Shown in pieces: positions 1-64,000 of a DNA stretch of 64,000 bases. The notes under the pieces were generated by a model. That model was not told where the DNA came from. It did not search any database and saw only the letters and a list, made by a program, of their open reading frames with translations. Source of the stretch: Spirochaetales bacterium (GTDB taxonomy: Bacteria > Spirochaetota > Spirochaetia > UBA9216); the NCBI GenBank assembly GCA_016839055.1, contig JAEKNX010000013.1:1-64000 (forward strand), in the 5' to 3' direction. Numbering within the stretch: the stretch's first letter is position 1; every line of letters starts with the position of its first letter. The position numbers and the translations under genes are program-made.

Positions 1-459
1 AATTCTTTACTTTTCAAGCAGTTTCCAAACGAAAAGTTTGCGGGAAGTGTTCCGGATTTAATGCGGGAATCAACAGATGCCAGCTTCTCAACCCTGAACA
101 ACTGGACATTGTCAGACGATGCCATTCCCCGCATACAGTCTGATAATGTATATGAAGGAAGTAATGCAGTGCAGTTCGGATCTATTGATAGCTATGGGGA
201 CGACAGTAGTTTTGAAGTTATAGTTAATGTGAAAAAAGCCAGCGTAATTTCATTCTATGCGTTAAAAAACAATAATATCGGGACTTTAAGATTCGATGTG
301 GATGGCTACTCGAAATTATCTACCTCATCAACTATAAGCCCATGGACTAAATATAGCTACAGTCTAAGTGCCGGAGTTCATACACTTAAATGGTATTATT
401 ATAAATATTCTTCAACGGCGGAAAATGTGTATATCGATGATATAACCATAAGCCCTTAA
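1..459 (+). CDS. C-terminal part of a secreted beta-sandwich (carbohydrate-binding-like) protein, 5' end outside window
   Basis: The reading frame is open from the first base, so the ATG at 61 is probably internal and the gene starts before the window. The visible 152 residues are rich in Ser, Tyr, Asn and aromatic residues. They alternate short hydrophobic and polar segments and end in VYIDDITISP, a typical closing strand of jelly-roll or concanavalin-like domains (MAM or CBM type) at the C-terminus of secreted proteins. No catalytic motif is visible in this piece. A hairpin at 482-510 may end the transcript. The fold is inferred from residue pattern and the function is unknown. Confidence 0.6.
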   Translation, partial: NSLLFKQFPNEKFAGSVPDLMRESTDASFSTLNNWTLSDDAIPRIQSDNVYEGSNAVQFGSIDSYGDDSSFEVIVNVKKASVISFYALKNNNIGTLRFDVDGYSKLSTSSTISPWTKYSYSLSAGVHTLKWYYYKYSSTAENVYIDDITISP

Positions 460-481
460 TCTATAGGAAGAAGATTGTTAA

Positions 482-510
482 GGCTTCAGGTAGGAGCCCT
501 GCCTGAAGCC
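482..510 (+). terminator. Hairpin downstream of the first gene
   Basis: A perfect 9-bp stem, GGCTTCAGG at 482-490 with CCTGAAGCC at 502-510, has an 11-nt loop and starts 22 bp after the stop codon at 459. No T-run follows, so it is either a weak terminator or the left edge of the repeat array that begins at 511. Confidence 0.4.
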
Positions 511-720
511 CATATCCATGGCCAATAATCTTCAATATCTTATCCGTGAACCGCTACAGAGCCTCGCATACAATCCGTGTGACCACATATCTGGGCAGCC
601 TATATCCGTGGCCAATAATCTTCAATATCTTATCCGTGAACCGCTACAGAGCCGCGCATGCAATCCGCGTGACTACATAGCTGGGCAGCCTATATCCGTG
701 GCCAATAATCTTCAATATCA
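511..720. repeat. Tandem repeat, 90-bp period, about 2.3 copies
   Basis: Copies begin at 511, 601 and 691 and keep an exact 90-bp spacing, for example GCCAATAATC at 521, 611 and 701. Copies 1 and 2 differ at only a few positions and the third stops after about 30 bp. The core contains CCGTGGCCAATAAT and CGTGAACCGCTAC. Related pieces occur in other intergenic stretches (1708-1745 and 15687-15760), so this looks like a dispersed non-coding repeat that was amplified locally. The open frame across it at 518-772 is a by-product of the period being a multiple of three. Confidence 0.75.
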
Positions 721-749
721 GAATATCGGCTGTCGCCTCCTGTACTTAT

Positions 750-1133
750 TTACAGCCGATTCTCTTCTATAAATAAGTTCTCCTTGGCCCATGAATGCAT
801 TATTGCCATCACCTTTAGAAAATCTCTGCCTTTTGAAGTTAGACTGTATTCCACCTTGGGTGGTACTTGATTATATGATTTTCGTTTAACAATGCCGCTC
901 TCAACTAATTCCTTTAATTGGGACGTCAGCGGCCCCTGCTTCACATTAGGTATTTTTCTCTGTAATTGCGAAAATCTTACAGGATCTTTTCGGAGCAGCC
1001 AGATAATGAGCAGCTTCCATTTACCTCTGATTATCTGCTGAGTCGAACAGATATAGCACATATCATCCTTGACTTCATCCGGAAAGGGGCACGAAATGCA
1101 TTCGTCCTGCAGAGTTTTCAAGTTCTTCTTCAT
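750..1133 (-). CDS. HxlR-family winged-helix transcriptional regulator
   Basis: This 127-residue protein matches the small HxlR/MarR-like family in length and layout. After a Cys-containing N-terminus comes the winged helix with the characteristic GKWKLLIIWLL segment, FSQLQRKIP, then LTSQLKELVESGIV and a wing ending EYSLTSKG. Two CxxC-like cysteine pairs near the N-terminus (residues 13-16 and 26-29) could sense redox state or electrophiles, as seen in some HxlR members such as HypR and YodB. It is transcribed divergently from the flavin-type split-barrel gene at 1261, the usual arrangement for a regulator and its target. It is therefore likely to bind the shared intergenic region and repress the neighbour. 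Confidence 0.85.
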   Translation of the reverse strand: MKKNLKTLQDECISCPFPDEVKDDMCYICSTQQIIRGKWKLLIIWLLRKDPVRFSQLQRKIPNVKQGPLTSQLKELVESGIVKRKSYNQVPPKVEYSLTSKGRDFLKVMAIMHSWAKENLFIEENRL

Positions 1134-1197
1134 AAATTGTCCTCAAGCTTGACTTAAGTGTGTAGTCACATTATTAGTACTTAGTCATAAAATACTG

Positions 1198-1230
1198 CGT
1201 ACTTGTGTAAATAAGTATATAGGATATAAT
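1198..1230 (+). promoter_or_regulatory. Promoter with overlapping inverted repeat, upstream of the split-barrel gene
   Basis: A perfect -10 box TATAAT lies at 1225-1230 with a weak -35 TTGTGT at 1203-1208 (16-bp spacer). An inverted repeat TACTT...AAGTA ending near 1217 covers the -35, and a further TACTT lies upstream near 1179. This would be a plausible operator for the divergent HxlR regulator. No binding data can be seen; this is inference from position and symmetry. Confidence 0.45.
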
Positions 1231-1260
1231 ACCCCTCATTAAAGTCAAAGGATGTACATA

Positions 1261-1644
1261 ATGGTAAAATTACCAAAAATTATCAGAGATGAGTGGGAGA
1301 AAAAAATAAAAGCCCCGATTGTAACTACTGTAGACAGTATGGGTCAGGCTAACTCTATCTACGCTTCCTGTGTTTCAATATTTGATGAGAAAAAAATACT
1401 CATTGCCAATAACTATTTTGATAAGACCTTGTCTAACATAAAGACCGGCTGCAAGGGTAATATTCTCTTTCTAACTGAAGAAGGCAATTCATATCAATTA
1501 AAGGGTACTTTTACCCATATGACAGAGGGCGAAATGTTTGATGATATGAAAAGCTGGAATCCTGAAAAACTCCCGGGAGTCGGTGTAGCCGTTCTGGAAG
1601 TAGAATCCATATACTCAGGAAACAAAGAAATAAAGATCGATTAA
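1261..1644 (+). CDS. Pyridoxamine 5'-phosphate oxidase-like FMN-binding split-barrel protein
   Basis: The protein is 127 residues from the ATG at 1261. An alternative ATG at 1252 would abut the AAAGG ribosome site at 1247-1251, whereas 1261 leaves a normal 9-base gap. The sequence reads like a small flavin reductase / PNPOx-like split barrel. It has APIVTTVDSMGQANSIYASCVSIF (quoted only to show the beta-hairpin pair near residues 16-39 in part: APIVTT, SIYASC), then KKILIANNYFDKTLSNI, the family-typical strand and helix that line the FMN site. Such proteins bind FMN or F420-like cofactors and often act on quinones or nitro compounds. It lies divergent from an HxlR regulator, a pairing common for electrophile-responsive flavoproteins. 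Substrate unknown. Confidence 0.75.
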   Translation: MVKLPKIIRDEWEKKIKAPIVTTVDSMGQANSIYASCVSIFDEKKILIANNYFDKTLSNIKTGCKGNILFLTEEGNSYQLKGTFTHMTEGEMFDDMKSWNPEKLPGVGVAVLEVESIYSGNKEIKID

Positions 1645-1667
1645 TTACATTTATATTTGAAAAGTCA

Positions 1668-1697
1668 GAGCCTGCGAACTTTTTACTTTGCAGGCTC
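1668..1697 (+). terminator. Hairpin after the split-barrel gene
   Basis: GAGCCTGC at 1668-1675 pairs with GCAGGCTC at 1690-1697 (8-bp stem, 14-nt loop), 24 bp past the stop codon. Only a short T/A-rich tail follows, so terminator strength is uncertain. Confidence 0.45.
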
Positions 1698-1707
1698 ATT
1701 AATCTAC

Positions 1708-1745
1708 CGGCCCCCACTGCGCCGCAGCCCATCTCCGTTGATACG
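1708..1745. repeat. Dispersed repeat piece (GCCGCAGCCCAT-TCCGTT family)
   Basis: The segment CTGCGCCGCAGCCCATCTCCGTT resembles the piece at 15731-15753 and, more loosely, the CAGCC-TATATCCGTGG core of the 90-bp array at 511-720. All lie between genes. No function can be assigned. Confidence 0.45.
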
Positions 1746-1767
1746 AGGGAATTACTCTGTAGAGCGG

Positions 1768-2163
1768 CTATACCGTGTAATCAGTATAATCCTTAAGAGC
1801 CCTATTGTCCGCAAAGCCGTATTTCCTGATAACTTCATCAATATCCTTTCTGCTATCCTCTGGTATATCCGTTATAAGCCCTCCCTGACAGAAGTATTTC
1901 GGGTTTTGGTCAGGTTTGGTCCATAATAATTCAATATGCAGATCGGCGAATTCTCTGTTAAAACTTTCAGATTCAGGCAGCTTCAGTTTTATATGTATTC
2001 CCATGTCCGTTCTAAGCCTGGTCTCGGAGATTATCATTATCCCGTTTTCAGACATGTCTCCGAGCCATCCAATCTCAGTCCCTTTTTCGGCATCGAGGAC
2101 ATTAAGATACATTATTATATGCCTTCTAATTGGAACATCACGCGAATCCGAATGTTTTGACAT
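1768..2163 (-). CDS. PilZ-domain protein, predicted c-di-GMP receptor
   Basis: The start is taken at 2163, where AGGAGG precedes the ATG by four bases; the longer frame to 2196 lacks a site and would run into the upstream gene. The 131-residue product is essentially one PilZ domain. The arginine segment RDVPIRRH near the N-terminus and the strand motif DMSENG (D/NxSxxG) about 30 residues later are the two loops that contact cyclic di-GMP in this family. It is the last gene of the chemosensory run at 1768-15465, 29 bp after the hydrogenase-type receptor. This position suggests that its output is tied to that pathway, possibly in surface motility or exopolysaccharide, but the effector is unknown. 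Confidence 0.8.
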   Translation of the reverse strand: MSKHSDSRDVPIRRHIIMYLNVLDAEKGTEIGWLGDMSENGIMIISETRLRTDMGIHIKLKLPESESFNREFADLHIELLWTKPDQNPKYFCQGGLITDIPEDSRKDIDEVIRKYGFADNRALKDYTDYTV

Positions 2164-2192
2164 GTTTCCTCCTATACTCCCTATACTACTTT

Positions 2193-4184
2193 TCAACTGT
2201 TGAAATGGTCTATATCGGCTGTCAGCTGCTGCAGGTCATGCAGAGTTGATTCAAAATTATTAATCTGACTTCCTATCATGCCGTTTATATGCTCATATGA
2301 TGTTTCAGACTGCAGCAGAAGTTTCTGAAAAACCTCCTGCATGAGTGAGGATAATTCCCATCCTTCTTTTATTTTTTCCGACTCTTCCTGTCCCGCGTAT
2401 ACAAGATTACTTGACGATTGCTGAATTTCCTTAATCCGTTTTCTGATTTCCTGGGTAGAAAGAACTGTATTATCTGCCAGCCGTCTTATTTCGGAGGCTA
2501 CAATCTCAAAATTCTTGCCCTTCTCTCCGGCTGATGAAGCTTCAAGCTCGGCATTGAAGGCGATAATTTTAGTCTGCGCGGCAATACCATTAATAATACC
2601 GACAATCTCCCAGATTCCCTCTATCTGATCTCCAAGATTCTGGATACCCCCGATAGTGTCGTTGCTGGTTTCCTGTATTTCCGTCATCTTAAGTATCGTG
2701 TCCTCTATATATGAGACGCCGTTATTGACAATATCCTTATTCTCCTTCGACAGATCGAATATTTTCGCTATTCCGCTTTTGCTCTCTTCCCCGTTTTTTT
2801 CATCTCCCGATAAGACCATAACGAAATTCATTATATTAGTAATTGATTCTTTGAGTCGCCTTGTAAGCAGAGACGACATCTCTTTTCTGTTCAGACGCTC
2901 ATAATGAAAACAATTTTCAACCTTATTAAGATTATTAAAGATTGCAATTGCCATGCCTCTACAGCTGCCGTATCCGCAGGCTCCGCAGTTGAGGTGATCC
3001 TTTTCGATATATTTATGAAGCTCTTTATAGACAACCGTTAGTTCCGCGTCATCCGGATAGATGATATTATTCTGGCTGCTGCGGTCGATATATGATCTGT
3101 CGTATAAATTCTTTTTCCAGTATTTATTAACTGTCCGTCTGACCCTCGCCGCAGCCCCGGCTTTGGTTCGAATGCCTTTATAACGTGCCTGCATCTGAAG
3201 ATTTCTCTGTTCAACAGCATATTCAATATCATCCGGCGATTTTCCGATATTCATTGTGCCAGGTCCGCCGTTGCATCCTAGCTCACAATTAAGGCAGTCA
3301 ATTACGGCCGGCACCTTTCCGCCTTCTATCGAATCCGTCAGATGATCCAGATAATTATAGATTATATCCGGTCCTTCGATTTTCCTAGTTCCTCTGCTCA
3401 CCTTCGGAGCTTCCCGCTCAAGTGTCCTCATAAGCCCTCCGGGAGTGGAGAAAAGAACGGCGCGTTCTGCTGCTGAATTCATGAAATCTACGTCGTTATA
3501 GATTGAGAGGTCCAGATTATTATCGGTTAAATATGAAGAAATAGACTTGTATGTGATATTAAAATCACCAAATCCTGTTTCATCAAATTCTCGTTTTTTG
3601 GCATAGCATGGAGAAATCACCGCGACCTTGTATGAAGAATATTTTTTATAATATTCCTTAATCATTTTTATTGTATGAAGCATAGGGCTGTCAGCCGGAG
3701 CAAGAAAAGGAAGCAGTTCCGGTTTATAGGTTTCTATATATGTCACAATAGCCGGGCAGGGCTGGGATATCACTGTTTTAGGTTTGTTTTTCTTTACATG
3801 CTCAAGATAGCTTTTGATGGTAAGTTCCGCTCCGAAACTTACATCGAAAAAGGCGGAGACTCCGAGGGTTTTCAGCCATCCATTGAGCTTCAGGTATTCA
3901 CCCGGGAAATTCGAGGCTGCAGCCGGCGCTGTTATTGCTATTATCCTGTCGCCGTTATTGCAGGCATCCAGGAATATGGAAAAATCATCCAGACCATATC
4001 TCGCTTCATGTGTGCAGGCTGTAATACAGCTTCCACAGCCGATGCAGAGCTGTTCATTTATAGTAACATGGTCACCGCTACCGTCATTACAGAATTTAAC
4101 CGGACAGGCACCTATACAGGCATGGCAGTTTACACATTTATCTTTATCAACCTCTACTATCTTTCGTAAACCTTTATCATTCAT
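2193..4184 (-). CDS. [FeFe]-hydrogenase-like sensor fused to a methyl-accepting chemotaxis signalling domain
   Basis: This 663-residue soluble protein has no membrane segment. Residues 8-60 form a two-cluster ferredoxin domain (CxxCxxCxxxC at 17-27 and 47-57). Residues about 75-330 form a hydrogenase large-subunit domain with the H-cluster cysteines present: C143 (QPCP), C193 (SPCYAKK), C300 and C304 (NCELGCNGG). In catalytic enzymes L1 is TSCCP and L2 starts MPC. Here the proton-transfer Cys is Pro and the Met is Ser, as expected of sensory rather than catalytic forms. A further FeS domain (C400, C403, C408, C425; CGACGYGSC) precedes a coiled-coil MCP signalling region (about 450-663) with the tip QTKIIAFNAELEA. 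The likely role is cytoplasmic H2 or redox sensing that controls the CheA encoded two genes upstream. The hydrogenase fold is certain; the ligand is inferred. Confidence 0.88.
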   Translation of the reverse strand: MNDKGLRKIVEVDKDKCVNCHACIGACPVKFCNDGSGDHVTINEQLCIGCGSCITACTHEARYGLDDFSIFLDACNNGDRIIAITAPAAASNFPGEYLKLNGWLKTLGVSAFFDVSFGAELTIKSYLEHVKKNKPKTVISQPCPAIVTYIETYKPELLPFLAPADSPMLHTIKMIKEYYKKYSSYKVAVISPCYAKKREFDETGFGDFNITYKSISSYLTDNNLDLSIYNDVDFMNSAAERAVLFSTPGGLMRTLEREAPKVSRGTRKIEGPDIIYNYLDHLTDSIEGGKVPAVIDCLNCELGCNGGPGTMNIGKSPDDIEYAVEQRNLQMQARYKGIRTKAGAAARVRRTVNKYWKKNLYDRSYIDRSSQNNIIYPDDAELTVVYKELHKYIEKDHLNCGACGYGSCRGMAIAIFNNLNKVENCFHYERLNRKEMSSLLTRRLKESITNIMNFVMVLSGDEKNGEESKSGIAKIFDLSKENKDIVNNGVSYIEDTILKMTEIQETSNDTIGGIQNLGDQIEGIWEIVGIINGIAAQTKIIAFNAELEASSAGEKGKNFEIVASEIRRLADNTVLSTQEIRKRIKEIQQSSSNLVYAGQEESEKIKEGWELSSLMQEVFQKLLLQSETSYEHINGMIGSQINNFESTLHDLQQLTADIDHFNS

Positions 4185-4195
4185 ATTATCACCTT

Positions 4196-6043
4196 TTATT
4201 TAAAATCAAGCGTCAGCGAACCATCCCAGTTTTCGGGCGGGGTTTTTAAAAACTCTTCACATCTGCCTATAAATGTCTCAACAACAGTATCTTCGGGTAT
4301 GAGTTTGTGCAGCCCGGTAAAGTACTCAAGAGCTGACGTGAAATTGCCAAGACGGTACATCTTATACGCCTTCTTGTACTCTTTTAAATATTCAGGCTCA
4401 ATAAGCCTTGAATCGAATTCAACAGCAAACAGACTCGTCGCGATATCCTTGCCTTTCACTTTTACAAAATCTATCTCCCGGAGCGGGAATCCGTCTTTCA
4501 GCTTATCTTTCATTTCTTCTGAAACAAGAATTTCTCTTTTATAGTGTTTTGTCAGACTCTCGAGCCTGGCCGCTAGATTAACCGTATCACCAATAGCCGT
4601 ATAATCAAATTTTGTCGAGGATCCTATATTTCCGACGATAGCATCCCCTTCGTGAAGACCTATTCCAATCCGGAATCCTGGTTCCGGAATGTTCATTCCA
4701 TCTGTGGTAATAGTCGGCAGAGCCTCTATCATTTCTATCGATGCTTTCGCGGCTCTAACGGCATTGTCTTCATAGCTTATTGGAGCTCCGAAAATTGCAA
4801 AAATGGCATCGCCGATGAATTTATCAATATTGCCGCCGTACTTTTTAATGATTGCTACCTGAGTGTCAAAATAACGGTTAAGAAAACTTACTACCTGTTC
4901 CGGAGTATTGGTCTCAGAAATTGTGGTAAATGCGCGGATATCGGAAAATAGCACAACTATATTGCGTTTTTCGCCGACCATAAGATCCTTATCCGATTCC
5001 TTTTCAACCAGGTCGTTTATAATTTCTTCAGGAACGAATTTCGAAAATACATGCCGAATTTTATCTTTCATCTCCAGAACTTCTTTGTAGAGAAGCGAAT
5101 TCTCTACAACCATTCCGGCCCCGTCGGCGAAGATTCGGATATTACCGGTAATATAATCTGAATAATAATTATTCGAAAAATTACCGAGATGCAGAGTACC
5201 TACAACCTTTCCGCCCTTGCCCATCAGATTAAAACAGGAATAGGAGCTGATTTTTTTATTGTCGATTCTTTCTTTCTCGAAATCATCTCTTGTATCAATA
5301 CTGAAGATTGTCTTTTCTACATCCTCAAGATTAAGCCCCTGAAAGCTTTCATAGAAATCATTGAGGCAAATTTGCTGAAAATCTTCAAGATCTGATCTGA
5401 ATACATTTTCATTAACTCGTGCATATGAATATGGCCTCTTTTTATATTCGAGCATCAATATGCAGATATGGCTTTCACATACTTTATTAAGCAGAAATAT
5501 TATCTCTCTAATCGTGTCCTGTAGCGACCGCATAGATGAATGACTTATTTCTCCGAGAAGGTTATTGATTGTGGAATTAAAAAGCTGAACATCAAGTGTC
5601 AGGCCTATCATCTCGAATATTCTGTCTCTTGTAAGCGTGGAGGCCTCCTCCTTAATCGCATCGACGCTGTATTGTGGGTGGTCTAAAAGCGTCCTGACTT
5701 TTTCAAGCAGCAGATCCAGGTTATCAAAGTCCTTTGTAACAAAATCATCTGCCCCGCAGGATATTGCCCAATACTTATCGCGATCATCTGAAAGACTGGT
5801 ATGCATCAGAATTGGAATATCCTTAACCCATCTTCTTGATTTCAGCAGACGGCTCGCCTGATATCCCTGCATAATGGGCATTTCCACATCCATGATAATC
5901 AAGTCGGGGATCATATTATAAGCCTTCTCGATCCCTTCAACCCCGTTGCAGGCCCTCTCTATCTCATATCCGTTTTCTTCCAGAAACTGCGTTAGTACGC
6001 CCGAGACAAGGTCAGAATCATCAACTATTAATATTCTATTCAT
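4196..6043 (-). CDS. Response regulator fused to class III adenylate cyclase (REC-GAF-like-CYC)
   Basis: The 615-residue protein starts with a receiver domain (residues 1-120; acidic DD at 8-9, phospho-acceptor D52 in IIMDVEMP). A central region of about 160-320 looks GAF-like. A helix with FSKFVPEEII, typical just before cyclase domains, follows. The cyclase domain (about 355-545) keeps both metal aspartates (FSDIRAFT and FIGDAIFAIFG), the purine lysine (NIDKF) and YTAIGDTVN. There Thr stands where mammalian-type enzymes have Asp, the class IIIb pattern linked to bicarbonate-responsive cyclases. A C-terminal tail resembles TPR helices. It lies between cheA and the hydrogenase receptor with gaps near 12 bp. 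It is therefore the obvious output of this Che pathway: phosphoryl transfer to D52 would change cAMP synthesis. That link is inferred. Confidence 0.88.
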   Translation of the reverse strand: MNRILIVDDSDLVSGVLTQFLEENGYEIERACNGVEGIEKAYNMIPDLIIMDVEMPIMQGYQASRLLKSRRWVKDIPILMHTSLSDDRDKYWAISCGADDFVTKDFDNLDLLLEKVRTLLDHPQYSVDAIKEEASTLTRDRIFEMIGLTLDVQLFNSTINNLLGEISHSSMRSLQDTIREIIFLLNKVCESHICILMLEYKKRPYSYARVNENVFRSDLEDFQQICLNDFYESFQGLNLEDVEKTIFSIDTRDDFEKERIDNKKISSYSCFNLMGKGGKVVGTLHLGNFSNNYYSDYITGNIRIFADGAGMVVENSLLYKEVLEMKDKIRHVFSKFVPEEIINDLVEKESDKDLMVGEKRNIVVLFSDIRAFTTISETNTPEQVVSFLNRYFDTQVAIIKKYGGNIDKFIGDAIFAIFGAPISYEDNAVRAAKASIEMIEALPTITTDGMNIPEPGFRIGIGLHEGDAIVGNIGSSTKFDYTAIGDTVNLAARLESLTKHYKREILVSEEMKDKLKDGFPLREIDFVKVKGKDIATSLFAVEFDSRLIEPEYLKEYKKAYKMYRLGNFTSALEYFTGLHKLIPEDTVVETFIGRCEEFLKTPPENWDGSLTLDFK

Positions 6044-6055
6044 TACCAGCCCCGC

Positions 6056-8257
6056 CTAGCCTATCAGCTTCTTAACTTCATCCATAAGATTTCCTCTTTC
6101 AAAATCAGACTTCACGATGAAAGAGCTGGCGCCCAATTTAATAAAACGCTCTTTCACTTCCGCCGTATCAAGCGATGAAACTACGATAATCGGTGTCTGA
6201 CTGTATTTTTCATTTTTACGCAGATTCTCAACAAAGGTATAACCGTCCATTCTGGGCATTTGAATGTCGGTAATAATAAGATGGTAATACTGCGCTTTTG
6301 TCTTTTCGAGTGCTTCAATTCCATCCACAGCGGTGTCCACGCTGTAATTTTCCGCCTGCAGTATCGATTTCTCGATCTCCCTTGTTGAAAGCGAATCATC
6401 AACAACAAGAACTTTTTTATAGTCTCTGTTGCCTGAGGAAAACCTCTTCCTGGAATCAATGCTCCTTATCCGCTTAAACCGCGTGATTACTTCCGGAACA
6501 AATAATATATTTACGATATTAAAGCTCTCATCAAAAACAATGCCCTGGATTATTTTCAGCTTATTCAGGCTTGACGGAAGGGGTTTATAGACAAGAGACG
6601 CATATTGTATGACTGATTCGACTATTATGCCTATCATTTCTCCAAGCGATTCAACCACAATTACAAAGTATTTCTGTAGGCCTTCGGTTTCATCCCTGTC
6701 CAGGATATCCGAAAGATGATAGATGGGTATTATTTTATCCCGGAGCTTGATAGCCTTTTTATTGAGCAAATCAAGCTTGTCTTCCTCTTTAATAATAAGC
6801 AGCTCTTTAACGAAATTAGTCGGAATAAGGAATTTCTCGCCGCCTGCTGTTAAGAAAAATCCTTCAACAGTAGCCAGAGACAGCGGAAGCGCCAGAATAA
6901 ATTCGCTCCCCACTTCGACATCGGAATTGAGGGTAACCTTTCCTTTAATCTGTTCGACATTGTATCTTACAATGTCGAGGCCTACGCCCCTGCCGGAAAG
7001 ATCAGTTATCTTTTCCTTTGTCGAGAAACCGGATTGAAAGAGAAAGGTATTGAGTGATGCCTTCCCCATATTAGTTATCTCATCTTCCTTCTGAGGATTC
7101 ATTTCTATTGCTTTTTCCCTGAGCCGGTTATAATCGATTCCCCGTCCGTCATCCTTGATTGAAATAATTATGTTTCCGCTCTCGGAAGTGCATTTTATTC
7201 TAATACTGCCGGTTCTGGGCTTTCCGGCTTTTTCCCTCGTGTCAGGATCCTCAAGCCCGTGATCAATGGCATTTCTGACAATGTGGATGATGGGATCATT
7301 TAATTTTTCAAGTATCACCTTGTCAATAAGAATATCAGTCCCGACCATACTGAGCTCAATTTCCTTATTGATCTGCAGCGCTGTTTCCTCAATCATTTTG
7401 CCCAGCGATCCGAGAATCAATTCAAGCGGCAGCATCCGGAGGCTCAGGATCTCCTCCTGGACTTCGAAAGTTCCCCGTTCCAGCAAGGGAAGCTCTTCAC
7501 TGAAGTTCTTCCTTATCTGCTGAATCAGTTTAAGACAGTCTGAATATTTCTTGTTGTATTCGGCAGACGCGCTGCCGGATGTGCTCATATTGTATTCGGC
7601 AAGTTCACGGAAGTTCTGTTCAAGCTCACTTAGAACATCATTTTCTTTTTTAAACTGAAACTGCCTTATTATCAGATTATTTAATGATTTTACGATTTTA
7701 TCAACCTGACTGATCTTAACCCGGATACTCTCCTGCTCCGGAAGCTCATTTTTCTCGGCAGCAGCTTTTCCTGCTCCCTCAGCTTTTCCTTCCCCAGGCA
7801 AGGCCGGAGCTTTGGAACCGGGAAGGGCGGCATCCTTCTGAAGCTGTACGGCATCAAGCGAAAAAGGTTCATTGGCATAGGCTTTTTCATAGATATTCAG
7901 CAGTTTTTCTATCTCAAGGGCTTCGTCTGATTTATCGTTTTTTATCATTTTAGCGCCAGCGTCGAGATAATCGGTAGTAGTAAAGACTAGCTGAATAATG
8001 AGTTTTGATATTCCGTACCGTTGCTCCTTAATCCCCTTAAAAACATTCTCAAGTCCATGCGCGATCTTTTCGATTTCTCTGAATTTAAGCATTCGCGAGG
8101 AACCTTTTATTGTATGCAGTGCCCGGAGGACAGAGTTCAGCTCTTCTACATTCTCAGGATCCTTTTTCAGTCTAAGAATTCCAGAATTAATCTTTTCGAT
8201 ATTATCCTTAAATTCCTCAATAAAATTATCAATAAACGCGTTTCTATCTAAAGCCAT
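6056..8257 (-). CDS. cheA: CheA histidine kinase with C-terminal receiver domain
   Basis: This 733-residue hybrid CheA begins with an Hpt domain, with phospho-acceptor H48 in ALHTIKGSSRM. A Pro/Ala/Lys-rich linker near residues 120-175 follows. There is no obvious separate CheY-binding P2 domain. The dimerisation region and HATPase domain contain RNAIDHGLEDP (N box), DDGRGID and GRGVGLDIV (G boxes). A CheW-like P5 domain follows, then a receiver domain with D664 in IITDIQMP. A fused receiver is common in CheAs of alternative-function or twitching pathways, where it can act as a phosphate sink. It sits between cheR and the cyclase response regulator, whose REC domain is the likely main phosphoryl acceptor since no separate CheY gene is present. 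Confidence 0.95.
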   Translation of the reverse strand: MALDRNAFIDNFIEEFKDNIEKINSGILRLKKDPENVEELNSVLRALHTIKGSSRMLKFREIEKIAHGLENVFKGIKEQRYGISKLIIQLVFTTTDYLDAGAKMIKNDKSDEALEIEKLLNIYEKAYANEPFSLDAVQLQKDAALPGSKAPALPGEGKAEGAGKAAAEKNELPEQESIRVKISQVDKIVKSLNNLIIRQFQFKKENDVLSELEQNFRELAEYNMSTSGSASAEYNKKYSDCLKLIQQIRKNFSEELPLLERGTFEVQEEILSLRMLPLELILGSLGKMIEETALQINKEIELSMVGTDILIDKVILEKLNDPIIHIVRNAIDHGLEDPDTREKAGKPRTGSIRIKCTSESGNIIISIKDDGRGIDYNRLREKAIEMNPQKEDEITNMGKASLNTFLFQSGFSTKEKITDLSGRGVGLDIVRYNVEQIKGKVTLNSDVEVGSEFILALPLSLATVEGFFLTAGGEKFLIPTNFVKELLIIKEEDKLDLLNKKAIKLRDKIIPIYHLSDILDRDETEGLQKYFVIVVESLGEMIGIIVESVIQYASLVYKPLPSSLNKLKIIQGIVFDESFNIVNILFVPEVITRFKRIRSIDSRKRFSSGNRDYKKVLVVDDSLSTREIEKSILQAENYSVDTAVDGIEALEKTKAQYYHLIITDIQMPRMDGYTFVENLRKNEKYSQTPIIVVSSLDTAEVKERFIKLGASSFIVKSDFERGNLMDEVKKLIG

Positions 8258-8266
8258 AGATTAACC

Positions 8267-9670
8267 TCATATTTTCTTCAGCCATTGTTCACAAATTCTC
8301 AAAAAATATTTCCCATTAAAACCTTCAAGGAAAATCTGATATTTATAACTGTCTTTCCTGATATATTCCTTAATTGCCGTGATACATTTCTTCAATACTT
8401 CTTTTGCTTCCGCGGACTTTCGTTCCATCAGGATTGAAGAAAGATAAAAACCCGCAGGCCAGAGTGTACTATCCATCATAAGCGATTTATTAAAATACTC
8501 AGAGGCCTGATCCTTTTTATTTTTAATAAAAAAGGTATATCCCTTCAGAAATAAAGTCAGAGCGTTCAAGCCCGTCATCATTTCAAATTCATCAATTTCA
8601 AGGACAGCCCGATCTATCTCATTATTATTAATCATGTAGATTATCCTGATAAGCTTTACCGCCGAGTCATAATTAGGATTCCGGACAAGGTTGAATATAC
8701 GGTTATTTAGTTTGGCTGCCGCGTATTCCAGGATCAGATCCAAATCTATTTCCTCAGTGATGGTTTCTAAATTATTACAGGCTTCCGTAACACCCTCTTC
8801 CTGGAGTTTTAGAAGAATTGATGGTATTATTTTATTCTGTTCCAATTTTTCGGCAATACTTTTTTTCTGAAAATAGAAGGAGCCATTTGTTTCAATAAGG
8901 TTCAGATCCATATGAGAAATTAGCGGCATTTCAGTAGCCGAAAGAAACAGGAATCCGCCTGGTTTTAGTTTCTCTACTACTGAATCAATTATTATTTTAC
9001 GTTTTTCCAGGGCGAAATATATTATTGTATTTCTAAGAAAAATTACATCAAAGAGTTCACCGAAAACGCCCCCGTTAAAATCAGAAAGGTTCAGGTTTAG
9101 TTTATTTATTTCTTTAATTAATTCCGGCTTTATCCTGAATGATTTATCTTTGACAACCGAGTTTTTCTTAACAAGAGCATGGTATTTCAATCCATCTTCT
9201 CTGAAGGAATTGCTCCGGTAGACACCGCGTTCAAAATGCGCGAGGACTTCCACGTTAACATCGGAACCGGAAACCTTAAAACTGCAGTTGTCCCCGAAAA
9301 AATTTTCCGCGGTTAAATACAGTGATATTGCCTCTTCTCCGGTCGAACAAGCGGCACTCCAGATATTTACAGACTTCTGCTTGTCTGCTAAGGCCGGAAA
9401 AACAATATCATTAAGAAGCGTAAAATGTTTCTCTTCCCTGAAAAAATAGGTTTCATTGATCGTCACTGTATCAACAAATTTGTTATATTCAGATTTATCA
9501 GAATCAATCATTTTAAGATAGCCGCTGAAGTCAAGAGATTTTTCGTTCAATTTCGCTGACAGATAATTCCGGACAATATTGTAATTTGTTAAAGGCAGTT
9601 CCATTCCAATTCTTGATGATATATAATCAAGAGAAAGTTTAAAATCCAGGTCGTTCAGGTTACTGTTCAT
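8267..9670 (-). CDS. cheR: CheR chemoreceptor methyltransferase with C-terminal TPR-like extension
   Basis: The 467-residue protein has an N-terminal CheR helical domain (residues 10-75) followed by a SAM-dependent methyltransferase domain. Marks of CheR are TVTINETYFFREE, the SAM loop WSAACSTGEEAIS and IFLRNTIIYF. After about residue 280 comes a 190-residue helical region with TPR-like pairs (KGYTFFIKNKKDQASEYF in part), as in CheR fusions of non-flagellar chemosensory systems. It should methylate glutamates on the three receptors encoded in the same cluster, using S-adenosylmethionine. It overlaps cheB by 4 bp and precedes cheA by 9 bp, which indicates one transcript and translational coupling. 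Confidence 0.93.
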   Translation of the reverse strand: MNSNLNDLDFKLSLDYISSRIGMELPLTNYNIVRNYLSAKLNEKSLDFSGYLKMIDSDKSEYNKFVDTVTINETYFFREEKHFTLLNDIVFPALADKQKSVNIWSAACSTGEEAISLYLTAENFFGDNCSFKVSGSDVNVEVLAHFERGVYRSNSFREDGLKYHALVKKNSVVKDKSFRIKPELIKEINKLNLNLSDFNGGVFGELFDVIFLRNTIIYFALEKRKIIIDSVVEKLKPGGFLFLSATEMPLISHMDLNLIETNGSFYFQKKSIAEKLEQNKIIPSILLKLQEEGVTEACNNLETITEEIDLDLILEYAAAKLNNRIFNLVRNPNYDSAVKLIRIIYMINNNEIDRAVLEIDEFEMMTGLNALTLFLKGYTFFIKNKKDQASEYFNKSLMMDSTLWPAGFYLSSILMERKSAEAKEVLKKCITAIKEYIRKDSYKYQIFLEGFNGKYFLRICEQWLKKI

Positions 9671-10686
9671 CTGTTCTTAAGAATCCTTAAAATAGATCCG
9701 GCCATTTCATCAAGCGGAACGACAAAGGATGCAGCCCCCATCATGGCAGCCTCTTTCGGCATACCGTAGATTACCGAAGAAGCCTCATCCTGCACCAGAG
9801 TTGTTCCGCCTGCCTTCACTATGCTCAGACAGCCCATCGCGCCGTCGCTTCCCATACCGGTAAGCAGAACCCCAAGCAGTTTCGAACCGAATACTGAGGA
9901 GGCTGAATTAAAAAGAACATCGACAGCCGGTTTCTGATTCAGAACCTTAGCCCCGTCATCAGGGTAGACTCCCGATCTGTCTACAACTATGTGCCGGTCG
10001 GTAGGAGCCAGAAATACTTTCCCGCCTGTGCATTTCATTCTGGCATTTACAAGAACTACATCAAGATCGGTTGCACCATTTAGCCAGTCGCGGTAACCTT
10101 CCGCGAATCCTGATTCAAGATGCTGAACAAGCGCAATTGGAATTGGAAGATCCCCCGGCAGACCTGACAGGATTGTCCGAACGGCCTTCGGGCCGCCCGT
10201 AGAGGCCCCGATTACTATCATTTCAGGGATATTTGTCTTCTCTATTTCTTCCGGACGCAAAACATCAGTCCTAAGACGGCTGCTTTTTTCCTTTAAAGCG
10301 GATTTGCTTCCAAGCAGACGGATTTTAGTGAAAAAGTTTTTTAAAAAAACTGGATCATTATACTGGCTGATATCTGGTTTAGCCATGACATCCATAGCTC
10401 CTGCCTGACAGGCCCTGAAGCTGGTATCAGCATCTATCATCGAAGAAAGAATGAGAATCGGGCAGGGATTTTCAGCCATTATTATTCTTGTTGATTCAAT
10501 ACCGTCCATTACAGGCATGTTTATATCCAGAATAACCAAGTCCGGTTTTAAAGCCCTGACGGCCTCTACCCCTGATTTACCGTTTGAAGCCTCGCCGGCT
10601 ATTACAATATCGTCTGTATCAGAAAATACCTGCTTGAGAATGCTTCGTATCAATGCTGAGTCGTCAACAATCAGTATTTTTATCAT
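9667..10686 (-). CDS. cheB: CheB receptor methylesterase/deamidase
   Basis: The protein has standard length (339 residues) and layout: a receiver domain (residues 1-120, D54 in VILDINMP), a linker, and a methylesterase domain. The catalytic residues align as S162 (GASTGGPK), H189 (VQHLESGF) and D281 (TGMGSDGA), as in enterobacterial CheB. It removes methyl groups added by CheR and is activated by CheA-dependent phosphorylation of the receiver, giving adaptation. It overlaps its neighbours on both sides by 4 bp (cheR downstream, the CheW-like gene upstream). Confidence 0.95.
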   Translation of the reverse strand: MIKILIVDDSALIRSILKQVFSDTDDIVIAGEASNGKSGVEAVRALKPDLVILDINMPVMDGIESTRIIMAENPCPILILSSMIDADTSFRACQAGAMDVMAKPDISQYNDPVFLKNFFTKIRLLGSKSALKEKSSRLRTDVLRPEEIEKTNIPEMIVIGASTGGPKAVRTILSGLPGDLPIPIALVQHLESGFAEGYRDWLNGATDLDVVLVNARMKCTGGKVFLAPTDRHIVVDRSGVYPDDGAKVLNQKPAVDVLFNSASSVFGSKLLGVLLTGMGSDGAMGCLSIVKAGGTTLVQDEASSVIYGMPKEAAMMGAASFVVPLDEMAGSILRILKNR

Positions 10687-11189
10687 TCTATAATCCTGTC
10701 CTTAAAAAGCGAATTAAACATAAACTGCTCAATATCTATAAGAAACTGAGGGTATCCGTTCTCTTTGAACCTCATTCCGAGTATGCCTCTTCGGAGCTGA
10801 AACTCCTGCATTGCCCCGGGAAGCATCTTTATCTCGGAAAGCGGTATGGAATTTATTTCTGCCTGGCTTCCTATTTTAAGAGAAAGATATTTAGCAGAGA
10901 CATCTGAGTCTTCCGGGAAATCATCTAAAATGACTTCGAATCTTTTCTTGTTCATTTTCGTATAGACGGTAATGTCGCAAATAAGAGCGAGCCTTAAATC
11001 GTCCGTACTTTCAAAGCTGAATTGCTCGTTAAGGCATTCATCCATATTAAAAGTAAAAAGTTTTTCACCGTTATATTCAGTAAATTCAGTATTCTCTTCA
11101 AGATAAATACTGGAAAAAAACTGATCCCGGTTTACAAGAAATCCGATTTTCTCATAAGAGAGCTCGAGAAAATCATGTTCAATCGGCAT
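10683..11189 (-). CDS. Divergent CheW-like coupling protein
   Basis: The start is set at the ATG at 11189 (MPIEHD), preceded by GAGAGG at normal distance; a TTG 15 bases earlier would also be in frame. The 168-residue product resembles a CheW fold in strand order and in the C-terminal stretch RRGILGMRF...FLIDIEQFMF, but it lacks the clear VRG-type motifs of true CheW. It lies between cheW and cheB and overlaps both. It may be a second adaptor that links particular receptors to CheA. The family assignment rests on context and weak pattern similarity. Confidence 0.6.
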   Translation of the reverse strand: MPIEHDFLELSYEKIGFLVNRDQFFSSIYLEENTEFTEYNGEKLFTFNMDECLNEQFSFESTDDLRLALICDITVYTKMNKKRFEVILDDFPEDSDVSAKYLSLKIGSQAEINSIPLSEIKMLPGAMQEFQLRRGILGMRFKENGYPQFLIDIEQFMFNSLFKDRIIE

Positions 11190-11688
11190 TAAGATCCCTC
11201 TCAAGCCTTTTAAGGATTGCTTCTGTGTTCAGAATAAAGATCTCTTCACCCTCTTCAGAGGTAATCGAACTTACAAAAAAGTCTTCGTTCTCATCCCTTA
11301 GTGTAACCTTATGAATATGTGATTCAGGGGTCTTCTGAATTTCCAGAACGTCATTGATCATAAACGCAACCTGATCGTCCTCAATATTCATTATGAAGAA
11401 AGTTGAAGATTCGAGTTTCTTCTGTTCAAACAGCATGTTAAGATCAAAAACTGTATACGGCTCTCCATGACGGTTGATAAAACCTCTTATATACGACGGA
11501 ACAAAGGGAACGTAAAAAAGCGGTACATCAAGAACTATTTCTCTGATCTTATCGGCATACAGCGCATAAACCTTCTTGTTGATTCGAAAGACAATAAGCT
11601 TTCTTATTGTTTCATTTACATCGGTTTTATTTAGTTTTTCACTTTTTCCTGCTTCGGAAATCCCTTTCAGAAGTTCATTTGTATCCAT
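11179..11688 (-). CDS. cheW: CheW coupling protein
   Basis: This 169-residue protein has the expected CheW core after a 30-residue N-terminal extension. KLIVFRINKKVYALYADKIREIV is the opening strand pair (quoted in part: LIVFRI, YALYA). Then come the FYVPFVPSYIRGFINRHG segment (VPxYIRGxxNxRG type) and DLNMLF. CheW links receptors to the CheA P5 domain at the membrane array. Its stop overlaps the start of the next gene, and its start codon shares one base with the stop of the upstream receptor. Confidence 0.92.
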   Translation of the reverse strand: MDTNELLKGISEAGKSEKLNKTDVNETIRKLIVFRINKKVYALYADKIREIVLDVPLFYVPFVPSYIRGFINRHGEPYTVFDLNMLFEQKKLESSTFFIMNIEDDQVAFMINDVLEIQKTPESHIHKVTLRDENEDFFVSSITSEEGEEIFILNTEAILKRLERDLNAD

Positions 11689-13712
11689 TAGCGATTACCC
11701 TTTACTTTATATTCAATTACAGTCTCGTTAAGAGCATCTGCCTGTGATTTAAGATTATGAGACGCGGTTGTAGTTGCTTTTGTAGATATAACGAAATTAT
11801 CTATGCCCTCGGAAATCTGTTTCAAGGTTAGAAGAATTTGCTCAAATGCAGAGACCTGCTGCTTTATTGATATTGAAATATGTTCGGCCGATGTGGCTGA
11901 TATTTCTGATGAACTGAGGACATCCTCAAATAGTTTTTTCAGGGCATTAGAAAGTTCCCAGCCCTTGCTGATCTTGGTTGTCCCCTCCTCGCTGGAGATT
12001 ATAAGCCTGTCGGACGAATGCTGAATTTCATTTATCTTTGTTTTTATCTCATTAGTAGACGATACGGTACTGTCCGCGAGCCGCCTGATTTCTGTTGCTA
12101 CTATCTGAAAGTTCTTCCCTGCATCACCCGCGGCTGAAGCTTCAAGCTCCGCGTTAAAGGCGATTATTTTTGTTTGATCGGCAATTCCATTAATAATATT
12201 GACGATTTCCCAGATACTTTCTATCTTTTCTCCAAGCATTTTGATTCCGGAAATTGTACCTGTATTCGCCTGACGTATCTCATCCATCTTCGACAGGGTT
12301 TCCTTAATGATAGTAAATCCGTCGTTGACTACCTTTTTCGTATTATTCGAGACTGCCGTAACCTCTTCAATCTTGACCGCTATACTCTTTGAGAGGTTGT
12401 CGGAATCTTCCATTGTGCTGACAATTTCCTTAACAGCGGCAGCCTGTTCATTGGAGGTGCTGGAGATCTCCTGACTAGAAACAGACAGCTCCTGAACTGA
12501 ATCAAGCAGAACATGGGTTGTATTTCTCACCGTTATCAGCATATTGGAAAACTTCTCAATAACCGTGTTGAACTGATCGGCCATCTGTCCTATTTCATCT
12601 TCACTCTCAACCTCCAGTCGGAGCGAGAGATCTCCCTCCGAGACGAGTCCGCTTATTTCCTTAGCTCTGGAAACCGGCGCGAGAATTCTGGAGAAAATCA
12701 GATTCACTATTATATTTATTATTATGATACTTCCCGCGGCAAGAATTATCATCATCAGGAATATCTTCCTCAGAAATACAGTTGTTTCATCAAGCGGAAT
12801 CTGTGAAATTACAATCCAGTTCAGATCGGCAATGTTTTTATAAACGGCGAGTTCCTGAACCCCGTCTCCAGTTTCAGCAAGGGTTAAATCTGCAAATACT
12901 TTTGTATGATATGTATCGGGATTGTTGACTGCCTCTGTAATTATCTCGTCAACTGTTTTCCCTCCCGCCTCATCGATTTGTTCATAGATGTTTTTTCCCG
13001 TCATTCCGGGATGGAAAATCAAATTGCCTTCCGTGTCTATAACCCAGGTGTATCCATTCTTTCCTATATTAATACCCGAAAGGCTTGAGCCTATTTTCTC
13101 GACATTAATCAATGAAGTAAATTCGTTTTTATATGATGAAGCCCATATTATCAGATCCCATGGTTCAAAATACGCCATACCGCCTGCCTTTATCCTGGGA
13201 ACTTCCTCTCCGACATTCGCCCATTCATATTCAATAAATCCGTTTTTAAGGGCGGTTGCCTTCTTCATGAAGTCATACTTGCTTGCGTCAACACCCTGAG
13301 ATTTTGGATGTATTGCCAGAATACCGTTTGAATCTACCCCGGCAAGATATCCTGTCTCGCCAACCCTTCCAAAAACCGGATCAAGAATGAATCTGCTGAA
13401 GGTATTGTAAGCTTCTTCTTCTGAAATTCTGCCGGACTTGAACTGCTGGTATTCATATTCAGCAACCTTTTTTACGTCTTCGGCGAGTAAAACAAGATGA
13501 TTCTCCACCGACATATCGGTATAATCAGCTACTAATGAAGATGCGACACTTGTTATAGAACTTAGCTCGCGGACAGCTTTCTGCATGAGATCCGGCTTGA
13601 TAGTAAGATACATTACCGCCGCGAAAAGACATAATGCAATAATAAAAAATACTGCAAATACAAGCTGTATTTTACCTTTTAGTCCTTTAAAAAAATTGAA
13701 AACCCTCTTCAT
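11688..13712 (-). CDS. Methyl-accepting chemotaxis protein with periplasmic double Cache domain
   Basis: The 674-residue receptor has membrane segments at about 15-37 and 317-340. Between them lies a periplasmic sensor with two Cache-type repeats, recognisable by GYLAGVDSNGILAIHP and GYTWVIDTEGNLIFHP. A HAMP domain follows at 341-394 (ILAPVSRAKEIS...). The signalling coiled coil carries the tip QTKIIAFNAELEASAAGD. This tip is close to that of the hydrogenase receptor and the multi-pass receptor, and differs from the canonical QTNLLALNAAIEAARAGE. Cache receptors bind small organic molecules such as carboxylates and amino acids; the ligand here is unknown. No C-terminal CheR-docking pentapeptide is visible. 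Confidence 0.92.
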   Translation of the reverse strand: MKRVFNFFKGLKGKIQLVFAVFFIIALCLFAAVMYLTIKPDLMQKAVRELSSITSVASSLVADYTDMSVENHLVLLAEDVKKVAEYEYQQFKSGRISEEEAYNTFSRFILDPVFGRVGETGYLAGVDSNGILAIHPKSQGVDASKYDFMKKATALKNGFIEYEWANVGEEVPRIKAGGMAYFEPWDLIIWASSYKNEFTSLINVEKIGSSLSGINIGKNGYTWVIDTEGNLIFHPGMTGKNIYEQIDEAGGKTVDEIITEAVNNPDTYHTKVFADLTLAETGDGVQELAVYKNIADLNWIVISQIPLDETTVFLRKIFLMMIILAAGSIIIINIIVNLIFSRILAPVSRAKEISGLVSEGDLSLRLEVESEDEIGQMADQFNTVIEKFSNMLITVRNTTHVLLDSVQELSVSSQEISSTSNEQAAAVKEIVSTMEDSDNLSKSIAVKIEEVTAVSNNTKKVVNDGFTIIKETLSKMDEIRQANTGTISGIKMLGEKIESIWEIVNIINGIADQTKIIAFNAELEASAAGDAGKNFQIVATEIRRLADSTVSSTNEIKTKINEIQHSSDRLIISSEEGTTKISKGWELSNALKKLFEDVLSSSEISATSAEHISISIKQQVSAFEQILLTLKQISEGIDNFVISTKATTTASHNLKSQADALNETVIEYKVKGNR

Positions 13713-13740
13713 ATTCAGCCCCTGTTTATCAGTCTCTTCA

Positions 13741-15465
13741 TCATTTTATTGAAAATGTATTAATTAATTGTTCAAGCTCCGAAATAAGTTTCATCATATC
13801 GTGCGTATTTTCCGCAATATGGTTTGTTGAAGCGGCAAATTGCCCGATTCCTGAGGATATCTGCTTTAGTGTCAACAATATCTGCTGAAAAGCGGAAACC
13901 TGCTGTTCGGTTTTTAAAGAAATACTGCCTGAAAAATCATTTGTTGAACTCGCCATCTCGCGCAGTCGTTCCATAAGCTGTCTTAACTTTTCAGTGGTCT
14001 CAATGCCTTCGGTTATCCTGGCGGTTCCTGTCCTTGATGTTCTGCTGAGTGATTCAGAATAAGACTGGATATCGGAGATGGAATCTTTTATTCTGGCAGT
14101 CGATGCTACGGTATTATCGGCAAGACGCCTTATTTCAGTAGCAACTATCTGAAAATTGCGGCCGGCGTCGCCTGCCGCCGTGGCTTCCAGCTCTGCATTG
14201 AAGGCTATTATTTTAGTCTGATTTGCAATATTGTTAATGATATTCACGATTTCCCATATGCTTGCTATACTGTCGTTCAGCGTTTCAATGACCACCACCG
14301 TTTCCTTGTCGGCATTCGTAATCATCTCCATCTGTTGTCTGTTCTCCTCGATCAGTTTTACTCCCTGGTCCACGCTCGTTTCTATCTCGCTGGAACGTTC
14401 GTCAATTTCTCTGACATTGGATGCAACCTCTTTTGAAAGCCTGGAGGATTCTTCCATTGTCGTAACAATTTCATTAACGGCTGCAGCCTGTTCATTTGAG
14501 GTAGTCGAAAATTCCTCAGACATGGAAGAAAGGTTCAGTGATGCGGTGGAAATAGTAGAATTGTTTTTCTGAACCTTCTCTATCATTATTCCGAGATTTT
14601 TAAAGGATACATTAAGCAAATAAATAATATACTCCATTTCATCTTTAATCGTCGTCTTGGTCTGCACTTTCAAATTACCTGAATTACTTGCAATAACATT
14701 GAGGTTTAGTGAAATTCTAAAAAGTATGTTTTTATATGATCTTATTACAAGGAGACCAAGACTAATATTGGTTGATAGATTTATTAGAATTACAATAATT
14801 ATCTTAAGACGTAAGATGAAAATGGAAATTCCCGAATGAAAAGATGATTCAATAGCCAGATATACAGTGAGTGTAGTAAAAATGACAGGAATAATGATGA
14901 AGTATAAGTTATTACGGAAGAAACTGATTCCGAAATGTTTTCTGCCGGATAAATCTTCAACAGTAAAGCTTATTTCAGAAGATAGATTTTCCAGCATAGG
15001 CCTGACAAGTCTGAAAGCAATGGTATATGCAAGAAGCCCGGCTATATAACTGCCGTACATTGCCAGGATCACGGCCAACACGGCCTGAAATGTATCAATT
15101 CCAATTACAAACACCATATAAAACCCTGCCGCCACGGAACCGGCGGCCACCCTGGCAAAAATAGCCACGGCGTGTACAATCGGCAATTTGTGCAGGGCGG
15201 TGAACAGTTGTATCTTCTCTTCCCTTCCCGGATTCTCTTTTCTAAGAAGTCTCATGACCCTTCGGCTGATTATAAAATTTATCGGCATTCCAACAAACAT
15301 GACAACCATAATGCCTAATACGGCTAACATTATTAGGACTGAAGTGATTTTATCGGACGGAATATCCGTTAATATTATCGCATAGGCCGCGGCTATAGGA
15401 AGCCCTACTCCAATACCTGCAATTTCGGTACCTAAGAATTTTTTAAAGAAGTTACTCGGTTTCAT
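13741..15465 (-). CDS. Methyl-accepting chemotaxis protein with multi-pass membrane sensor
   Basis: The 574-residue receptor begins with about 255 residues holding six predicted membrane segments, for example IAGIGVGLPIAAAYAIIL and LFIIIPVIFTTLTVYLAI-like stretches, with almost no periplasmic domain. A HAMP-like or linker section follows, then a signalling coiled coil with EIVTTMEESS and the tip QTKIIAFNAELEATAAGD. Such membrane-embedded inputs suggest sensing of a membrane-soluble signal or of membrane state. It is the first gene of the chemosensory run: AGGAG stands five bases before the ATG and a 320-bp intergenic region lies upstream. Confidence 0.88.
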   Translation of the reverse strand: MKPSNFFKKFLGTEIAGIGVGLPIAAAYAIILTDIPSDKITSVLIMLAVLGIMVVMFVGMPINFIISRRVMRLLRKENPGREEKIQLFTALHKLPIVHAVAIFARVAAGSVAAGFYMVFVIGIDTFQAVLAVILAMYGSYIAGLLAYTIAFRLVRPMLENLSSEISFTVEDLSGRKHFGISFFRNNLYFIIIPVIFTTLTVYLAIESSFHSGISIFILRLKIIIVILINLSTNISLGLLVIRSYKNILFRISLNLNVIASNSGNLKVQTKTTIKDEMEYIIYLLNVSFKNLGIMIEKVQKNNSTISTASLNLSSMSEEFSTTSNEQAAAVNEIVTTMEESSRLSKEVASNVREIDERSSEIETSVDQGVKLIEENRQQMEMITNADKETVVVIETLNDSIASIWEIVNIINNIANQTKIIAFNAELEATAAGDAGRNFQIVATEIRRLADNTVASTARIKDSISDIQSYSESLSRTSRTGTARITEGIETTEKLRQLMERLREMASSTNDFSGSISLKTEQQVSAFQQILLTLKQISSGIGQFAASTNHIAENTHDMMKLISELEQLINTFSIK

Positions 15466-15485
15466 TCTATCTCCTGCATTATATA

Positions 15486-15513
15486 ATTATCGTTTATAGC
15501 GCGATTGATTCAA
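15486..15513 (-). promoter_or_regulatory. Possible sigma-70-type promoter of the chemosensory operon
   Basis: Reading the minus strand, TTGAAT (15513-15508) and GATAAT (15491-15486) are separated by 16 bp and sit just before the ribosome site of the multi-pass receptor gene. The match is imperfect and AT-rich sequence here makes chance matches likely. Confidence 0.35.
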
Positions 15514-15609
15514 GTACAAATTAAATTAAAAAATTGTTTTTGCTGCTAAAATAGCACGAAAACAGGCTTCAATTTTAATGATAATGAATCAAAGCAACAA
15601 CTTGCTCAT

Positions 15610-15636
15610 CCGTAAAATATTAAAGATATTTTACGG
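15610..15636. terminator. Hairpin in the intergenic region before the chemosensory operon
   Basis: CCGTAAAATAT (15610-15620) pairs perfectly with ATATTTTACGG (15626-15636) over a 5-nt loop. It lies about 145 bp upstream of the first receptor gene and could end transcription arriving from yqfB on the minus strand, or act in a leader. No T-run follows. Confidence 0.4.
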
Positions 15637-15686
15637 ACTCTTTGTTCAGGGCGGGAGGCAGGATTTAAAAACCTTTTTTCTTAATT

Positions 15687-15760
15687 CGTGAACCGCTACT
15701 TGCTCTGCTATTCACATCAGTGTTAGGCCACCGCGCCGCAGCCCATGTCCGTTACCAATA
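15687..15760. repeat. Dispersed intergenic repeat related to the 511-720 array
   Basis: CGTGAACCGCTAC at 15687-15699 is shared exactly with the array copies at 546 and 636, and GCAGCCCATGTCCGTTACCAATA at about 15738-15760 parallels the CAGCC-TATATCCGTGGCCAATA core there. The order of the two blocks is rearranged relative to the array. Confidence 0.5.
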
Positions 15761-15788
15761 GCCTCCGGGATAGCCCCTGGCTCTCGGC

Positions 15789-16103
15789 TCAGACCAATTT
15801 GTATGATATTACATAAAGCTTATCAATATCAGGATAAATATCCTTTATCACCTGTTTCAGCTTCGGCAGCTCCATATGTTCCTGCTCTGCATGAACCGCG
15901 CTTATCTCATCAAAGGTAATAGGAACAACCGAAACAATCTCTATGTTGCAAACCTTTCTATCAGTTTCAAGGACATAAACCTCGACAATAGTTCCAGGAA
16001 CATAGTGGCTCTCAGTCTCATCTCTGATAGTAATAGTCTTCTTCCCCGACTCTACATAGGGAATAAGCCAGTCAAAAAAAGTAATCTTAGACGGATGCGT
16101 CAT
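15789..16103 (-). CDS. yqfB: ASCH-domain N4-acetylcytidine amidohydrolase (YqfB)
   Basis: The 104-residue protein is clearly homologous to E. coli YqfB (103 residues) along its whole length. Shared blocks are ITFFDWL, SGKKTITIRDE, HAEQEHMELPKLK and DIYP. The residues reported as catalytic in E. coli YqfB (Lys21, Thr24, Glu74) align with K22, T25 and E75 here. The enzyme hydrolyses N4-acetylcytidine to cytidine and acetate in nucleoside salvage. It stands alone on the minus strand, next to a decayed acetyltransferase gene, and no operon partner is obvious. Confidence 0.88.
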   Translation of the reverse strand: MTHPSKITFFDWLIPYVESGKKTITIRDETESHYVPGTIVEVYVLETDRKVCNIEIVSVVPITFDEISAVHAEQEHMELPKLKQVIKDIYPDIDKLYVISYKLV

Positions 16104-16119
16104 GATATTAACTCCACAA

Positions 16120-16305
16120 TTAATCTATGCCGGTATTACTCAACCCCTGGACCAAGTGATTTAATGAAAGGAAACTACTCTCTCTCACCCAGCTCTCTGC
16201 CGCGTTAAAGAGTACAGGCCCAAAGCCCTGACCTCTGAAGTTCTCGTCGATAACCAGCCCGGTTATCTCAACAAAAGAGTCGGTGTAAAAATACTCTGTA
16301 ACCTA
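16120..16305 (-). pseudogene. Remnant of a GNAT acetyltransferase
   Basis: In one minus-strand frame ending with TAA at 16120, the residues read FVEITGLVIDENFRGQGFG then ...FNAAESWVRE. This is the acetyl-CoA binding loop (R/Q-G-x-G) and following helix of GNAT N-acetyltransferases. Upstream, the frame meets a stop near 16297 while related-looking sequence continues in another frame (EEQAAEIGLDLL), and no start is available. This is what remains of a gene broken by at least one frameshift and truncation. Confidence 0.6.
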
Positions 16306-16355
16306 TCTGAACCAGGAGATCCAACCCAATTTCGGCAGCCTGTTCTCTTCTATGA

Positions 16356-17417
16356 TCAGAAGCAGTATTGATAGAATTCCTCTATCTCATCATCATCGGT
16401 AAACCACTTGCCGTCGCTACCGGATCCGTAACGGGGACGATCCTCAGTTGTGCCGTCTTCACTCAGGGTATAAGTCTGATAATCACCAACATCATCGTCG
16501 GCGGTAAACCAGATGCCGTCGCTGCCTGCGTCATTGTAGCTTATTTGTTTGACAATCTGGCCGAACGCATCATATTGATAAACTATTGTATTAAAAACCG
16601 TATCATCATCATTCATCGGGATCTCGTCTGGCCCCTTAAAATACGAAGTATATCTATTATAATTACCATTTTCATCAATATCTGATTTGCAGTAATAAGA
16701 CACTATATCATCATTAGTTCGAAGCTCTCCATCAGGACCGCCATCTTTATACCAAGTTTCAGTCGCAGCAGTTTTAGCTGTATTATAGGTATTTGTAGCA
16801 CAGAGTATAATAACATCGTCTGATGTGAACCAGATTGAGTCAGCACCATAAGTACCTTACATTATCCATTCCGAATAACAACCTTCACCATCATAAATAT
16901 AATCATAATAGTCAATAATAGCATCATCATCGTCAAACCATACCTGGTTAGTTCCATTGGAATTCTTATTGACACATCTAATTGTTTTTCCTTTATCATT
17001 CCTTTGAATATCGGCGTAGGACGATACCTCATCATCATCATCAGTGTTAAATATGCCGTCTGCACCCGAAAGGTATTTGGTTCTCCGAGTTCGCGGGTAC
17101 CTGACACAATAGTCAGCTGAAACCTCGGGAGATAGAGAGCGGCCGAACTTTATAGCTACTGCTCTTATTTCAACCGTTGTGCCGTTTCCCTCAACAAGGA
17201 TTGGCTCGGCGAACTTTTGCGAATCCTCTGTCGGGCTTGTTCCGTCAAGCGTGTAATAGATTATTGCATCAGGGTCAATGCAGCTTATTGTGATTTCTGA
17301 ATCCTTAAACAACCGCCCTGATTCAATTGAAAAAGAAGGGCTATCTGCAGACTCGCCGGTACAGCCTGCAAATAAAACAATAATTAAAAGACTTAAGAAG
17401 GTTTTCAATAGTTTCAT
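16356..17417 (-). pseudogene. Lipoprotein with chitobiase-type domain and D-rich repeats, split by one in-frame stop
   Basis: The 5' part (17417 to 16857) encodes a lipoprotein signal (lipobox FAGC), a chitobiase/beta-hexosaminidase C-terminal-like domain (IYYTLDGTSPTEDSQ) and DGIFNTDDDDE repeats. A TAA at 16857-16859 stops this frame. Reading on in the same frame gives GADSIWFTSDD, GPDGELRTNDD, GSDGIWFTADDD and GSDGKWFTDDDE up to a second stop at 16356. The intact gene would thus be about 353 residues with at least five (G/A)xDGxxxTDDD repeats, each possibly a calcium loop. The break is a single nonsense codon, so a real mutation, stop readthrough or a sequencing error are all possible. The 3' frame alone has an internal ATG at 16703, which is unlikely to be used. 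Confidence 0.72.
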
Positions 17418-18152
17418 AATTTTTCTCTCTTTTTAATTAATTATTGAATATACAATTTAACAGTAACAATATTTACATAGGTATATCTATTTGTCAAGAT
17501 TTCTAAGATGCTTCTATAGGCTGTAAGGCTGTGGTTGTTAAATGCTCTGTAGAAAAGACAGCCTAAGTAAATTGTGAAGGTTTACGATTTTCAAGGTGCA
17601 GTAGACAACAATAATGATTTGGAGTATTATCTCTACATATCAAATGCCTAAGTTAGCAAATGGTCACCCATTTTGTCTGCATGGTGTAAACTTTGGACTA
17701 TATCATAAACATTTAGTCCTGTGCTTATAATCAAATATTGTGTTTCAGTTTTATATGGTTAAAAACGTGGTGCCTGAGGGTTTCTCGGATTATCACAAAT
17801 TATGAAATACTGGTGTTGGATATTCTATTTTATAATTCTGAATAAAAGTATCGACTTTATCTAACTGCATGAAAATCTTTAAATAGTTGAATTGTGGGAG
17901 GTCATCTCCAGCTCGGAAACTAAAAATGTGTTCATTTCAAATTGTATTATATTTCTTTAAATAAAATTCTTTTCTAATTTTTCATTTAGTTTGATATTAA
18001 TCTTATTCTCCTACCTATTCGGACTGTAAAATCTATAAAGAATAAATTCTAGCAGCGTATTCTATTGTAGATAATTGACATTTTTTTCAAAGAAAAATGA
18101 CTTTATTTAACTCTCCTTACTTATTTCTAATTAATTTTAGATAGGAAACACT
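17418..18152. other. AT-rich gene-free stretch of 735 bp
   Basis: No frame of useful length, tandem repeat or strong terminator was seen on either strand. It separates a minus-strand lipoprotein relic from the plus-strand headgroup operon, so promoters for both should lie here, but none stands out clearly. AGGAAAC, six bases before the ATG at 18153, is the probable ribosome site of the next gene. Confidence 0.5.
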
Positions 18153-19019
18153 ATGAAACTAACTCATGAAAATAAAAGGCGCGTTACTACCGCAGTACTT
18201 CTTGCTGCAGGAACCGGCAGCCGTCTTTACCCATTAACTAAAAAAGAACCTAAATGCCTAACCATGGTAAACGGCAGTCCAATATTAGAGAGACTGATAT
18301 CGAATTTAATTTCTCATGGTTTTACGAAATTAATTATTGTCACAGGACACCTTGAAGATTGTATTAGGAATTTCCTGGGAGATCGTTCAGGAAATTTAAA
18401 AATTGAATATATTTTCAGCCCCAAGTATAAAACAACTAATAATATCTACTCTTTGTGGATGGCTCGAAAAAAAATAAAAGAATCATTCATGCTGGTTGAA
18501 AGTGATCTTGTCTTTGATGAATCACTCCTGTCTGAGATGATCTATCCTGATAGAATAGCTGCGGCATATATGCAGCCGTGGATGAATGGAACCTGCGTAA
18601 CATTTAACGAAGATAATAAGGTTGATGCATTTTTAGCAGATGATGCGGAATGTTTCGGACGGAATAAATATAAAACTGTTAACATCTACAGTATCTCTTT
18701 TGAGTCATGGTTAAAAATACTGACGAGGCTAAATGAATTTATTAAAGACGGAAATGTAAACGATTATTACGAGAAAGTATTTGCCGATATGGTAGCCGAA
18801 GGCAAGCTGTCATTTGAAAAAGTCTCCTTTGATGACAAAGCCTGGTATGAGATAGATAATCTGGAAGATCTCGCGATAGCTGAAAAACTTTTCAGTGTAG
18901 AAAATACAAAAAAACGTAAAACTGAAATTATTTCGAAAACTATAAAAAATCCTATCAAATTGCTAAATGCCGCGGTAATATCCCAGAGTACAACAGGTCG
19001 TTTAAATGTCGCCAAATAA
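18153..19019 (+). CDS. LicC-like CTP-dependent nucleotidyltransferase (phosphocholine, phosphoethanolamine or aminoethylphosphonate type)
   Basis: The 288-residue sugar-nucleotidyltransferase-fold enzyme has the nucleotide loop AVLLAAGTGSRLYPLTKKEPKCL near residues 14-36 (parts: LLAAGTGSRL, PKCL). It also has NNIYSLWMARKKI and a LVESDLVF metal-site strand, then FDDKAWYEIDNLEDL near the C-terminus. This is the pattern of LicC and of PntC, which activate phosphocholine or 2-aminoethylphosphonate with CTP. It overlaps the next gene by 14 bp. In several spirochaetes the same two activities are fused in one polypeptide. The probable reaction is CTP + phospho-headgroup to CDP-headgroup + PPi. Which headgroup is used cannot be read from sequence. 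Confidence 0.82.
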   Translation: MKLTHENKRRVTTAVLLAAGTGSRLYPLTKKEPKCLTMVNGSPILERLISNLISHGFTKLIIVTGHLEDCIRNFLGDRSGNLKIEYIFSPKYKTTNNIYSLWMARKKIKESFMLVESDLVFDESLLSEMIYPDRIAAAYMQPWMNGTCVTFNEDNKVDAFLADDAECFGRNKYKTVNIYSISFESWLKILTRLNEFIKDGNVNDYYEKVFADMVAEGKLSFEKVSFDDKAWYEIDNLEDLAIAEKLFSVENTKKRKTEIISKTIKNPIKLLNAAVISQSTTGRLNVAK

Positions 19020-20121
19020 TTTTCATTCACAATCCGAGAAATATGATTATATATTACACCAGCATGGCGGATACTATCGTTATAATTTCATTGATCATGC
19101 CTACCTTTATAATCTTTATTTTCCTCCGGAGGAAATTTTTACTAATTTCAAAGAACAGGTTCATAGTCTTGTTCTTAATTATCCGGTTGCCCAGAGTGAA
19201 CTTGCAGAGTTAGTTGGTACTATCATCGACCAGCCGGCCGAGAGAATTGTAGTTGGCAATGGCGCCGCGGAATTAATAAAAATTGTATCCGGCAAAATAG
19301 CCGGTAAATTAATAATTCCCGTACCCTCCTTTAATGAATATGCTAATGCCGCACCATCCGGGCAGGTTGTAGAATTTCCGCTTGATTTTCCATCCTTTCA
19401 ATTGGATGTAGATAAATTTGCCGAGGAAGCGATAAGAGTAAAGGCTGATTTCGCTGTCGTTGTTTCACCCAATAATCCGACATCTATTCTTGTCCCGAAA
19501 TCAGAAATAATTAGGCTTGTCAAAAAGCTTGAAAAACATAATTGCATACTGATTGTAGATGAATCTTTCCTTGATTTTTCTGAGAATCCGGAACAGGTAA
19601 GCCTTGAAAAAGATATTGCAAAATACCCTAATCTTGCGATCTTTAAAAGCATGAGCAAGGCCTATGGAATATGTGGATTACGTTTAGGATATTTACTAAC
19701 AGCTAATTCAGTTTTTGCTGAGGCAGTCAGAGCAGGCGTGCATATCTGGAATATTAATGGTTTTGCCGAGGAATTTTTGCGACAGCTTCCAAACTATAAA
19801 AATGAGTTCATTGAGAGTTGCGCTAAGGTCAGAATTGATAGAGACAGATTATATGAGAAGCTAGCCGGACTTGCCGGAATGACTGTCTATAAGCCTGATG
19901 CAAATTATATTTACTGCAGAGTACCGGATGACGGAGAAAGCGCTCCCGAGATTGCCAGAAAGCTATTTATTAAGCATAATATTCTCATTAAAGATTGCGC
20001 GGGCAAAACTCAGAGAGAGGGTGACCGATATCTTCGAATTGCCAGCCGCAGTGAAATTGAAAATTCAAGCTTGGTTGAAGCATTAATAGATGTAATGGCG
20101 ACAAAAGCAGAGGAAAAATAA
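19006..20121 (+). CDS. CobD-like PLP-dependent decarboxylase/aminotransferase (class I/II fold)
   Basis: The 371-residue fold-type I PLP enzyme opens with HQHGGYY, like the HGG start of CobD, followed by VVGNGAAELI, VSPNNPTS (Asn contacts PLP), IVDESFLDF (Asp contacts the pyridine nitrogen) and SMSKAYGICGLRLGYL (Schiff-base Lys). It ends LIKDCAGK...RYLRIASRS, which lines up well with threonine-phosphate decarboxylase CobD and histidinol-phosphate aminotransferases. Between a CTP-dependent nucleotidyltransferase and a CDP-alcohol phosphotransferase it probably makes the headgroup. Two options are decarboxylation of O-phosphoserine to phosphoethanolamine (CobD-like) or transamination of phosphonoacetaldehyde to aminoethylphosphonate (PntC-like). 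A role in cobalamin synthesis is unlikely because no cob gene is near. Confidence 0.85.
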   Translation: MSPNNFHSQSEKYDYILHQHGGYYRYNFIDHAYLYNLYFPPEEIFTNFKEQVHSLVLNYPVAQSELAELVGTIIDQPAERIVVGNGAAELIKIVSGKIAGKLIIPVPSFNEYANAAPSGQVVEFPLDFPSFQLDVDKFAEEAIRVKADFAVVVSPNNPTSILVPKSEIIRLVKKLEKHNCILIVDESFLDFSENPEQVSLEKDIAKYPNLAIFKSMSKAYGICGLRLGYLLTANSVFAEAVRAGVHIWNINGFAEEFLRQLPNYKNEFIESCAKVRIDRDRLYEKLAGLAGMTVYKPDANYIYCRVPDDGESAPEIARKLFIKHNILIKDCAGKTQREGDRYLRIASRSEIENSSLVEALIDVMATKAEEK

Positions 20122-20766
20122 ATGATGACAGATAGAACAAATGAAAATAATTCTCAAAACCCCTCGATGATCTCATTTATTAAAGATCCGCCAAATATCT
20201 GTTCGCTTCTGGGGCTTTTAAGTGCACTTATCGGTATCTACTTCGCCATAGCCGGTAATTTTTCCTTAGCTATGGTTGGCGTTATTTGGGCTGTCGTATT
20301 CGATTGGACTGACGGGATTGTAGCTCGTCGGCTCAAGGGGCGGACTAAGTATCACCGCTTATATGGCGGACAGCTTGACTCATTGATTGATGTCGTAAGT
20401 TTCGGAGTATTTCCTGCAATCTTTCTTTTAAGTTACGGCGGATTTAATCTGTGGTTTCTTCCCGGTTCATTTATTATAGTAGCAGTCGGCGTCATCAGGT
20501 TAAGCTATTTCAATGTTTTCGGTCTGGTAGACAAAAAAACCTACATGGGACTGGCTCTTGATAACAATGTAATTATACTGGCTTTTGTATTTTTATTTGA
20601 AAGGTTCTTTCAGCAGGAAACCTTCGCTATAATAATGTACATACTGCTTGTTGGAATGTCCGCTTTCAATCTGGCTTCAGTAAAAACACCTAAATTCACC
20701 GGGAAATGGTTCTATGTTCTTATCGGATATTCTCTGATTTTAACTGTCATATACGGCTGGCTATAA
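20122..20766 (+). CDS. CDP-alcohol phosphatidyltransferase (PssA-like membrane enzyme)
   Basis: The 214-residue integral membrane protein follows its neighbour with no gap. The catalytic CDP-alcohol motif is present as DWTDGIVARR...GGQLDSLID, followed by VVSFGVFPA. The latter resembles type II phosphatidylserine synthases (LDSLADVVSFGVAPA). About six hydrophobic segments surround it. The family transfers a phospho-alcohol from a CDP-activated donor to an acceptor alcohol in the membrane. Here the donor could be the CDP-headgroup made by the two genes upstream, with diacylglycerol as acceptor. Alternatively it could be CDP-diacylglycerol with serine. The operon favours the first, but the SFG motif favours the second, so the direction is open. 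Confidence 0.82.
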   Translation: MMTDRTNENNSQNPSMISFIKDPPNICSLLGLLSALIGIYFAIAGNFSLAMVGVIWAVVFDWTDGIVARRLKGRTKYHRLYGGQLDSLIDVVSFGVFPAIFLLSYGGFNLWFLPGSFIIVAVGVIRLSYFNVFGLVDKKTYMGLALDNNVIILAFVFLFERFFQQETFAIIMYILLVGMSAFNLASVKTPKFTGKWFYVLIGYSLILTVIYGWL

Positions 20767-20894
20767 TTAGGGCCGTTCGATACTCTTAACAAACTCAAGG
20801 CCCATAAAAGCGCATACTTAATACAAACGCTTCTCCAACTATAGCGTCTTCATAAATAGTGACGCGTGAAATGAGTTTTGAGTGCTGCCTAATG

Positions 20895-20960
20895 AGGTAT
20901 TCGGCCACGGATGGCAGCAAAGATGTATGTATCACACACGGATGGTGAGGGGTGTGGCTC
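20895..20960. repeat. Two copies of a CACGGATGG-centred intergenic motif
   Basis: CGGCCACGGATGGCAGC near 20898 and CACACGGATGGTGAGG near 20935 both carry ACGGATGG, the reverse complement of the CCATCCGT core seen in the dispersed repeats. A further CGCCACGGATGGCGAA lies at 34195-34210. The open frame 20882-21115 across this area has no recognisable protein character. Confidence 0.35.
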
Positions 20961-21104
20961 TTATTAATCAGAACAAAAGAAACGGTGATTCACGTATGAA
21001 TCCACTATTTAAGCAACGTATGATGCATTCCTGCAGTAAATCTATCGACGTTTCACAAATATTCCAAAACAAAAAAGATTACAAGGCAAACGGGTATAAA
21101 GTAA

Positions 21105-21140
21105 GGGCTATCTGAAAATGATATTCAGATAGCCCGCTTT
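21105..21140. terminator. Strong bidirectional terminator hairpin
   Basis: GGGCTATCTGAA (21105-21116) pairs perfectly with TTCAGATAGCCC (21124-21135) over a 7-nt loop and is followed by a T-rich tail (GCTTTATTATT). It ends 6 bp before the stop of the minus-strand relic at 21142 and could serve that strand as well. Confidence 0.7.
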
Positions 21141-21141
21141 A

Positions 21142-21585
21142 TTATTCCATGGCGCTCTCTGCTTTTGCAATAATCTCTGAAAGATCGACTTGGTTCAAAA
21201 TAGCTGTTACTTTAGGAATGCTAGATATTTCCGCGTTTACGGCTTTTTCTATCATCATCTTCTGTTCCAGTATATTTTTTTCAAAATCAGCAATCTCAGT
21301 CGAAAAGTCAGCACCTGGATTGCCGTATTTGTTGTTCAACGACTGTACAGTATCCCAAAGGTCCATAACTCCTACAATACGTCCTGTGCCCCAAAAAAGA
21401 TTGTCGGCATTTTCAGGCGCGAAAACCTGGTCAATATGGTGCTGAACATTCTCTTTACTAAAATAATAGCTATACCAGTGAAGCTCTATATCCCATAGCA
21501 GTTCATCAACAACATAATCAACTTCACCATTATATAACCGGATACTTATGATAAAATCCGCACTGGCATTCTTGAAGTATTTTAG
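21142..21585 (-). pseudogene. Truncated protein of unknown family
   Basis: Reading the minus strand after a TGA at about 21586, the frame continues for 147 residues to 21142. It has good protein character (for example VDYVVDELLWDIELHWY, NLFWGTGRIVGVMDLW and an acidic/helical C-terminus), but no start codon occurs before the internal ATG at 21366. The plus strand of 21548-21890 also reads protein-like (YWSAVDKQIFIFGNNG, then after a TAA in the same frame CNIFSLTIDDNKENAKLL). So two relics, or one relic and its shadow, lie here tail to tail. I do not recognise either family. Confidence 0.4.
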
Positions 21586-21877
21586 AGATCATAAAAGCGA
21601 GATCAATTTTGATCACGATGAGTTGAGCGCCTATTTAGACGATTTCTTAGGCATAGATAATGACAGCAACTCTTACTGGTCTGCCGTAGATAAACAGATT
21701 TTCATCTTTGGAAACAACGGTAATTTCACCCAGGCAATCCAGATAGACACCGAGTTTGCAGATGATTTGATCATGCGTCGCTTCTAAATTAACAACAGGT
21801 GTAATATCTTCAGCCTGACAATCGACGATAATAAGGAAAACGCTAAGCTGCTGTGTATCAAAAGAGACTATCAGGCG

Positions 21878-23092
21878 CTACATCCCGGCAGTTATATCGT
21901 AAATAACAGGTTTCAAACCGGAGATCAGCTCATTTGAGAAAGGCAGAATCTGGGAAAGGATAATCACCGCCATCTTCTCTTTCGGAGAAATATAGAAATG
22001 AGTACTCGCCGCGCCGCTCCATCCGTAATCACCGGCATGACCATATCTTCCCATTTCTTCAATCTGAACACTTCCCCCCAGCCCGAAGCCGGTACCCGGA
22101 TAGAGCAGATCACCCTCTCTAAGCTGATTCTTGAACATCTGTCTGACCGAAGACTCTTCCAGCAGCCTCCGACCGTTATACCTTCCATGGTTCAGCAGCA
22201 TCTGGGCAAATCTCATGTAATCAGAAGCAGTTGACACAAGTCCGCTGCCGCCTGATTCTCTTCGGTTCGGATTTTCCCCGATATAGCTGCTATTTCGGTA
22301 ATGTTCTTCAATAATTAAAGAATGAGAATAAGAGGAACAGAAGCGGTCGACCTTAGCGGTGGGCACGAAAAAACCGGTATCCGTCATCTCAAGCGGTGAG
22401 AAAATATTCTTATTAAAAAAGTCACCCAAGCTCTCCCCGCTTACCCTTTCGATTAGTACGCCGAGAACATCGGTTGCAATGCTGTAGTGATACTTCTCGC
22501 CCGGCTGATAAAGAAGGGGCAGACTGGATGTTCTTTTTATAAACTGATCATTAGACGTGACATGGAGAGGATGCCTTTGTTTGTACAAGATGTCTACGGC
22601 AGTGCTGCTGAAGTAACCGTAAGTGAATCCGGCAGTATGCCGCATAAGATCACGAACGGTAATACTTCTTTTTAGATCGACCTTTTCATTACCCGATAGC
22701 ACCTTTAGCTCTATAAGCTCAGGAATATATTTCAGAACCGGATCATCGAGTTTAATTTCGCCTCTTTCAGCCAGCATCATGGCCGCGACAGTTGTAACAG
22801 GCTTTGTCATGGAGTAAATACGAAAAATGGAATTATCTTTCATTTCCAGATTTTCGCCGACATCCCGATAACCCGAAGCGCTGAAATAGAGGCTCTCATC
22901 TACGCCGGCAACCATGACGACGGCCCCGGCTATTTTATTATCGTTTATCTTCCCGTTTATAAAAGAATCAACCTCCGACCAGGTGGAAGGTGACTCAAGA
23001 CCTCCCCGCGCGAATGAAAGACGGCAGGGAAAAACCAATAGACCAAAGGTGAAAATGAATAAGAAGAATCTTTTCAACACTATAGGTTTCAA
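21878..23092 (-). CDS. Secreted class C beta-lactamase-fold serine hydrolase
   Basis: The 404-residue protein has an N-terminal hydrophobic signal (about residues 8-28, ending LSFARG). The catalytic SxxK is S94-M-T-K97. The second motif is YSI at 203-205 instead of the common YxN, and the third is near HAGDYGWSGA (HxG type). LPLLYQPGEKYHYS and RDLMRHTAGFTYG are typical of EstB/PBP-like family VIII esterases. Such enzymes are usually esterases, D-aminopeptidases or peptidases of the cell wall rather than antibiotic-hydrolysing lactamases. No operon partner is visible. A divergent promoter region separates it from the LuxR-type gene. Confidence 0.87.
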   Translation of the reverse strand: MKPIVLKRFFLFIFTFGLLVFPCRLSFARGGLESPSTWSEVDSFINGKINDNKIAGAVVMVAGVDESLYFSASGYRDVGENLEMKDNSIFRIYSMTKPVTTVAAMMLAERGEIKLDDPVLKYIPELIELKVLSGNEKVDLKRSITVRDLMRHTAGFTYGYFSSTAVDILYKQRHPLHVTSNDQFIKRTSSLPLLYQPGEKYHYSIATDVLGVLIERVSGESLGDFFNKNIFSPLEMTDTGFFVPTAKVDRFCSSYSHSLIIEEHYRNSSYIGENPNRRESGGSGLVSTASDYMRFAQMLLNHGRYNGRRLLEESSVRQMFKNQLREGDLLYPGTGFGLGGSVQIEEMGRYGHAGDYGWSGAASTHFYISPKEKMAVIILSQILPFSNELISGLKPVIYDITAGM

Positions 23093-23199
23093 AATATCAA
23101 CCTCGACAGTTTAGCTTATTCTGATAAGAATTAAGTATGATGCATTACAGTCAAAAGTCAAGCTAAGCGCCTGTTTTCTGTCTTCTGAGCATTCCCATT

Positions 23200-23228
23200 T
23201 GACAAGGACATAACTAAGATCTTATATT
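23200..23228 (+). promoter_or_regulatory. Sigma-70-type promoter of the membrane LuxR-type regulator
   Basis: A perfect -35 TTGACA (23200-23205) and a TATATT -10 box (23223-23228) are 17 bp apart and 36 bp before the predicted start at 23265. Confidence 0.6.
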
Positions 23229-23264
23229 TCGTTTAATAACTCTTTTTAAAAAGGATATTCATTT

Positions 23265-24185
23265 TTGAATCTTGATATCACAACTCTGGCTTTGGTTGAG
23301 CCTGTTATTTTAATGGTCGGGGTATTTATCCTCTGGTTTCAATTCCATTTGGCGAAAAGTTTTGTTTATGTTAAATTCTGGATGACAGGCACAACTCTTA
23401 TGGCCTGCGGGGTCTTCTTTATGCCCCTGGTCAAAGTCCCGACGCTTCTATTTTTAGCTGTAATCTCTAATCCTCTTTATGTTATGGGACTTCTGGTTAT
23501 CTATCAGGGAACTGCACTTTTTTTGCAAAAGAGATACCGAATCCGGTTGATAGTCCTCATATATTGTACATTCCTGATTCCATATTTCTTCTTTATATTT
23601 CGAAATAATAACGTTTGGATGCGCAACCTTATAGTTAATAGTACCTATTGTATTATTTTTCTTTTAATAGCCGGTGTTATTTTAAAGAACAGGAAACAAC
23701 CTAAAGCAGTATCTTTTCTTTTTACCGCTGGAATATTTTCGCTTGCCGCAGTCTTCAGTTTATTATGTATCATATTATCTTTAAACAAACCATTTGATAT
23801 TGATTATCTTGGATTAGGCATTTCCCTACCCCTATCCTTTCTAATCTTTGCTATTTTAAGCATACTATGGACCTTTGGTTTCATTCTTATTCATCAGGAT
23901 GTAATTAATAATGCTGCACTCAAGCCAAATGACGCTATATCCAAAGGCCTTTCAAGCGAAAAGAACAGCCTGGAGCAGCAGAATCCTTATAATTTATCTG
24001 AGCGGGAACTAGAAATATTATTCTTTCTCAATCAAGGATTAACCTACGAGGAAATTGCAAAATCATGCTTCATATCCAAGAATACGGTGAAGACTCATAT
24101 AAAGAACATCTATAGCAAATACAATGTCAGCAGCAGAATAAATCTTCTGCTTAAATTAAAAGAAGAGAACATTCCCCTAATTTAA
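23265..24185 (+). CDS. Membrane-anchored LuxR-type transcriptional regulator
   Basis: The start is a TTG at 23265, eight bases after AAGGAT; no upstream ATG fits. The 306-residue product has about seven hydrophobic segments in residues 8-215 and a cytoplasmic C-terminal LuxR/NarL helix-turn-helix at about 240-300 (LSERELEILFFLNQGLTYEEIA in part, then KNTVKTHIKNIYSKY). This membrane domain plus HTH_LuxR layout is found in Bacteroidetes and spirochaetes and is thought to couple a membrane signal to transcription directly. The neighbouring lipoprotein gene, 134 bp downstream on the same strand, is a candidate target. Confidence 0.82.
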   Translation: MNLDITTLALVEPVILMVGVFILWFQFHLAKSFVYVKFWMTGTTLMACGVFFMPLVKVPTLLFLAVISNPLYVMGLLVIYQGTALFLQKRYRIRLIVLIYCTFLIPYFFFIFRNNNVWMRNLIVNSTYCIIFLLIAGVILKNRKQPKAVSFLFTAGIFSLAAVFSLLCIILSLNKPFDIDYLGLGISLPLSFLIFAILSILWTFGFILIHQDVINNAALKPNDAISKGLSSEKNSLEQQNPYNLSERELEILFFLNQGLTYEEIAKSCFISKNTVKTHIKNIYSKYNVSSRINLLLKLKEENIPLI

Positions 24186-24319
24186 ATCTCCGCAACTTAC
24201 AGCCCCCATCCTCACATAGAGCTAATTCACCCCTTCGGGTGATGCTCAATGTTGATTTCAAGACTATCTTCAATTAGTTAAATAGCCAGCTTTTTTATAA
24301 ATCAAATTTTGGAGTTTAA

Positions 24320-27145
24320 ATGAAATTATTACCCTCGGTTCTACTCGTAACAATTATTACGAGTATGCTGTTTTTCACCTCTTGTGATCCCAATGCACTT
24401 TCTGAGGCAGAATCAATTGCCATTGATAAAGCGCTTCTTGAAATAGTTTACTCTGGCAGTGATACAGCTACTAGTGTTAATGCAAATGTTACCCTAGCCT
24501 CAACCGGAAGTTCTGGTACAGTTATTACCTGGGAAAGTAATTGTGTCAATGTAATAACTGCTGCAGGTGTCGTTACAAGACCAGCTTTTGCTGATGGGAA
24601 CTGTCCGGTTGTTTTGACGGCAACACTTACTAAGGATGATGCCACCGATACAAAAACATTTAATCTTATAGTTATCTGTTTGGCTGCAACAGATGCTGAA
24701 GCTGTTTCGGCAGACAAAGCAGCCCTCAATACAAATAATATAATATTTGCCGCAGGAGACACCGCTACATCAATTACCGGCGATTTTACTCTACCCTCAA
24801 TTGGTTCTAACGGAACCACAATTACCTGGGAAAGTAATCTTGTAAATGTGATAACTGCTGCAGGTGTCGTTACAAGACCAGCTTTTGCTGATGGGAACTG
24901 TCCGGTTGTTTTGACGGCAACACTTACTAAGGATGATGCCACCGATACAAAAACATTTAATCTTATAGTTATCTGTTTGGCTGCAACAGATGCTGAAGCT
25001 GTTTCGGCAGACAAAGCAGCCCTCAATACAAATAATATAATATTTGCCGCAGGAGACACCGCTACATCAATTACCGGCGATTTTACTCTACCCTCAATTG
25101 GTTCTAACGGAACCACAATTACCTGGGAAAGTAATCTTGTAAATGTGATAACTGCTGCAGGTGTCGTTACAAGACCAGCTTTTGCTGATGGGAACTGTCC
25201 GGTTGTTTTGACGGCAACACTTACTAAGGATGATGCCACCGATACAAAAACATTTAATCTTATAGTTATCTGTTTGGCTGCAACAGATGCTGAAGCTGTT
25301 TCGGCAGACAAAGCAGCCCTCAATACAAATAATATAATATTTGCCGCAGGAGACACCGCTACATCAATTACCGGCGATTTTACTCTACCCTCAATTGGTT
25401 CTAACGGAACCACAATTACCTGGGAAAGTAATCTTGTAAATGTGATAACTGCTGCAGGTGTCGTTACAAGACCAGCTTTTGCTGATGGGAACTGTCCGGT
25501 TGTTTTGACGGCAACACTTACTAAGGATGATGCCACCGATACAAAAACATTTAATCTTATAGTTATCTGTTTGGCTGCAACAGATGCTGAAGCTGTTTCG
25601 GCAGACAAAGCAGCCCTCAATACAAATAATATAATATTTGCCGCAGGAGACACCGCTACATCAATTACCGGCGATTTTACTCTACCCTCAATTGGTTCTA
25701 ACGGAACCACAATTACCTGGGAAAGTAATCTTGTAAATGTGATAACTGCTGCAGGTGTCGTTACAAGACCGTCATTCAGTGACGGTGACTGTCCGGTTGT
25801 TTTAACGGCAACACTAACCAAAGAAGAAGCCACCGATACAAAAACATTTGCTCTTACGGTTATCTGTTTGGATGCAACAGATACTGATTTAGCTTCGGCA
25901 AATCTTGATACAAATGATATAATATTTACCACAGGTGATACGGCGACCTCAGTTACAGCTGATTTCACTCTACCCTTAACTGGTACTAACGAAACCACAA
26001 TTTCCTGGGCTGAAGGAACTGATACCGCTAATGCTGTCAGCATTTCAGGAAACGATGTAACCGTATCACGTCCTAGAGGTAATGGCAGCAATGACGCATC
26101 AGTGACCATAAGAGCTACTATTTCAAAGAGTGGTATTACAGATACAACAAAAGATTTAACAATTATTATTTCGGACATAATTTCAATAGCGAATTCTCCA
26201 AATGGGAACAGGCTTGCTGTAGCCTCCGATGGTACCCGCTACTATCTTGAAGGCAAATCTCTTGAGATAACTGCTGTTCACAAAAGTTCAGACGGACGCG
26301 AATGGACAACGCTTTCGTCAACAGGTTTACCCACAGGCCCCGAGACTGCCTACTATGGTTCATCAATAGCCGTTGATTCTAAGAAAACCGTTTATGTCCT
26401 TTCTAATATAGGTAACCCCTGCCGAACAAATGTCTATAAGCTGTCAGATGGAGGTACTTCATGGTCTCTTGTAGGTAATGAAGATTTTGCAACTGAATCA
26501 AACGAGAGTACAGGCAGGATCGTAATTGATTCTAATGACAAGCCGATTGCAATGGCTAATGTCTCCAGTGCCCTGCACGTTTTTGAACTTGTAGAGAATG
26601 TATGGACTGATATTTCTCCAGAGACTACATCGTATAAAGCTGATATCTATACCGATGGCAGTGATATCTATTATGTACATGGTGCAGGGAGTAGTTATTA
26701 TAGCGTGTATAAACGAAACTCCGAGAGCTGGTCTAAAATTACAGATACATCAAATATAACAGGCGAGTATAATTTTAAGTATCCCTCAATATCTGTAGAT
26801 AGCGGTATTGTAACTGTAGCAGTAGTTGAAAGCGGAAGTGTAAAAGTTGTTAGATGGGAATTGGGTTCGTGGACAGTGCTTTCATCAGGAATGCCTAAGA
26901 TAGATGTTTCTCAGAATACCTGTGGATATATTCAAGCCTTAACTATAGCTTCGGTATCATATCTTGCAGCTCATGATGGGACTCTTATTAAATACAGCTC
27001 CGGTTCATGGTCTAAATTGAGTGATTTCACAAGTTGCAGTAGTGCTGGAATAAACACTGATTACGATCCGACTACCGGGAAGATAGTTGTTCTAAACGGC
27101 TATCCGTCAAGCGGCAGCTGGTTTATGCTTGATGTAACTCCATAA
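24320..27145 (+). CDS. Lipoprotein with six Ig-like (aBig-type) domains and a propeller-like C-terminus
   Basis: This 941-residue protein has a lipobox (FFTSC) after a hydrophobic N-terminus. Residues about 33-630 hold six tandem domains of about 99 residues with the atypical bacterial Ig-like pattern ITWES...VITAAGVVTRP...CPVVLTATLTK...TKTFNL. Domains 2-4 are identical in protein and the second to fifth are nearly so in DNA. The sixth is divergent (ISWAEGTD). The last 300 residues contain repeated SSDGREW, YKLSDGGTSW and SGSWSKL strands that suggest a beta-propeller. It is probably surface-exposed and extended, with a role in adhesion or polymer binding. GGAG five bases before the ATG and a terminator at 27174 bound it as one gene. 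Confidence 0.85.
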   Translation: MKLLPSVLLVTIITSMLFFTSCDPNALSEAESIAIDKALLEIVYSGSDTATSVNANVTLASTGSSGTVITWESNCVNVITAAGVVTRPAFADGNCPVVLTATLTKDDATDTKTFNLIVICLAATDAEAVSADKAALNTNNIIFAAGDTATSITGDFTLPSIGSNGTTITWESNLVNVITAAGVVTRPAFADGNCPVVLTATLTKDDATDTKTFNLIVICLAATDAEAVSADKAALNTNNIIFAAGDTATSITGDFTLPSIGSNGTTITWESNLVNVITAAGVVTRPAFADGNCPVVLTATLTKDDATDTKTFNLIVICLAATDAEAVSADKAALNTNNIIFAAGDTATSITGDFTLPSIGSNGTTITWESNLVNVITAAGVVTRPAFADGNCPVVLTATLTKDDATDTKTFNLIVICLAATDAEAVSADKAALNTNNIIFAAGDTATSITGDFTLPSIGSNGTTITWESNLVNVITAAGVVTRPSFSDGDCPVVLTATLTKEEATDTKTFALTVICLDATDTDLASANLDTNDIIFTTGDTATSVTADFTLPLTGTNETTISWAEGTDTANAVSISGNDVTVSRPRGNGSNDASVTIRATISKSGITDTTKDLTIIISDIISIANSPNGNRLAVASDGTRYYLEGKSLEITAVHKSSDGREWTTLSSTGLPTGPETAYYGSSIAVDSKKTVYVLSNIGNPCRTNVYKLSDGGTSWSLVGNEDFATESNESTGRIVIDSNDKPIAMANVSSALHVFELVENVWTDISPETTSYKADIYTDGSDIYYVHGAGSSYYSVYKRNSESWSKITDTSNITGEYNFKYPSISVDSGIVTVAVVESGSVKVVRWELGSWTVLSSGMPKIDVSQNTCGYIQALTIASVSYLAAHDGTLIKYSSGSWSKLSDFTSCSSAGINTDYDPTTGKIVVLNGYPSSGSWFMLDVTP
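24554..25770 (+). repeat. 297-bp tandem repeat inside the lipoprotein gene
   Basis: The same sequence recurs at an exact 297-bp period (for example GGCTGCAACAGATGC at about 24682, 24979, 25276 and 25573). No differences are visible by eye over about 1.2 kb, whereas the flanking units diverge. This points to recent copy-number change by recombination. It also produces a long spurious open frame on the opposite strand. Confidence 0.9.
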
Positions 27146-27173
27146 ACTTAATTATAATTTTCATCCAAGGACA

Positions 27174-27211
27174 GACCGCCTTCATATTTCTTGAGGGCGG
27201 TCAATTTTTTT
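27174..27211 (+). terminator. Rho-independent terminator of the lipoprotein gene
   Basis: GACCGCC (27174-27180) pairs with GGGCGGTC (27195-27202), followed by AATTTTTTTTAA. It stands 28 bp after the stop codon. Confidence 0.8.
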
Positions 27212-27240
27212 AAATAACCCAAACCACTCTGGTAATCTTA

Positions 27241-27350
27241 CGCGTTAGTGATTGGAGGGGCGCCGTAGGCGGTGGAATGAAAAAGCGAAAGCTTTTTCAT
27301 TCTACGTGCCCCCGGAAAGCACGGGCCCTTGCTTTGCAAGGGTAACGCCC
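27241..27350. repeat. Structured intergenic element with two perfect hairpins
   Basis: GAATGAAAAAGC-GAAA-GCTTTTTCATTC (27275-27302) is a 12-bp stem closed by a GAAA tetraloop. CCCTTGC-TTT-GCAAGGG (27326-27342) is a second perfect stem nested in GGGC...GCCC. The element is GC-rich compared with its surroundings and ends five bases before the stop of the minus-strand glucosidase. It looks like a mobile palindromic repeat (REP/MITE-like) or a terminator for the glucosidase operon. No second copy was found in this window. Confidence 0.5.
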
Positions 27351-27354
27351 GACT

Positions 27355-29001
27355 TTACAAGAGTATAACAACCCCGCTGTAGGGAGCCAGGGTGAGAACA
27401 TCCGTGCCATCTGTGCTGCTTAAAATCTGATTAATAGCTGAACTGCTATATACTAGCCGTCCCTTCATGCTGCCCAAGTCTACAGTCCCCACTCTGCTGC
27501 CGAAATTGGCGGCTACTAGGGCGGTTTCTCCGTCATGCTGCCTTAGGTACATTAGTATATCTTTTTTTGCCGGAATCATTTTGCAGTCTCCTCTGTTTAG
27601 CAAAGGAAGCTCTTTTCTTAGTTTTAAAAGCTGCACATAAGACTGCCACAGACTGGAAGGCTCATCCATCTGGGTCTCAACATCCCGCCCCTCTGTATGG
27701 GGAATGACGGGCAGCCAGGAGTTCTCAGGAGTCTCTGTGAATCCCCTGCCTTGAGCCGCTGTCCACTGCATGGGAGTCCTCGCGTCATCGCGGTTGAGGA
27801 GTATTCCTGCAGCTTTAGCGAGCCATTTGGGCACCCGGGAGTAATCTTTGGCAAGAGGATCTGTTGCGCCCTTAATAGGCAGGTCATGGTTTCCCATTCC
27901 TATTTCATCGCCGTAATACAGGACGGGAACTCCCCGAATTGTCAGCTGAAGCAGGGCCAGAAGCTTTGCCTTTGCGAGGTTGTTTTTAACACGGCTGATT
28001 CCCCTGCCGCTGTCATGATTACTGTAGACGAGGGTCGGCAGATAGGGAGAGGCAAACTCCCTTTCCATCTTCAAGATGAAGTCCTTGAAAAACTTCTTAG
28101 TGAACTTAAAATGCAGGAGTTCAAACTGAAAAACAAGATTCAGGCCGTCCTGTTTTTCTCCAAGAAAACGCTTGAGAACCCCGTCATTGCCGCTGACTTC
28201 CCCTATTAAAAAGCGCCCGGGGTACTCGTCGATTACCCTGCGCAGCTCCCGGGCCAGCTTGAAGGAATCGGGATGGTTAAAATTATGAAGTTTATTCTGC
28301 CAGAAACAGTGGTCGTTATCATCGGGTTTTGGAAAATATTTCGGGTAGAAGGGATTATCCGGAAAGCTCTGGTTTTTACCCAGACAATTAAAAATATCGA
28401 GGCGAAATCCATCTACGCCCTTTTCGAGCCAGAAACGCACCATATCAAACATGGCTTTCTTGACCTCCGGGTTATTCCAGTTCAGATCAGGCTGGAAGGA
28501 TAAGAAGCTTGAGTAGTACCAGGAGTCGGTAGCAGGGTCGTAATTCCAGCCTTTTTTACCTACCATAGAACGCCAGTTGTTGGGAGGCTTCCGGCCGCCG
28601 GACTGCAGTCCCTGCTTCCAGATGTACCAACCGCGTTTTGGGTTATCCAGACTCGAGCGTGATTGCTTGAACCAATCATGCTCTACCGAGGTATGATTTA
28701 TTACCATGTCCATGATAATTTTCATGCCGCGGCTGTGAACCTCTTCTATCAGGCGGGTTGTTGTTTCCATATCTCCGAGCAAGGGGTCAATTGCATAATA
28801 GTCACTTATATCATAACCGTGATCCTGACCGGGGCTTGCGTAAAAGGGCGAGAGCCAGAGGGTCTCAACCCCCAGCTGCTGGAGGTAATCGAGGCGATCA
28901 ATTACACCCTCCAGATCACCGACTCCGTCGTTATCCGAATCCTGAAATGACCGGGGATATATCTGATAAATAGTTGTGCTTTGCCACCAGAGTTTATTCA
29001 T
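27355..29001 (-). CDS. GH13 alpha-glucosidase (oligo-1,6-glucosidase type)
   Basis: This 548-residue glycoside hydrolase family 13 enzyme has the four conserved regions: MDMVINHTS, GFRLDIFN (nucleophile D202), LIGEVSG (acid/base E268) and YSNHDSGRG (D330). A calcium-type loop DSDNDGVGD lies near residue 21. Length and motifs fit intracellular alpha-glucosidases of the oligo-1,6-glucosidase/trehalose-6-phosphate hydrolase group. No signal peptide is seen, so it acts in the cytoplasm on imported malto- or isomalto-oligosaccharides. Its ATG overlaps the stop of the upstream TetR gene by 4 bp, and a sugar:cation symporter heads the same operon, giving uptake, regulation and hydrolysis together. 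Confidence 0.92.
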   Translation of the reverse strand: MNKLWWQSTTIYQIYPRSFQDSDNDGVGDLEGVIDRLDYLQQLGVETLWLSPFYASPGQDHGYDISDYYAIDPLLGDMETTTRLIEEVHSRGMKIIMDMVINHTSVEHDWFKQSRSSLDNPKRGWYIWKQGLQSGGRKPPNNWRSMVGKKGWNYDPATDSWYYSSFLSFQPDLNWNNPEVKKAMFDMVRFWLEKGVDGFRLDIFNCLGKNQSFPDNPFYPKYFPKPDDNDHCFWQNKLHNFNHPDSFKLARELRRVIDEYPGRFLIGEVSGNDGVLKRFLGEKQDGLNLVFQFELLHFKFTKKFFKDFILKMEREFASPYLPTLVYSNHDSGRGISRVKNNLAKAKLLALLQLTIRGVPVLYYGDEIGMGNHDLPIKGATDPLAKDYSRVPKWLAKAAGILLNRDDARTPMQWTAAQGRGFTETPENSWLPVIPHTEGRDVETQMDEPSSLWQSYVQLLKLRKELPLLNRGDCKMIPAKKDILMYLRQHDGETALVAANFGSRVGTVDLGSMKGRLVYSSSAINQILSSTDGTDVLTLAPYSGVVILL

Positions 29002-29603
29002 GCCTTTAAACCTCTTAGTATTATTTTGAGCGAGAGATCAAAATACTCCATCGTAAACCCGGATTCCATCTTGAAGACTTCCTCTCTGTGAACAACCCGA
29101 AGCAGGTATCCCATCAGGGTATGAAGAAGTGAGTGAACAATCATCTCGAAGTCTCCATCGGGAAGAACCAGGCTTCCGTCTTTCATGCCTCGTTCGAGAA
29201 TATCCCGGAGCAGATTTACAATATTAAAGTTTATACCCGACTCCAGGATTTCCCTGTCGTTTCCGGTATGGTGAAAATGGTACTCGAACTGAATTGCAAA
29301 GAGAATGTACGGCCGGAAGTCTGCCATTTGGCTCATCCAGGTGGAGAGTACATGCTCGAGAAGCTGATAGCCCGTATCTTTGGGCGGAAGATCGAATGAG
29401 AGTTCCTGCTCACTATAGCGATGATAAATTTCACTTGCTATCTCTTCCTTGCTTGTAAAATAATTATATATTGTCCTTCTGTAAATTCCGGCCTTCTTTG
29501 TAATATCGCTGATGGTAGTCAGGGCAATACCTTGCTCAGTAAAGCAGGACTCAGCAGCAGAGAGGATATTCTCCCGCTGTTTTTCACGGGTTTTACTGTC
29601 CAT
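28998..29603 (-). CDS. TetR-family regulator of the glucoside operon
   Basis: The start is taken at the ATG at 29603; an in-frame TTG at 29615 is possible. The product is about 201 residues. The N-terminal helix-turn-helix reads TISDITKKAGIYRRTIYNYFTSKEEI (parts shown in family form: ITKKAGI, TIYNYF), followed by an all-helical ligand domain. The gene lies between the symporter (overlap 11 bp) and the alpha-glucosidase (overlap 4 bp), so it probably represses its own operon and is released by a sugar or a related molecule. The palindrome TATACACA-N3-TGTGTATA at 30968-30986 is the best operator candidate. Confidence 0.85.
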   Translation of the reverse strand: MDSKTREKQRENILSAAESCFTEQGIALTTISDITKKAGIYRRTIYNYFTSKEEIASEIYHRYSEQELSFDLPPKDTGYQLLEHVLSTWMSQMADFRPYILFAIQFEYHFHHTGNDREILESGINFNIVNLLRDILERGMKDGSLVLPDGDFEMIVHSLLHTLMGYLLRVVHREEVFKMESGFTMEYFDLSLKIILRGLKA

Positions 29604-30912
29604 CGGAGCCTGCAACTACAAGCTTCGCCACCCTCGACTCCGAGAGTTTATAGAAAAAATAAAACAGTACGACCGCCACAATCTGCCCTGCTACAGGATA
29701 GAGGGTATTCATACGCCAAATCTCATTTAAGACTTCGGTGCTTTGTACCTGATTTGCCGCATAGCCTGCCCGGGCTAGGGCGAAGGCGCCCATTATTCCC
29801 TGAAGCGCGAGGGTCATTTTAATGGAGAAGGTCTGAACCGAAAAAACAATCCCTTCATTACGCTTTTTTGTCCTGGAATAACCGTATTCGAGGCAGTCAG
29901 AAGTGAACATGGCCATCATGAGTATTGGCAGGTTGAGGGCCATATATTTGAGGGCGATGAAAATAAAGACGAGAGGAAGACTTGAGTATCCGATAAAATA
30001 AAACAGGATTGATGATACAATAGAAATACTCATTAGAAGAAGAAATAGCATCCGCTTTCCGAATATACGTATGAGTTTCGGCAGAAATATCGGGAGAAGT
30101 ATCGCAGAGGAAGCTCCGGCGAGGCTTATCATTGGAATAAGCATTTCATTACCAAGGTTGTATTTCACAAAATAGACGATTGTTGCAGAACCCGTATTTG
30201 TCAGGTTTGAAATTATTATTACTGCATAAATCAGCATGAGATAGCGGTTTTTCAGAAGCCCCTTAAACATTTCTTTCATTGAAGTAGAGCTGTCTCTCTG
30301 GTAGCTGATTCTTTCAACGGCCTTGAACTTGAGAGGAAGCATGACGGCCATTGCAATGAGCGCAACAATGATGATTGCGGGCGTCCAGCCAAGAGTGACC
30401 GTCAGGGGCGTGATGATAATCACTCCCACAAGGGCTCCTATACCGGCGGCCAGCCTTCCGACAGATATTATTCGAACCCTCTCATCCTGATTGCCTGTCA
30501 TAACGGTGGCCAGGGCAAAGATGGGAATGTCGCTTACTGTGTATATCATTCCCCAGAGAATGTAGGTTATGAAGGCCCATGTAAGTTTTCCGGTCATGCT
30601 GGAGGCTGGATTCATAAAAAGGAGGATTGTCGCAAGCGGAAGCAGAAAAATCACTGCGGTGATCCATGGTTTGAACTTCTCACCATTTTTAAAGCTAACC
30701 TTGTCTACAATAATACCCATTATCGGGTCGTTCACTGCATCCCATATGCGGGCAATTAGAAAAATCAGACCTGCAGAAGCGGCGCTCAGGCCGACTACAT
30801 CAGTATAAAAGATCATCAAAAACTGCAGGACGATGATTAAAATAAAATTCTGTCCCCAGAAATAACCGCCATATGTCAGTCTTTCACCCCGGGAAGTAAC
30901 ACTCTTGTTCAT
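29593..30912 (-). CDS. GPH-family sugar:cation symporter (MFS_2)
   Basis: This 439-residue membrane protein has about twelve segments. RIWDAVNDPIMGIIVD near residue 52 is the signature of the glycoside-pentoside-hexuronide family (MelB, LacS, XynP). GEKFKPWI follows in the loop after helix 2, where MelB-type proteins have the substrate- and cation-linked RWGKxRPW-like segment. It imports oligosaccharides with H+ or Na+. First gene of the operon that also encodes a TetR regulator and an alpha-glucosidase, hence a likely malto- or isomalto-oligosaccharide transporter. No phosphotransferase-type extra domain is present. Confidence 0.88.
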   Translation of the reverse strand: MNKSVTSRGERLTYGGYFWGQNFILIIVLQFLMIFYTDVVGLSAASAGLIFLIARIWDAVNDPIMGIIVDKVSFKNGEKFKPWITAVIFLLPLATILLFMNPASSMTGKLTWAFITYILWGMIYTVSDIPIFALATVMTGNQDERVRIISVGRLAAGIGALVGVIIITPLTVTLGWTPAIIIVALIAMAVMLPLKFKAVERISYQRDSSTSMKEMFKGLLKNRYLMLIYAVIIISNLTNTGSATIVYFVKYNLGNEMLIPMISLAGASSAILLPIFLPKLIRIFGKRMLFLLLMSISIVSSILFYFIGYSSLPLVFIFIALKYMALNLPILMMAMFTSDCLEYGYSRTKKRNEGIVFSVQTFSIKMTLALQGIMGAFALARAGYAANQVQSTEVLNEIWRMNTLYPVAGQIVAVVLFYFFYKLSESRVAKLVVAGSDGQ

Positions 30913-30967
30913 AAGTACCTCTTTTCCCTACCAGTGTAGTACTCATTAATGTTTTAAGCAATCTTTT

Positions 30968-30986
30968 TATACACAAGCTGTGTATA
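30968..30986. promoter_or_regulatory. Palindromic operator candidate upstream of the symporter operon
   Basis: TATACACA (30968-30975) and TGTGTATA (30979-30986) form a perfect 8-bp inverted repeat with a 3-bp centre, 56 bp before the symporter start. A minus-strand -10-like TGTATA overlaps it. It fits the size of TetR-family operators; binding by the operon's own TetR is inferred. Confidence 0.5.
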
Positions 30987-31039
30987 TTTATATTCAATAA
31001 TGTTGCTGCCGGAAGCCCCGAGCTTATAGTTTCTATTGT

Positions 31040-31645
31040 TCAGGATTTATTTTTTATTCCGCTTAATAAAATATCTTTAAACAACTGCTGAAAATCAACC
31101 TGATCGCAATATTCATTTTTAAGATGTTTCTCTCTTAAAACCAGACGCTGGAACAAGGCAAAAAAGTTCTGGCTTATGAAATGAAAAAGATTGTCTGCAC
31201 TGATATCATTCCGGATAGAGCCATCCTCGATACCTTCACTTATGTATTTGTATAATAGATCATTATGAGGATTCAAGGACTGCACAAATGATTCTTCAAG
31301 CTGGGGTGTTGGGTAGTCATTTTGAAAGTATCGATCAAATTCCGCTGTAAACTTCATCAGCTCTTTAATATCTTCAAAGTTAACATTGTCAAAATATTTT
31401 TCTATTTTTTCAAAACCGGTATTGTTTTCTGTTTCTTCCACTTCGATAGAAAGGTAATTCTGTATCTGCTTCATTACAATCATTTCTACTTCAAAAGCCA
31501 GTTCATCCTTTGTCGGAAAATAGCGGTAGAGAGTCCGTCGATTAATATTAATCGCTGCTGCAATATCCTTCATCAGGGTATTTGCTATTCCGGAATCAAT
31601 AAACCTTTTTTCCGCTTCCTGCAGTATCCGTTCTTTTGTTGTCAT
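31040..31645 (-). CDS. TetR-family transcriptional regulator
   Basis: The 201-residue protein has a TetR helix-turn-helix at residues about 10-50 (LMKDIAAAININRRTLYRYF in part, ending YFPTKDEL). A mostly helical, divergent C-terminal ligand domain follows. It begins 9 bp after the membrane phosphoesterase gene and so shares its transcript. The perfect palindrome at 33259-33272 in the promoter of that operon is its probable operator, implying autoregulation. Confidence 0.85.
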   Translation of the reverse strand: MTTKERILQEAEKRFIDSGIANTLMKDIAAAININRRTLYRYFPTKDELAFEVEMIVMKQIQNYLSIEVEETENNTGFEKIEKYFDNVNFEDIKELMKFTAEFDRYFQNDYPTPQLEESFVQSLNPHNDLLYKYISEGIEDGSIRNDISADNLFHFISQNFFALFQRLVLREKHLKNEYCDQVDFQQLFKDILLSGIKNKS

Positions 31646-31654
31646 TTTTTCATC

Positions 31655-33223
31655 CTAGTCATCAATAGTACAGATTTCTGATAATTGCCCATCCTCATCC
31701 ACCAAATAGATTTTCATGGAATCATTTTCTACTTCGATTTTTATTGCCTCATAACCGCTGTTAGCTTTTCTATAACCTCCCCCGACAATAATGGGGAACT
31801 TAAATCTATCGCCATCAGCTTCAATAAAATCCGATTTATGTGTATGGCCTGAAATCAGCGCATCTATTTCTATACTATTGAGGATCTTCACCCACTCTTC
31901 TTCGGTTTTTCTAAGCGAAGAATCCTCTTGTGTAGATTCATACATATTTAAGGGGATATGATTGAAAACTATTTTAAACTCAGCTTTTTTCCAGGCTTCG
32001 CTTTGAGAAACATCTTTCAGCCATTCGCTCTCAGTCTCTCGATAAGCTTCAAAATCCGCAAGCCCTCCGTATTCCTCATGAGAATCCGGTTTGTCTTCTC
32101 CTGCGTCCAGAACAAGGCCGAACACAGGTCCATAATTAAAGGTATAATAATAACTGTCGCCCGGAAGTGCCAGATAATCCGGTAATTCTCTTGCTGAAGC
32201 CCCACGGGTTTCATGGTTTCCCCTTACAAAATAAAAAGGTGTGAATCCTTTCGAATAAGTCGAAAGGGGTTTCAGCATTTCATCAATTATTATATCTTCC
32301 GTATCGACTGAAGATAGTAAATCTCCGTTCAGAACCAGAAAATCATAATCATTCCCTGACAGATATTTTTCATAGAGATCTTTTCGTTCATGAATATCGC
32401 TTAGTACATAAAAAGATATTTCATCATTATACTTATTATCTTCAAATTCAATAAACTCGCTGTAAACTGTTTTACCGAATACAACATTATTTTGAAAAAG
32501 TTCTTTTATATCTTTGCTCCCGGCTCTGAAAATAAAATTATCATTCTGATTACCGGACATTATTATCTTATGGGCCCTGGTATTTGCCTGAATTAAGCCC
32601 TTTTCCGACATTTGTTTTACAGATAACTGATTTTCATCCGGACCCCATTCTATCCATCCGGTACTTTTTCTGTTCGTAGTCCAGATTACGGCAAAATTAT
32701 CATCATCTATGTATTGAATGCTGGGCCCGGAAGTTATTCTGATATTTCCGGGAATATTAATAGAAACAAACAGGACTAACAGCAGAAGAACTGCTGCCAG
32801 GGCCCGGCTCTTTCCATTTTTCGATAATTTTGTTTTCGGGAAAATAATGGTAAAATATAATACTGTTGCTGTAATAAGCAGCCCTGGTAGAAGAGTCAGT
32901 AGGTTTCTTGAAAGAATATTTATTTCCGATCCGAGCATCTGACAGAGATATATATTAAAAATAATAAATATCAAATTAAAAAAAATCAATATCACTGAAT
33001 GTACCAGGCCGCTCTTTCTGATAATAAATAATACCAGTGTATATATACATACAGCTGTTGATAGTATCCAAAAAAAGATTGACCAGAAGTTATCAATACT
33101 GCCGATATTTCCTATTTCCTTATCAATAAAAAACCATATAGGTTTTAAAGACCAATATACAGCGGCGTTTGCCAGGGCAATAGCTGTCAGAATACTATAC
33201 AAAACCAGGTTTTTTCTTTTCAT
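31655..33223 (-). CDS. Membrane-anchored calcineurin-like metallophosphoesterase
   Basis: The 522-residue protein begins with four hydrophobic segments (about residues 8-150). A fibronectin-like strand region (YIDDDNFAVIWTTNRKSTG in part), as in purple acid phosphatases, comes next. The two-metal phosphoesterase domain then shows LSDIHER, LVLNGDLL, VRGNHETRG, NHIPLNMY and ISGHTHKSD. All metal ligands of the family are present. The catalytic domain should face the outside. Substrates could be phosphomonoesters, nucleotides or cell-wall phosphates. The gene is co-transcribed with a TetR regulator and preceded by a clear promoter with an overlapping palindrome. Confidence 0.88.
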   Translation of the reverse strand: MKRKNLVLYSILTAIALANAAVYWSLKPIWFFIDKEIGNIGSIDNFWSIFFWILSTAVCIYTLVLFIIRKSGLVHSVILIFFNLIFIIFNIYLCQMLGSEINILSRNLLTLLPGLLITATVLYFTIIFPKTKLSKNGKSRALAAVLLLLVLFVSINIPGNIRITSGPSIQYIDDDNFAVIWTTNRKSTGWIEWGPDENQLSVKQMSEKGLIQANTRAHKIIMSGNQNDNFIFRAGSKDIKELFQNNVVFGKTVYSEFIEFEDNKYNDEISFYVLSDIHERKDLYEKYLSGNDYDFLVLNGDLLSSVDTEDIIIDEMLKPLSTYSKGFTPFYFVRGNHETRGASARELPDYLALPGDSYYYTFNYGPVFGLVLDAGEDKPDSHEEYGGLADFEAYRETESEWLKDVSQSEAWKKAEFKIVFNHIPLNMYESTQEDSSLRKTEEEWVKILNSIEIDALISGHTHKSDFIEADGDRFKFPIIVGGGYRKANSGYEAIKIEVENDSMKIYLVDEDGQLSEICTIDD

Positions 33224-33258
33224 ACAATCCTCTTAAATTTGGATTTATCAAGCAATAC

Positions 33259-33309
33259 GCCACACGTGTGGCACTTTTTTATACTAAATTATTATCTGTA
33301 ACTTGACAA
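33259..33309 (-). promoter_or_regulatory. Promoter with adjacent perfect palindromic operator for the phosphoesterase-TetR operon
   Basis: On the minus strand TTGTCA (33309-33304) and TAGTAT (33286-33281) are 17 bp apart. Just downstream of the -10 box is the perfect 14-bp palindrome GCCACACGTGTGGC (33272-33259). A protein bound there would block transcription start. The encoded TetR is the natural candidate. Confidence 0.65.
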
Positions 33310-33357
33310 GTATTAATTTGCAGCGATATACTTTGATAAACGTGCTGAACTAACTGA

Positions 33358-34173
33358 CTACATTAACGGGGTTGACCATATAGTATTTCTTTCAAGCAAT
33401 TCATTCTTGTTAAAAGCAACTACAAGAATTACCAGAATCAGGTAACCTGCCGCTATGAATATTATCAGGGGCAAGAGATCAATTATCACAATTTTCAATA
33501 AGAAATTAAACAAAAAATGCATCCACATTGCTATCAGAATGTTTTTACTTTTATTATAAAAGAAAGTCATTATTACTGAAAATGAAACTACTGCCGTCAT
33601 GAAAGCGACCATATAATACACCAGTTCCAAACCTGAATACCCGGATAGAATCATAAGCGGAAGATGCCATAATCCCCATACCACCCCGACTATCACTCCG
33701 GCTGTAAGCGGAACATATTTCTTCTGTAATATGTTTAACGCATAACCGCGCCATCCAAGCTCTTCACCTAGGGCTCCGCTTGTTAAATCCATTATAAGAA
33801 CAGGAATAATAGATGAAGATGCTATAAAAGTCATAGTACTAAACGGCTTATTGTTAACTATGAAAAATGCAATTACAGCCGCAGCTGCTACTGCCGCCTG
33901 CAATAGGAATGAAGAGAGAAAATCCCTTGGCTTGATTTTCTTCGTAAAATGCAGCTTCATGTACTGCTTGATAGTGGTATTGGGATACAGTTTCTTAAAC
34001 ATGAGAAGAATTACAAATGTTGGAGTCCATGCACAGACGTTTTTAATTATACTCTGTGCCAGCACTGGAACTTCTATAGATATAAGAAATCCTGTTAATC
34101 CGAGTAATAACCAAAAAACCAGGTATGTGAAAATGAAATAAATCTTTAAATTCTTTGCTTCCGCTTTATCCAT
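33358..34173 (-). CDS. CPBP-family (Abi/CAAX protease-like) intramembrane protease
   Basis: The start is set at the ATG at 34173 because AGGAG precedes it at normal distance; the frame is open to 34200. The 271-residue product has about seven or eight membrane segments and the CPBP motifs EELGWRG (EExxxR type), then LWHLPLMIL and HFLFNF with the metal histidines. Bacterial members cleave membrane substrates or serve as immunity proteins for bacteriocins; no bacteriocin gene is seen here. It lies in line with a MerR regulator and a PAF-acetylhydrolase-like lipoprotein upstream but is separated from them by a double hairpin. Confidence 0.85.
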   Translation of the reverse strand: MDKAEAKNLKIYFIFTYLVFWLLLGLTGFLISIEVPVLAQSIIKNVCAWTPTFVILLMFKKLYPNTTIKQYMKLHFTKKIKPRDFLSSFLLQAAVAAAAVIAFFIVNNKPFSTMTFIASSSIIPVLIMDLTSGALGEELGWRGYALNILQKKYVPLTAGVIVGVVWGLWHLPLMILSGYSGLELVYYMVAFMTAVVSFSVIMTFFYNKSKNILIAMWMHFLFNFLLKIVIIDLLPLIIFIAAGYLILVILVVAFNKNELLERNTIWSTPLM

Positions 34174-34220
34174 ATGCTCTCCTATAAAAATCTTCGCCAC
34201 GGATGGCGAATATCAGAGAT

Positions 34221-34286
34221 GGAGTTTGCAAGCATCGCTTGACAAACTCCAAAATGATAAAAATACACGGAAGTATTTTTATCATT
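34221..34286. terminator. Double hairpin between the MerR gene and the CPBP gene
   Basis: GGAGTTTG (34221-34228) pairs with CAAACTCC (34243-34250), with an inner CAAGC/GCTTG stem. A second perfect 14-bp stem follows, AATGATAAAAATAC (34253-34266) with GTATTTTTATCATT (34273-34286). Both face the minus-strand operon that ends at 34345. The motif CGCCACGGATGGCGAA at 34195-34210 just beside them resembles the dispersed repeats. Confidence 0.6.
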
Positions 34287-34344
34287 CCTCCTTATTGAAT
34301 ACATTGTCAGGATAAAGCCTGGTACTGTACTATGGTCAAGAGAT

Positions 34345-35130
34345 TTATTTCTTTAAAGGTAAAAAAATCTCCAGATATGACTTCATAGAGCCCTCGTCTT
34401 TGGCCATAAACAGTATATTCGCATACGCTGTGCCCGTAATCTCGTGATCATGCTCCTTGATAAAACTAAAGAAATCCCGCTGAATATCCGCCATAAGGCT
34501 GTCAGCTTTTTTAGAGTCTTCTCTAACGGTGTATAGGCACCTGCCAGGTCTGCAAATATCAGGCTTCACGTTTTTCCCGGCGTCCACCGGACCGGTTATC
34601 ACCATCTTACTCTCAGCAATACAGTCATTTTCGAAGATGAGTTTTCTCGTCAGCTTCCTGACAATCGGTTTATCAGGATCAAATTTCTGTGAAGCGTGGA
34701 TTTTATTATACTCCTGATAAGAACGGAAATCGGTAAGCTCATCGTAGATTTGAAAATCATCCATATCACGAATTATTATCTTATTGAGATTGCTCTTTAT
34801 ATTTTCATAGTCGGCAAGGAAGCCCGAAAGATTATCGTTGATGCGGGTCAGCTTCCCGAGCTCCTCATCAACCGCCTGTTTTTTCGCCTCGATCAGGCGC
34901 TTTATATCCTCAAGCCCTCTGTCTTTACAGATCTCGCCAATGCTGTCGATACTGAGATCCAGACTCCGGTAAAACTCAATGAGAAGCACTGTGTCTATAT
35001 CATCAATGCTGTATTCACGATAGCCGTTATAAATATTTTTATCAGGGTACAGCAGGCCCTTCTCTTCGTAGTTTCTTAATCTGTCTCGGGATATTCCGGT
35101 TATTTTCGACACTTCGCCTATTGAGTACAT
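34345..35130 (-). CDS. MerR-family transcriptional regulator with effector domain
   Basis: The 261-residue protein has an N-terminal MerR helix-turn-helix and wing (SIGEVSKITGISRDRLRNYEEKGLL in part, NGYREYSIDDID). A coiled-coil dimerisation helix to about residue 115 and a 140-residue C-terminal domain that probably binds an effector follow. A CRPGRC segment in that domain could bind metal or sense oxidation. AAGGAG precedes the ATG. The start shares one base with the stop of the upstream lipoprotein gene, so the two are translated from one message. Confidence 0.85.
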   Translation of the reverse strand: MYSIGEVSKITGISRDRLRNYEEKGLLYPDKNIYNGYREYSIDDIDTVLLIEFYRSLDLSIDSIGEICKDRGLEDIKRLIEAKKQAVDEELGKLTRINDNLSGFLADYENIKSNLNKIIIRDMDDFQIYDELTDFRSYQEYNKIHASQKFDPDKPIVRKLTRKLIFENDCIAESKMVITGPVDAGKNVKPDICRPGRCLYTVREDSKKADSLMADIQRDFFSFIKEHDHEITGTAYANILFMAKDEGSMKSYLEIFLPLKK

Positions 35131-36707
35131 CAGGGCTCCTTATCAATCTTTTTATAATCTGAGTGCTCTTTTAATTTTAAATAGCTAATTGAGAGCCTAT
35201 TATATTTATTTCCAATCTCTTTTAAATCTACTGATAACCCCTTCAAATACTTATCGAAAAAACCTTTCACTAATTCCCTTTGTAATTCCATTGCTTCTTT
35301 ATCACCCTCATTGATGAATTTCAGATCAGTAAAATTGTCATGTGAAAACCCTTTAAGTGTGACCTGATAGCAATCCTGCTTTGAGTCTTCAATAAAAGTT
35401 AATGATCGTAAATATCTACTGCCCTCTTGATTGCTTGAGACAAACATAAACGGAACTTCAAGATCATTTTCGTATAAATCACCAAATTGAAATCCATCTA
35501 AATTTATACCTGCTTTAATTTCAGTTTTCCCGAAGCACATTTGTCCTGCGGTTGCGCCACCTAATGAATGGCCAAAAATTCCTACTTTATTAAGATCAAA
35601 AATTTCATGGAGATTATCATCTTCAACATTGATAATTTTCATCTTCTCAATCACAGACTTTACATCTGACGCCCAGAGCAATGTACTTTCATTATGTAAT
35701 GGAGTTAGACGCAACATTTCCCTATATGCGTCATTATTATCAGCAAGATTATTAGAATTCAAAATTATTGATTGCAATCTACCAATTTCTGCCCCATTTA
35801 ATTCAGGAGCTCTTTTTGAATAAACCTCATTGTCGGGGTTATTAGCTATAACCCTGCCGTTCTCTTTTATAAGTAAGGCCGATTCATCTTCGTGGCCAAT
35901 ACTTACAACTATATATCCATGACTGACTAATTCTTCAAAAACAGTTTGGTATGCTTGGGTAAAACCACCGTATCCGTGATTATAAATAAGAACTGGATAT
36001 TTTTCATCTGGAACAGCCTGGGCATTTGAAATAGTATTACTTTCAATTTTAGAAAAATAACTTATTACGAAAGTCGGTAAACCAAGAAAATTTGATAAGC
36101 TGGAAATTACCTGCTCTGTTCGAAAAGATTGTTTTTCAGTTGAATCATGATTAGAAGGATACCATATTTGAAAAGAAAGGAGTCGCTCATTACCTGATTG
36201 CGTTTTATCATAAAAGAAATTTCGCTGTCCAACATTGTAGATACCTGTGGGTTTAAGCATTTCAGGTAATTCCTTTATTAGCTTATCTTCTTCTCCGAAA
36301 GAGATTTCCAAAATTTTATATTCATCATTCTGCTCTTCAAATACAGCTTTAAAAGGATGAGAAACGCTGTCTTTACCAACTTTTTTTGTGGTTAAATTCC
36401 CATATTCAAAATACAGTTGACCAATAATATTAGTAGAATCCACAACATAATCCACATTTTCAATATCATTTCTTGAAAAAATAAATTCGTAGATAGATAC
36501 AATTCCAATTCTTCCGAAAACCGGCATTAATTCCGTAGTATAAAAAAGAGCATCGACATCAAAAATGTCTTGGATTGCTGTAATGTTATTTTCATTTTCA
36601 GCTTTCTCTAATCGTTCAATTTTATAAAAGTTATTTTCGGGCTCTTGTCCATTACAGGAAAATAACAGACATGTAGCTAACAACAGTGTAATAAATTTGA
36701 TTTTCAT
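35130..36707 (-). CDS. Lipoprotein with PAF-acetylhydrolase-like alpha/beta hydrolase domain
   Basis: The 525-residue protein has a signal with lipobox LFSC. A small N-terminal domain (about residues 25-165) of a SnoaL/NTF2-like or unknown type is followed by an alpha/beta hydrolase region. There LLSFQIWYPS, YPVLIYNHGYGG, FGHSLGG (nucleophile Ser) and FSHDNFTD (probable catalytic His) match the platelet-activating-factor acetylhydrolase/dienelactone hydrolase group. It is expected to cleave short acyl esters of lipids at the cell surface. A second member of the same family is encoded at 45742. The gene is followed in the same transcript by a MerR regulator. Confidence 0.82.
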   Translation of the reverse strand: MKIKFITLLLATCLLFSCNGQEPENNFYKIERLEKAENENNITAIQDIFDVDALFYTTELMPVFGRIGIVSIYEFIFSRNDIENVDYVVDSTNIIGQLYFEYGNLTTKKVGKDSVSHPFKAVFEEQNDEYKILEISFGEEDKLIKELPEMLKPTGIYNVGQRNFFYDKTQSGNERLLSFQIWYPSNHDSTEKQSFRTEQVISSLSNFLGLPTFVISYFSKIESNTISNAQAVPDEKYPVLIYNHGYGGFTQAYQTVFEELVSHGYIVVSIGHEDESALLIKENGRVIANNPDNEVYSKRAPELNGAEIGRLQSIILNSNNLADNNDAYREMLRLTPLHNESTLLWASDVKSVIEKMKIINVEDDNLHEIFDLNKVGIFGHSLGGATAGQMCFGKTEIKAGINLDGFQFGDLYENDLEVPFMFVSSNQEGSRYLRSLTFIEDSKQDCYQVTLKGFSHDNFTDLKFINEGDKEAMELQRELVKGFFDKYLKGLSVDLKEIGNKYNRLSISYLKLKEHSDYKKIDKEP

Positions 36708-36811
36708 TATTTCTCTTCAATTCTAACATACGCATCATCGGGAAGCAATAAATTTATCTAAAGCCGACGCGGCAATAGAGTTATTCACGGCCTCCCCGAC
36801 TACTGGCAGAT

Positions 36812-37537
36812 ATGCTGATTTCATGTCATAATAACTCTATGATTGATTCTGATAATCTAAGACGAAACTTCATCAGTCCCGGTTTGATGAATCTTCTCAG
36901 AATTATTCTCGGGAGTGTAATTATATATTATATTGTCGAACGCTCACTTTTTTCCTGGAATAAAGAGATTCCTTCGATCTATTTCTTAACAATTCAAAGC
37001 AATCTGATTCTTGCCATATACTGGATACTATCACCCCTTGTCAGAAAAAAGGCTCATCCTGTTTTTTCTCTGGTTGTCACTACGAATATGGTTATAACCG
37101 GAACAATATTTATTATGCTGATTGATGAGGGTTTCACTGATAAATTGTACTTAATGCTGGAGAACAAGAGTATCTCGAGTATGGTTCATTATATAAGTAT
37201 GGCTTCTTCAATTATCACCCATTATATGATGCCGGCATTGGCTCTTCTCGATTTTCTACTTTTTGTAGATCTTGAGACATTGCAGCCTGGAAAAAAAATC
37301 TTTGTGCTTGTTTATCCTGTATGCTATTTCATTTTCCATTTAATTTACTCTTCTCTATCTGGGAATTTTATTTACCCGTTTTTTGATCCTGATTATCTTG
37401 GTGGGAATGTTCTTGTTGTTCTTCTTACTCTCGGAATGGTGGTTGCTGTATTTCTAATCGGGATAGGGGTAGTAGCTTTAAATAGAATAATACAAAGAAG
37501 AATCAGTCGTTATTTTGAGAAACTGCTGCAAAGCTGA
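36812..37537 (+). CDS. Pr6Pr-family six-helix membrane protein
   Basis: The 241-residue protein has six predicted membrane segments and the family-typical features RSLFSWNKEIPSIYFLTIQSN (parts: SIYFLTIQSN), TNMVITGTIF, HYMMPALALLDFLLF and a Tyr/Pro-rich loop VYPVCYFIFHLIYS. It belongs to the Pr6Pr/FAR-17a-AIG1-like group of membrane proteins, some eukaryotic members of which are fatty-acid-ester hydrolases; bacterial function is unknown. The first ATG at 36812 has no clear ribosome site, and the ATG at 36839 (MIDSDN) may be the true start. Confidence 0.75.
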   Translation: MLISCHNNSMIDSDNLRRNFISPGLMNLLRIILGSVIIYYIVERSLFSWNKEIPSIYFLTIQSNLILAIYWILSPLVRKKAHPVFSLVVTTNMVITGTIFIMLIDEGFTDKLYLMLENKSISSMVHYISMASSIITHYMMPALALLDFLLFVDLETLQPGKKIFVLVYPVCYFIFHLIYSSLSGNFIYPFFDPDYLGGNVLVVLLTLGMVVAVFLIGIGVVALNRIIQRRISRYFEKLLQS

Positions 37538-37658
37538 CTGCAGAGAAATTTCAAGATAACTAAAATTTCTAATCAGAATATATCCGATTAAAAAATTAGA
37601 ACGTTTGTCACCGTCAATGTATTACATTATATTCAGATTACCCAATTAGGAGATCAGC

Positions 37659-37694
37659 ATGAAATTAAAAACACCTAAGACCTATAGGGTTTAG
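37659..37694 (+). CDS. Possible 11-codon leader peptide or gene relic
   Basis: TTAGGAG stands seven bases before ATG AAA TTA AAA ACA CCT..., which ends after 11 codons with TAG. The ribosome site is stronger than that of many real genes here, but the peptide resembles nothing known. It lies 138 bp upstream of the TPR lipoprotein start. It could be a truncated gene start rather than a functional leader. Confidence 0.2.
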   Translation: MKLKTPKTYRV

Positions 37695-37831
37695 CGCAGA
37701 TTATGATTGAATAGCCAGGGTCTCCCCTGATAATTTCTATACTCGTTATATCACAACAATTATATTCATCATTTAAAATAGATTTAAGATTGATGAGTTA
37801 TTCTGTAGCTAAAATATTTTTAGGGGAACCG

Positions 37832-39292
37832 ATGAAAAAGAACCGAATCATTCCATTTTTACTGCTTTTATCTATTCTAATCATGTTCATGTCCTGTGCA
37901 ACCTTATTTACTAAGGGCGGATTTGAATACAGAGAAGCAGAGAAAAATTTCAAAGAAGGCGATTACGTCTCAGCTATCAGTAATGTTTTAATTGCTCTTG
38001 AAATAAATCCTGAGTTTCCGGAAGCTCTTGAGCTTTTCCCACGGGCTTTCAACGGTGGAACAGACTCCCTCCTGGCTATGACAACTGAAAAGACTCCAGC
38101 GAATGCGGGCACGGCCTATAAAGCATGGCAGAAACTGGACGCAATGAACAAGCTCGTTGCAGCTTCCACTCGAAGTGAAGTACCTGTTACAGATTATTCG
38201 GCTGAAGTTGAGGCGGCCAAAGAGTATGTAATAAAAGTGAATTACAACTATGCTGTCGAATTATTGAGCACCAGAGATAGGGAAAAAGCTATCAAGGCTG
38301 TCGACTATTTCAACTATGTTTCACAGCTTGATCCTGACTATCTGGATGTAAACTCTAAAATTGAAGCAGCGATTGAAGCTGCTACCGTTGATATTGCCAT
38401 TGATACTGGTATACCCGGGATAGCACCTTATGCGGAGTTTTACCACAGCATCCTGACAGATGAACTTAAAAACGAGCCATATGTCAGACTTCACACAATC
38501 GGCGAATTCAATTTGATTGGAACTCGTAAGACTGTTGAGCCTATGACTTTGATGGAAGGCGGCATTAAAGACGGAAGAATTGATTATGCAATCAGCATGA
38601 ACAGTACTGTTAATATTGATTTTCCGATTATTTCAGAAGATTGGGCGGTGACTAGAGATTACGAGGTAAGCCCAGACGGAAAAAAGCATTTAATTAAATA
38701 CAATGTGCATTCAACTTTGAATTATGAGGTTTATGGTCCCGGGTTTTCCAAAATAGATACAGGTAAGATAGATGAATCAGCGGGCGAGAGCATTTGGCTG
38801 TTCCAACTCATGGGGCGTTTTTATAAAGACATTGATCTTAATGATGGCAAGGGTAAAAACAACCTTATTGTAGCAGAGATGTACAATGATGATCGTATTA
38901 CAGATCAGAAGATCAGCAATATGCTGAATCAGGTAACTAAAAAGACTCTGCGCTATGGTGTTCCTTATGAGATGCAGGCTTCACCCTATGACCATGTTAA
39001 ATGGAAAGAGTATTTTATCAATAATTATGATTTCAAGTCACTTTCAAAGGAATTTAATGATGCCTGGTTTTCAGATACAAAGGTACTGTTTACAGCAGAC
39101 AAAAAAAGTTTTTGGCTGTTGTTTTCCCAGGATCCTTCAGAGAACGATCACTTAACGAAGGTCTCATCGATGATGTTTCAGGGTGTTTTTGGTGCAGCCC
39201 GCGAGTTGGCTAAGGATGCTGTAGAGGACGAAGAGTATTACCATATGGTCTTGGCTAAGAAACTGGCCGAGCACATTAAAAATACTTTCTAA
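37832..39292 (+). CDS. TPR-containing lipoprotein
   Basis: The start is set at the ATG at 37832, preceded by AGGGGAA; the frame is open back to 37790. The 486-residue product has a lipobox (MFMSC) and then TPR-like helices (AEKNFKEGDYVSAISNVLIALEINPEFPEALEL in part) over residues 40-180. A beta-rich domain (residues 190-330) and a helical C-terminus follow. Family function is unknown; the pattern suits an envelope scaffold protein. Two consecutive hairpins, at 39301 and 39352, end the gene. Confidence 0.7.
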   Translation: MKKNRIIPFLLLLSILIMFMSCATLFTKGGFEYREAEKNFKEGDYVSAISNVLIALEINPEFPEALELFPRAFNGGTDSLLAMTTEKTPANAGTAYKAWQKLDAMNKLVAASTRSEVPVTDYSAEVEAAKEYVIKVNYNYAVELLSTRDREKAIKAVDYFNYVSQLDPDYLDVNSKIEAAIEAATVDIAIDTGIPGIAPYAEFYHSILTDELKNEPYVRLHTIGEFNLIGTRKTVEPMTLMEGGIKDGRIDYAISMNSTVNIDFPIISEDWAVTRDYEVSPDGKKHLIKYNVHSTLNYEVYGPGFSKIDTGKIDESAGESIWLFQLMGRFYKDIDLNDGKGKNNLIVAEMYNDDRITDQKISNMLNQVTKKTLRYGVPYEMQASPYDHVKWKEYFINNYDFKSLSKEFNDAWFSDTKVLFTADKKSFWLLFSQDPSENDHLTKVSSMMFQGVFGAARELAKDAVEDEEYYHMVLAKKLAEHIKNTF

Positions 39293-39300
39293 CTTATGGG

Positions 39301-39330
39301 GACTTCTAAAAACTGCAGTTTTTAGAAGTC
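39301..39330. terminator. Perfect 30-bp palindrome after the TPR lipoprotein gene
   Basis: GACTTCTAAAAACTG at 39301-39315 is mirrored by CAGTTTTTAGAAGTC at 39316-39330, a continuous 15-bp inverted repeat with no loop spacer. It starts 9 bp after the stop codon and contains its own T-run. Confidence 0.65.
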
Positions 39331-39351
39331 TTCCTTAGATGTACTATATAG

Positions 39352-39373
39352 GGCTGCTTCGGCAGCCTTTTTT
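39352..39373 (+). terminator. Rho-independent terminator
   Basis: GGCTGC-TTCG-GCAGCC (39352-39367) with a stable TTCG tetraloop is followed by six T. This is the clearest intrinsic terminator in the window. Confidence 0.9.
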
Positions 39374-39486
39374 GATCGCTGCAATGCCCTGCTCTGCACA
39401 TCTGTGTAACAGCAGAGCTAAGCTCAAAATTCGAGAGTCACTACTCTTATCTCTTGTTTAGTCTTCATCCTGCACAACCTAAATAA

Positions 39487-41172
39487 TCAATTCTGATTAT
39501 TTTCCGATTTTCTTGAATGGAAAAAAGCATAAAACGCTAAAGAAAGAACTATGCACAGGCCGGCCTGATAAAAAAGCCAGCCCGGAAGAAGACTACGGCC
39601 TATGCCATTGTGCCCTGAATCCTGATAATTTGACGCTATAAAGTAATTAAGAAAATCACAGCCCAGCACAAATAAAATTCCAAATACAAGCCCCCATTTT
39701 AAAGGGAGTTTGTCGCTGAGTTTATATACCGGAAACGATGTTTGTATATTTATTTTAAAGCCCTGCAACCGCGAACCAAGGAACATTGCCAGCCATGAGG
39801 CGGAACATACTATAAATACTGCCGGCACCGGACCTGAGCTGAGTAGTCCAACCCCGAAAAGAAGGGTAAGCCCCTCCCCTGCTATTATGGAAAAAAAAGC
39901 GCCAAAGGCGTTCAACCGTTTTGCGTACAGTCCGCCGAATATTAATGGAGAGAGAGCGGCATATCCGAGAAAACTTGACTTGTTTATGAAGTCAAGAATA
40001 TTATGCGGCGGGAATAGAGCAATTACCAGACCTGCCGCCGAAATGGCCGCGGTAATCAATCTGATATTCTTCTGGCCGGCATCCTTTTTTCCGAGCAGAT
40101 CCCTTGTTATTATTGAAGACAGACTTAATAACTGTGAATCCAGGGTAGACATTATTGCAGCAAGAGGCGCAAGCATAAAGACGGCAAGAAGCGACGGCCT
40201 TGTTGCCCTGGAAATCAGAATGGGCCAGATGCGGTCCGATTCATTCACAGGTAGTCCCGGCAGAACCCCGGCTCCTATAACGCCTACGGATATTGTAAGG
40301 AAAAAGAGTATCATTGTGATGAGAGGATAGATTGTGACGGTTCTTTCCAGTGATTTTTGATCTTTTGCAGCCAGAAGACGCTGATTCAGCTGAGGAAACA
40401 TAGGATCAGCGAAAAACCATAAGACTATATAACCGGCAAGAACTGCAGGCCCGACGCCTTTGCCGCTGCCGAATCTGCCGAGAAGCTCCGGTGCTGTTTT
40501 AAAAACGAGCAAATGGGCTGCCTCAAATCCTCCCATAGAGCGGATAACCGCGGCGTAGGCTGCTGCGGCAAGAACAACTATTAGTACTCCCTGAAAAAGG
40601 TCAGTTCTTGCTACCGCGCGCATACCGCCTCTGGTTGTATACAGACCTACTACTATCGCGCAAATAATCACGCCTAAGCGATATGGAAGCCCGAAGGCAG
40701 TTTCAAGCAGGATTCCTGCGGCCATAGGCTGTAGCGCAAGATACGGGAGGGTGAGAATGACTAAAACCACAGCGTATATCCGGGTTAGCACTGGAGATTC
40801 ATACCTGTCAGCAATAAAATCAGCAGGACTGATATAATTCCGTTCCCGCCCGAGTTTACCAAGCGGAGCACCGATCAGATACATGCCTAGGGCCATAAAC
40901 CCGGTTCCAAAAGCCATTACAGGATAAAAGGCATATCCAATCCGGTAACCCGCACCTGATAATCCGAGAATTGTGAATGCGGAAAAATTTGTAGCTGCCG
41001 TAGAAATAAGCAGAACGGCGGTTGTCATGGTTTTCCCTGACAGAAAAAAGGTGTTATCGGAACCGGTCATATTTAACAGTGACAGATCCTTCTTCTTTTT
41101 CCTGTCGGGCAGGTAATCAAGAAGAATCATCACAATAATATAAACTGATAAAATTAATATTGCTAAGAGCAT
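39487..41172 (-). CDS. Sodium:solute symporter (SSS family)
   Basis: The start is set at 41172, where GGGAG precedes the ATG and the first membrane helix follows at once (MLLAILILSVYIIVMILLDY in part); the frame is open to 41214. The 561-residue protein has about 13-14 segments with SSS features such as FFLSGKTMTTAVLLISTAATNFSAF (part: AATNFSAFTILGL), YISPADFIADRYES and MSTLDSQLLSLSSI. It imports a small metabolite with sodium. The substrate group (sugar, amino acid, panthothenate-like) cannot be told from sequence alone. No enzyme gene lies in the same operon. Confidence 0.85.
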   Translation of the reverse strand: MLLAILILSVYIIVMILLDYLPDRKKKKDLSLLNMTGSDNTFFLSGKTMTTAVLLISTAATNFSAFTILGLSGAGYRIGYAFYPVMAFGTGFMALGMYLIGAPLGKLGRERNYISPADFIADRYESPVLTRIYAVVLVILTLPYLALQPMAAGILLETAFGLPYRLGVIICAIVVGLYTTRGGMRAVARTDLFQGVLIVVLAAAAYAAVIRSMGGFEAAHLLVFKTAPELLGRFGSGKGVGPAVLAGYIVLWFFADPMFPQLNQRLLAAKDQKSLERTVTIYPLITMILFFLTISVGVIGAGVLPGLPVNESDRIWPILISRATRPSLLAVFMLAPLAAIMSTLDSQLLSLSSIITRDLLGKKDAGQKNIRLITAAISAAGLVIALFPPHNILDFINKSSFLGYAALSPLIFGGLYAKRLNAFGAFFSIIAGEGLTLLFGVGLLSSGPVPAVFIVCSASWLAMFLGSRLQGFKINIQTSFPVYKLSDKLPLKWGLVFGILFVLGCDFLNYFIASNYQDSGHNGIGRSLLPGWLFYQAGLCIVLSLAFYAFFHSRKSENNQN

Positions 41173-41214
41173 AAAACAGTCTCCCGAGCCGGGATGGTTA
41201 TAAAAACCTGACAT

Positions 41215-41710
41215 AGCTCTTAATTTGTATTGGTATTAACATTACTACCCGTATGAAATACGACAGCTGCTATATTTTATGCATAATTATAATTGTTTTC
41301 AAGTATCTTTTACAGACAACAGTGGTTAATCATAGATTCTCTCATGCTCGTCTGCCGAAAACATACAAGCAAAAGGGAATATGTCTCAGCAATTCTGAAT
41401 TTGACTGCAATTCCCCCGAATGTCGGCCCTTGCTGACCCCGATACCATCAGAAAAAGGTTCGGAAGACCTCAATTTTTCCTGACGGCACCGGGGCCCCCA
41501 GCGGCGGCATACAAAAGCAGCCAAATTCAGAACTACTGACGTCCCGGAAGCGGGGATTAGAATTTCCCAACACGCGGCAAAGAGGAATGATTTAAATATT
41601 TAGACATTTTAAAGATTATTCAGGGGCTTCCGGAGGTCAAAATTAGACAATTGCTGAATCTGTCTTTATTTCTTTGACAATAACTCTCAACTAACTCACA
41701 ATTAAAAGTA
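41215..41710. other. Intergenic region with a candidate promoter
   Basis: About 500 bp between divergent genes with no convincing coding frame. TTGACA at 41674-41679 and CACAAT at 41697-41702 (17-bp spacer) would start transcription a few bases before the ATG at 41711, giving an almost leaderless message. No ribosome site precedes that ATG, which fits. Confidence 0.4.
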
Positions 41711-43255
41711 ATGGAAAGAAAATTAGAATTTGATAATGAGGATTTTCTAAATCTCATAAACCACTTGTTCGAACCCTTAAACTCATTCATAAACTATGCT
41801 TTTTCTGTGAAAAATAAGAAAGATATTATTAATACCGATTTCCTGGGACGGTCAAAATCTGCCGCCTCGAGACTGGAAGAAAGTCTGGATCATTACAATG
41901 CTAAAAACAATCTCAAATGGAAACCTTTCAGGGAAAACATCGCTTCTATAAAACTTTTTACAGATGTGTCCTATATTACTCTTCATTTAAAATCTACATC
42001 TCCCCAATATAAGCTGCTCAGCGGAATTGACACCTTTCTCTCAGATACGGAGGACGTCCTTAGTCAATTTTCGTCCTCACTTTACCTGATTTTTTCTGAG
42101 CTGATAAAGAGTTCAAAATCAATTGGATTAAAACAAAATACCGGGATTGATAAAAGTTTGTACAAAACCATCGATTTCCCCGAAGGGAGACTGGAGTCTG
42201 ATCTTAAGAAAAGCAAAGTTGAAAAACCCGAACAAGTAATTGTAAATTTGGCCACATCATATTTGAATCTTGCGAGTGAAAGTATTTTACTGAGACAAAT
42301 AAAGAATGTCAATTATCATAGTTACAATGAGCTGGTTCCCGATGTTATCAATGAAAATTCAATCAGAATTCTGGAAAGTAAATTCCATAATCTCCAAAGT
42401 CTATATGATACCTATATTTCCAATACTGATATTGAGAACACTGATGTTGATCTCAAGCTCATGCGTGGACATACTTCTATCGTTTATCATTTGCTGGAAG
42501 CGGCAACCTGTATAATTCATTATTATGAACGTCATATAATGCATTTGAGTGAAGCTAAACAGAGAGACTCTCATCTTCCAATAAGCACACTGACGATACT
42601 GGAAATACTGGTAAATTATTACCTCAATTACTCCGAGCAGTTTTTAACCGCGGGAAGGGCTCTTTGCAAAGAAGTTATTAAAAAATACGCGGAGGAAGGT
42701 TCTATCAATGTTAGAGTTCCCGGATACAGAGGGTTTCATGTCAGACCCTCTACTCTGGTCTCCAAGATTGTGCTGCATTATGGAAGTGAAGTGTACCTGC
42801 TTATAGAAGATGAGAAATTTGATGCTTCCAGCCCCATGAACCTGTTCCGAGTAAATGAAAAAATCAATGCCGAGAAAAGAAGGAATCTTGCACAAAATAT
42901 CAACACCCTCAAGTCTATTACCAATTCTGAATGCAACGAGAATTTCGAAAAAGGATTGAAAGAAATTTTTCATGAACTGCTCGAAGAGAATAAGATCATT
43001 AACTACTCGGCAGAGTTTATCCTGCCTGACCTGAAATCTATCTCTGAAGAAACTCTAGGGGAATTTGCCAACAGAGCAATTGCAAGCCTTCTAGCGCAAG
43101 GTCAGATTGATCTGAAAACGGATTTGAGTGTCTCCTTCCAGGGAGACAAACGAGTTTTAGCCGATCTTGAGATTCTTGCGGCCTGCGGCTATGGAGAAGA
43201 CTGCTATGGAAACAACATTGTCCTGCCTAAGGAATTATCCTATCTAAGAAGGTAA
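41711..43255 (+). CDS. Large helical protein with an embedded HPr-like phosphocarrier domain
   Basis: The 514-residue protein has an all-helical N-terminal region (about 1-325) of unknown family. An HPr-like segment follows at about 330-415: INVRVPGYRGFHVRPSTLVSKIV (part: GFHVRPSTLV) places H343 where HPr carries its phosphohistidine (HARPA), and FDASSPMNLF lies where HPr has its regulatory serine region. The helical C-terminus ends EILAACGYGEDCYG. HPr normally passes phosphate from enzyme I to sugar transporters. In such a fusion it more likely acts as a regulatory phospho-acceptor or as a binding module for HPr kinase or enzyme I. No PTS gene is nearby. The domain call is based on the motif; the rest is unknown. 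Confidence 0.7.
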   Translation: MERKLEFDNEDFLNLINHLFEPLNSFINYAFSVKNKKDIINTDFLGRSKSAASRLEESLDHYNAKNNLKWKPFRENIASIKLFTDVSYITLHLKSTSPQYKLLSGIDTFLSDTEDVLSQFSSSLYLIFSELIKSSKSIGLKQNTGIDKSLYKTIDFPEGRLESDLKKSKVEKPEQVIVNLATSYLNLASESILLRQIKNVNYHSYNELVPDVINENSIRILESKFHNLQSLYDTYISNTDIENTDVDLKLMRGHTSIVYHLLEAATCIIHYYERHIMHLSEAKQRDSHLPISTLTILEILVNYYLNYSEQFLTAGRALCKEVIKKYAEEGSINVRVPGYRGFHVRPSTLVSKIVLHYGSEVYLLIEDEKFDASSPMNLFRVNEKINAEKRRNLAQNINTLKSITNSECNENFEKGLKEIFHELLEENKIINYSAEFILPDLKSISEETLGEFANRAIASLLAQGQIDLKTDLSVSFQGDKRVLADLEILAACGYGEDCYGNNIVLPKELSYLRR

Positions 43256-43461
43256 AAACTTTACGACTATGCTGACTTTCTGTTACTTAGACGCCTATTC
43301 TTCACCGGCACTGCAGATAAACTTCCAGTTTAATGTATCAGATTTACGCATTTGATTAATATACTACATTTTTATCATATGCGGAAATCTTGCTTATCCG
43401 CGCACCAGGTGCTAAATTGGTATAAAATCAAAGACCTTTAGACAGCATCCGGAGGATTCAA

Positions 43462-44193
43462 ATGGAAATAAGATTTATAGGCTCAGGCGACGCCTTCGGC
43501 AGCGGGGGCCGGCTGCAGCCCTGCATGATAGTGACAGACCAGGCGAGCCGTTATGCTCTGGATTGTGGATTGACTGCTCTAATAGGTCTCCGCCAGCAGG
43601 AGATTGCCCCCAACACCATCGATGCAGTTCTTATAACACATCTGCATGGAGATCACTGCGGAGGAGTGCCCTTCCTTCTGATGGACGCGATGCTGGGCTC
43701 TAAAAGGGAAAGCCCCCTGACAATCATTGGCCCTGTGGGCATCGAAGCACACATTAAAATGCTGCAGGAAGCACTCTTCCCCGGCAGCAGCATAATGCAG
43801 CCGAAGTTTAAGGTGGAGTATTTTGAAATAACTCCTGATAGTCCCATCCAGTTTAGAGAACTTAGAATAACTGCCATAAACGCTAGGCATACGGCCACAA
43901 CCTTACCCCTGGCTCTGAAAATCGAGACGAAAAAAAACACAATAGCTTATACCGGGGATGGTGAGTTAACCGAGGGCCTAATTGATTTTACGGCCGGAGC
44001 TGATCTGCTGATAACCGAATGCTACTACTTTGACAAGCCCGTTAAATGGCATCTCAACTATCCAGATATTAAGCATCTTAAAGCCGGTAAAACGGTTCTG
44101 ACTCATATGCATGAGAATATGCTCACGCATATTGATGAAGTGCCGGAACTCTGCGCCTATGACGGGATGGAGATAACCATAGATTGCCAATAA
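43462..44193 (+). CDS. MBL-fold metallohydrolase (RNase Z-like group)
   Basis: The 243-residue protein has the opening RFIGSGDAFGSGGR, the two-zinc motif THLHGDHCGG (HxHxDH) at about residues 60-70, then ARHTATTLPLALKIE and IAYTGDGELTEGL with the bridging aspartate, and VLTHMHENML near the end. It is closest in layout to the RNase Z/PhnP-like beta-lactamase superfamily, which cleave phosphodiesters, but it lacks the long tRNA-binding arm of true RNase Z. GGAGG precedes the ATG. It stands alone and convergent to the nucleotidase gene. Confidence 0.85.
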   Translation: MEIRFIGSGDAFGSGGRLQPCMIVTDQASRYALDCGLTALIGLRQQEIAPNTIDAVLITHLHGDHCGGVPFLLMDAMLGSKRESPLTIIGPVGIEAHIKMLQEALFPGSSIMQPKFKVEYFEITPDSPIQFRELRITAINARHTATTLPLALKIETKKNTIAYTGDGELTEGLIDFTAGADLLITECYYFDKPVKWHLNYPDIKHLKAGKTVLTHMHENMLTHIDEVPELCAYDGMEITIDCQ

Positions 44194-44197
44194 TGTT

Positions 44198-45577
44198 TTA
44201 CTCCCGGCAGCTCCAGGCTGTCGCCTCGTGGGGAAGAATTCGTTTTCTCGGCCTGAAATATGTCCGGGGAGAATGATCATAGAGATCCGAGACCCGGGTC
44301 ATATAGATACAGGCATATTTTTCAACCTGCTCGGCGTACCGGCTCTCCTCCGAACCTGCCCGGAGTATTTCGCCCCAATAGGGATTAAAGAATTTTCGGT
44401 ATTGAGATATAAGGTCTGAAATCCTGGAATTAAGAGCATCAATACTGCGATACAGCTCATCGAGCTGGCCTCTGTTCGCTGGTTTTCCTTCATATTTTTT
44501 TATATCAATCAGGTTGATATTATTTTCAAGTTCTTCCTTCTCTTCCATAAGGCTGTCGATGGTTTCCTGCACAACCTGAGATTTCCGGAGTCCCTCCATC
44601 TCAACCTCAAGGTCGCCGAGAACCAGGGCCGTCCGCCAGCCGCATTGTTTCTTGATTGAGACGACATCTCCGTAGATGTGATCACCTAAATAGAGGATCT
44701 CACTTCCGGCCAGCCCCAGGTCGGCCTGAAGAACCCGGGAACAACCACCCTGATACAATCCTTCAGTTACGGGTCCTTCATGATTCGACATCAGGCCTGA
44801 TTCCAGATCAATGTTGAGAAAACGTCCCTTCTGTTCAAAAAATTTGGGTTTGTCGGCCAGGGTGATGACAATATCAAAGACATCCTGCCAACGGGAATGC
44901 TTTTCCAGGAAAGGATTCAAAGCATAATCAAGGAGAGTTCTTGTATATCCGTAGTCTGAATTTGTAATGAGCATCAGTTTCTTACCCGCATTCTTGTAGC
45001 GCTCAAGCATCTTCCCTACCCGGGAATCCTTTATCACATAGGTTGGAAAGTCCTTCCGTAGCTCAGATTTAAGGGTATCATCTTTATGCAGACTGTCTAT
45101 TGCCTCCATAACATCTCCTTCCAGCTGGTAAAAATCAGGGAGGTCAACTCCTTCCTTTTTCAGCTGCACGAGCTGAGAGAAAAGAACTCCGTAAGAAATG
45201 GCGAAGGAGGTATCAAGACTGACATAATCAGAATCCCGAAGGTCTACAGCCCTGTTTTCATAAATCTTATTCTGAACGGAGAATGGAACCTCTTCAGTGC
45301 CGAAGCGGGAGGATTTAACCTTGTTATAACGGCTGAGCTGAAGCAGAAAACCGTTTCGTTTATCTATTATCAGCCCTACAATAGCGCTGTTAAAATCAAA
45401 CTCAAGCGTCCTCACCTGCTCAGGGTAACCGAGAGTCTCTACTAGACGGTTTTGAGCCAGACTATAGGTAAGACGCTCGAAGGCTTCCACATTATAAGGA
45501 ACAAGGGTATAGTCCATATCAAATCCGATAAGCTTTATCTTCTTCATATTCAGAGTACGATTTACAAAAACAGGCAT
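44198..45577 (-). CDS. HAD-superfamily cytosolic 5'-nucleotidase (NT5C2-like, IMP/GMP type)
   Basis: The start is placed at the ATG at 45577, with GGGAGG upstream, and not at 45751, which would overlap the divergent gene region. The 459-residue product starts with IGFDMDYTLVPYN, where D20 is the nucleophile and D22 the acid/base. It has the family's long insertions, LITNSDYGYT (motif II) and ILYLGDHIYGDV (motif IV), and a C-terminal coiled coil. This is the HAD-IG 5'-nucleotidase family (PF05761) related to human cN-II, which dephosphorylates IMP and GMP. It is unusual for most bacteria but present in some spirochaetes and delta-proteobacteria. Confidence 0.87.
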   Translation of the reverse strand: MPVFVNRTLNMKKIKLIGFDMDYTLVPYNVEAFERLTYSLAQNRLVETLGYPEQVRTLEFDFNSAIVGLIIDKRNGFLLQLSRYNKVKSSRFGTEEVPFSVQNKIYENRAVDLRDSDYVSLDTSFAISYGVLFSQLVQLKKEGVDLPDFYQLEGDVMEAIDSLHKDDTLKSELRKDFPTYVIKDSRVGKMLERYKNAGKKLMLITNSDYGYTRTLLDYALNPFLEKHSRWQDVFDIVITLADKPKFFEQKGRFLNIDLESGLMSNHEGPVTEGLYQGGCSRVLQADLGLAGSEILYLGDHIYGDVVSIKKQCGWRTALVLGDLEVEMEGLRKSQVVQETIDSLMEEKEELENNINLIDIKKYEGKPANRGQLDELYRSIDALNSRISDLISQYRKFFNPYWGEILRAGSEESRYAEQVEKYACIYMTRVSDLYDHSPRTYFRPRKRILPHEATAWSCRE

Positions 45578-45741
45578 TTCCCGCCTCCCCTTTTTTCTTA
45601 TTATGACGCTAAACTCAACGAAAATCCACTGCAGCTTTATTAACAATTCATGAAATTTCTCTGGTTGTATAAGAACAAAAGGATTACAATAGTCTTCTTT
45701 AAATGGAGGATATCCTGCCGTAACCGGATGGATAAAAACAA

Positions 45742-47157
45742 ATGAGAACATTAGAATTATCTCTATCGATTGCGGCCTTATTATGCGCGGCTTGGACCTT
45801 CCTTCCTAATCCTAGAAAGAAAAATGGATTAAAGTTCCTTATTGGGGCTGCTGTAATCCTCTTCATTTTACATCTACTGCTCGAAGGCCTTCGCTGGCAG
45901 ATGACCCTGGTATATTTAAGCCTGGCGGTCCTATCTTCAGGTTTCGTTCTCCAAAAAGCGGGACTGTTTAAATCTGCCCCCCATAGCCGGAGAACATCGA
46001 TCCTGCTTAAGATTGTCAGTGTTATTTTCTTAATTATTACAGTCTTACTGCTCTGGCTGTTTCCGGTTCATAAAATGCCGGTACCCGGAGGACCTTATAA
46101 AATTGGAACAATAAGCTGCGAGATAAATGATGACGATCGGTTAGAAATATACGGACCAGCGCCCGGAGGCCCGCGGCGAATTAAATTCCAGCTCTGGTAT
46201 CCGGCAGACAAAATAGAGGACGGAAAACTTACAAAATGGATGACAGGCGGCAGGAAGGTAACAACCGGCATCCCGAAAATGTACGGTGTCCCCGACTTTG
46301 TACTGGCTCACACAGCATTGATAAATTCCAACAGCTATAAGGGAATTACTGTAAGTGAAAAGGAGGAGTCTTTTCCTCTGGTAATAATTTCTCACGGATG
46401 GACCGGCTTCATGAATCTCCACTCTGATCTCGCTGAGATGCTGGCAAGCAATGGTTTTATAGCTGTCAGTATTAATCACACCTACGGTGCACTGGTAAGT
46501 GTTTTTGATAATGGAGATGTTATCTACGCCGATCCAAATGCTCTTCCAGATAAGAACTCTGTGGATAATTATACTTCTTATTCAAGGGCTCTGGTAAACA
46601 CCTACGCGCAAGATACCGCCCTCGTTCTTAACTTCCTCTCGGGACTCAATGACAAACCCGGGATTTTGGAAAACAAAATAAACATGGATGCACTCGGAGT
46701 TATAGGACATTCAACCGGCGGCGGCGGAGTTGTTCAGCTTGCGATTGGTGACGCCCGGGTGAAGTCTGTATTTGGAATGGACGCATGGGTTGAGCCTATT
46801 GATCAGATAATTTTAAAAAAGGGCCTGCAGGTGCCCTCATGCTTTCTTAGAAGTGAGCAATGGGAGACAGGTCCCAATAATGATTCTCTGCGTCAGCTTT
46901 TTTCATCTTCGAAAGAAGTACCCGATATTTATCAGATAAACGGCGGTAACCATCAGGATTTCAGCATGTTATATATGTATGATCCTATGACAAGGCTCAC
47001 CGGTTCACAGGGCTCATTAAACAGCAGGGTAAATGCATCACTTCAGCAGGATTGGGTGTTAACTTTTTTTGACAATACATTAAAAGATAAATGGGTTGAT
47101 CTAAACCAGTTGAGTGAAAAATATGAGGCTGTTGTCAGGGTCAGAGATTTTAAGTAA
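45742..47157 (+). CDS. Membrane-anchored PAF-acetylhydrolase-like alpha/beta hydrolase
   Basis: The 471-residue protein has three or four N-terminal membrane segments (residues about 5-105). A hydrolase domain follows with IKFQLWYPAD, FPLVIISHGWTGF, VIGHSTGGGG (nucleophile Ser in GHSTGG) and INGGNHQDFSM (likely catalytic His). It resembles the lipoprotein at 35130 in motif order (WYP, SHG, GHSxGG, NHxDF), so the window has two family members with different membrane anchors. Substrate is expected to be an oxidised or short-chain phospholipid ester. Expression signals are not obvious; a hairpin at 47161 ends the gene. Confidence 0.82.
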   Translation: MRTLELSLSIAALLCAAWTFLPNPRKKNGLKFLIGAAVILFILHLLLEGLRWQMTLVYLSLAVLSSGFVLQKAGLFKSAPHSRRTSILLKIVSVIFLIITVLLLWLFPVHKMPVPGGPYKIGTISCEINDDDRLEIYGPAPGGPRRIKFQLWYPADKIEDGKLTKWMTGGRKVTTGIPKMYGVPDFVLAHTALINSNSYKGITVSEKEESFPLVIISHGWTGFMNLHSDLAEMLASNGFIAVSINHTYGALVSVFDNGDVIYADPNALPDKNSVDNYTSYSRALVNTYAQDTALVLNFLSGLNDKPGILENKINMDALGVIGHSTGGGGVVQLAIGDARVKSVFGMDAWVEPIDQIILKKGLQVPSCFLRSEQWETGPNNDSLRQLFSSSKEVPDIYQINGGNHQDFSMLYMYDPMTRLTGSQGSLNSRVNASLQQDWVLTFFDNTLKDKWVDLNQLSEKYEAVVRVRDFK

Positions 47158-47160
47158 AAG

Positions 47161-47193
47161 TTCAGAGGAATTTCATCAACCGATTCCTCTGAA
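47161..47193. terminator. Hairpin between convergent genes
   Basis: TTCAGAGGAAT (47161-47171) pairs perfectly with ATTCCTCTGAA (47183-47193), 11-bp stem, 11-nt loop, placed between the convergent stops at 47157 and 47231. Confidence 0.6.
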
Positions 47194-47230
47194 ATCTCTG
47201 AGGTCGACTTACGAAAAATAAGACTGATGC

Positions 47231-47533
47231 CTAAAGCTTTTTCTCATAGCTGTCAATATCTTTCTCAATCTGCTCCACAGCTTTTAGCAGTTCCTTTATC
47301 TCGTCTGTTCCCTTGGAAATTGTCTGCTGGCCTTCTTTAACCAGGATCTCATAAACATGACGGCCAATTTGAGCAAAGCGGTTTTCTGCCTGTTTTTCCA
47401 ATTGCATTATAGTAACCTTAGTGACACCTTTTTCACCGAGTTCCTTGCTTTTCTCGGCAGCTGATTCGATTACTTCTTTAGTTGATATTACGCCCTTATT
47501 GAGCATCTCTTTTGATCGTTCCCAAAACCCCAT
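47231..47533 (-). CDS. Small coiled-coil protein of unknown function
   Basis: This 100-residue, Lys/Glu-rich, fully helical protein (MGFWERSKEML ... EQIEKDIDSYEKKL) has no membrane segment or Cys. GGAGG five bases before the ATG supports expression. It is divergent from corA. Similar short helical proteins with a GFWER-like start occur in several bacteria without assigned role. Confidence 0.65.
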   Translation of the reverse strand: MGFWERSKEMLNKGVISTKEVIESAAEKSKELGEKGVTKVTIMQLEKQAENRFAQIGRHVYEILVKEGQQTISKGTDEIKELLKAVEQIEKDIDSYEKKL

Positions 47534-47641
47534 AGTAGTCCTCCAAATAGAATATATAAAAATATTATTGGAAAGGAAAGAAAATGAGATATTGGATGCT
47601 GCATACTCGGCTATGCTATAATCTATTTCTGGAGGATTTTT

Positions 47642-48706
47642 ATGGCAAGATTTTTAAAAAACCGGGAAGCGTCCAACGGGCGGGCACCGGGCGAAATTGT
47701 TTTTATCGGTGAAAAGAAAGTGCAGGAAGCAACTTTAAAAATGATTGATTATGATAATGAAAACCTTCTTGAGCAGGAAATAATCGACCTGAATGAAAGC
47801 ATTGCCTTCAAAGATACACCGACTGTAACATGGCTGAACATTAATGGCCTTCATGATACTGATCTAATAAAAAAAATAGGAGATGGATTTGATCTTCATG
47901 CTCTCGTGCTTGATGATATTGTGAACACCAGCCAGCGCCCTTCGATGGAAGAATATGATGACTACCTGTTTATGGTCCTGAAAATGATGTATTATGATGA
48001 AGCTGCTAAACAGATTAAGAGTGAACAACTCAGCATAGTCCTGGGAAAGACCTTTCTGATTACATTCCAGGAGAGACCCGGAGATATATTTGATCCGGTT
48101 AGAGACCGGATACGAAAGCAGAAAGGAAGGATAAGGAAGGTCGGTATTGACTATCTGGCCTACGCACTCCTCGATATTATCGTAGAAAACTACATCATGC
48201 TCATAGAAAGGTTTGGAGAACAAATCGAAGATATTGAAAATGAAATTCTGGAGAATCCTTCCCAAAAAATACTTTCCAAAATACAAAAATATAAGCAGGA
48301 GATGAATTATCTTCGAAAAACAATTCGCCCGGTTAGGGAATTCATTCTTCAGCTGAGCAGACTAGATTCAGATCTATTACAGGATCATACTCTCCCATTT
48401 ATCAAGGACCTCCTGGATCTTTCAACTCAAGCTGTCGAAGGAATTGACTCTTACCGGGAGATGCTCTCTGACCATATGGATATTTACAATACCGGTATAA
48501 ATAACAGATTGAACGAAATAATGAAAGTTCTTACTATTTTTTCAGCAATTTTCATTCCCTTAACTTTCATTGCGGGTATTTACGGTACAAATTTTGAGAA
48601 TCTCCCCGAGCTGCATTTCAGATACAGTTATTTTATATTCTGGGGAGTTCTGGTTTCCGTCGCAGTCTTCATGCTGAGATTTTTTAAGCGAAAAAAATGG
48701 CTGTAA
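47642..48706 (+). CDS. corA: CorA-family divalent cation transporter with GTN signature
   Basis: The 354-residue protein has a large cytoplasmic N-terminal domain with a long stalk helix and two C-terminal membrane helices, and ends in a basic tail (FFKRKKWL) as in Thermotoga CorA. The selectivity loop reads AGIYGTNFENLPEL: the Met of the near-invariant GMN motif is Thr. The Asn that coordinates hydrated Mg2+ and the downstream ENLPEL are kept. CorA forms a homopentamer in the inner membrane and passes Mg2+, Co2+ or, in ZntB-like members, Zn2+. GGAGG precedes the ATG. Confidence 0.9.
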   Translation: MARFLKNREASNGRAPGEIVFIGEKKVQEATLKMIDYDNENLLEQEIIDLNESIAFKDTPTVTWLNINGLHDTDLIKKIGDGFDLHALVLDDIVNTSQRPSMEEYDDYLFMVLKMMYYDEAAKQIKSEQLSIVLGKTFLITFQERPGDIFDPVRDRIRKQKGRIRKVGIDYLAYALLDIIVENYIMLIERFGEQIEDIENEILENPSQKILSKIQKYKQEMNYLRKTIRPVREFILQLSRLDSDLLQDHTLPFIKDLLDLSTQAVEGIDSYREMLSDHMDIYNTGINNRLNEIMKVLTIFSAIFIPLTFIAGIYGTNFENLPELHFRYSYFIFWGVLVSVAVFMLRFFKRKKWL

Positions 48707-48813
48707 ATATCATTTTACATTTAAAAACAGAACTGTAAATCCAGTTCCAATCTTTTCTAATTTCTATTCGAGAATAACTCACCTGCTCTAGCCTGCAGTC
48801 CGCTGAAGATTGA

Positions 48814-49248
48814 CTATTTACACAGAACCTTCAGCTGCATTACTTTTTCAAAATCACCCAGAATACTTTTATCTCTTATTTCAAAATTACAGGGTTTTGA
48901 CTTGCCGACATCTTTGGTGGATCTTATCCTCTCTTTCATATCTTCACTGATACCAAGCTCATACACACGCTCCAGAAATTTATGCGGAAAATAAATAGTA
49001 GCCTTCATAAAGCCCTTCCATGCCGACATCCATATGATAGTGCGCTTCTTCTTCTGAACCTTACACAGCCAGGCCTTGCCGTCGCGGTAATATCTCCATT
49101 CAAATGACATATCATTGTCATTAAAAAGACTAAGAAGCATGAGATAAGTTTCATACGAGGCGCCGAGGGCCTTCCGAAGAACCACATCATCGGGATAAAT
49201 ACTCTCGTCTCTTAATTCGATATTGTTTATGGTTTCCATGGGTTTCAT
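48814..49248 (-). CDS. DUF3788-family protein
   Basis: The 144-residue protein has the DUF3788 pattern: LRKALGASYETYLML near the N-terminus, MSFEWRYYRDGKAWLCKVQKK (part: EWRYYRDGKAWLCKV), IIWMSAWKGFMKATIYF and FEIRDKSIL near the C-terminus. The fold belongs with the YdhG/DUF1801-type or related alpha-beta proteins; no activity is known. An in-frame ATG at 49239 could also be the start. It lies immediately downstream of the BtrH-type relic on the same strand. Confidence 0.75.
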   Translation of the reverse strand: MKPMETINNIELRDESIYPDDVVLRKALGASYETYLMLLSLFNDNDMSFEWRYYRDGKAWLCKVQKKKRTIIWMSAWKGFMKATIYFPHKFLERVYELGISEDMKERIRSTKDVGKSKPCNFEIRDKSILGDFEKVMQLKVLCK

Positions 49249-49260
49249 TTTACCATGTTA

Positions 49261-49924
49261 TTATAAAATTGATATAAAATTCTCCATAGCCTTCTTCTCA
49301 ATAACAGATGCCAGCATGCATTTCTCCGAAGCCTGCTGTAGGTAGTTTTGCTCGCCGCTTTTTCCCGCCTTCTTTATCAGGTCGGCAATCCCGGACCAGA
49401 GATCTGCGGCCTGCCTGTACAGCTCTGCTCCTTCGGAGAGCTTGGTGTTCCGCGGATAATACTCCAGGGCTTCATACAGGTAGTCTCCGAAGAAGTTCCT
49501 GAAAACAGCACCGCCTGTTCCGGAATTTTCCATCATATCAGCCTGTTCCAGCAGATCGGTGCCGGGATCAGGCGCACATTCCAGCCACCCGGGCATCTCG
49601 CCGGCCAGTTTCTGAATGCCCAGATAACGAAAACATTTCAGCGGAGGGTTTAGAAATTCCTTTGCCGTTTCTCGCAGGGCCCTGGGTATAATTCCGGCTA
49701 CAGGCGTCATGTTTGCGGCTCTTCCCACAGTATACGACAGAGCCTTCCCAGCCATCGGCCCCCTCTCGAATCTGGCCTTCTCGAGATTTTCAACCGAAAC
49801 CCTGTCCAAGGCCAAGCATCATCGGCTCGCTTAATTCAATATCATCATGAAATAAAAGAGTGCCGGTCGCGGTGGTCTCACAATGCCCCCCGTTATATAA
49901 TCTAAGATCTTGTATAATCGACAT
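49261..49924 (-). pseudogene. Decayed BtrH_N/DUF4872-type gene
   Basis: A good ribosome site (AAAAGGAG) and ATG at 49924 start a frame that reads IIQDLRLYNGGHCETTATG then LSEPMMLGLGQGFG. This is the BtrH N-terminal pattern (catalytic-type Cys in HCE) but it stops after 44 codons with TGA. The rest continues in another frame (49815-49261) as a helical C-terminal part with FRYLGIQKLAGEMPGW and GGAVFRNFFGDYLYEAL, as in DUF4872 domains. The total is well short of the usual length of about 330 residues. A frameshift and an internal deletion have therefore destroyed the gene. BtrH-like proteins are papain-like-fold acyltransferases in antibiotic clusters or stand-alone hydrolases. Confidence 0.65.
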
Positions 49925-50112
49925 ATGACAATCTCCTTTTAATTAAATAGTACCATTTTATATATGACAGCAGTATGTCGGGAATAGTTTTTGGCAGCTG
50001 AAATTTGTGAAAATCCTTGAATGGCTCCCCTGCTCCGTTCATTAATCAGTGGAACCAGGCATCTTTGAAGCCCCTGTCCGGGGTGAAGAATAGTTGAAAA
50101 GTAATTCAGGGA

Positions 50113-50147
50113 ATAAAAAAGAATTGACTGTAATTAAACAATCAATC
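50113..50147 (-). terminator. Terminator of the metal-transport operon
   Basis: On the minus strand TTGATTG (50145-50139) and CAGTCAA (50130-50124) form a stem followed by TTCTTTTTTATT. It overlaps the stop codon of the last gene of the operon. Confidence 0.65.
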
Positions 50148-50700
50148 CTTTATAAGTAGCCGGGCTGGTCCTGAAAATCCGATAATGAGGAGCATAGACT
50201 TCCCGGTAGCGGGTACTGTGATGCATGACGTAATTTCCGTTTTCTAAAGCCTCAAGGATCTCCTTGGAATCTTTCTTGAAGTTTTTTATAATATCACTAT
50301 GTCTCTGCAATATCCTAAATATTATATTCCACTTCTTCTTCCATTCATCTTCATCGGACACCATGGATTTTGAAGCACTGGCCCAAAAAGCAGAAAAGTA
50401 GTCATCCGCCCTGACAACTTTGTCCAAAACCAGATCCATGGGAACACGATAAAAATTGCGGCCCCTTCCGCAGGGTTCCGTATTACAGCGTCCACGGCTT
50501 TTCATGGTTTCAAGCTCCTGTTCAAAAAAGCTCCTGGCTTTTTCAGGATTTACAAGAAGATGCCCCGGGCCGAACTCATCCTGAAAGAAACTCTTATAGA
50601 TATCCTTTAAGGATGATTGAGGATACAGCTCAAGCTGCATCTGTACAGCTTTGATGACTGTGGTCCTGATATATGCCGGATTTTCCTTAAACCTAATCAT
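50134..50700 (-). CDS. Conserved hypothetical protein in the metal-transport operon
   Basis: This 188-residue soluble protein starts MIRFKENPAYIRTTVIKAVQ and contains YKSFFQDEFGPGHLL, FYRVPMDLVLD and, at the end, YAPHYRIF. The combination FGPGHL...RVPxDLV looks like a conserved enzyme-type core, but I cannot place it in a named family. It begins 12 bp after the ABC ATPase gene and ends in a terminator, so it is the last cistron. It may process, release or store the imported metal complex. Several His and Cys residues (CNTEPCGR, MHHSTRY) could bind metal. Confidence 0.6.
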   Translation of the reverse strand: MIRFKENPAYIRTTVIKAVQMQLELYPQSSLKDIYKSFFQDEFGPGHLLVNPEKARSFFEQELETMKSRGRCNTEPCGRGRNFYRVPMDLVLDKVVRADDYFSAFWASASKSMVSDEDEWKKKWNIIFRILQRHSDIIKNFKKDSKEILEALENGNYVMHHSTRYREVYAPHYRIFRTSPATYKGLIV

Positions 50701-50712
50701 ATTATTGCTCGA

Positions 50713-51465
50713 CTATACCGGAACAACGATGGGATAACCGCCGGCTTCCACTACCTTGACTTCCATATTATAAACTTCTTCTATGTTTTCCGGTGTTATA
50801 ATACTTCTTCCTCCCGCGGCGTAAATACAGCCGTCCTTGAGCAGGATAAACTTGTCGGAATACCGAAGAGCTAGATTAATATCATGCATTGTCATTACCG
50901 CTGCTCTGGATCCGGCGTGAATAAGAGAATGTATCTTTGCCATAAGACGATGCTGATTGCTAATATCAAGGCTGCTCGTTGGTTCATCAAAGAGGATTAC
51001 CCGGGGGTTCTGAGCCAGGGCCCGGACAATTTGAACAAGCTGAAACTCTCCTCCGCTGATTTCGTCGGCATAGCACATGGAGAGAGCCTCTATGCCAAGA
51101 AGCCTGATTGCTTCTTCCACCTGAAGGTGGTCGGTCTTGCCGGGCCCCCAACGAAAATAGGGCTTCCGGCCAAGCAGTATCAGGTCATACACTTTCATCC
51201 TTGAGCTCTCACCCCGCTGAGGCACCCAGCCTAGCTTTCGGGCAATCCTTGCCTGCCCCATATCACGGGAGTCTTTGCCGTCAATCAGGACAGTCCCCTT
51301 TCTGGGAGAAAGAATGCGGTTCAGGCATTTAAGAAGAGTCGTCTTGCCGGCTCCGTTTGGACCTAGGATAGATATGATTTCCCCCTCTCCCACATCAAAA
51401 GACACATCCCGGATTACAGGAAATTTGTTATAACGGAAATTCAGGTCGCGTACATTAAGAATCAT
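50713..51465 (-). CDS. ABC transporter ATPase, FecCD/BtuCD type
   Basis: The 250-residue ATPase has Walker A GPNGAGKTT (residues 34-42), the Q-loop near WVPQRG, the signature ISGGEFQLVQIVRA, Walker B VILFDEPTSSLD and the H-loop TMHDINLALRYSD. The spacing and FILLKDGCIYAAG fit the FecE/FepC/BtuD family that drives uptake of siderophores, cobalamin or metal chelates. Its start overlaps the permease stop by 4 bp. It forms a complex with the permease and lipoprotein-type binding protein encoded upstream. Confidence 0.92.
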   Translation of the reverse strand: MILNVRDLNFRYNKFPVIRDVSFDVGEGEIISILGPNGAGKTTLLKCLNRILSPRKGTVLIDGKDSRDMGQARIARKLGWVPQRGESSRMKVYDLILLGRKPYFRWGPGKTDHLQVEEAIRLLGIEALSMCYADEISGGEFQLVQIVRALAQNPRVILFDEPTSSLDISNQHRLMAKIHSLIHAGSRAAVMTMHDINLALRYSDKFILLKDGCIYAAGGRSIITPENIEEVYNMEVKVVEAGGYPIVVPV

Positions 51466-52556
51466 TTTCTTCTTCCTGTAATGAGAAGATAGATAAACAG
51501 GGGTCCGCCAAACAGGGATGTTAATATGCCTACCGGCAATACCATTGGAGAAAGGATTGTTCTTGCAGCGGTATCTGCAGCCAATAATATAATAGCTCCG
51601 ATAATAGGAGAAGCAACCAGAAGAAAGCGGTGATCTCCGCCGAGGATTCTTCTTGCTATATGGGGCCCGAGAAGTCCGATAAAGGCTATTGTACCGAAAA
51701 AAGATACTATTACTGCTGACATAATCGAAGAGGCAAACATTCCGGCTATCCTGACAGCCCCTGTTTTAACTCCAACACCCTTGGCCGCCTCTTCTCCGGT
51801 GTCCAAGGCATTAAAATCCCAACGGTAGTAAAAAAATAGAACACAGACGGGAATCAGAACTGAAGCAGTTATCAAAAGAAATTGCCAGTTTGCCCTCCCC
51901 AGGTCACCAAAGGTCCATGAAATTATGCTTGCTAACTGGATGCTGTCAGCCAGGTACTGCATAAGTGTAAGACCCGCAGAAAAGATGGACCCTATAGCAA
52001 TTCCTGCAAGAATCATACTCTCGGCTGAGATTTTGGTTATGATCGTAAGCAGGAGAATCGCAAAAGTTGACAGAAAGGAGAAGATAAAAGCGGAAAGGGC
52101 GACGGCAAAGGAGTTGCTGATGATTATTGTTGAAGTAGTACCGGTTCCGGCTCCGAAAAAAACTATAGCAAATGAAGCTCCGAAGGCCGCCGCACTCGAG
52201 AGGCCAAGAGTATAGGGAGAAGCCAGCGGATTCCGAAGCACTGACTGCATAACAGTACCCGAAAGGGACAATCCCGCGCCAACCAGAAGGGCGGCGATTA
52301 TTCTGGGCATCCGTACATCCCAGATAATCCTTCCGACTCCGGTCGTATCTAACCGAAGGAGATTTGAGACTACCTCTTTAAAAGGTATTCTGATGGTCCC
52401 TGCCGAGGAGGAAAACACAACAAGGGCAGCAAGAAGTAATCCGGCAGCTGCAAGAAAAAAAATCTTTCTTTTTATATATCCCCTGTAACGGCTATATATT
52501 GAAGCGGTGCCGCCCAGAGTTTCCGGTTGCTCGCTGCTGCTTATGCCGTGCATCAT
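51462..52556 (-). CDS. ABC transporter permease, FecCD family
   Basis: The 364-residue protein has about ten membrane segments and the FecCD features IWDVRMPRIIAALLVGAGLSLSGTVMQSVLRNPLASPYTLGLSS (short parts: RMPRIIAALLVG, NPLASPYTLG), GPHIARRILGGDHR and the C-terminal VLPVGILTSLFGGPLFIYLL (part: PVGILTSLFGGP). It acts as a homodimer in the inner membrane. It lies 2 bp after the binding-protein gene and overlaps the ATPase gene, giving a complete transporter. Confidence 0.92.
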   Translation of the reverse strand: MMHGISSSEQPETLGGTASIYSRYRGYIKRKIFFLAAAGLLLAALVVFSSSAGTIRIPFKEVVSNLLRLDTTGVGRIIWDVRMPRIIAALLVGAGLSLSGTVMQSVLRNPLASPYTLGLSSAAAFGASFAIVFFGAGTGTTSTIIISNSFAVALSAFIFSFLSTFAILLLTIITKISAESMILAGIAIGSIFSAGLTLMQYLADSIQLASIISWTFGDLGRANWQFLLITASVLIPVCVLFFYYRWDFNALDTGEEAAKGVGVKTGAVRIAGMFASSIMSAVIVSFFGTIAFIGLLGPHIARRILGGDHRFLLVASPIIGAIILLAADTAARTILSPMVLPVGILTSLFGGPLFIYLLITGRRK

Positions 52557-52558
52557 TT

Positions 52559-53707
52559 TCAGTTAAACCAGTCCACTCTTCCAGGTCCAGCTTTCTGCAT
52601 ATCAATAACGCTATTGTAATTCAGAGACACTCCGAAAAAGAGATTCCAAATCTCTTCCGCCTTATCATTTATAGCTATATCACTATAAAGCTGCGGATAG
52701 AGAACTGTGCCGATATAATAGACATTGATGAGCTGATTTTCCCAGTTTGTACCGTAATATTTATATACGAATGTGGTATACACCTCACCATTGGTAAAAG
52801 CCGGAACCTGTTCTTCCAGAACATTCCGGTTTGTCATGAATCCTGCTTTTGAAAGATTAACATTTGCTGCGTCAATAAAGGCATAATCAGGGGCTGCAGC
52901 TATCAGGTCTTCCAGAGAAGTCATATATGGCTGAAGATTACCCGCGGGATTTGTAGGCATTATGTTTTCCGTTCCCGTCAGATCAAATGGGAGGTAATCG
53001 CCGGTTGTACGGAGAAGATCTGCTGGCCCGTAGTACATCATACCACCTGCGTAAGCCCGTTTTGTTTCCTCAATCCCTTCAGCCCGGGTCTCAAAATCCT
53101 TCATGATCGCTTTAATACCTTCAACCAGCTCTTGCGCCCTATCTTCTTTATCCAGCAACCTGCCTAGAATTTCCAGCTGATTATAAAACAATTCTGTATC
53201 AAAAAACTCAACATCAACATTAACAGCAAACACTGGAATTCCCAGAATATTCTGCAATTGATCTATCTGGCCGACATCTACAGCAGAAGATATGATGATA
53301 TCCGGGGCCGCAGCTATTATTCCTTCATGGTTCTCCCCGCTTCCGATGCTCGGCAGCTCCCGAAGGCCGGGGAAGGCCAAACGGTAGGTGGCTAAAGAAA
53401 AGAAGTTATGGACTGTTTTTTCACGGCCGTGTCCCGAATCCTCTACAGCGATAATCTTGTCCGTAGAGTCTAAATAACTGAGGAGTCTCAGGGAGCCAGC
53501 TCCTATCGCTACAATACCGTTTATTTCGCCGGGAACTGAAACACTGCGGCCACGCATATCGGTTACAACAAAGGAATCGCTGTTTTCAGGAGTTTCCTGT
53601 TGCGGCATTGCAAAAAGCCCCGCGAGACTGCAGAACAGCAGAAGACTGACAGAAAGAACCTTCATAAAACGCCATGGGGCTGATCTGTATTTTCGAGTAT
53701 TAAACAT
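52559..53707 (-). CDS. Periplasmic substrate-binding protein of a metal/metallophore ABC transporter
   Basis: The start is set at 53707 after GGAGG; the frame is open to 53749. The 382-residue protein has a signal peptide (VLSVSLLLFCSLAGLFA) and the class III binding-protein fold. DMRGRSVSVPGEINGIVAIG and LLSYLDSTDKIIAVED form the first lobe, PDIIISS, then a long interdomain helix and a second lobe. Class III proteins bind haem, siderophores, cobalamin or chelated nickel and cobalt. With a NikR-like regulator next to it, nickel or cobalt is a reasonable guess: in Helicobacter a FecDE-CeuE system of this type is under NikR. This is inference. Confidence 0.85.
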   Translation of the reverse strand: MFNTRKYRSAPWRFMKVLSVSLLLFCSLAGLFAMPQQETPENSDSFVVTDMRGRSVSVPGEINGIVAIGAGSLRLLSYLDSTDKIIAVEDSGHGREKTVHNFFSLATYRLAFPGLRELPSIGSGENHEGIIAAAPDIIISSAVDVGQIDQLQNILGIPVFAVNVDVEFFDTELFYNQLEILGRLLDKEDRAQELVEGIKAIMKDFETRAEGIEETKRAYAGGMMYYGPADLLRTTGDYLPFDLTGTENIMPTNPAGNLQPYMTSLEDLIAAAPDYAFIDAANVNLSKAGFMTNRNVLEEQVPAFTNGEVYTTFVYKYYGTNWENQLINVYYIGTVLYPQLYSDIAINDKAEEIWNLFFGVSLNYNSVIDMQKAGPGRVDWFN

Positions 53708-53861
53708 AAAAACCTCCAGTGAGTAATTTTCATTGCATTTAGAATACACATATTGAGTGACACGTTTTTCCCAATTAGTGCTACCCTGTTATCAAAATAC
53801 TATTTTTCGGTTTTTAGGTCAACGGCACAGAACATGCCGCAGGCCACCCGCAGGCGGCAGA

Positions 53862-54284
53862 TTATCTTTTTACCAGTTCCTTGTATAGTTCATCCGTTGC
53901 GGCTATTGCAAGTTTGCCGATTACATTTTTACTTGATAAAAGTCTCTGAGCCCAGGCATGGACCTCGCTTCCTTTTCCCTTTAAAACAAGGGTCTTTACA
54001 CAGATTTCCCCTTCTGCATGAAGCTGCAGATTAGCAGTAATACGCACCGATGGAAAAGATTTTACTGACACACGGGGCAGGCGGGTCTCGTAATGATACA
54101 AGAGGGTTACTGTACCGATAACCTCTCGTTCAGCATCAAGAGAACCGGTGTCGATTAGCTCCTGCCTGACCAGCCCCCGCAGTGTTTCTGATCGATTCTC
54201 ATGTCCTTTCTGTCTGGTCAATCTGTCTAAAAGCTCAACGAGGTCACTATCCATGGAAACCCCAAAGCGTATTGTTTCTCCCAT
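53862..54284 (-). CDS. NikR-like ribbon-helix-helix regulator with altered metal site
   Basis: The 140-residue protein has NikR layout: an N-terminal ribbon-helix-helix (RFGVSMDSDLVELLDRL, NRSETLRGLVRQEL) and a C-terminal ACT-like domain. In E. coli NikR the high-affinity Ni site is H76, H87, H89 and C95. Here the aligned stretch NLQLHAEGEIC keeps only the positions of H89 and C95; H87 is Gln and no His occurs at the H76 position. It may therefore bind another metal, use other ligands or sense a different effector. GGAGG precedes the ATG. It lies directly upstream of the FecCD-type operon in the same direction and is its probable regulator. Confidence 0.82.
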   Translation of the reverse strand: MGETIRFGVSMDSDLVELLDRLTRQKGHENRSETLRGLVRQELIDTGSLDAEREVIGTVTLLYHYETRLPRVSVKSFPSVRITANLQLHAEGEICVKTLVLKGKGSEVHAWAQRLLSSKNVIGKLAIAATDELYKELVKR

Positions 54285-54390
54285 ATATCCTCCAATATTT
54301 ATAGTAACATTAATAAAACAAATGTAGCGCTTAAATTCTTCAACACATTCAGATAGTGTATATTACTGTTTAATCCGTGCGTCAGTTATC

Positions 54391-54633
54391 TTATAAAACC
54401 TCATCAAGCGTATAGATTTCAAGATTGCTGCAGTCAAGTATCTGACCAGATTTCAGCCTTGTCATAATGATGAAGCTGGCTTCATCATTATCAGTACAGC
54501 CTTTAGACTTCGCAGGCATCTTCTTTCCGGTAAGCGGATTTACAATCTGAGCGTAGTAAATTTTGTTGTTTTGATTTCGTCCAAATGAAGACCCGTAGTA
54601 ATTATAATTCCTTTCAATATGAATAAATAAGTA
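54391..54633 (-). pseudogene. N-terminal relic of a tyrosine recombinase (phage-type integrase)
   Basis: The minus-strand frame after a TGA at 54634 reads IERNYNYYG...NKIYYAQIVNPLTGKKMPAKSKG (in parts), then CTDNDEASFIIMTRL, and stops at 54391. YYxxxxxPLTGK...KSxG(C/T)xDxDEA is the arm-binding N-terminus of integrases that copy themselves into tRNA genes. No start codon, core-binding or catalytic domain (R-H-R-Y) is present, so only about 80 residues remain. Broken tRNA-Pro pieces lie less than 2 kb away, which fits an old integration. Confidence 0.6.
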
Positions 54634-54652
54634 TCAGGCTGGTACAGATGGA

Positions 54653-54685
54653 GGAAGGATAAACTTCTTCGAAGTTTCCCCTTCC
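54653..54685. terminator. Hairpin beside the integrase relic
   Basis: GGAAGG (54653-54658) and CCTTCC (54680-54685) enclose AAACTTC-TTC-GAAGTTT, giving a long stem with one small bulge. Confidence 0.45.
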
Positions 54686-54723
54686 TAACTTATGTCTAAA
54701 CCATAAGAAATGATAAAACCGCT

Positions 54724-54758
54724 CTAAGCACTCAACAGGCCTAGTTCAAATCTGCCGA
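54724..54758. repeat. Direct repeat, left copy (35 bp)
   Basis: CTAAGCACTCAAC..GCCTAGTTCAAATC... at 54724-54758 recurs at 56240-56274 with two mismatches. The pair bounds a 1.5-kb block that holds the decayed phosphatase copy and the toxin-antitoxin genes. The right end overlaps the tRNA-like piece described next, so the repeat may be an attachment-site product. Confidence 0.65.
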
Positions 54759-54778
54759 CCCCGTGTCCCCTATACCGA
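54744..54778 (-). pseudogene. Scrambled tRNA-Pro 3' half, copy 1
   Basis: On the minus strand TCGGT-ATAGGGG-ACACG-GGGTC-GGCAG (54778-54752) is the same as in copy 2 except within the anticodon loop. After GGCAG, however, the T-loop reads ATTTGAAC, the reverse complement of GTTCAAAT, and no acceptor strand follows. The T-arm has been inverted or cut at the recombination point. Confidence 0.5.
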
Positions 54779-54876
54779 GTTTTAACTGATTAGGGGGGGG
54801 CAATTTCTATAGCCAACAACAGTGAAAAACGGCTGTTTTTCTTACACTATAGTCCTTACACTTCTAAAGCTATTTA

Positions 54877-55479
54877 TCACACAGTATGACGCTCAGCAGC
54901 GTTTGTAACAGTATCAATTAACACAAAGGTGAATTGTTTAAGCTGCCCAGGCTGTATTGCTATTGTATTACCTACTTTATTTTTCCATTTTCCGCTTACT
55001 TCAGGCGATTCATGTATATGGCCATGTAATGAAAACAATGGTTGCTGACTCTTGAGGAAATTGTATACAGAATCAGAACCGACGGTGCTGCCGTTTCGAC
55101 AGACATCCAGTCCGATCTTTGACGGAGGCATATGTATAATATAGATTACTTGTTCGTTTCTTGGTTTCGGTAGATTATCAAGTTCTTCTTTTATTGTTGC
55201 CAGCTGCTTGGCGTATTGAGGCCAAGCAGCAATCTCATTCCATCCATTTGCTGAAGAAAGGATCCCTGTTCCATATTGCATCTGAAAGCTGTAATCATCA
55301 TAATCCATCCTGCATCTGTCTTTCAACCTAAAAGGATAATCAAAAACCCAGTTCATTCCAATAAAATCGATATCATCTATTGTAACGAGTTTTTGGGCAA
55401 TATCGTGTACATAATTAAATCGGCTGCATTCTCCCTGGAAAATTTCGTCAAAGATCCGTAAATCATCGTTTCCGACACA
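54877..55479 (-). pseudogene. Truncated duplicate of the metallophosphatase at 56568-57383
   Basis: Homology to the intact copy begins at its residue 72 (here CVGNDD for CCPGNDD, 55479) and runs to an identical C-terminus, so the first 71 residues with two metal-binding motifs (DLH, GGD) are missing. The downstream 120 bp and the tRNA-like piece are duplicated as well: about 720 bp of 54757-55479 match 56443-57170. An ATG at 55356 could start a 159-residue fragment that keeps HMPPSKIGLD and LHGHIHESP, but it cannot form a complete active site. Confidence 0.75.
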
Positions 55480-55545
55480 TCATGAGTTTGCGTCCATTTT
55501 GCAGCTATTAATAACTCATCATCAGTATAAGGCTTCATTGTTACG

Positions 55546-55617
55546 CTATACGCCATCTTTACCGAGTGTAATCTTGAAATCTTCCTTCATTTCGAAGATA
55601 TCAAAAAGAGAATATTC
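55546..55617 (-). pseudogene. Short relic resembling an MNT-type nucleotidyltransferase C-terminus
   Basis: After a TAA the minus frame reads EYSLFDIFEMKEDFKITLGKDGV and stops at 55546. SLFDxxxxKxxxxxxLGxxVD is typical of the small MntA-like nucleotidyltransferases that act as antitoxins. Only about 24 residues remain and VDLV is not kept, so the assignment is weak. Confidence 0.3.
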
Positions 55618-55642
55618 ATATTATCTAATCCCTGATTGCAGG

Positions 55643-55915
55643 CTATTTATTCTTATAAACATCCTTCCTGTGCCCTACAGTAAGAGCAAGAATAATCAAT
55701 TCCTGATATTTGATATCACATACTATTCGGTAATGACCTACTCGATACCGCCAGAATCCTTTTTTATCGCCAGTTAAAACCTTTCCTTTAATTCTGGGAT
55801 CATCAGATTTAGCTATTTCATCTTCAAGGAAATCAAGTATTTTTGCTTGCCATTTCTTATCGATTTTTTTTAATTGTTTAATGGCGGTTTGTGAAAACTT
55901 AACGGACCAGCCCAA
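55643..55915 (-). CDS. RelE/ParE-superfamily toxin
   Basis: The 90-residue protein has the RelE core: WSVKFSQTAIKQLKKIDK, a helical hairpin (LDFLEDEI), LTGDKKGFWRYRVGHYRIVCDI and ILALTVGHRKDVYK. The arginines of WRYRVGHYRIV and the C-terminal HRKDVY are the positions that contact mRNA in RelE nucleases. It overlaps the upstream antitoxin gene by 17 bp, so the pair is translated together. It is expected to cut mRNA at the ribosome when free of its antitoxin. Confidence 0.88.
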   Translation of the reverse strand: MGWSVKFSQTAIKQLKKIDKKWQAKILDFLEDEIAKSDDPRIKGKVLTGDKKGFWRYRVGHYRIVCDIKYQELIILALTVGHRKDVYKNK

Positions 55916-56111
55916 GCTCTTTCCTTACCTCTTCAAGGCTTTTAACAGGTTCTTCTGCCTCCAGTACTGATAATGCTAAAAGATAATCTTCTCTATCGTC
56001 AAGGTAAGTTTCAATTGCCTGTTTCACATAATAACTTTTACTGCGGCCGGTTTCATGAGAAAGATTCTCCAATCGTTTTTCCAAATCTTCATCAAGTCTT
56101 ACTGCAATCAT
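55899..56111 (-). CDS. Ribbon-helix-helix antitoxin partner of the RelE toxin
   Basis: The start is set at 56111 (MIAVRLDEDL), where AGGAG precedes the ATG; the frame is open to 56159. The 70-residue protein has the RHH strand IAVRLDEDLEKRLENLS and helix YYVKQAIETYLDD, then a C-terminal segment (SLEEVRKELGL) that would wrap the toxin. It should bind its own promoter as a dimer and neutralise RelE. The pair lies between two 35-bp direct repeats, so it probably came in with the local rearrangement. Confidence 0.85.
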   Translation of the reverse strand: MIAVRLDEDLEKRLENLSHETGRSKSYYVKQAIETYLDDREDYLLALSVLEAEEPVKSLEEVRKELGLVR

Positions 56112-56239
56112 AACAATCTCCTGTAATACAAGTATAACAAAATATATAATCGAAATCAAGATTTTTATTCAGTTTCTGTATACGAGAGAATTGAATCACC
56201 GAGTAGAAGCTTAATGCATAAAAAAAGGAGTAACTGTAA

Positions 56240-56274
56240 CTAAGCACTCAACTGACCTAGTTCAAATCTGCCGA
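56240..56274. repeat. Direct repeat, right copy (35 bp)
   Basis: Right-hand partner of the repeat at 54724-54758. It includes GTTCAAATCTGCCGA, a T-arm-like sequence, but the adjoining anticodon-arm part is missing here. Confidence 0.65.
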
Positions 56275-56290
56275 TTAGGCATAAAAAAAA

Positions 56291-56321
56291 AGAGATTGAT
56301 TGTAATTAACAATCAATCTCT
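56291..56321 (-). terminator. Rho-independent terminator, minus strand
   Basis: AGAGATTGATTG (56291-56302) pairs with CAATCAATCTCT (56310-56321). On the minus strand the hairpin is followed by nine T. The preceding TCTGCCCAGCCC tail (56341-56329) is a second copy of the tRNA-Pro acceptor end. Confidence 0.85.
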
Positions 56322-56384
56322 CTCATATATTGGGCTGGGCAGAAGACGGCGGAGTGCCGTCGCCTGCTGGACCTTATGATGAAA

Positions 56385-56412
56385 AAGGCCATCCGATATT
56401 TCGGATGGCCTT
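56385..56412. terminator. Terminator following the tRNA-Pro remnant
   Basis: AAGGCCATCCGA (56385-56396) pairs perfectly with TCGGATGGCCTT (56401-56412) over a 4-nt loop and has T-runs on the minus strand. It starts 11 bp after the acceptor end of the tRNA piece, where a tRNA terminator would be. Confidence 0.8.
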
Positions 56413-56422
56413 TGAATAGTAT

Positions 56423-56469
56423 TCGGGCTGGGCAGATTTGAACTGCCGACCCCGTGTCCCCCAGACCGA
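56423..56469 (-). pseudogene. 3' half of a tRNA-Pro(GGG) gene, copy 2
   Basis: On the minus strand 47 bases read as anticodon arm (TCGGT-CTGGGGG-ACACG, loop with GGG anticodon), variable loop GGGTC, an intact T-arm (GGCAG-TTCAAAT-CTGCC), acceptor strand CAGCCCG and discriminator A. The anticodon stem would be perfect with ACCGA in place of ACACG, so two or three bases have changed. No D-arm or 5' acceptor strand precedes it. This is what an integration event at the 3' end of a tRNA gene leaves behind. It cannot work as a tRNA. Confidence 0.6.
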
Positions 56470-56567
56470 GTTTTTAACTGATTAGGGGTTTTCAATTTCT
56501 ATAACCAACAACAGTGAAAAACGGCTGTTTTTCTTACACTATAGTCTTACACTTATAAAGCTATTTA

Positions 56568-57383
56568 TCACACAGTATGACGCTCAGCAGCGTTTGTAAC
56601 AGTATCAATTAGCACAAAGGTAAATTGTTTAAGTTGTCCGGGTTGAATTACTATTGTATACCCTACTTCATTCTTCCACTTCCCGCTTACCTCAGGCGAT
56701 TCATGTATATGACCATGTAATGAAAATAACGGCTGTTCTCTACTTAGAAAATCATATACAGAATCTGAACCAACGGTACTGCCGTTTCGACAGATATCCA
56801 GTCCGATCTTTGACGGAGGCATATGTATAATATAGATTACTTGTTCGTTTCTTGGTTTCGGCAGATTATCAAGTTCTTCTTTTATTGTTGCCAGTTGCTT
56901 GGCATATTGAGGCCAATCAGCAATTTCAGTCCATCCATTTTCAACCGAAAGAAGAGCTGTTCCATATTGCAACTGAAAACAGTAATCCTTATGATCCATC
57001 CTGCATCGGTCTTTCAACCTGAAGGGATAATCAACAACCCAGTTCATTCCTATAAAATCAATATTATTTATTGTAACAAGTTTTTGGGCGATATCATGTA
57101 TATATTTAAAACGGCTGGATTCTTCCTGAAAAAGTTCATCAAAAATTCTCAAATCATCATTTCCGGGACAACATAAATAATGTATACCCATCAGTTCGAA
57201 TCGTTCAAAATGCTTATGCAAACCATTTTTAATAAATGCACCCTGTTTATGCAGATCCATATTTTTCGGAAACATATCGCCGCCATTAATCACTATATCC
57301 GCACTGAACTCCGTCGCTACATCTATCAGTCCTTCATATTTACTATAATTACCATGTAAGTCTGTAGTATAGATTATTTTCAT
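56568..57383 (-). CDS. Calcineurin-like metallophosphatase, cytoplasmic
   Basis: The 271-residue protein has all five motifs of the family: TTDLHGN (D8, H10), INGGDM (D36), CPGNDD (N75, with Asp in place of the usual His/catalytic residue of GNH), IIHMPP (H187) and LHGHIHE (H223, H225). No signal or membrane part. It starts 2 bp after the winged-helix gene, so the two form a unit. A 3'-truncated duplicate lies at 54877-55479. Substrate may be a nucleotide or phosphoprotein; the GND variant is found in some MPEs of unknown role. Confidence 0.87.
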   Translation of the reverse strand: MKIIYTTDLHGNYSKYEGLIDVATEFSADIVINGGDMFPKNMDLHKQGAFIKNGLHKHFERFELMGIHYLCCPGNDDLRIFDELFQEESSRFKYIHDIAQKLVTINNIDFIGMNWVVDYPFRLKDRCRMDHKDYCFQLQYGTALLSVENGWTEIADWPQYAKQLATIKEELDNLPKPRNEQVIYIIHMPPSKIGLDICRNGSTVGSDSVYDFLSREQPLFSLHGHIHESPEVSGKWKNEVGYTIVIQPGQLKQFTFVLIDTVTNAAERHTV

Positions 57384-57385
57384 AA

Positions 57386-58405
57386 CTATTCTAAAAGTCC
57401 TTTTATACTACTGAGCAAATTGATTAAATATTCTTCACCCCAGACGCCTGAGAGTTGTCCGAGCTTCTGTCCGAATCCTGATTTAACCAACCTTGCCCCA
57501 ACCTCTTTTTCCATTAGCTGCTTAAACTCTGAAGCCTGTTCAAGTTCAGAAAGATCTACAAAACCCGGTTCATTTAGTTTTAACCATATAATTTCAAGAC
57601 TTCTAAATAGTGCAGGCCAGCAAACCCACTTGATATTCTGTTCTGATGAACCCAGCAAAATATCCATCCATGGCGCCGGGTCTATATAATATACACGTCC
57701 CCGTTTTGCTTCCGGAAAATGAATTACCGAGGAATGCCCCATTTCAAAAAGGACATCCTGAACTGAACGCCATGCATAATAATTTTGATCTGCAATCTCC
57801 TGAATGGTACCCTTCTTATTTAACAGTAGGTACAATAGTATTTCACTTCTGGAGTTAACCCCCATCAAGCCCCTGAGCTGCAGCTGAAGGCTCGGTATCT
57901 TCCTCTGTGGAAAGGTTTTTGACATGCCCCTGTGTTCAACGGGGTTACGAATAAAACCATATTTAAGAAAGTCAGGATCCCTATTAACACCTACAGGCAT
58001 GGGTTTACCAGATTTCAAATAAAACAAGTTGGTTAGTTCACCGTTTGAATCTTTTTGTTCGGCCAGGCTTTTCCATTTCAGATCGGATTTGCGACTATGA
58101 ATTTCTCCTGCAATGGCTTTAATTACCTGAGAAGATTCAAAGCCTTCTTTTTTCATTAAAACCTTCAAACGCTGAATATTAATAAACCTTTCATTTAAAA
58201 CCAGCCAATCAAGAATCTCATCAAAAAGACGCTGATCGTATCTGGCAATGGATGCTGAAAACAGTAGAAGCGCTTCCGGATCGATAACCCAATTATCATC
58301 GCTGTCACCATATCCGGCCACCCCAAGTGATGACCACTGCCGCCAGAGAAACTGCAGCAGAGATTCCAGTAATTCGTCTCTAAAGTTTTGAAGCAACATT
58401 TCCAT
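57386..58405 (-). CDS. Winged-helix protein of unknown function paired with a metallophosphatase
   Basis: The track-independent start choice is the ATG at 58405 or 58399 (the latter with AGGA at good distance); a TTG at 58432 is also in frame. The roughly 339-residue soluble protein has a helical N-terminal half and a winged-helix segment in the middle (SRSEILLYLLLNKKGTIQEIA, SVQDVLFEMGHSSVI in parts), then a helical C-terminus. The type resembles DNA-binding partners of nucleotidyltransferase genes. A short frame overlapping its start (58380-58478) looks like the beginning of such a partner. Role unknown; the position between a primase-helicase and a phosphatase suggests a defence or toxin-antitoxin function. 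Confidence 0.6.
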   Translation of the reverse strand: MEMLLQNFRDELLESLLQFLWRQWSSLGVAGYGDSDDNWVIDPEALLLFSASIARYDQRLFDEILDWLVLNERFINIQRLKVLMKKEGFESSQVIKAIAGEIHSRKSDLKWKSLAEQKDSNGELTNLFYLKSGKPMPVGVNRDPDFLKYGFIRNPVEHRGMSKTFPQRKIPSLQLQLRGLMGVNSRSEILLYLLLNKKGTIQEIADQNYYAWRSVQDVLFEMGHSSVIHFPEAKRGRVYYIDPAPWMDILLGSSEQNIKWVCWPALFRSLEIIWLKLNEPGFVDLSELEQASEFKQLMEKEVGARLVKSGFGQKLGQLSGVWGEEYLINLLSSIKGLLE

Positions 58406-58478
58406 ATCCTGATGTACGTATTCTGCTTTCAAGAAGAGTTAGTGCTTCATTTAATTTCTCATCGTTAAACAATTTCAT
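58380..58478 (-). pseudogene. 32-codon frame, possible N-terminal relic of a nucleotidyltransferase
   Basis: The frame starts at ATG 58478 and reads KLFNDEKLNEALTLLESRI followed by RTSGYGNVASKL and TAG. The opening helix is like that of small nucleotidyltransferases with a (V)CGG(S)A active site, which is absent because the frame ends first. It overlaps the next gene's start. It could be a relic or a short leader frame that couples translation. Confidence 0.3.
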
Positions 58479-58678
58479 TACTACGTTATACCCCTATTAA
58501 ATAGTGCTACAACTTAATAATAAAACATATTTCTGGTTCTACAAGAGAAGATTTAGGAATATTAATCCTGTTTTATCAAGTCTTGAAACAACACGCTACC
58601 CTACTGTAAGCATTCATATATTTAATTACTTTATATGTAACAGATTACATAGTTAAGCGGAATATGTTATATCTATTT

Positions 58679-61078
58679 TTAAATTATTTCCTGGTCTACT
58701 GAATAACCTAATGTTTCATAACCTTTCAATCTTTTAGCATGCATTCTGGATAACACCGGAACATTTAAGTCAGCATAATCATAGATTAATACTTCTTCCT
58801 TACCATGATAATCTCTGTGTAATCTACCTGCATATTGAGAAAGTGTGCCTCTCCAAGAAACAGGGAATGTGAGCAATAAAGTATCCAGGAAAGGCATGTC
58901 AATTCCTTCTCCGAGGTATTTACCTGTTGATAGTATTATTCTGGAGCATCCTTCTTTAACTTGATTAATGTCATTAAATATTTTCTTCAGCTGTTTTTTA
59001 CCCAATCCGCCTTTAAGAAGAAATAGATTATAATTCATTGGTTCAAGCAGGCTATATAAAATATTTAGATGTTCTATCCTTTCACTCAGCAGCAGTATTT
59101 GTTTTTGAGATGAAACCAGTTTGATAATATCAGATATAATTTGTCTATTTCGATTCTCATTCTGATATACAATCGTAAAAAGATCCTGAATGCTGTATTC
59201 TTTTTTATTATCAACTGTAAGTTGTGTTCTGCGTATAAGGACTCGATGCTCAAAGGATCTTTCCAATGCCTGCTTCCTGGCATTTACCGAATATCTGATT
59301 TTGCCGAGATTCATAAAAATGATAGGATGCTGACCATCCTTTCGTTGCACTGTTGCTGATAATCCTACTTTATAATATGCATTACTTTTCCTGATGATCT
59401 GCTCGAATGAATAGGCTGAAATATGATGGCACTCATCAACTATTACCTGCCCATAATCCTGTATCCAATCCTGGACGACGCCATTGCGTGAGACACTTTG
59501 TATCACGGCAATATCAAGTTTTCCATTTCTTTTCTTTTTGCCGCCGCCAAATTGACCAATTTCTTTTATAGGAATTTCAAAAAATTGGCTTATCCGTTCC
59601 ACCCATTGTTCCATCAACTGTTTTCGGTGAACCAAAATGAGGGTATTTACCTTTCTTTGAGCAATAAGCCACAGAGCAATTACCGTTTTCCCGAAAGCTG
59701 TTGTTGCAGATAATACTCCAGTCTCATATTTCAATAACTCGTTTGCTGCTTTTATTTGCTCGTCTTTGAGTTTTCCAATAAATTCCACATCTATCGGAAC
59801 TCCATGATTCCGTTCATCAGCTACTATTGGTGTGATATTATAATGTTCAAGCAAAGCTTTTAATTCGTTAATGCAACCAATAGGAATTGCAATATGTTTT
59901 GGGAATCGTTCATATAGATATAGGATCCTTGGTTTATCCCATGTCGGCAATCTCATTCTTTGAGCTTGATAGAACTCAGGATTTGAGAAAGATGCCAACC
60001 TGAGTATTCTGTTTATAATAACAGGTGGCAGACCGGTAAAATCAATAAAGATCTGATTTGAGAGAGTAATATCTATTTTTTTCGGAAGCGTTTCATCTAT
60101 TTCCGGATAACGCATCTGCCTTTTCAACTCCCATGGAGTTTCTTCAGCTATATCACTACTAAAATCAGCTCCTACAGGCAGAAGTTCACCATTCTGCTGT
60201 GCCTTTTGAACAAAATCCTCGATAAGACTTTTTTTGATCTTCTTTACGTTGTACAGAAATGCCCATTGATCCGGATAAGGTGCAAAATTTCTATCTATAA
60301 ATATTGAATGATTCTTTTCACGGGCTTTTTTCTGCAATGGTAATGCAATGAGATTACCGAAACCGCCGCGAGGGATTGTATCCTGATTGGGAAAAAACCG
60401 ATCAAATGAATCAAGACCTATTTCAGGCCGTATATCCAGATTTTTTGTAATCAAGGCTGATCCTACCTTTCTTGCCAGAGATGCTTCAATTCTTTCATTG
60501 AAAAAAAACCAGACATGACCGCCGTTGCCAGACCTGGATCTTTCAAGGTAGGCAGGAAGATTTTCAGCAGCACAGGTATCAAGGAAAGCTCCAGTATCAA
60601 ATTTCCATTGCTCTTTATCAAAATCTAAAGCCAGAAACCAGCAAGTTTCATCGGTCAATAGCGGATAGATTCCCATGATGAAAGGCTTTGAAGCTTTTTC
60701 TCCGGTTAGGTGAAATTTTATTTCATCATCAGTAATATTGAAATAATCTTTATTTGAACAATCCTTGCATTTTGTTTGAGGCTTTCCGCACACTCCGGAG
60801 ACCCATTCATTCCGGCATGCCGGTTGATACCCTGATTTACCAGTTTTTTTACTTTCAAAACGAAGAGCAAAGACATCTTCTCTTCCCCGAAATAATGATC
60901 GGAATAACTTAATTTTCTCATTTGGAGATGAGTTTTTAGAAACAGCTAATTCATTCTTTGCTGTATGCACCGAAGTCTTTTGCAATGCTGCCAACTCTGC
61001 CTTCTTCCTACTCAACTCTGCTTCAAGTTGTGAAATTTCAGATTCCAGTTTATTGATTTTCTCTGAAGGGATTTCCAT
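58679..61078 (-). CDS. TOTE-type archaeo-eukaryotic primase fused to an SF2 helicase
   Basis: The 799-residue protein begins with a coiled coil (1-35). A Cys cluster follows (C88, C97, C104, C107; likely zinc). The primase domain of the AEP superfamily has LALDFDKE (D152, D154), SGNGGHVWFF (H188) and IPRGGFGNLIALP. From about residue 430 a DEAD/DEAH-like helicase follows: SATTAFGKT (Walker A), VIVDECHH, GLSATVQRK and QYAGRLHRDY (motif VI). This is the architecture of the TOTE conflict-system primase-helicases predicted to act in defence. No nuclease domain is seen. The start lies 64 bp after hsdS in the same direction, so it may be co-expressed with the modification enzyme. Confidence 0.88.
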   Translation of the reverse strand: MEIPSEKINKLESEISQLEAELSRKKAELAALQKTSVHTAKNELAVSKNSSPNEKIKLFRSLFRGREDVFALRFESKKTGKSGYQPACRNEWVSGVCGKPQTKCKDCSNKDYFNITDDEIKFHLTGEKASKPFIMGIYPLLTDETCWFLALDFDKEQWKFDTGAFLDTCAAENLPAYLERSRSGNGGHVWFFFNERIEASLARKVGSALITKNLDIRPEIGLDSFDRFFPNQDTIPRGGFGNLIALPLQKKAREKNHSIFIDRNFAPYPDQWAFLYNVKKIKKSLIEDFVQKAQQNGELLPVGADFSSDIAEETPWELKRQMRYPEIDETLPKKIDITLSNQIFIDFTGLPPVIINRILRLASFSNPEFYQAQRMRLPTWDKPRILYLYERFPKHIAIPIGCINELKALLEHYNITPIVADERNHGVPIDVEFIGKLKDEQIKAANELLKYETGVLSATTAFGKTVIALWLIAQRKVNTLILVHRKQLMEQWVERISQFFEIPIKEIGQFGGGKKKRNGKLDIAVIQSVSRNGVVQDWIQDYGQVIVDECHHISAYSFEQIIRKSNAYYKVGLSATVQRKDGQHPIIFMNLGKIRYSVNARKQALERSFEHRVLIRRTQLTVDNKKEYSIQDLFTIVYQNENRNRQIISDIIKLVSSQKQILLLSERIEHLNILYSLLEPMNYNLFLLKGGLGKKQLKKIFNDINQVKEGCSRIILSTGKYLGEGIDMPFLDTLLLTFPVSWRGTLSQYAGRLHRDYHGKEEVLIYDYADLNVPVLSRMHAKRLKGYETLGYSVDQEII

Positions 61079-61142
61079 AAGATAAATGATATCCTATTGT
61101 AAATAGACTGTTAAGAGTTATTTTTTTAGAAGAGCGAAGACA

Positions 61143-62360
61143 TCAATGAATGGTTTGAGACTGCAGAGCGGCCTTAATGGGCTCGATACTATCCAATCCC
61201 TCTTCAATAAGAATCCTGCTTAAATCCAACTCCCCCTTGAAAGCTCTCTGACTTACTGAACCGTAGAGATTTTCAAGCTCTGTAAGGCTTTGCTGATATC
61301 GTACTTTGATGGATTCAACTTTCTCGACAATTGACGCGAATTGATTTTGAAGAGAAATTGGGGGAAATAATAGTGCAGTTGCTCCGAGTGTTTTTGAGTT
61401 TAGATTTTTCATCGTAACACCTTTTGCTTTGCTTTCCAAGAAATCCTTGATTGATGTTTTGTATAATTGATATTGCAATAAAACGGGTGGATACAATCCT
61501 TTAATACGAATAAACATACTTCCAGTACCACATAACAATTTTGTATTAGTTTTTACTATACCACAACGTCCAATTTCACCTCTTCTTGCAACAACAATAT
61601 CATTCTTTTTTAGGTGATAATTAGATAAATCAGTGTATATTTTGTTGGGAACCGTAAAAGACGAATCGAAGACTATTTTGCCATCGATAATATGACTAGG
61701 ATTTATAATAGGAAAACCATTTTCAATATAGTCTTCTTTATGAAGCAAACTTCCAAAAGGCCCAATTCTAATTGTAGCAAATTCATTAATTTGTTTCTTC
61801 TCCCACCCCTTCTCATTCCTCACTGGATCTCCAAACATCTCCAGAAAAGTACTCTTCAGGAAATCATCCAGCAGCTTTATACTCACTTTCCGTTTGGTTA
61901 TCAGCTTTTCCGCGCGGGTAAGAACGGAAGCAATACGTTTCTGCTCTTCGAGTGGTGGGAGAGGAATTTTGATACTTATTAATGCGTTTCTATTAATATG
62001 CGGAATAGTTGCACCTGTGGCTGTTTTCCTAAGATATAGGTATTTTGCTTGAAGAAATTTACCTAAAAAAATTGGATTAAGTTCAATTTCATTTATTATT
62101 CTTAATCTTGCAATTGTACTACCAATATATCCTCGCTTACCATAACCAATTGTACCTGCATTTGCACCATCCCACGCAATAAGAACATCATCAACGTCTA
62201 CCTCAGTACCATTTTCATCATCAGTAAAAACTATATTTTCATCGTTTCTTAAATCATCAATCCTGATAATCCTCTTTAAATTACTCTTTACATCTTCAGT
62301 CTCACTATGCTTTTTTCCTTTTGATATTGTTATTAAATTTTTAAGAGACTCTGTTTTCAT
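61143..62360 (-). CDS. hsdS: Type I restriction-modification specificity subunit HsdS
   Basis: The 405-residue protein has two target-recognition domains with the usual repeats. The first ends ISIKIPLPPLEEQKRIASVL (part: PLPPLEEQKRIA) plus a long helix. The second (about 185-345) has IRIGPFGSLLHKEDY and LFPPISLQNQFASIVEK before the second conserved helix. One such subunit joins two HsdM to choose the DNA site. It overlaps hsdM by 4 bp. The C-terminal LENLYGSVSQRAFKGELDL (part: SQRAFKGELDL) is the common family end. Confidence 0.92.
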   Translation of the reverse strand: MKTESLKNLITISKGKKHSETEDVKSNLKRIIRIDDLRNDENIVFTDDENGTEVDVDDVLIAWDGANAGTIGYGKRGYIGSTIARLRIINEIELNPIFLGKFLQAKYLYLRKTATGATIPHINRNALISIKIPLPPLEEQKRIASVLTRAEKLITKRKVSIKLLDDFLKSTFLEMFGDPVRNEKGWEKKQINEFATIRIGPFGSLLHKEDYIENGFPIINPSHIIDGKIVFDSSFTVPNKIYTDLSNYHLKKNDIVVARRGEIGRCGIVKTNTKLLCGTGSMFIRIKGLYPPVLLQYQLYKTSIKDFLESKAKGVTMKNLNSKTLGATALLFPPISLQNQFASIVEKVESIKVRYQQSLTELENLYGSVSQRAFKGELDLSRILIEEGLDSIEPIKAALQSQTIH

Positions 62361-63988
62361 CCAATCATTCCTGTCAGCTCACTTAGCTCAGCATCTATCT
62401 CGCCTTCAATGGTCTTCAGTTTTGTCAGAATTTCAGCAGGTGCTTCATACTCTATCTCCTCAAACACCTCTTCCTTGTATCGACTCATGGACAGGTCATA
62501 TTTCTCTTTTTCAATTTCCTCTTTCGGAACAAAGAAATACTTGGCCTTGCGTTCGTTCTCCTTAGCTGATTTACGGGTTTTGAACTGAATCACTATATCC
62601 TGCAGATCGCCAGAACCTTCAAGCTTGGTTCTTTTATCATCCAGAGAATAACCATCACTCTGCATATCGTAAAACCAAACTCTTTCTGTTTCACCGCCTT
62701 TGGTGAAAATAAGGATGGCCGTGCTTACCCCCGCATAGGGCTTAAATACGCCGCTGGGCATGGTGATGACAGCCTTGAGCTCACATTTATCAATAAGAAT
62801 CTTCCGTGCTTCCACAAAGGCGTTTCCGGCGCCGAATAGAACGCCCTGGGGCACTATAACTCCGGCTGTGCCGCCCATTCTGAGCAGGTTATATATCCGT
62901 TCTACAAACAAAAGCTCCGTCTTTGTCGTATTTAGCTGAAAGGTTTGGTTGATATCGCCCTTATCGATACTTCCTGTAAACGGAGGATTTGCCATAATTA
63001 CATCGTAACAGCCCTCTTCATTAAAGCTCTTGCTTAATGTGTCTTTGTAATCTATGTGGGGCGTATCAACACCGTGCATCATCAGGTTCATTAGCGCAAG
63101 GCGAACCATTGTTACATCAATATCATAGCCGTACAAACTGTCATTCAGACTTACACTTCGTTCTTCCGTTAAAAGACCGCTTATGGAACTTCTTTTGAAT
63201 CCGTCCTCATCAGGCTCGATGTCATCCTGATTACTGCTTAACTTTGTCACCATATACTGGTAAGCGCCTAACAGAAAACCGCCTGTTCCGCATGCAGGGT
63301 CGGCAACCCTATTGCCATACTTGGGATCAACCAGTTCAGCAATCAGCTTAATTATATGGCGCGGCGTTCTGAACTGTCCGTTCTTGCCGGCGGATGCTAT
63401 CTCCGACAAAAGCATTTCATAGACATCTCCCTGAATATCCTGAAAAGCCTGCCCTCCTTCCTCGGAATCTCTTTCTATCTCGATAAAGATCTCGTCTATG
63501 GTAGCGACGGCTTCAGAAAGCAAACTTGGCTTGGGAATAATGAAAACTGCATTTTTCATATGATGGGTAAATGATGAGGCATCACCGTTCAGTTCTTTTA
63601 AAAACGGAAAGACTCTGGTCTGAACATGTTGGAGCATAGCCTCCGCGGGCATGTTTTTAAAATGCGACCAGCGCAGAGTTTCCTTATCAACTATAAAAGG
63701 TTTTTCCTTCTCTTCCTTTTCTTGTTGGGCTTCCGCAGCAGGTTTGTCTTCGTCCAATTTAACTCGGTTTTCAAGCGGAATCCAGTCGCCTTTAAATCTT
63801 GAAATATATGTTTCACCGGCAAACTCAGCATCACGTTTTTTCCTGGTATCCAGATCATCCAGACGTTTCATAAAGAGCAGATATGTTATCTGCTCTATTG
63901 CCGTAAGAGGATTAGAGATTCCGCCGCTCCAGAATTTGTTCCAGAGTTGGGCAATTTTACCTTTCAGGTTTGAATTATTTTGCAGCAT
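62357..63988 (-). CDS. hsdM: Type I restriction-modification DNA methyltransferase HsdM
   Basis: The 543-residue protein has an N-terminal helical HsdM domain (LWNKFWSGGI..., YLLFMKRLDD). The adenine-N6 methyltransferase core carries motif I DPACGTGGFL (230-239) and motif IV MANPPFTG (NPPF at 334-337), preceded by GQFRTPRHI. It transfers methyl from S-adenosylmethionine to adenine at the site chosen by HsdS. The gene is complete; its ATG is 12 bp from the window edge. An hsdR nuclease gene is not seen and could lie just upstream. Confidence 0.95.
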   Translation of the reverse strand: MLQNNSNLKGKIAQLWNKFWSGGISNPLTAIEQITYLLFMKRLDDLDTRKKRDAEFAGETYISRFKGDWIPLENRVKLDEDKPAAEAQQEKEEKEKPFIVDKETLRWSHFKNMPAEAMLQHVQTRVFPFLKELNGDASSFTHHMKNAVFIIPKPSLLSEAVATIDEIFIEIERDSEEGGQAFQDIQGDVYEMLLSEIASAGKNGQFRTPRHIIKLIAELVDPKYGNRVADPACGTGGFLLGAYQYMVTKLSSNQDDIEPDEDGFKRSSISGLLTEERSVSLNDSLYGYDIDVTMVRLALMNLMMHGVDTPHIDYKDTLSKSFNEEGCYDVIMANPPFTGSIDKGDINQTFQLNTTKTELLFVERIYNLLRMGGTAGVIVPQGVLFGAGNAFVEARKILIDKCELKAVITMPSGVFKPYAGVSTAILIFTKGGETERVWFYDMQSDGYSLDDKRTKLEGSGDLQDIVIQFKTRKSAKENERKAKYFFVPKEEIEKEKYDLSMSRYKEEVFEEIEYEAPAEILTKLKTIEGEIDAELSELTGMIG

Positions 63989-64000
63989 GCTTAGTCCTCA

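Follow-up and report, generated by a model that had tools for sequence, protein, structure and literature searches.

A hydrogenase-type cytoplasmic chemoreceptor in a che operon with a nucleotide cyclase as its probable output, from a Spirochaetales bacterium

The window analyzed in this study was a stretch of 64,000 nucleotides from a Spirochaetales bacterium (contig JAEKNX010000013.1, positions 1 to 64,000). A same-strand run of ten genes with gaps of no more than 28 bp was found on its minus strand, from 15465 to 1768. The first gene (13741..15465) encoded a membrane methyl-accepting chemotaxis protein (MCP) identified by MCPsignal with no recognized ligand domain, and the second (11688..13712) encoded a membrane MCP with a Cache input according to Pfam. 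They were followed by the genes for CheW (11179..11688), a 173-aa protein with no match in the Pfam search (10683..11204), CheB (9667..10686), CheR with a C-terminal TPR-like region (8267..9670; CheR above and TPR_8 below the cut-off), and CheA with a C-terminal receiver (6056..8257; Hpt, HATPase_c, CheW, and Response_reg). CheW and CheB were assigned by Pfam. Furthermore, a response regulator with a class III nucleotide cyclase, which is the likely output, was encoded at 4196..6043, with Response_reg and Guanylate_cyc above the cut-off. The next to last gene (2193..4184) encoded a soluble chemoreceptor of 663 aa with an [FeFe]-hydrogenase-like input, here named Hyd-MCP, which was characterized by its ORF, Pfam, an AlphaFold2 model, and structural alignment. 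The last gene (1768..2196) overlapped that of Hyd-MCP by 4 bp and was tentatively assigned as PilZ-like (PilZ 19.3 bits, below the cut-off of 22.5). No separate CheY was found among the ten genes. Elsewhere in the window, a 941-aa ORF (24320-27145) contained several tandem repeats, each about 90 aa long and nearly identical to the others, of the Ig-like surface-protein type.

From its N-terminus, Hyd-MCP possessed two ferredoxin-type [4Fe-4S] motifs, C17/C20/C23/C27 and C47/C50/C53/C57 (Fer4 in two stretches, 4014..4136), an H-domain at residues 81-308 (3261..3944), a C-terminal FeS domain of the form Cx2Cx4Cx16C with C400/C403/C408/C425 (2910..2987), and an MCP signalling hairpin at residues 479-634 with the unusual tip NAELEASSAGEKGKNFEIVASEIRRLA (2283..2750), all on the minus strand. 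The Fe_hyd_lg_C match (PF02906) to the H-domain had a score of 111.1 bits and an E-value of 9e-32, and covered profile positions 3-245 of 245. The MCPsignal match (PF00015) scored 81.7 bits against a cut-off of 34.6, and the PF04060 match scored 31.3 bits over residues 398-425. Fe_hyd_lg_C, MCPsignal, Fer4, and PF04060 were all above the curated Pfam cut-offs, and the group A and group B hydrogenase models of NCBIfam gave sub-threshold matches only, as expected for a distant subgroup. In addition, the maximum 19-residue hydropathy was 1.33, whereas the two membrane MCPs encoded nearby reached about 2.9, and no transmembrane span is therefore expected. The domain matches, residue positions, and hydropathy were in agreement with the preliminary description, in which ferredoxin clusters, C143, C193, C300, and C304, a further four-cysteine FeS domain, and an MCP domain had been placed in one soluble protein.

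Within the H-domain, the L1 motif was SQPCP with C143 (3756-3758), the L2 motif was SPCYAKK with C193 (3606-3608) and K196 (3597-3599), and the L3 motif was DCLNCELGC with C300 (3285-3287) and C304 (3273-3275), on the minus strand. In the alignment to CpI, P142 occupied the position of the L1 Cys C299, S191 that of the L2 Met M353, and L298 that of M497, while K196 corresponded to CpI K358 and was kept. Accordingly, the trio of catalytic group A hydrogenases (the L1 proton-relay C299, M353, and M497) was replaced, and the four cubane-ligand cysteines (C143, C193, C300, and C304) were present together with the conserved lysine near the distal Fe. The alignment confirmed the exchange of the L1 Cys for Pro and of the L2 Met for Ser, which had been read from the letters at first, and the view that an H-domain/MCP fusion carries sensory-type L1/L2 loops was supported. 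Moreover, Hyd-MCP had an extra L3 cysteine (D-C297-L-N-C300), which was conserved in most relatives. The AlphaFold2 model had a mean pLDDT of 83 and aligned with CbA5H over 346 residues (Z 35.1, rmsd 2.7 A) and with CpI at a Z of about 31-32. The alignments to solved [FeFe]-hydrogenases spanned residues 4-370, and the identity was only about 22-24%.

The loss of the L1 Cys relay and the exchange of the methionines are known from group C and D enzymes, and TamHydS of group D (M2e), like Hyd-MCP, has no L1 Cys and has Ser in place of M353 and Leu in place of M497 (PMC8163306). TamHydS also resembles Hyd-MCP in its two N-terminal clusters, its C-terminal Cx2Cx4Cx16C cluster, and the absence of a PAS domain, but it has no fused output domain. 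The C-terminal motif and the loop residues of TamHydS-like group D proteins were found in Hyd-MCP (C400/403/408/425, S191, and L298). TmHydS of group C (M2f) shares with Hyd-MCP the sensory-type fusion, the C-terminal FeS domain, and the lack of the L1 Cys; however, it continues into a PAS domain where Hyd-MCP continues into an MCP rod, and its loop residues are Ser/Gly compared with Leu/Ser in Hyd-MCP. In the tree of 75 rows, the 40 rows of the Hyd-MCP family formed one clade (support 100/100), which was sister to the group C-type rows (L006 and L057-L063; 98/85), while the rows of the A, B, and D types were placed elsewhere; the group C rows were assigned by domain content and not by HydDB. 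Hyd-MCP did not branch with group D, which was represented by L007 and its family homologues as a separate clade on the A/B side, TamHydS itself not being in the tree. L007 is a group D-like H-domain protein of the window's genome (1096-3292 of its locus); a GHKL-type ATPase is encoded next to it together with a response regulator that stands alone, and this neighbourhood resembles that described for TamHydS.

Group C2 of the [FeFe]-hydrogenases was named "chemotactic (putative)" in HydDB in 2016 and was described there as sensing H2 through methyl-accepting chemotaxis proteins (PMC5037454). Like that group, Hyd-MCP has an H-domain linked to an MCP (PF02906 and PF00015 on one polypeptide) and groups with group C in the tree, and H2 sensing has been proposed for both; the filing as C2 was made by domain content and tree and not by the HydDB classifier. 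The dedicated che-cyclase operon of Hyd-MCP is absent from the HydDB entry. In addition, a 2012 paper of Ballor, Paulsen and Leadbetter refers in its title to hydrogen sensors in termite treponemes (cited in PMC4070709). Group C2 calls made with HydDB in acetogens were discarded by the authors on validation (PMC9431212). No experimental paper on an H-domain/MCP fusion was found in full-text literature searches. The abstract of the 2012 paper reportedly mentions possible chemotaxis. Hyd-MCP is thus real and well conserved, and its H-domain/MCP kind is already known as a proposal; the idea that it is a new kind of input has to be given up because of the HydDB entry and the termite treponeme proposal.

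The genome scan detected relatives of Hyd-MCP in Spirochaetota, Fibrobacterota, Bacteroidota, Goldiibacteriota, and Planctomycetota. Among the sampled Spirochaetota, the input module was present in 93 of 392 genomes and 47 of 163 genera, and it is therefore common in this phylum. C143, C193, C300, C304, C400, C403, C408, C425, C47, C50, C53, C57, and L298 were invariant in 32 aligned receptors, and P142, S191, K196, and the first ferredoxin set (C17/C20/C23/C27) were nearly invariant. Throughout the clade, nearly every row retained the ligand cysteines and the [2Fe]-pocket lysine. In two receptors (L050 and L051), the four cysteines were kept, the equivalent of K196 (CpI K358) was Asn, and the L2 proline was lost (GACIGN and GSCIGN); judging by these residues, they possibly no longer hold a [2Fe] subcluster. 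The Planctomycetota members carried the same input on PAS-GAF-histidine kinase-REC chains, and its occurrence with a different output is as expected of a sensor module. Three planctomycete hybrid kinases with this input (L042, L043, and L053) are candidate H2 or redox sensor kinases.

Most relatives were encoded by stand-alone genes and had the standard MCP tip. A second protein of this type in the genome of the window, L009 (719 aa), also had the usual tip NAAIEAA.AGE.GKGFAVVA, as did most relatives, and L009 more likely feeds the general chemotaxis array. The tip of Hyd-MCP was different from it, and the form NAELEA[ST]...A..IRRLA was common to Hyd-MCP and the two membrane MCPs of the operon, which belong to the same signalling class. 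When the Hyd-MCP signalling domain was compared with the rest of the genome, it was 55% identical to that of the Cache MCP and 46% identical to that of the first-gene MCP over nearly the full length, whereas 30 other MCP places in the genome gave weaker, mostly shorter matches of 27-42%. Given the shared tip class and the operon's own CheA, CheW, CheB, CheR, and cyclase, the simplest inference is that Hyd-MCP serves the CheA of its operon, and its place in the operon and the signalling domain it shares suggest that it couples to CheA and CheW. The possibility that relatives share this context was considered and rejected, as none of the loci examined showed the complete operon in synteny; at the L055 locus, a related MCP and CheW were present and the rest of the che-cyclase operon was not there.

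The maturases HydE, HydF, and HydG were searched for in the genome of the window by family searches of an assembly that is 97% complete, so that a gap is possible. The best HydG score was 37 bits against a cut-off of 312, HydF reached at most 83 bits against 326, a score that ordinary GTPases also reach, and HydE reached at most 165 bits against 254.6. Two proteins (L010 and L076) were considered as the missing HydE and rejected, since their 165 bits were far below the cut-off and the true HydE of a genome of the same genus (G002) scored 525. The preliminary description had named the lack of hydEFG in the genome as a point against its reading, and none was found within the limits of this 97%-complete assembly. 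An assembly accident in a single metagenome-assembled genome is by itself an unlikely cause, because the six other genomes of the family had no HydG and five of them had no HydF. In total, HydG was found in none of the seven family genomes, including G003, which is 100% complete, and HydF was missing in six of the seven; each of these genomes encoded 3-9 H-domain proteins.

The exception was G002, which had a clear hydF-aspA-hydE cluster. In the locus concerned (L117, 1233-11630), a TM1266-like gene, identified by eye only, hydF, aspA, and hydE were followed by two co-oriented NifH/NifD/NifK-like sets, and hydG was absent from the vicinity. These genes may form a maturation operon that lacks HydG, or they may be neighbours by chance. 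The nitrogenase-like genes of this locus were considered as a genus-wide replacement of HydG and set aside, since the nearest homologue in the genome of the window (28% identity) lay beside ABC-transporter genes and not hydrogenase genes. A NifH/NifD/NifK-like set of this genome (L124, G000:C37, 7485-10725) was located beside genes for a substrate-binding protein and an ABC transporter.

In the HydG-less family of the host, the window's genome included, group A hydrogenases with intact active-site motifs were kept. These enzymes need the same maturases, and the absence of HydEFG is therefore not peculiar to the receptor; it is a puzzle of the lineage as a whole and is insufficient in itself to exclude an H-cluster on Hyd-MCP. 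Several group A hydrogenases (L001, L003, and L004 of the window's genome, and L090-L092, L099, L100, and L102) had an L1 motif of TSCSPGW or SSCSPGW, with Ser where the cubane-ligand Cys normally aligns, and the solved HydA1 7q4v_A also has TSCSPGW. Furthermore, the window's genome encoded a group B-like hydrogenase close to a group C-like H-domain protein (L005 and L006; G000:C43, about 46.5-51 kb). The group C-like partner had FeS and apparently PAS-like regions, and pairs of this type recurred in G001, G003, and G006.

HydG was found in 55 of 93 host genomes of Hyd-MCP-type proteins compared with 75 of the 299 other genomes (Fisher p = 3e-9, with no correction for kinship). It was missing in the remaining 38 hosts, including G215 and G272, which are two-contig assemblies of 99% completeness. 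The P/S/L loops were considered as a mark of HydG-less hosts and this was rejected, since neither the loop set nor K196 differed between HydG-containing and HydG-less hosts. In two Treponema loci (L041 and L045), the Hyd-MCP gene was directly followed, at a distance of about 20 bp or less, by co-oriented hydG, hydF, and hydE; in L039 and L040, hydE lay on one side of it and hydG-hydF on the other, and L037 had both hydG and hydE within 4 kb. L039 and L040 were near-identical and L041 and L045 were close relatives, so that there are perhaps three independent cases of this linkage. The adjacency to hydGFE in several Treponema supports a real H-cluster on such receptors. The earlier claim that the protein reports H2 or electron pressure is thus partly upheld: the conserved pocket ligands and an operon with hydGFE support an H-cluster and hence such a signal, and the lack of detected HydEFG in the host genome stands against it.

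Taking these results together, we give a probability of about 0.62 to the explanation that a hydrogenase-type cytoplasmic receptor acts through the operon CheA on the cyclase. Hyd-MCP would be a cytoplasmic chemoreceptor with a slow, sensory-type [FeFe]-hydrogenase module as its input. Through its H-cluster site and its pair of N-terminal clusters, the module would read H2, the redox state of the ferredoxin pool, or both, and a structural change would pass via the C-terminal FeS domain to the MCP rod. Aer and other cytoplasmic MCP redox chemoreceptors also use an internal redox-active cofactor to drive the MCP signalling domain, but these receptors use flavin or haem, whereas Hyd-MCP has an H-cluster-type site. 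The secondary structure of TamHydS changes on H2 or photoreduction, but 1 atm H2 does not reduce the C-terminal cluster of this protein (PMC13104023), which makes an electron relay through that cluster doubtful. By analogy with TamHydS, the signal would cross the FeS domain to the MCP rod by a conformational rather than an electronic route.

The window copy would signal, together with the two membrane MCPs, to the CheA of its own operon, which would phosphorylate the REC-cyclase and its own REC domain. The flagellar motor would not be controlled directly; the output would instead be a cyclic nucleotide, by analogy probably cAMP. Che systems that act on targets other than the motor are known as chemosensory systems of alternative cellular function. 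Like them, the operon has a complete CheA/W/B/R set and a dedicated response regulator other than CheY; it differs in having a REC-nucleotide cyclase as this regulator and a hydrogenase-based protein among its receptors. A sensor of redox state or H2 that feeds the operon's CheA is well favoured as the role of Hyd-MCP. A redox-sensing role is likely and H2 sensing by this protein is plausible; H2 itself as the signal in this organism has slightly less than an even chance.

The strongest competitor is a redox sensor in which the cubane is present without the [2Fe] subcluster because HydEFG is absent, and which responds to electron pressure or oxidants (O2, NO) and not to H2. The failure to find the maturases in the window's genome and HydG in 38 of 93 hosts is consistent with it, as are the invariance of the four cubane ligands and the two receptors that lost the K358 lysine and the L2 proline with these cysteines kept. 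However, drift of the pocket would be expected, whereas K196 and the L1/L2/L3 pocket were conserved in the HydG-less members (L019, L020, L024, L028, L044, L046, and L054); the retention of group A hydrogenases with intact pockets in the HydG-less family and the hydGFE genes that abut the receptor gene in some Treponema also argue against it, and this sensor is considered rather improbable. A wider version, in which many spirochaetes, the window's organism among them, keep the receptor without HydG and canonical maturation, either as a [4Fe-4S]-only redox sensor of hydrogenase fold or with an H-cluster made by a non-canonical route, and in which the window copy drives a CheA-to-cyclase cascade and not swimming, is doubtful to a similar degree.

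In a reading along the lines of the preliminary description, the protein would be an H2 chemotaxis receptor that joins the general array and steers swimming to or from H2 through the flagellar motor. The many stand-alone relatives with the standard MCP tip, the paralogue L009 of that kind, and the term "chemotactic" used by HydDB for group C2 agree with this. The window copy, however, shares its tip class only with the two MCPs of its own che-cyclase operon, which has no CheY, and a flagellar role is accordingly unlikely for it; the cyclase, not the flagellum, is its probable output. The low identity to solved hydrogenases might also indicate a degenerate H-domain without metal-based function that serves as a scaffold only. 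This is very improbable, as the 12 cysteines of the second ferredoxin site, the H-site, and the FeS site were invariant in 32 sequences from several phyla, and a vestigial H-domain was rejected in view of this invariance of the ligands. Hyd-MCP as a hydrogenase-type receptor of the operon CheA thus remains the preferred reading.

As far as can be told, the P/S/L loop signature of the clade, the hydGFE operon link of the Hyd-MCP gene, the kinase-linked planctomycete members, the cyclase-linked che operon with Hyd-MCP, and the many HydG-less Hyd-MCP hosts are new. An H2-sensing chemoreceptor class has been in the databases since 2016, apparently without experiment. The HydG-less hosts pose the question of whether a sensory H-domain needs the [2Fe] subcluster, and a yes or a no would both be instructive for sensory [FeFe]-hydrogenases in general. 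In gut and sediment habitats, which are home to many of these spirochaetes, H2 is a central intermediate. The conserved pocket, the hydGFE operons of Treponema, and the che-cyclase operon lead to testable predictions on the ligand and the signal target of these receptors.

Follow-up and report, generated by a model that had tools for sequence, protein, structure and literature searches.

A REC-fused, class IIIb-type cyclase in a spirochaetal chemosensory operon with a hydrogenase-like receptor, and split forms of the cyclase in relatives

Control of cAMP synthesis by a chemosensory system has a precedent in Pseudomonas aeruginosa, where the cyclase CyaB is controlled by the Chp system (PMC3019171, excerpt), and the mononucleotidyl cyclase already stands among the response-regulator domains in PMC3447774 (excerpt), a text in which the string 'spirochaet' does not occur. 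On the receptor side, the fusion of an [FeFe]-hydrogenase with an MCP is itself a type already known: HydDB names its group C2 'chemotactic (putative)' and calls the role of C2 hydrogenases undetermined (PMC5037454, excerpt), and sensory hydrogenases have been proposed to orient Fibrobacteres of the termite gut in H2 gradients (PMC4704652, excerpt). How such proteins signal has been described as an open question (PMC8163306, excerpt). The locus described here would, if the reading offered below is true, connect a sensory-type [FeFe]-hydrogenase directly to a second messenger that can be measured, with CheA activity or cAMP as the readout. Both this receptor-cyclase wiring and the split version of the enzyme in relatives are unusual; no report that couples a hydrogenase receptor to a cyclase, or that describes a bacterial chemosensory heterodimeric cyclase, was found among the titles and abstract openings of the open-licence papers searched.

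The window, that is, the whole 64,000-nucleotide stretch of Spirochaetales DNA that was analysed, contains a run of ten minus-strand genes that begins with the second MCP (13741-15465) and closes with a PilZ-like gene (1768-2196); the spacing between neighbours is -26 to +28 bp. The genes are given here in operon order, the parts of the cyclase directly below its gene.

13741..15465, minus strand: second MCP, its N-terminal half membrane-embedded as judged by eye
11688..13712, minus strand: dCache-HAMP-MCP receptor
11179..11688, minus strand: CheW
10683..11204, minus strand: 173-aa ORF; several clusters have a weakly similar ORF in the corresponding position
9667..10686, minus strand: CheB (REC and methylesterase)
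8267..9670, minus strand: CheR with a sub-threshold TPR match
6056..8257, minus strand: hybrid CheA with HPt (His48), HATPase, CheW-like and C-terminal REC domains
4196..6043, minus strand: REC / GAF-like / class III nucleotidyl cyclase, 615 aa
5708..6034, minus strand: REC domain of the cyclase, residues 4-112, intact Asp8/Asp9/Lys104, phosphoacceptor Asp52
5054..5686, minus strand: middle domain of the cyclase, residues 120-330, GAF-like only, with a long terminal helix (296-333)
4442..4972, minus strand: Guanylate_cyc catalytic domain (PF00211)
4598..4600, minus strand: codon of Thr482, the class IIIb position
2193..4184, minus strand: [FeFe] hydrogenase-MCP fusion, putative H2 receptor
1768..2196, minus strand: PilZ-like protein, E 0.0015, below cut-off

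CheA, CheW, CheB, CheR and MCPs thus lie in one cluster with a multidomain response regulator, the REC-cyclase, two of the features by which ACF systems are recognised. Some members are less sharply defined. The TPR match in CheR (PF13181) scores 22.2 bits against a cut-off of 25.7, with a TPR-model stretch also noted, and the 173-aa ORF (10683-11204) overlaps both the CheW and the CheB genes and belongs to no family that was found; the idea that it is a divergent CheW received an hhalign probability of 12.5% and is not supported. The PilZ-like gene begins with TTG, a start that gives a 4-bp overlap with the gene before it, and its true start could lie further in; the homologue at the same place in locus L129 is over the cut-off (E 2.3e-7). 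Its position at the end of the operon suggests possible cross-talk with c-di-GMP. A scan of the window gave 63 promoter-like stretches against 45.3 expected and 16 terminator-like stretches against 14.0 expected, and positions 24320-27145 encode a 941-aa protein with tandem 99-aa repeats, four near-identical units following one diverged unit.

The cyclase joins three domains. A Response_reg match covers residues 4-112 (Pfam, E 4.8e-24), and this REC domain retains Asp8, Asp9, Asp52 and Lys104; a Guanylate_cyc match (PF00211) covers residues 358-534 (Pfam, E 2.9e-26); and the only family match of the middle domain, GAF_2 (PF13185), is below the cut-off at E 0.022. In the predicted model (mean pLDDT 84.8, pTM 0.45, values at which the single domains are usable and the domain arrangement is not) the middle region is mixed alpha/beta, followed by a long helix, residues 296-333, that leads into the cyclase domain. 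Asp368, Lys408, Asp412, Thr482, Asn489 and Arg493 all stand in this one chain; following the class III literature, we take Asp368 and Asp412 to be the metal-binding positions, Lys408 and Thr482 the purine-site positions, and Asn489 and Arg493 the transition-state positions. Subclass IIIb is defined by a Lys/Thr purine pair in which Thr replaces Asp, and the sequence features of that subclass are present together: the PF00211 match, the two metal aspartates, the Asn and Arg, and the Lys/Thr pair. The fold of the catalytic domain matches CyaB, CyaC and others. A class IIIb type of catalytic domain is supported by these features, and an earlier note on this DNA was right to place there both metal aspartates, the purine lysine and a threonine at the class IIIb position, the last within the motif FDYTAIGDTVNLAARL.

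The best structural matches among solved cyclases score about equally. P. aeruginosa CyaB (3r5g) aligns with Z 20.9 (rmsd 3.2, 188 aligned residues, 36% identity), rhodopsin guanylyl cyclase cores with Z 20.6, the guanylyl cyclase Cya2 with Z 20.5 and 37% identity, and CyaC with Z 20.2 and 33% identity, or Z 19.9 and 34% in the entry with bicarbonate (1wc5). A sequence search of the solved structures returned Cya2 constructs and photoactivated cyclases first and CyaB after them. Because the top sequence matches include the guanylyl cyclase Cya2, it is Lys408 and Thr482 by themselves that bear the case for ATP; the pair argues for that substrate, since Cya2 has Gly aligned at the Thr site, and on these two residues the window cyclase is probably an ATP user.

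The pairing of CheA with such a cyclase extends beyond the window. A search of 392 genomes of the phylum with the middle domain alone gave matches in 50 of them, with 57 places listed, and in all 19 regions examined among those 57 places a CheA gene or fragment adjoins the cyclase; most of the 19 also carry MCP, CheW, CheB and CheR genes, and several end at contig edges. CheA lies beside the cyclase also in L064 (genome G022), L066 (G074) and L069 (G061). Among 80 named loci, the best 80 of 583 relatives, CheA stands next to a REC-bearing orthologue or a cyclase pair in 13 (L149-L160 and L162, from MAGs titled Treponema, Spirochaetales, Spirochaetaceae or Treponemataceae), and these 13 are all of the best 80 of 583 in which REC and cyclase share one ORF, or a cyclase pair stands, at the match; going by the length of the contigs and where their genes lie, L152 is the same contig as in G074, and L162 the same as in G022. 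The other 67 of these best 80 gave no CheA match. Two cyanobacterial loci, L189 and L192, match over residues 2-615 and were considered as further REC-cyclases; their REC and cyclase lie in separate ORFs, and they are not orthologues. At L141:8120-9697, L156:8828-10330 and L157:8783-10345, CheA ORFs of 500-525 aa adjoin the cyclase, and these match the C-terminal part only of the window CheA (from residue 464 or 465).

All 30 single-gene orthologues, the window included, keep Asp368, Lys408, Asp412, Asn489 and Arg493, and position 482 is Thr in 25 of them and Ser in 5. The REC residues Asp/Glu9-Asp52-Lys104 are intact in 17 of the 30 and fail in 13 (L064, L129, L140-L143 and L153-L159, several Treponema relatives among them), in which the catalytic sites are nonetheless intact; Asp52 is lost in nine of the 30. 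L140 fails by position 9 alone, the G022 protein has Asn for Asp9 and Leu for Lys104, and L129, whose catalytic region is nearest to that of the window in the tree (68%), has Lys for Asp52. Because one or more of these residues are lost in 13 of the 30 orthologues, phosphotransfer cannot be the mechanism family-wide, and in the REC-failing proteins CheA may act on the REC domain by contact, or not at all. For the window itself the REC control of the cyclase that the earlier note had put forward is plausible, with an intact REC domain and a CheA gene 12 bp upstream of the cyclase.

In some relatives the cyclase is divided between two genes. Two cyclase genes stand after CheA at L069:10891-14212, L135:7312-10745, L144:7259-10089 and L160:10339-13424. 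In all four pairs one chain, here called the first type, retains the metal Asp at position 368 and has lost Asn489/Arg493 (E/L, S/A, S/E and T/E), and the other, the second type, has His at 368 and keeps the Asn and Arg. One second-type chain stands at a contig end at L067:2372-3352, in G002, a genome of the window's genus. In the cyclase tree, which predates L160 and in which two first-type rows have long branches, three first-type chains share one branch (100/99, starred) and four second-type chains another (98/96, starred); an AU test of all seven split chains as one clade neither rejects that grouping (p 0.41) nor demonstrates it. The pattern fits a single duplication after which the two copies divided the work, and the four two-cyclase clusters amount to a natural experiment in turning a homodimeric class III cyclase into an animal-like C1/C2 pair.

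The reading that we favour, with moderate confidence, is that CheA takes several inputs, H2 or redox state among them, and controls cAMP through the REC-cyclase. This would be a non-flagellar, ACF-like chemosensory system with a cAMP-making output: the dCache MCP, the second MCP and, in the host lineage, the cytoplasmic [FeFe]-hydrogenase-MCP would set CheA activity through CheW, CheA would phosphorylate the cyclase's REC domain, a homodimeric class IIIb catalytic domain would make cAMP from ATP, and the cAMP would be read by CRP-type proteins. The sequences themselves establish the domain composition, the intact active sites, the close packing of the operon, the recurrent pairing of CheA with the cyclase and the relatedness of the hydrogenase receptor's MCP domain to the other receptors of the cluster; phosphotransfer, H2 as the ligand, ATP as the substrate, the homodimer and the sign of the response are steps that we infer. 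The window's own genome gives 15 cNMP-binding matches.

The putative H2 receptor (2193-4184) is a protein of 663 aa with 2x[4Fe-4S], an [FeFe] H-domain (Fe_hyd_lg_C, E 9e-32), a C-terminal Cx2Cx4Cx16C motif and an MCP domain, and its H-cluster cysteine motifs read QPCPA, SPCYAK and DCLNCELGC. It was compared with 13 other fusions, truncated proteins and near-copies (L015, L022-L025) being left out; all 14 hydrogenase-MCPs have [AS]QPCP at L1, with Pro where Cys299 would be, and all 14 have the exact Cx2Cx4Cx16C. An absent Cys299 and a C-terminal Cx2Cx4Cx16C are what is described for sensory groups C/D (PMC8163306, excerpt). The alternative that survives best, though we consider it unlikely, is that the hydrogenase-MCP senses redox or iron-sulfur status without a functional H-cluster, CheA still controlling the cyclase. 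The loss of Cys299 in all 14 proteins points that way, and so do the maturation genes: in the window's own assembly (97% complete) HydF, HydG and HydE are not over their cut-offs, with best scores of 82.6 bits against 325.55, 37.2 against 312.15 and 164.7 against 254.6, respectively, and HydG is over the cut-off in 7 of 25 genomes searched and in none of the seven from family f1, the family of the host. These f1 genomes, one of which is rated 100% complete, do carry hydrogenase-like genes. Against a receptor of this kind, the four H-cluster cysteines are kept, by motif, in 14 of 14 proteins; TamHydS is catalytically functional although it, too, is without Cys299 (PMC8163306, excerpt); HydG and HydE are both over the cut-off in G022; and the other hydrogenases of the window's own genome would themselves need maturation, its nine Fe_hyd_lg_C matches including some with the canonical L1 motifs TSCCPAW/TSCCPAY (L118, L121). 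HydE is over the cut-off in G002, of the host's genus, and the HydE, HydF and HydG genes are either missing from assemblies or diverged.

The MCP domain of the putative H2 receptor is informative about its partners. In an MCP tree, for which the program warns of long branches meeting, the window and G022 receptors branch with 19 cluster MCPs (100/99, starred), apart from 12 other hydrogenase-MCP fusions. The receptor tip reads NAELEA in the two cluster receptors and in 12 of the 19 cluster MCPs (one further cluster MCP has NAAIEA, and the tips of six escaped the tip pattern), and it reads NAAIEA or NASIEA in the 12 other fusions. This kinship is the best evidence that the hydrogenase receptor would talk to the cluster CheA, and it strengthens what the earlier note had seen, an H2-type receptor in company with the cyclase: the [FeFe]-hydrogenase-like protein is encoded in one operon with the cyclase, and its MCP domain is of the same kind as those of the cluster's other receptors. 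That receptor and cyclase are mere neighbours, the receptor feeding a different CheA such as a flagellar one, consequently seems improbable, even though hydrogenase-MCP fusions away from cyclase clusters are common among relatives and in G277 the PilZ gene directly follows the cyclase with no receptor between. A tree of the hydrogenase domains (14 rows, no outgroup) has no starred branch and leaves the direction of domain exchange unsettled. By tblastn the hydrogenase part is present in 1 of 22 cyclase-cluster stretches of other genomes, that of G022. Of the 80 named loci (best 80 of 583) one has it, and this is the same G022 contig; there the receptor and cyclase genes are on opposite strands, some 10 kb apart, the receptor gene lying past an MCP and a PilZ-like gene. 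Because just 1 of 22 stretches has it, it is unlikely that H2 was the ancestral input, and the hydrogenase receptor is a local add-on to the cluster.

The earlier note had gone further, taking Thr482 as the mark of class IIIb cyclases, of which several respond to bicarbonate or CO2, and adding as speculation that one enzyme might read both H2 and CO2, the substrates of homoacetogenesis. Among loci L001-L063 and the window, most of them chosen by similarity to the window cyclase, 40 raw matches and the window reference reduce to 38 distinct domains of more than 120 aa, 37 with Thr and one with Ser; the own-genome loci L001-L008 (8 of 10 Pfam-family matches in that genome, L003 being the window cyclase itself) have seven Thr and one Ser. 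A search of named genomes used two patterns, one with the Thr and the other, [IV]DKFIGDA, leaving that site free. The 80 named loci, which are the best 80 of 583 relatives found with a query that itself bears Thr and are to that extent still biased, hold 84 domains with 79 Thr and 5 Ser, and the 38 domains among them that bear [IV]DKFIGDA have 34 Thr, 4 Ser and no Asp. Thr482 is ordinary among the related cyclases sampled; far from a special mark, it is the norm (37 of 38, and 34 of 38 in the set from the best 80 of 583 whose pattern leaves the site free), and as a sign of a special CO2-sensing enzyme it is uninformative against a baseline of Thr or Ser in 84 of 84 domains from the best 80 of 583.

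Bicarbonate can be considered apart from this mark. In sAC-like enzymes the Thr is thought predictive of bicarbonate regulation (a Plasmodium cyclase paper, PMC3383692, excerpt), and CyaB is reported to be activated by 5-25 mM NaHCO3 (PMC8230467, excerpt, citing Topal et al. 2012); retinal guanylate cyclase is likewise bicarbonate-stimulated (PMC6378327, excerpt), so that the Thr is probably not required for the response. By kinship with CyaB and CyaC, direct stimulation of the window cyclase by bicarbonate is possible. It is a larger step, and an improbable one, to suppose that the window cyclase also reads CO2 or bicarbonate through its class IIIb domain, one protein integrating H2 and CO2 for homoacetogenesis. 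Lys408 and Thr482 are present, CyaB, described as bicarbonate-activated, and CyaC (with a structure in the presence of bicarbonate, by the title of entry 1wc5) are among the top structural matches, and the window's own genome encodes CdhC, of the acetyl-CoA synthase family (PF03598), at 223.7 bits; the baseline just given, however, makes the Thr no mark of this enzyme, and the distribution of CdhC gives the pairing no support. CdhC is over the cut-off in 5 of 14 further genomes, exceeding 200 bits in G117, G236 and G283, and in the cluster stretches of these three the hydrogenase receptor was not found (the G283 stretch is a whole 8.5-kb contig, and a receptor could lie outside it), whereas G022 (81% complete), which has the same receptor at its cluster, gave no CdhC match. 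Across the 14 chosen genomes and the window's own, a receptor at the cluster and PF03598 show no association, a weak comparison with just two receptor-bearing genomes, and the homoacetogenesis pairing is not borne out. Least probable of all, and best regarded as a long shot, is an H2-and-CO2 coincidence detector in which a hydrogenase-MCP array would drive cAMP through a REC-cyclase also sensing inorganic carbon, in a bacterium with an acetyl-CoA synthase gene, and sister clusters would drive an obligate C1/C2 heterodimer with its second, non-catalytic site free for another ligand.

Set beside the known systems, the favoured circuit, in which CheA controls cAMP through the REC-cyclase, is like Chp-CyaB in that a CheA-type system would govern a related catalytic domain (36% identity, Z 20.9) that makes cAMP. 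It differs in having REC and cyclase in one protein, encoded inside the chemosensory operon, whereas CyaB is, as we take it, a protein apart, with an N-terminal part of its own and without a REC domain. With ACF systems of the Wsp type the cluster shares CheA, CheW, CheB, CheR and a REC-enzyme output, but the enzyme here is a class III cyclase whose middle domain is GAF-like, and the receptors include a hydrogenase. The receptor resembles HydDB group C2, of which it is a candidate member by motif description, in its H-domain linked to an MCP, its absent Cys299 and its C-terminal Cx2Cx4Cx16C; what sets the window and G022 receptors apart is an MCP domain of the cyclase cluster's own type. CyaC of Spirulina platensis and related class IIIb cyclases have the same catalytic fold at 33-34% identity, with regulatory domains that presumably differ from those of the window cyclase. 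Four related clusters divide the metal Asp and the Asn/Arg between two chains in the manner of the mammalian C1/C2 enzymes, whereas the window enzyme is unsplit, with all of these residues in one chain.
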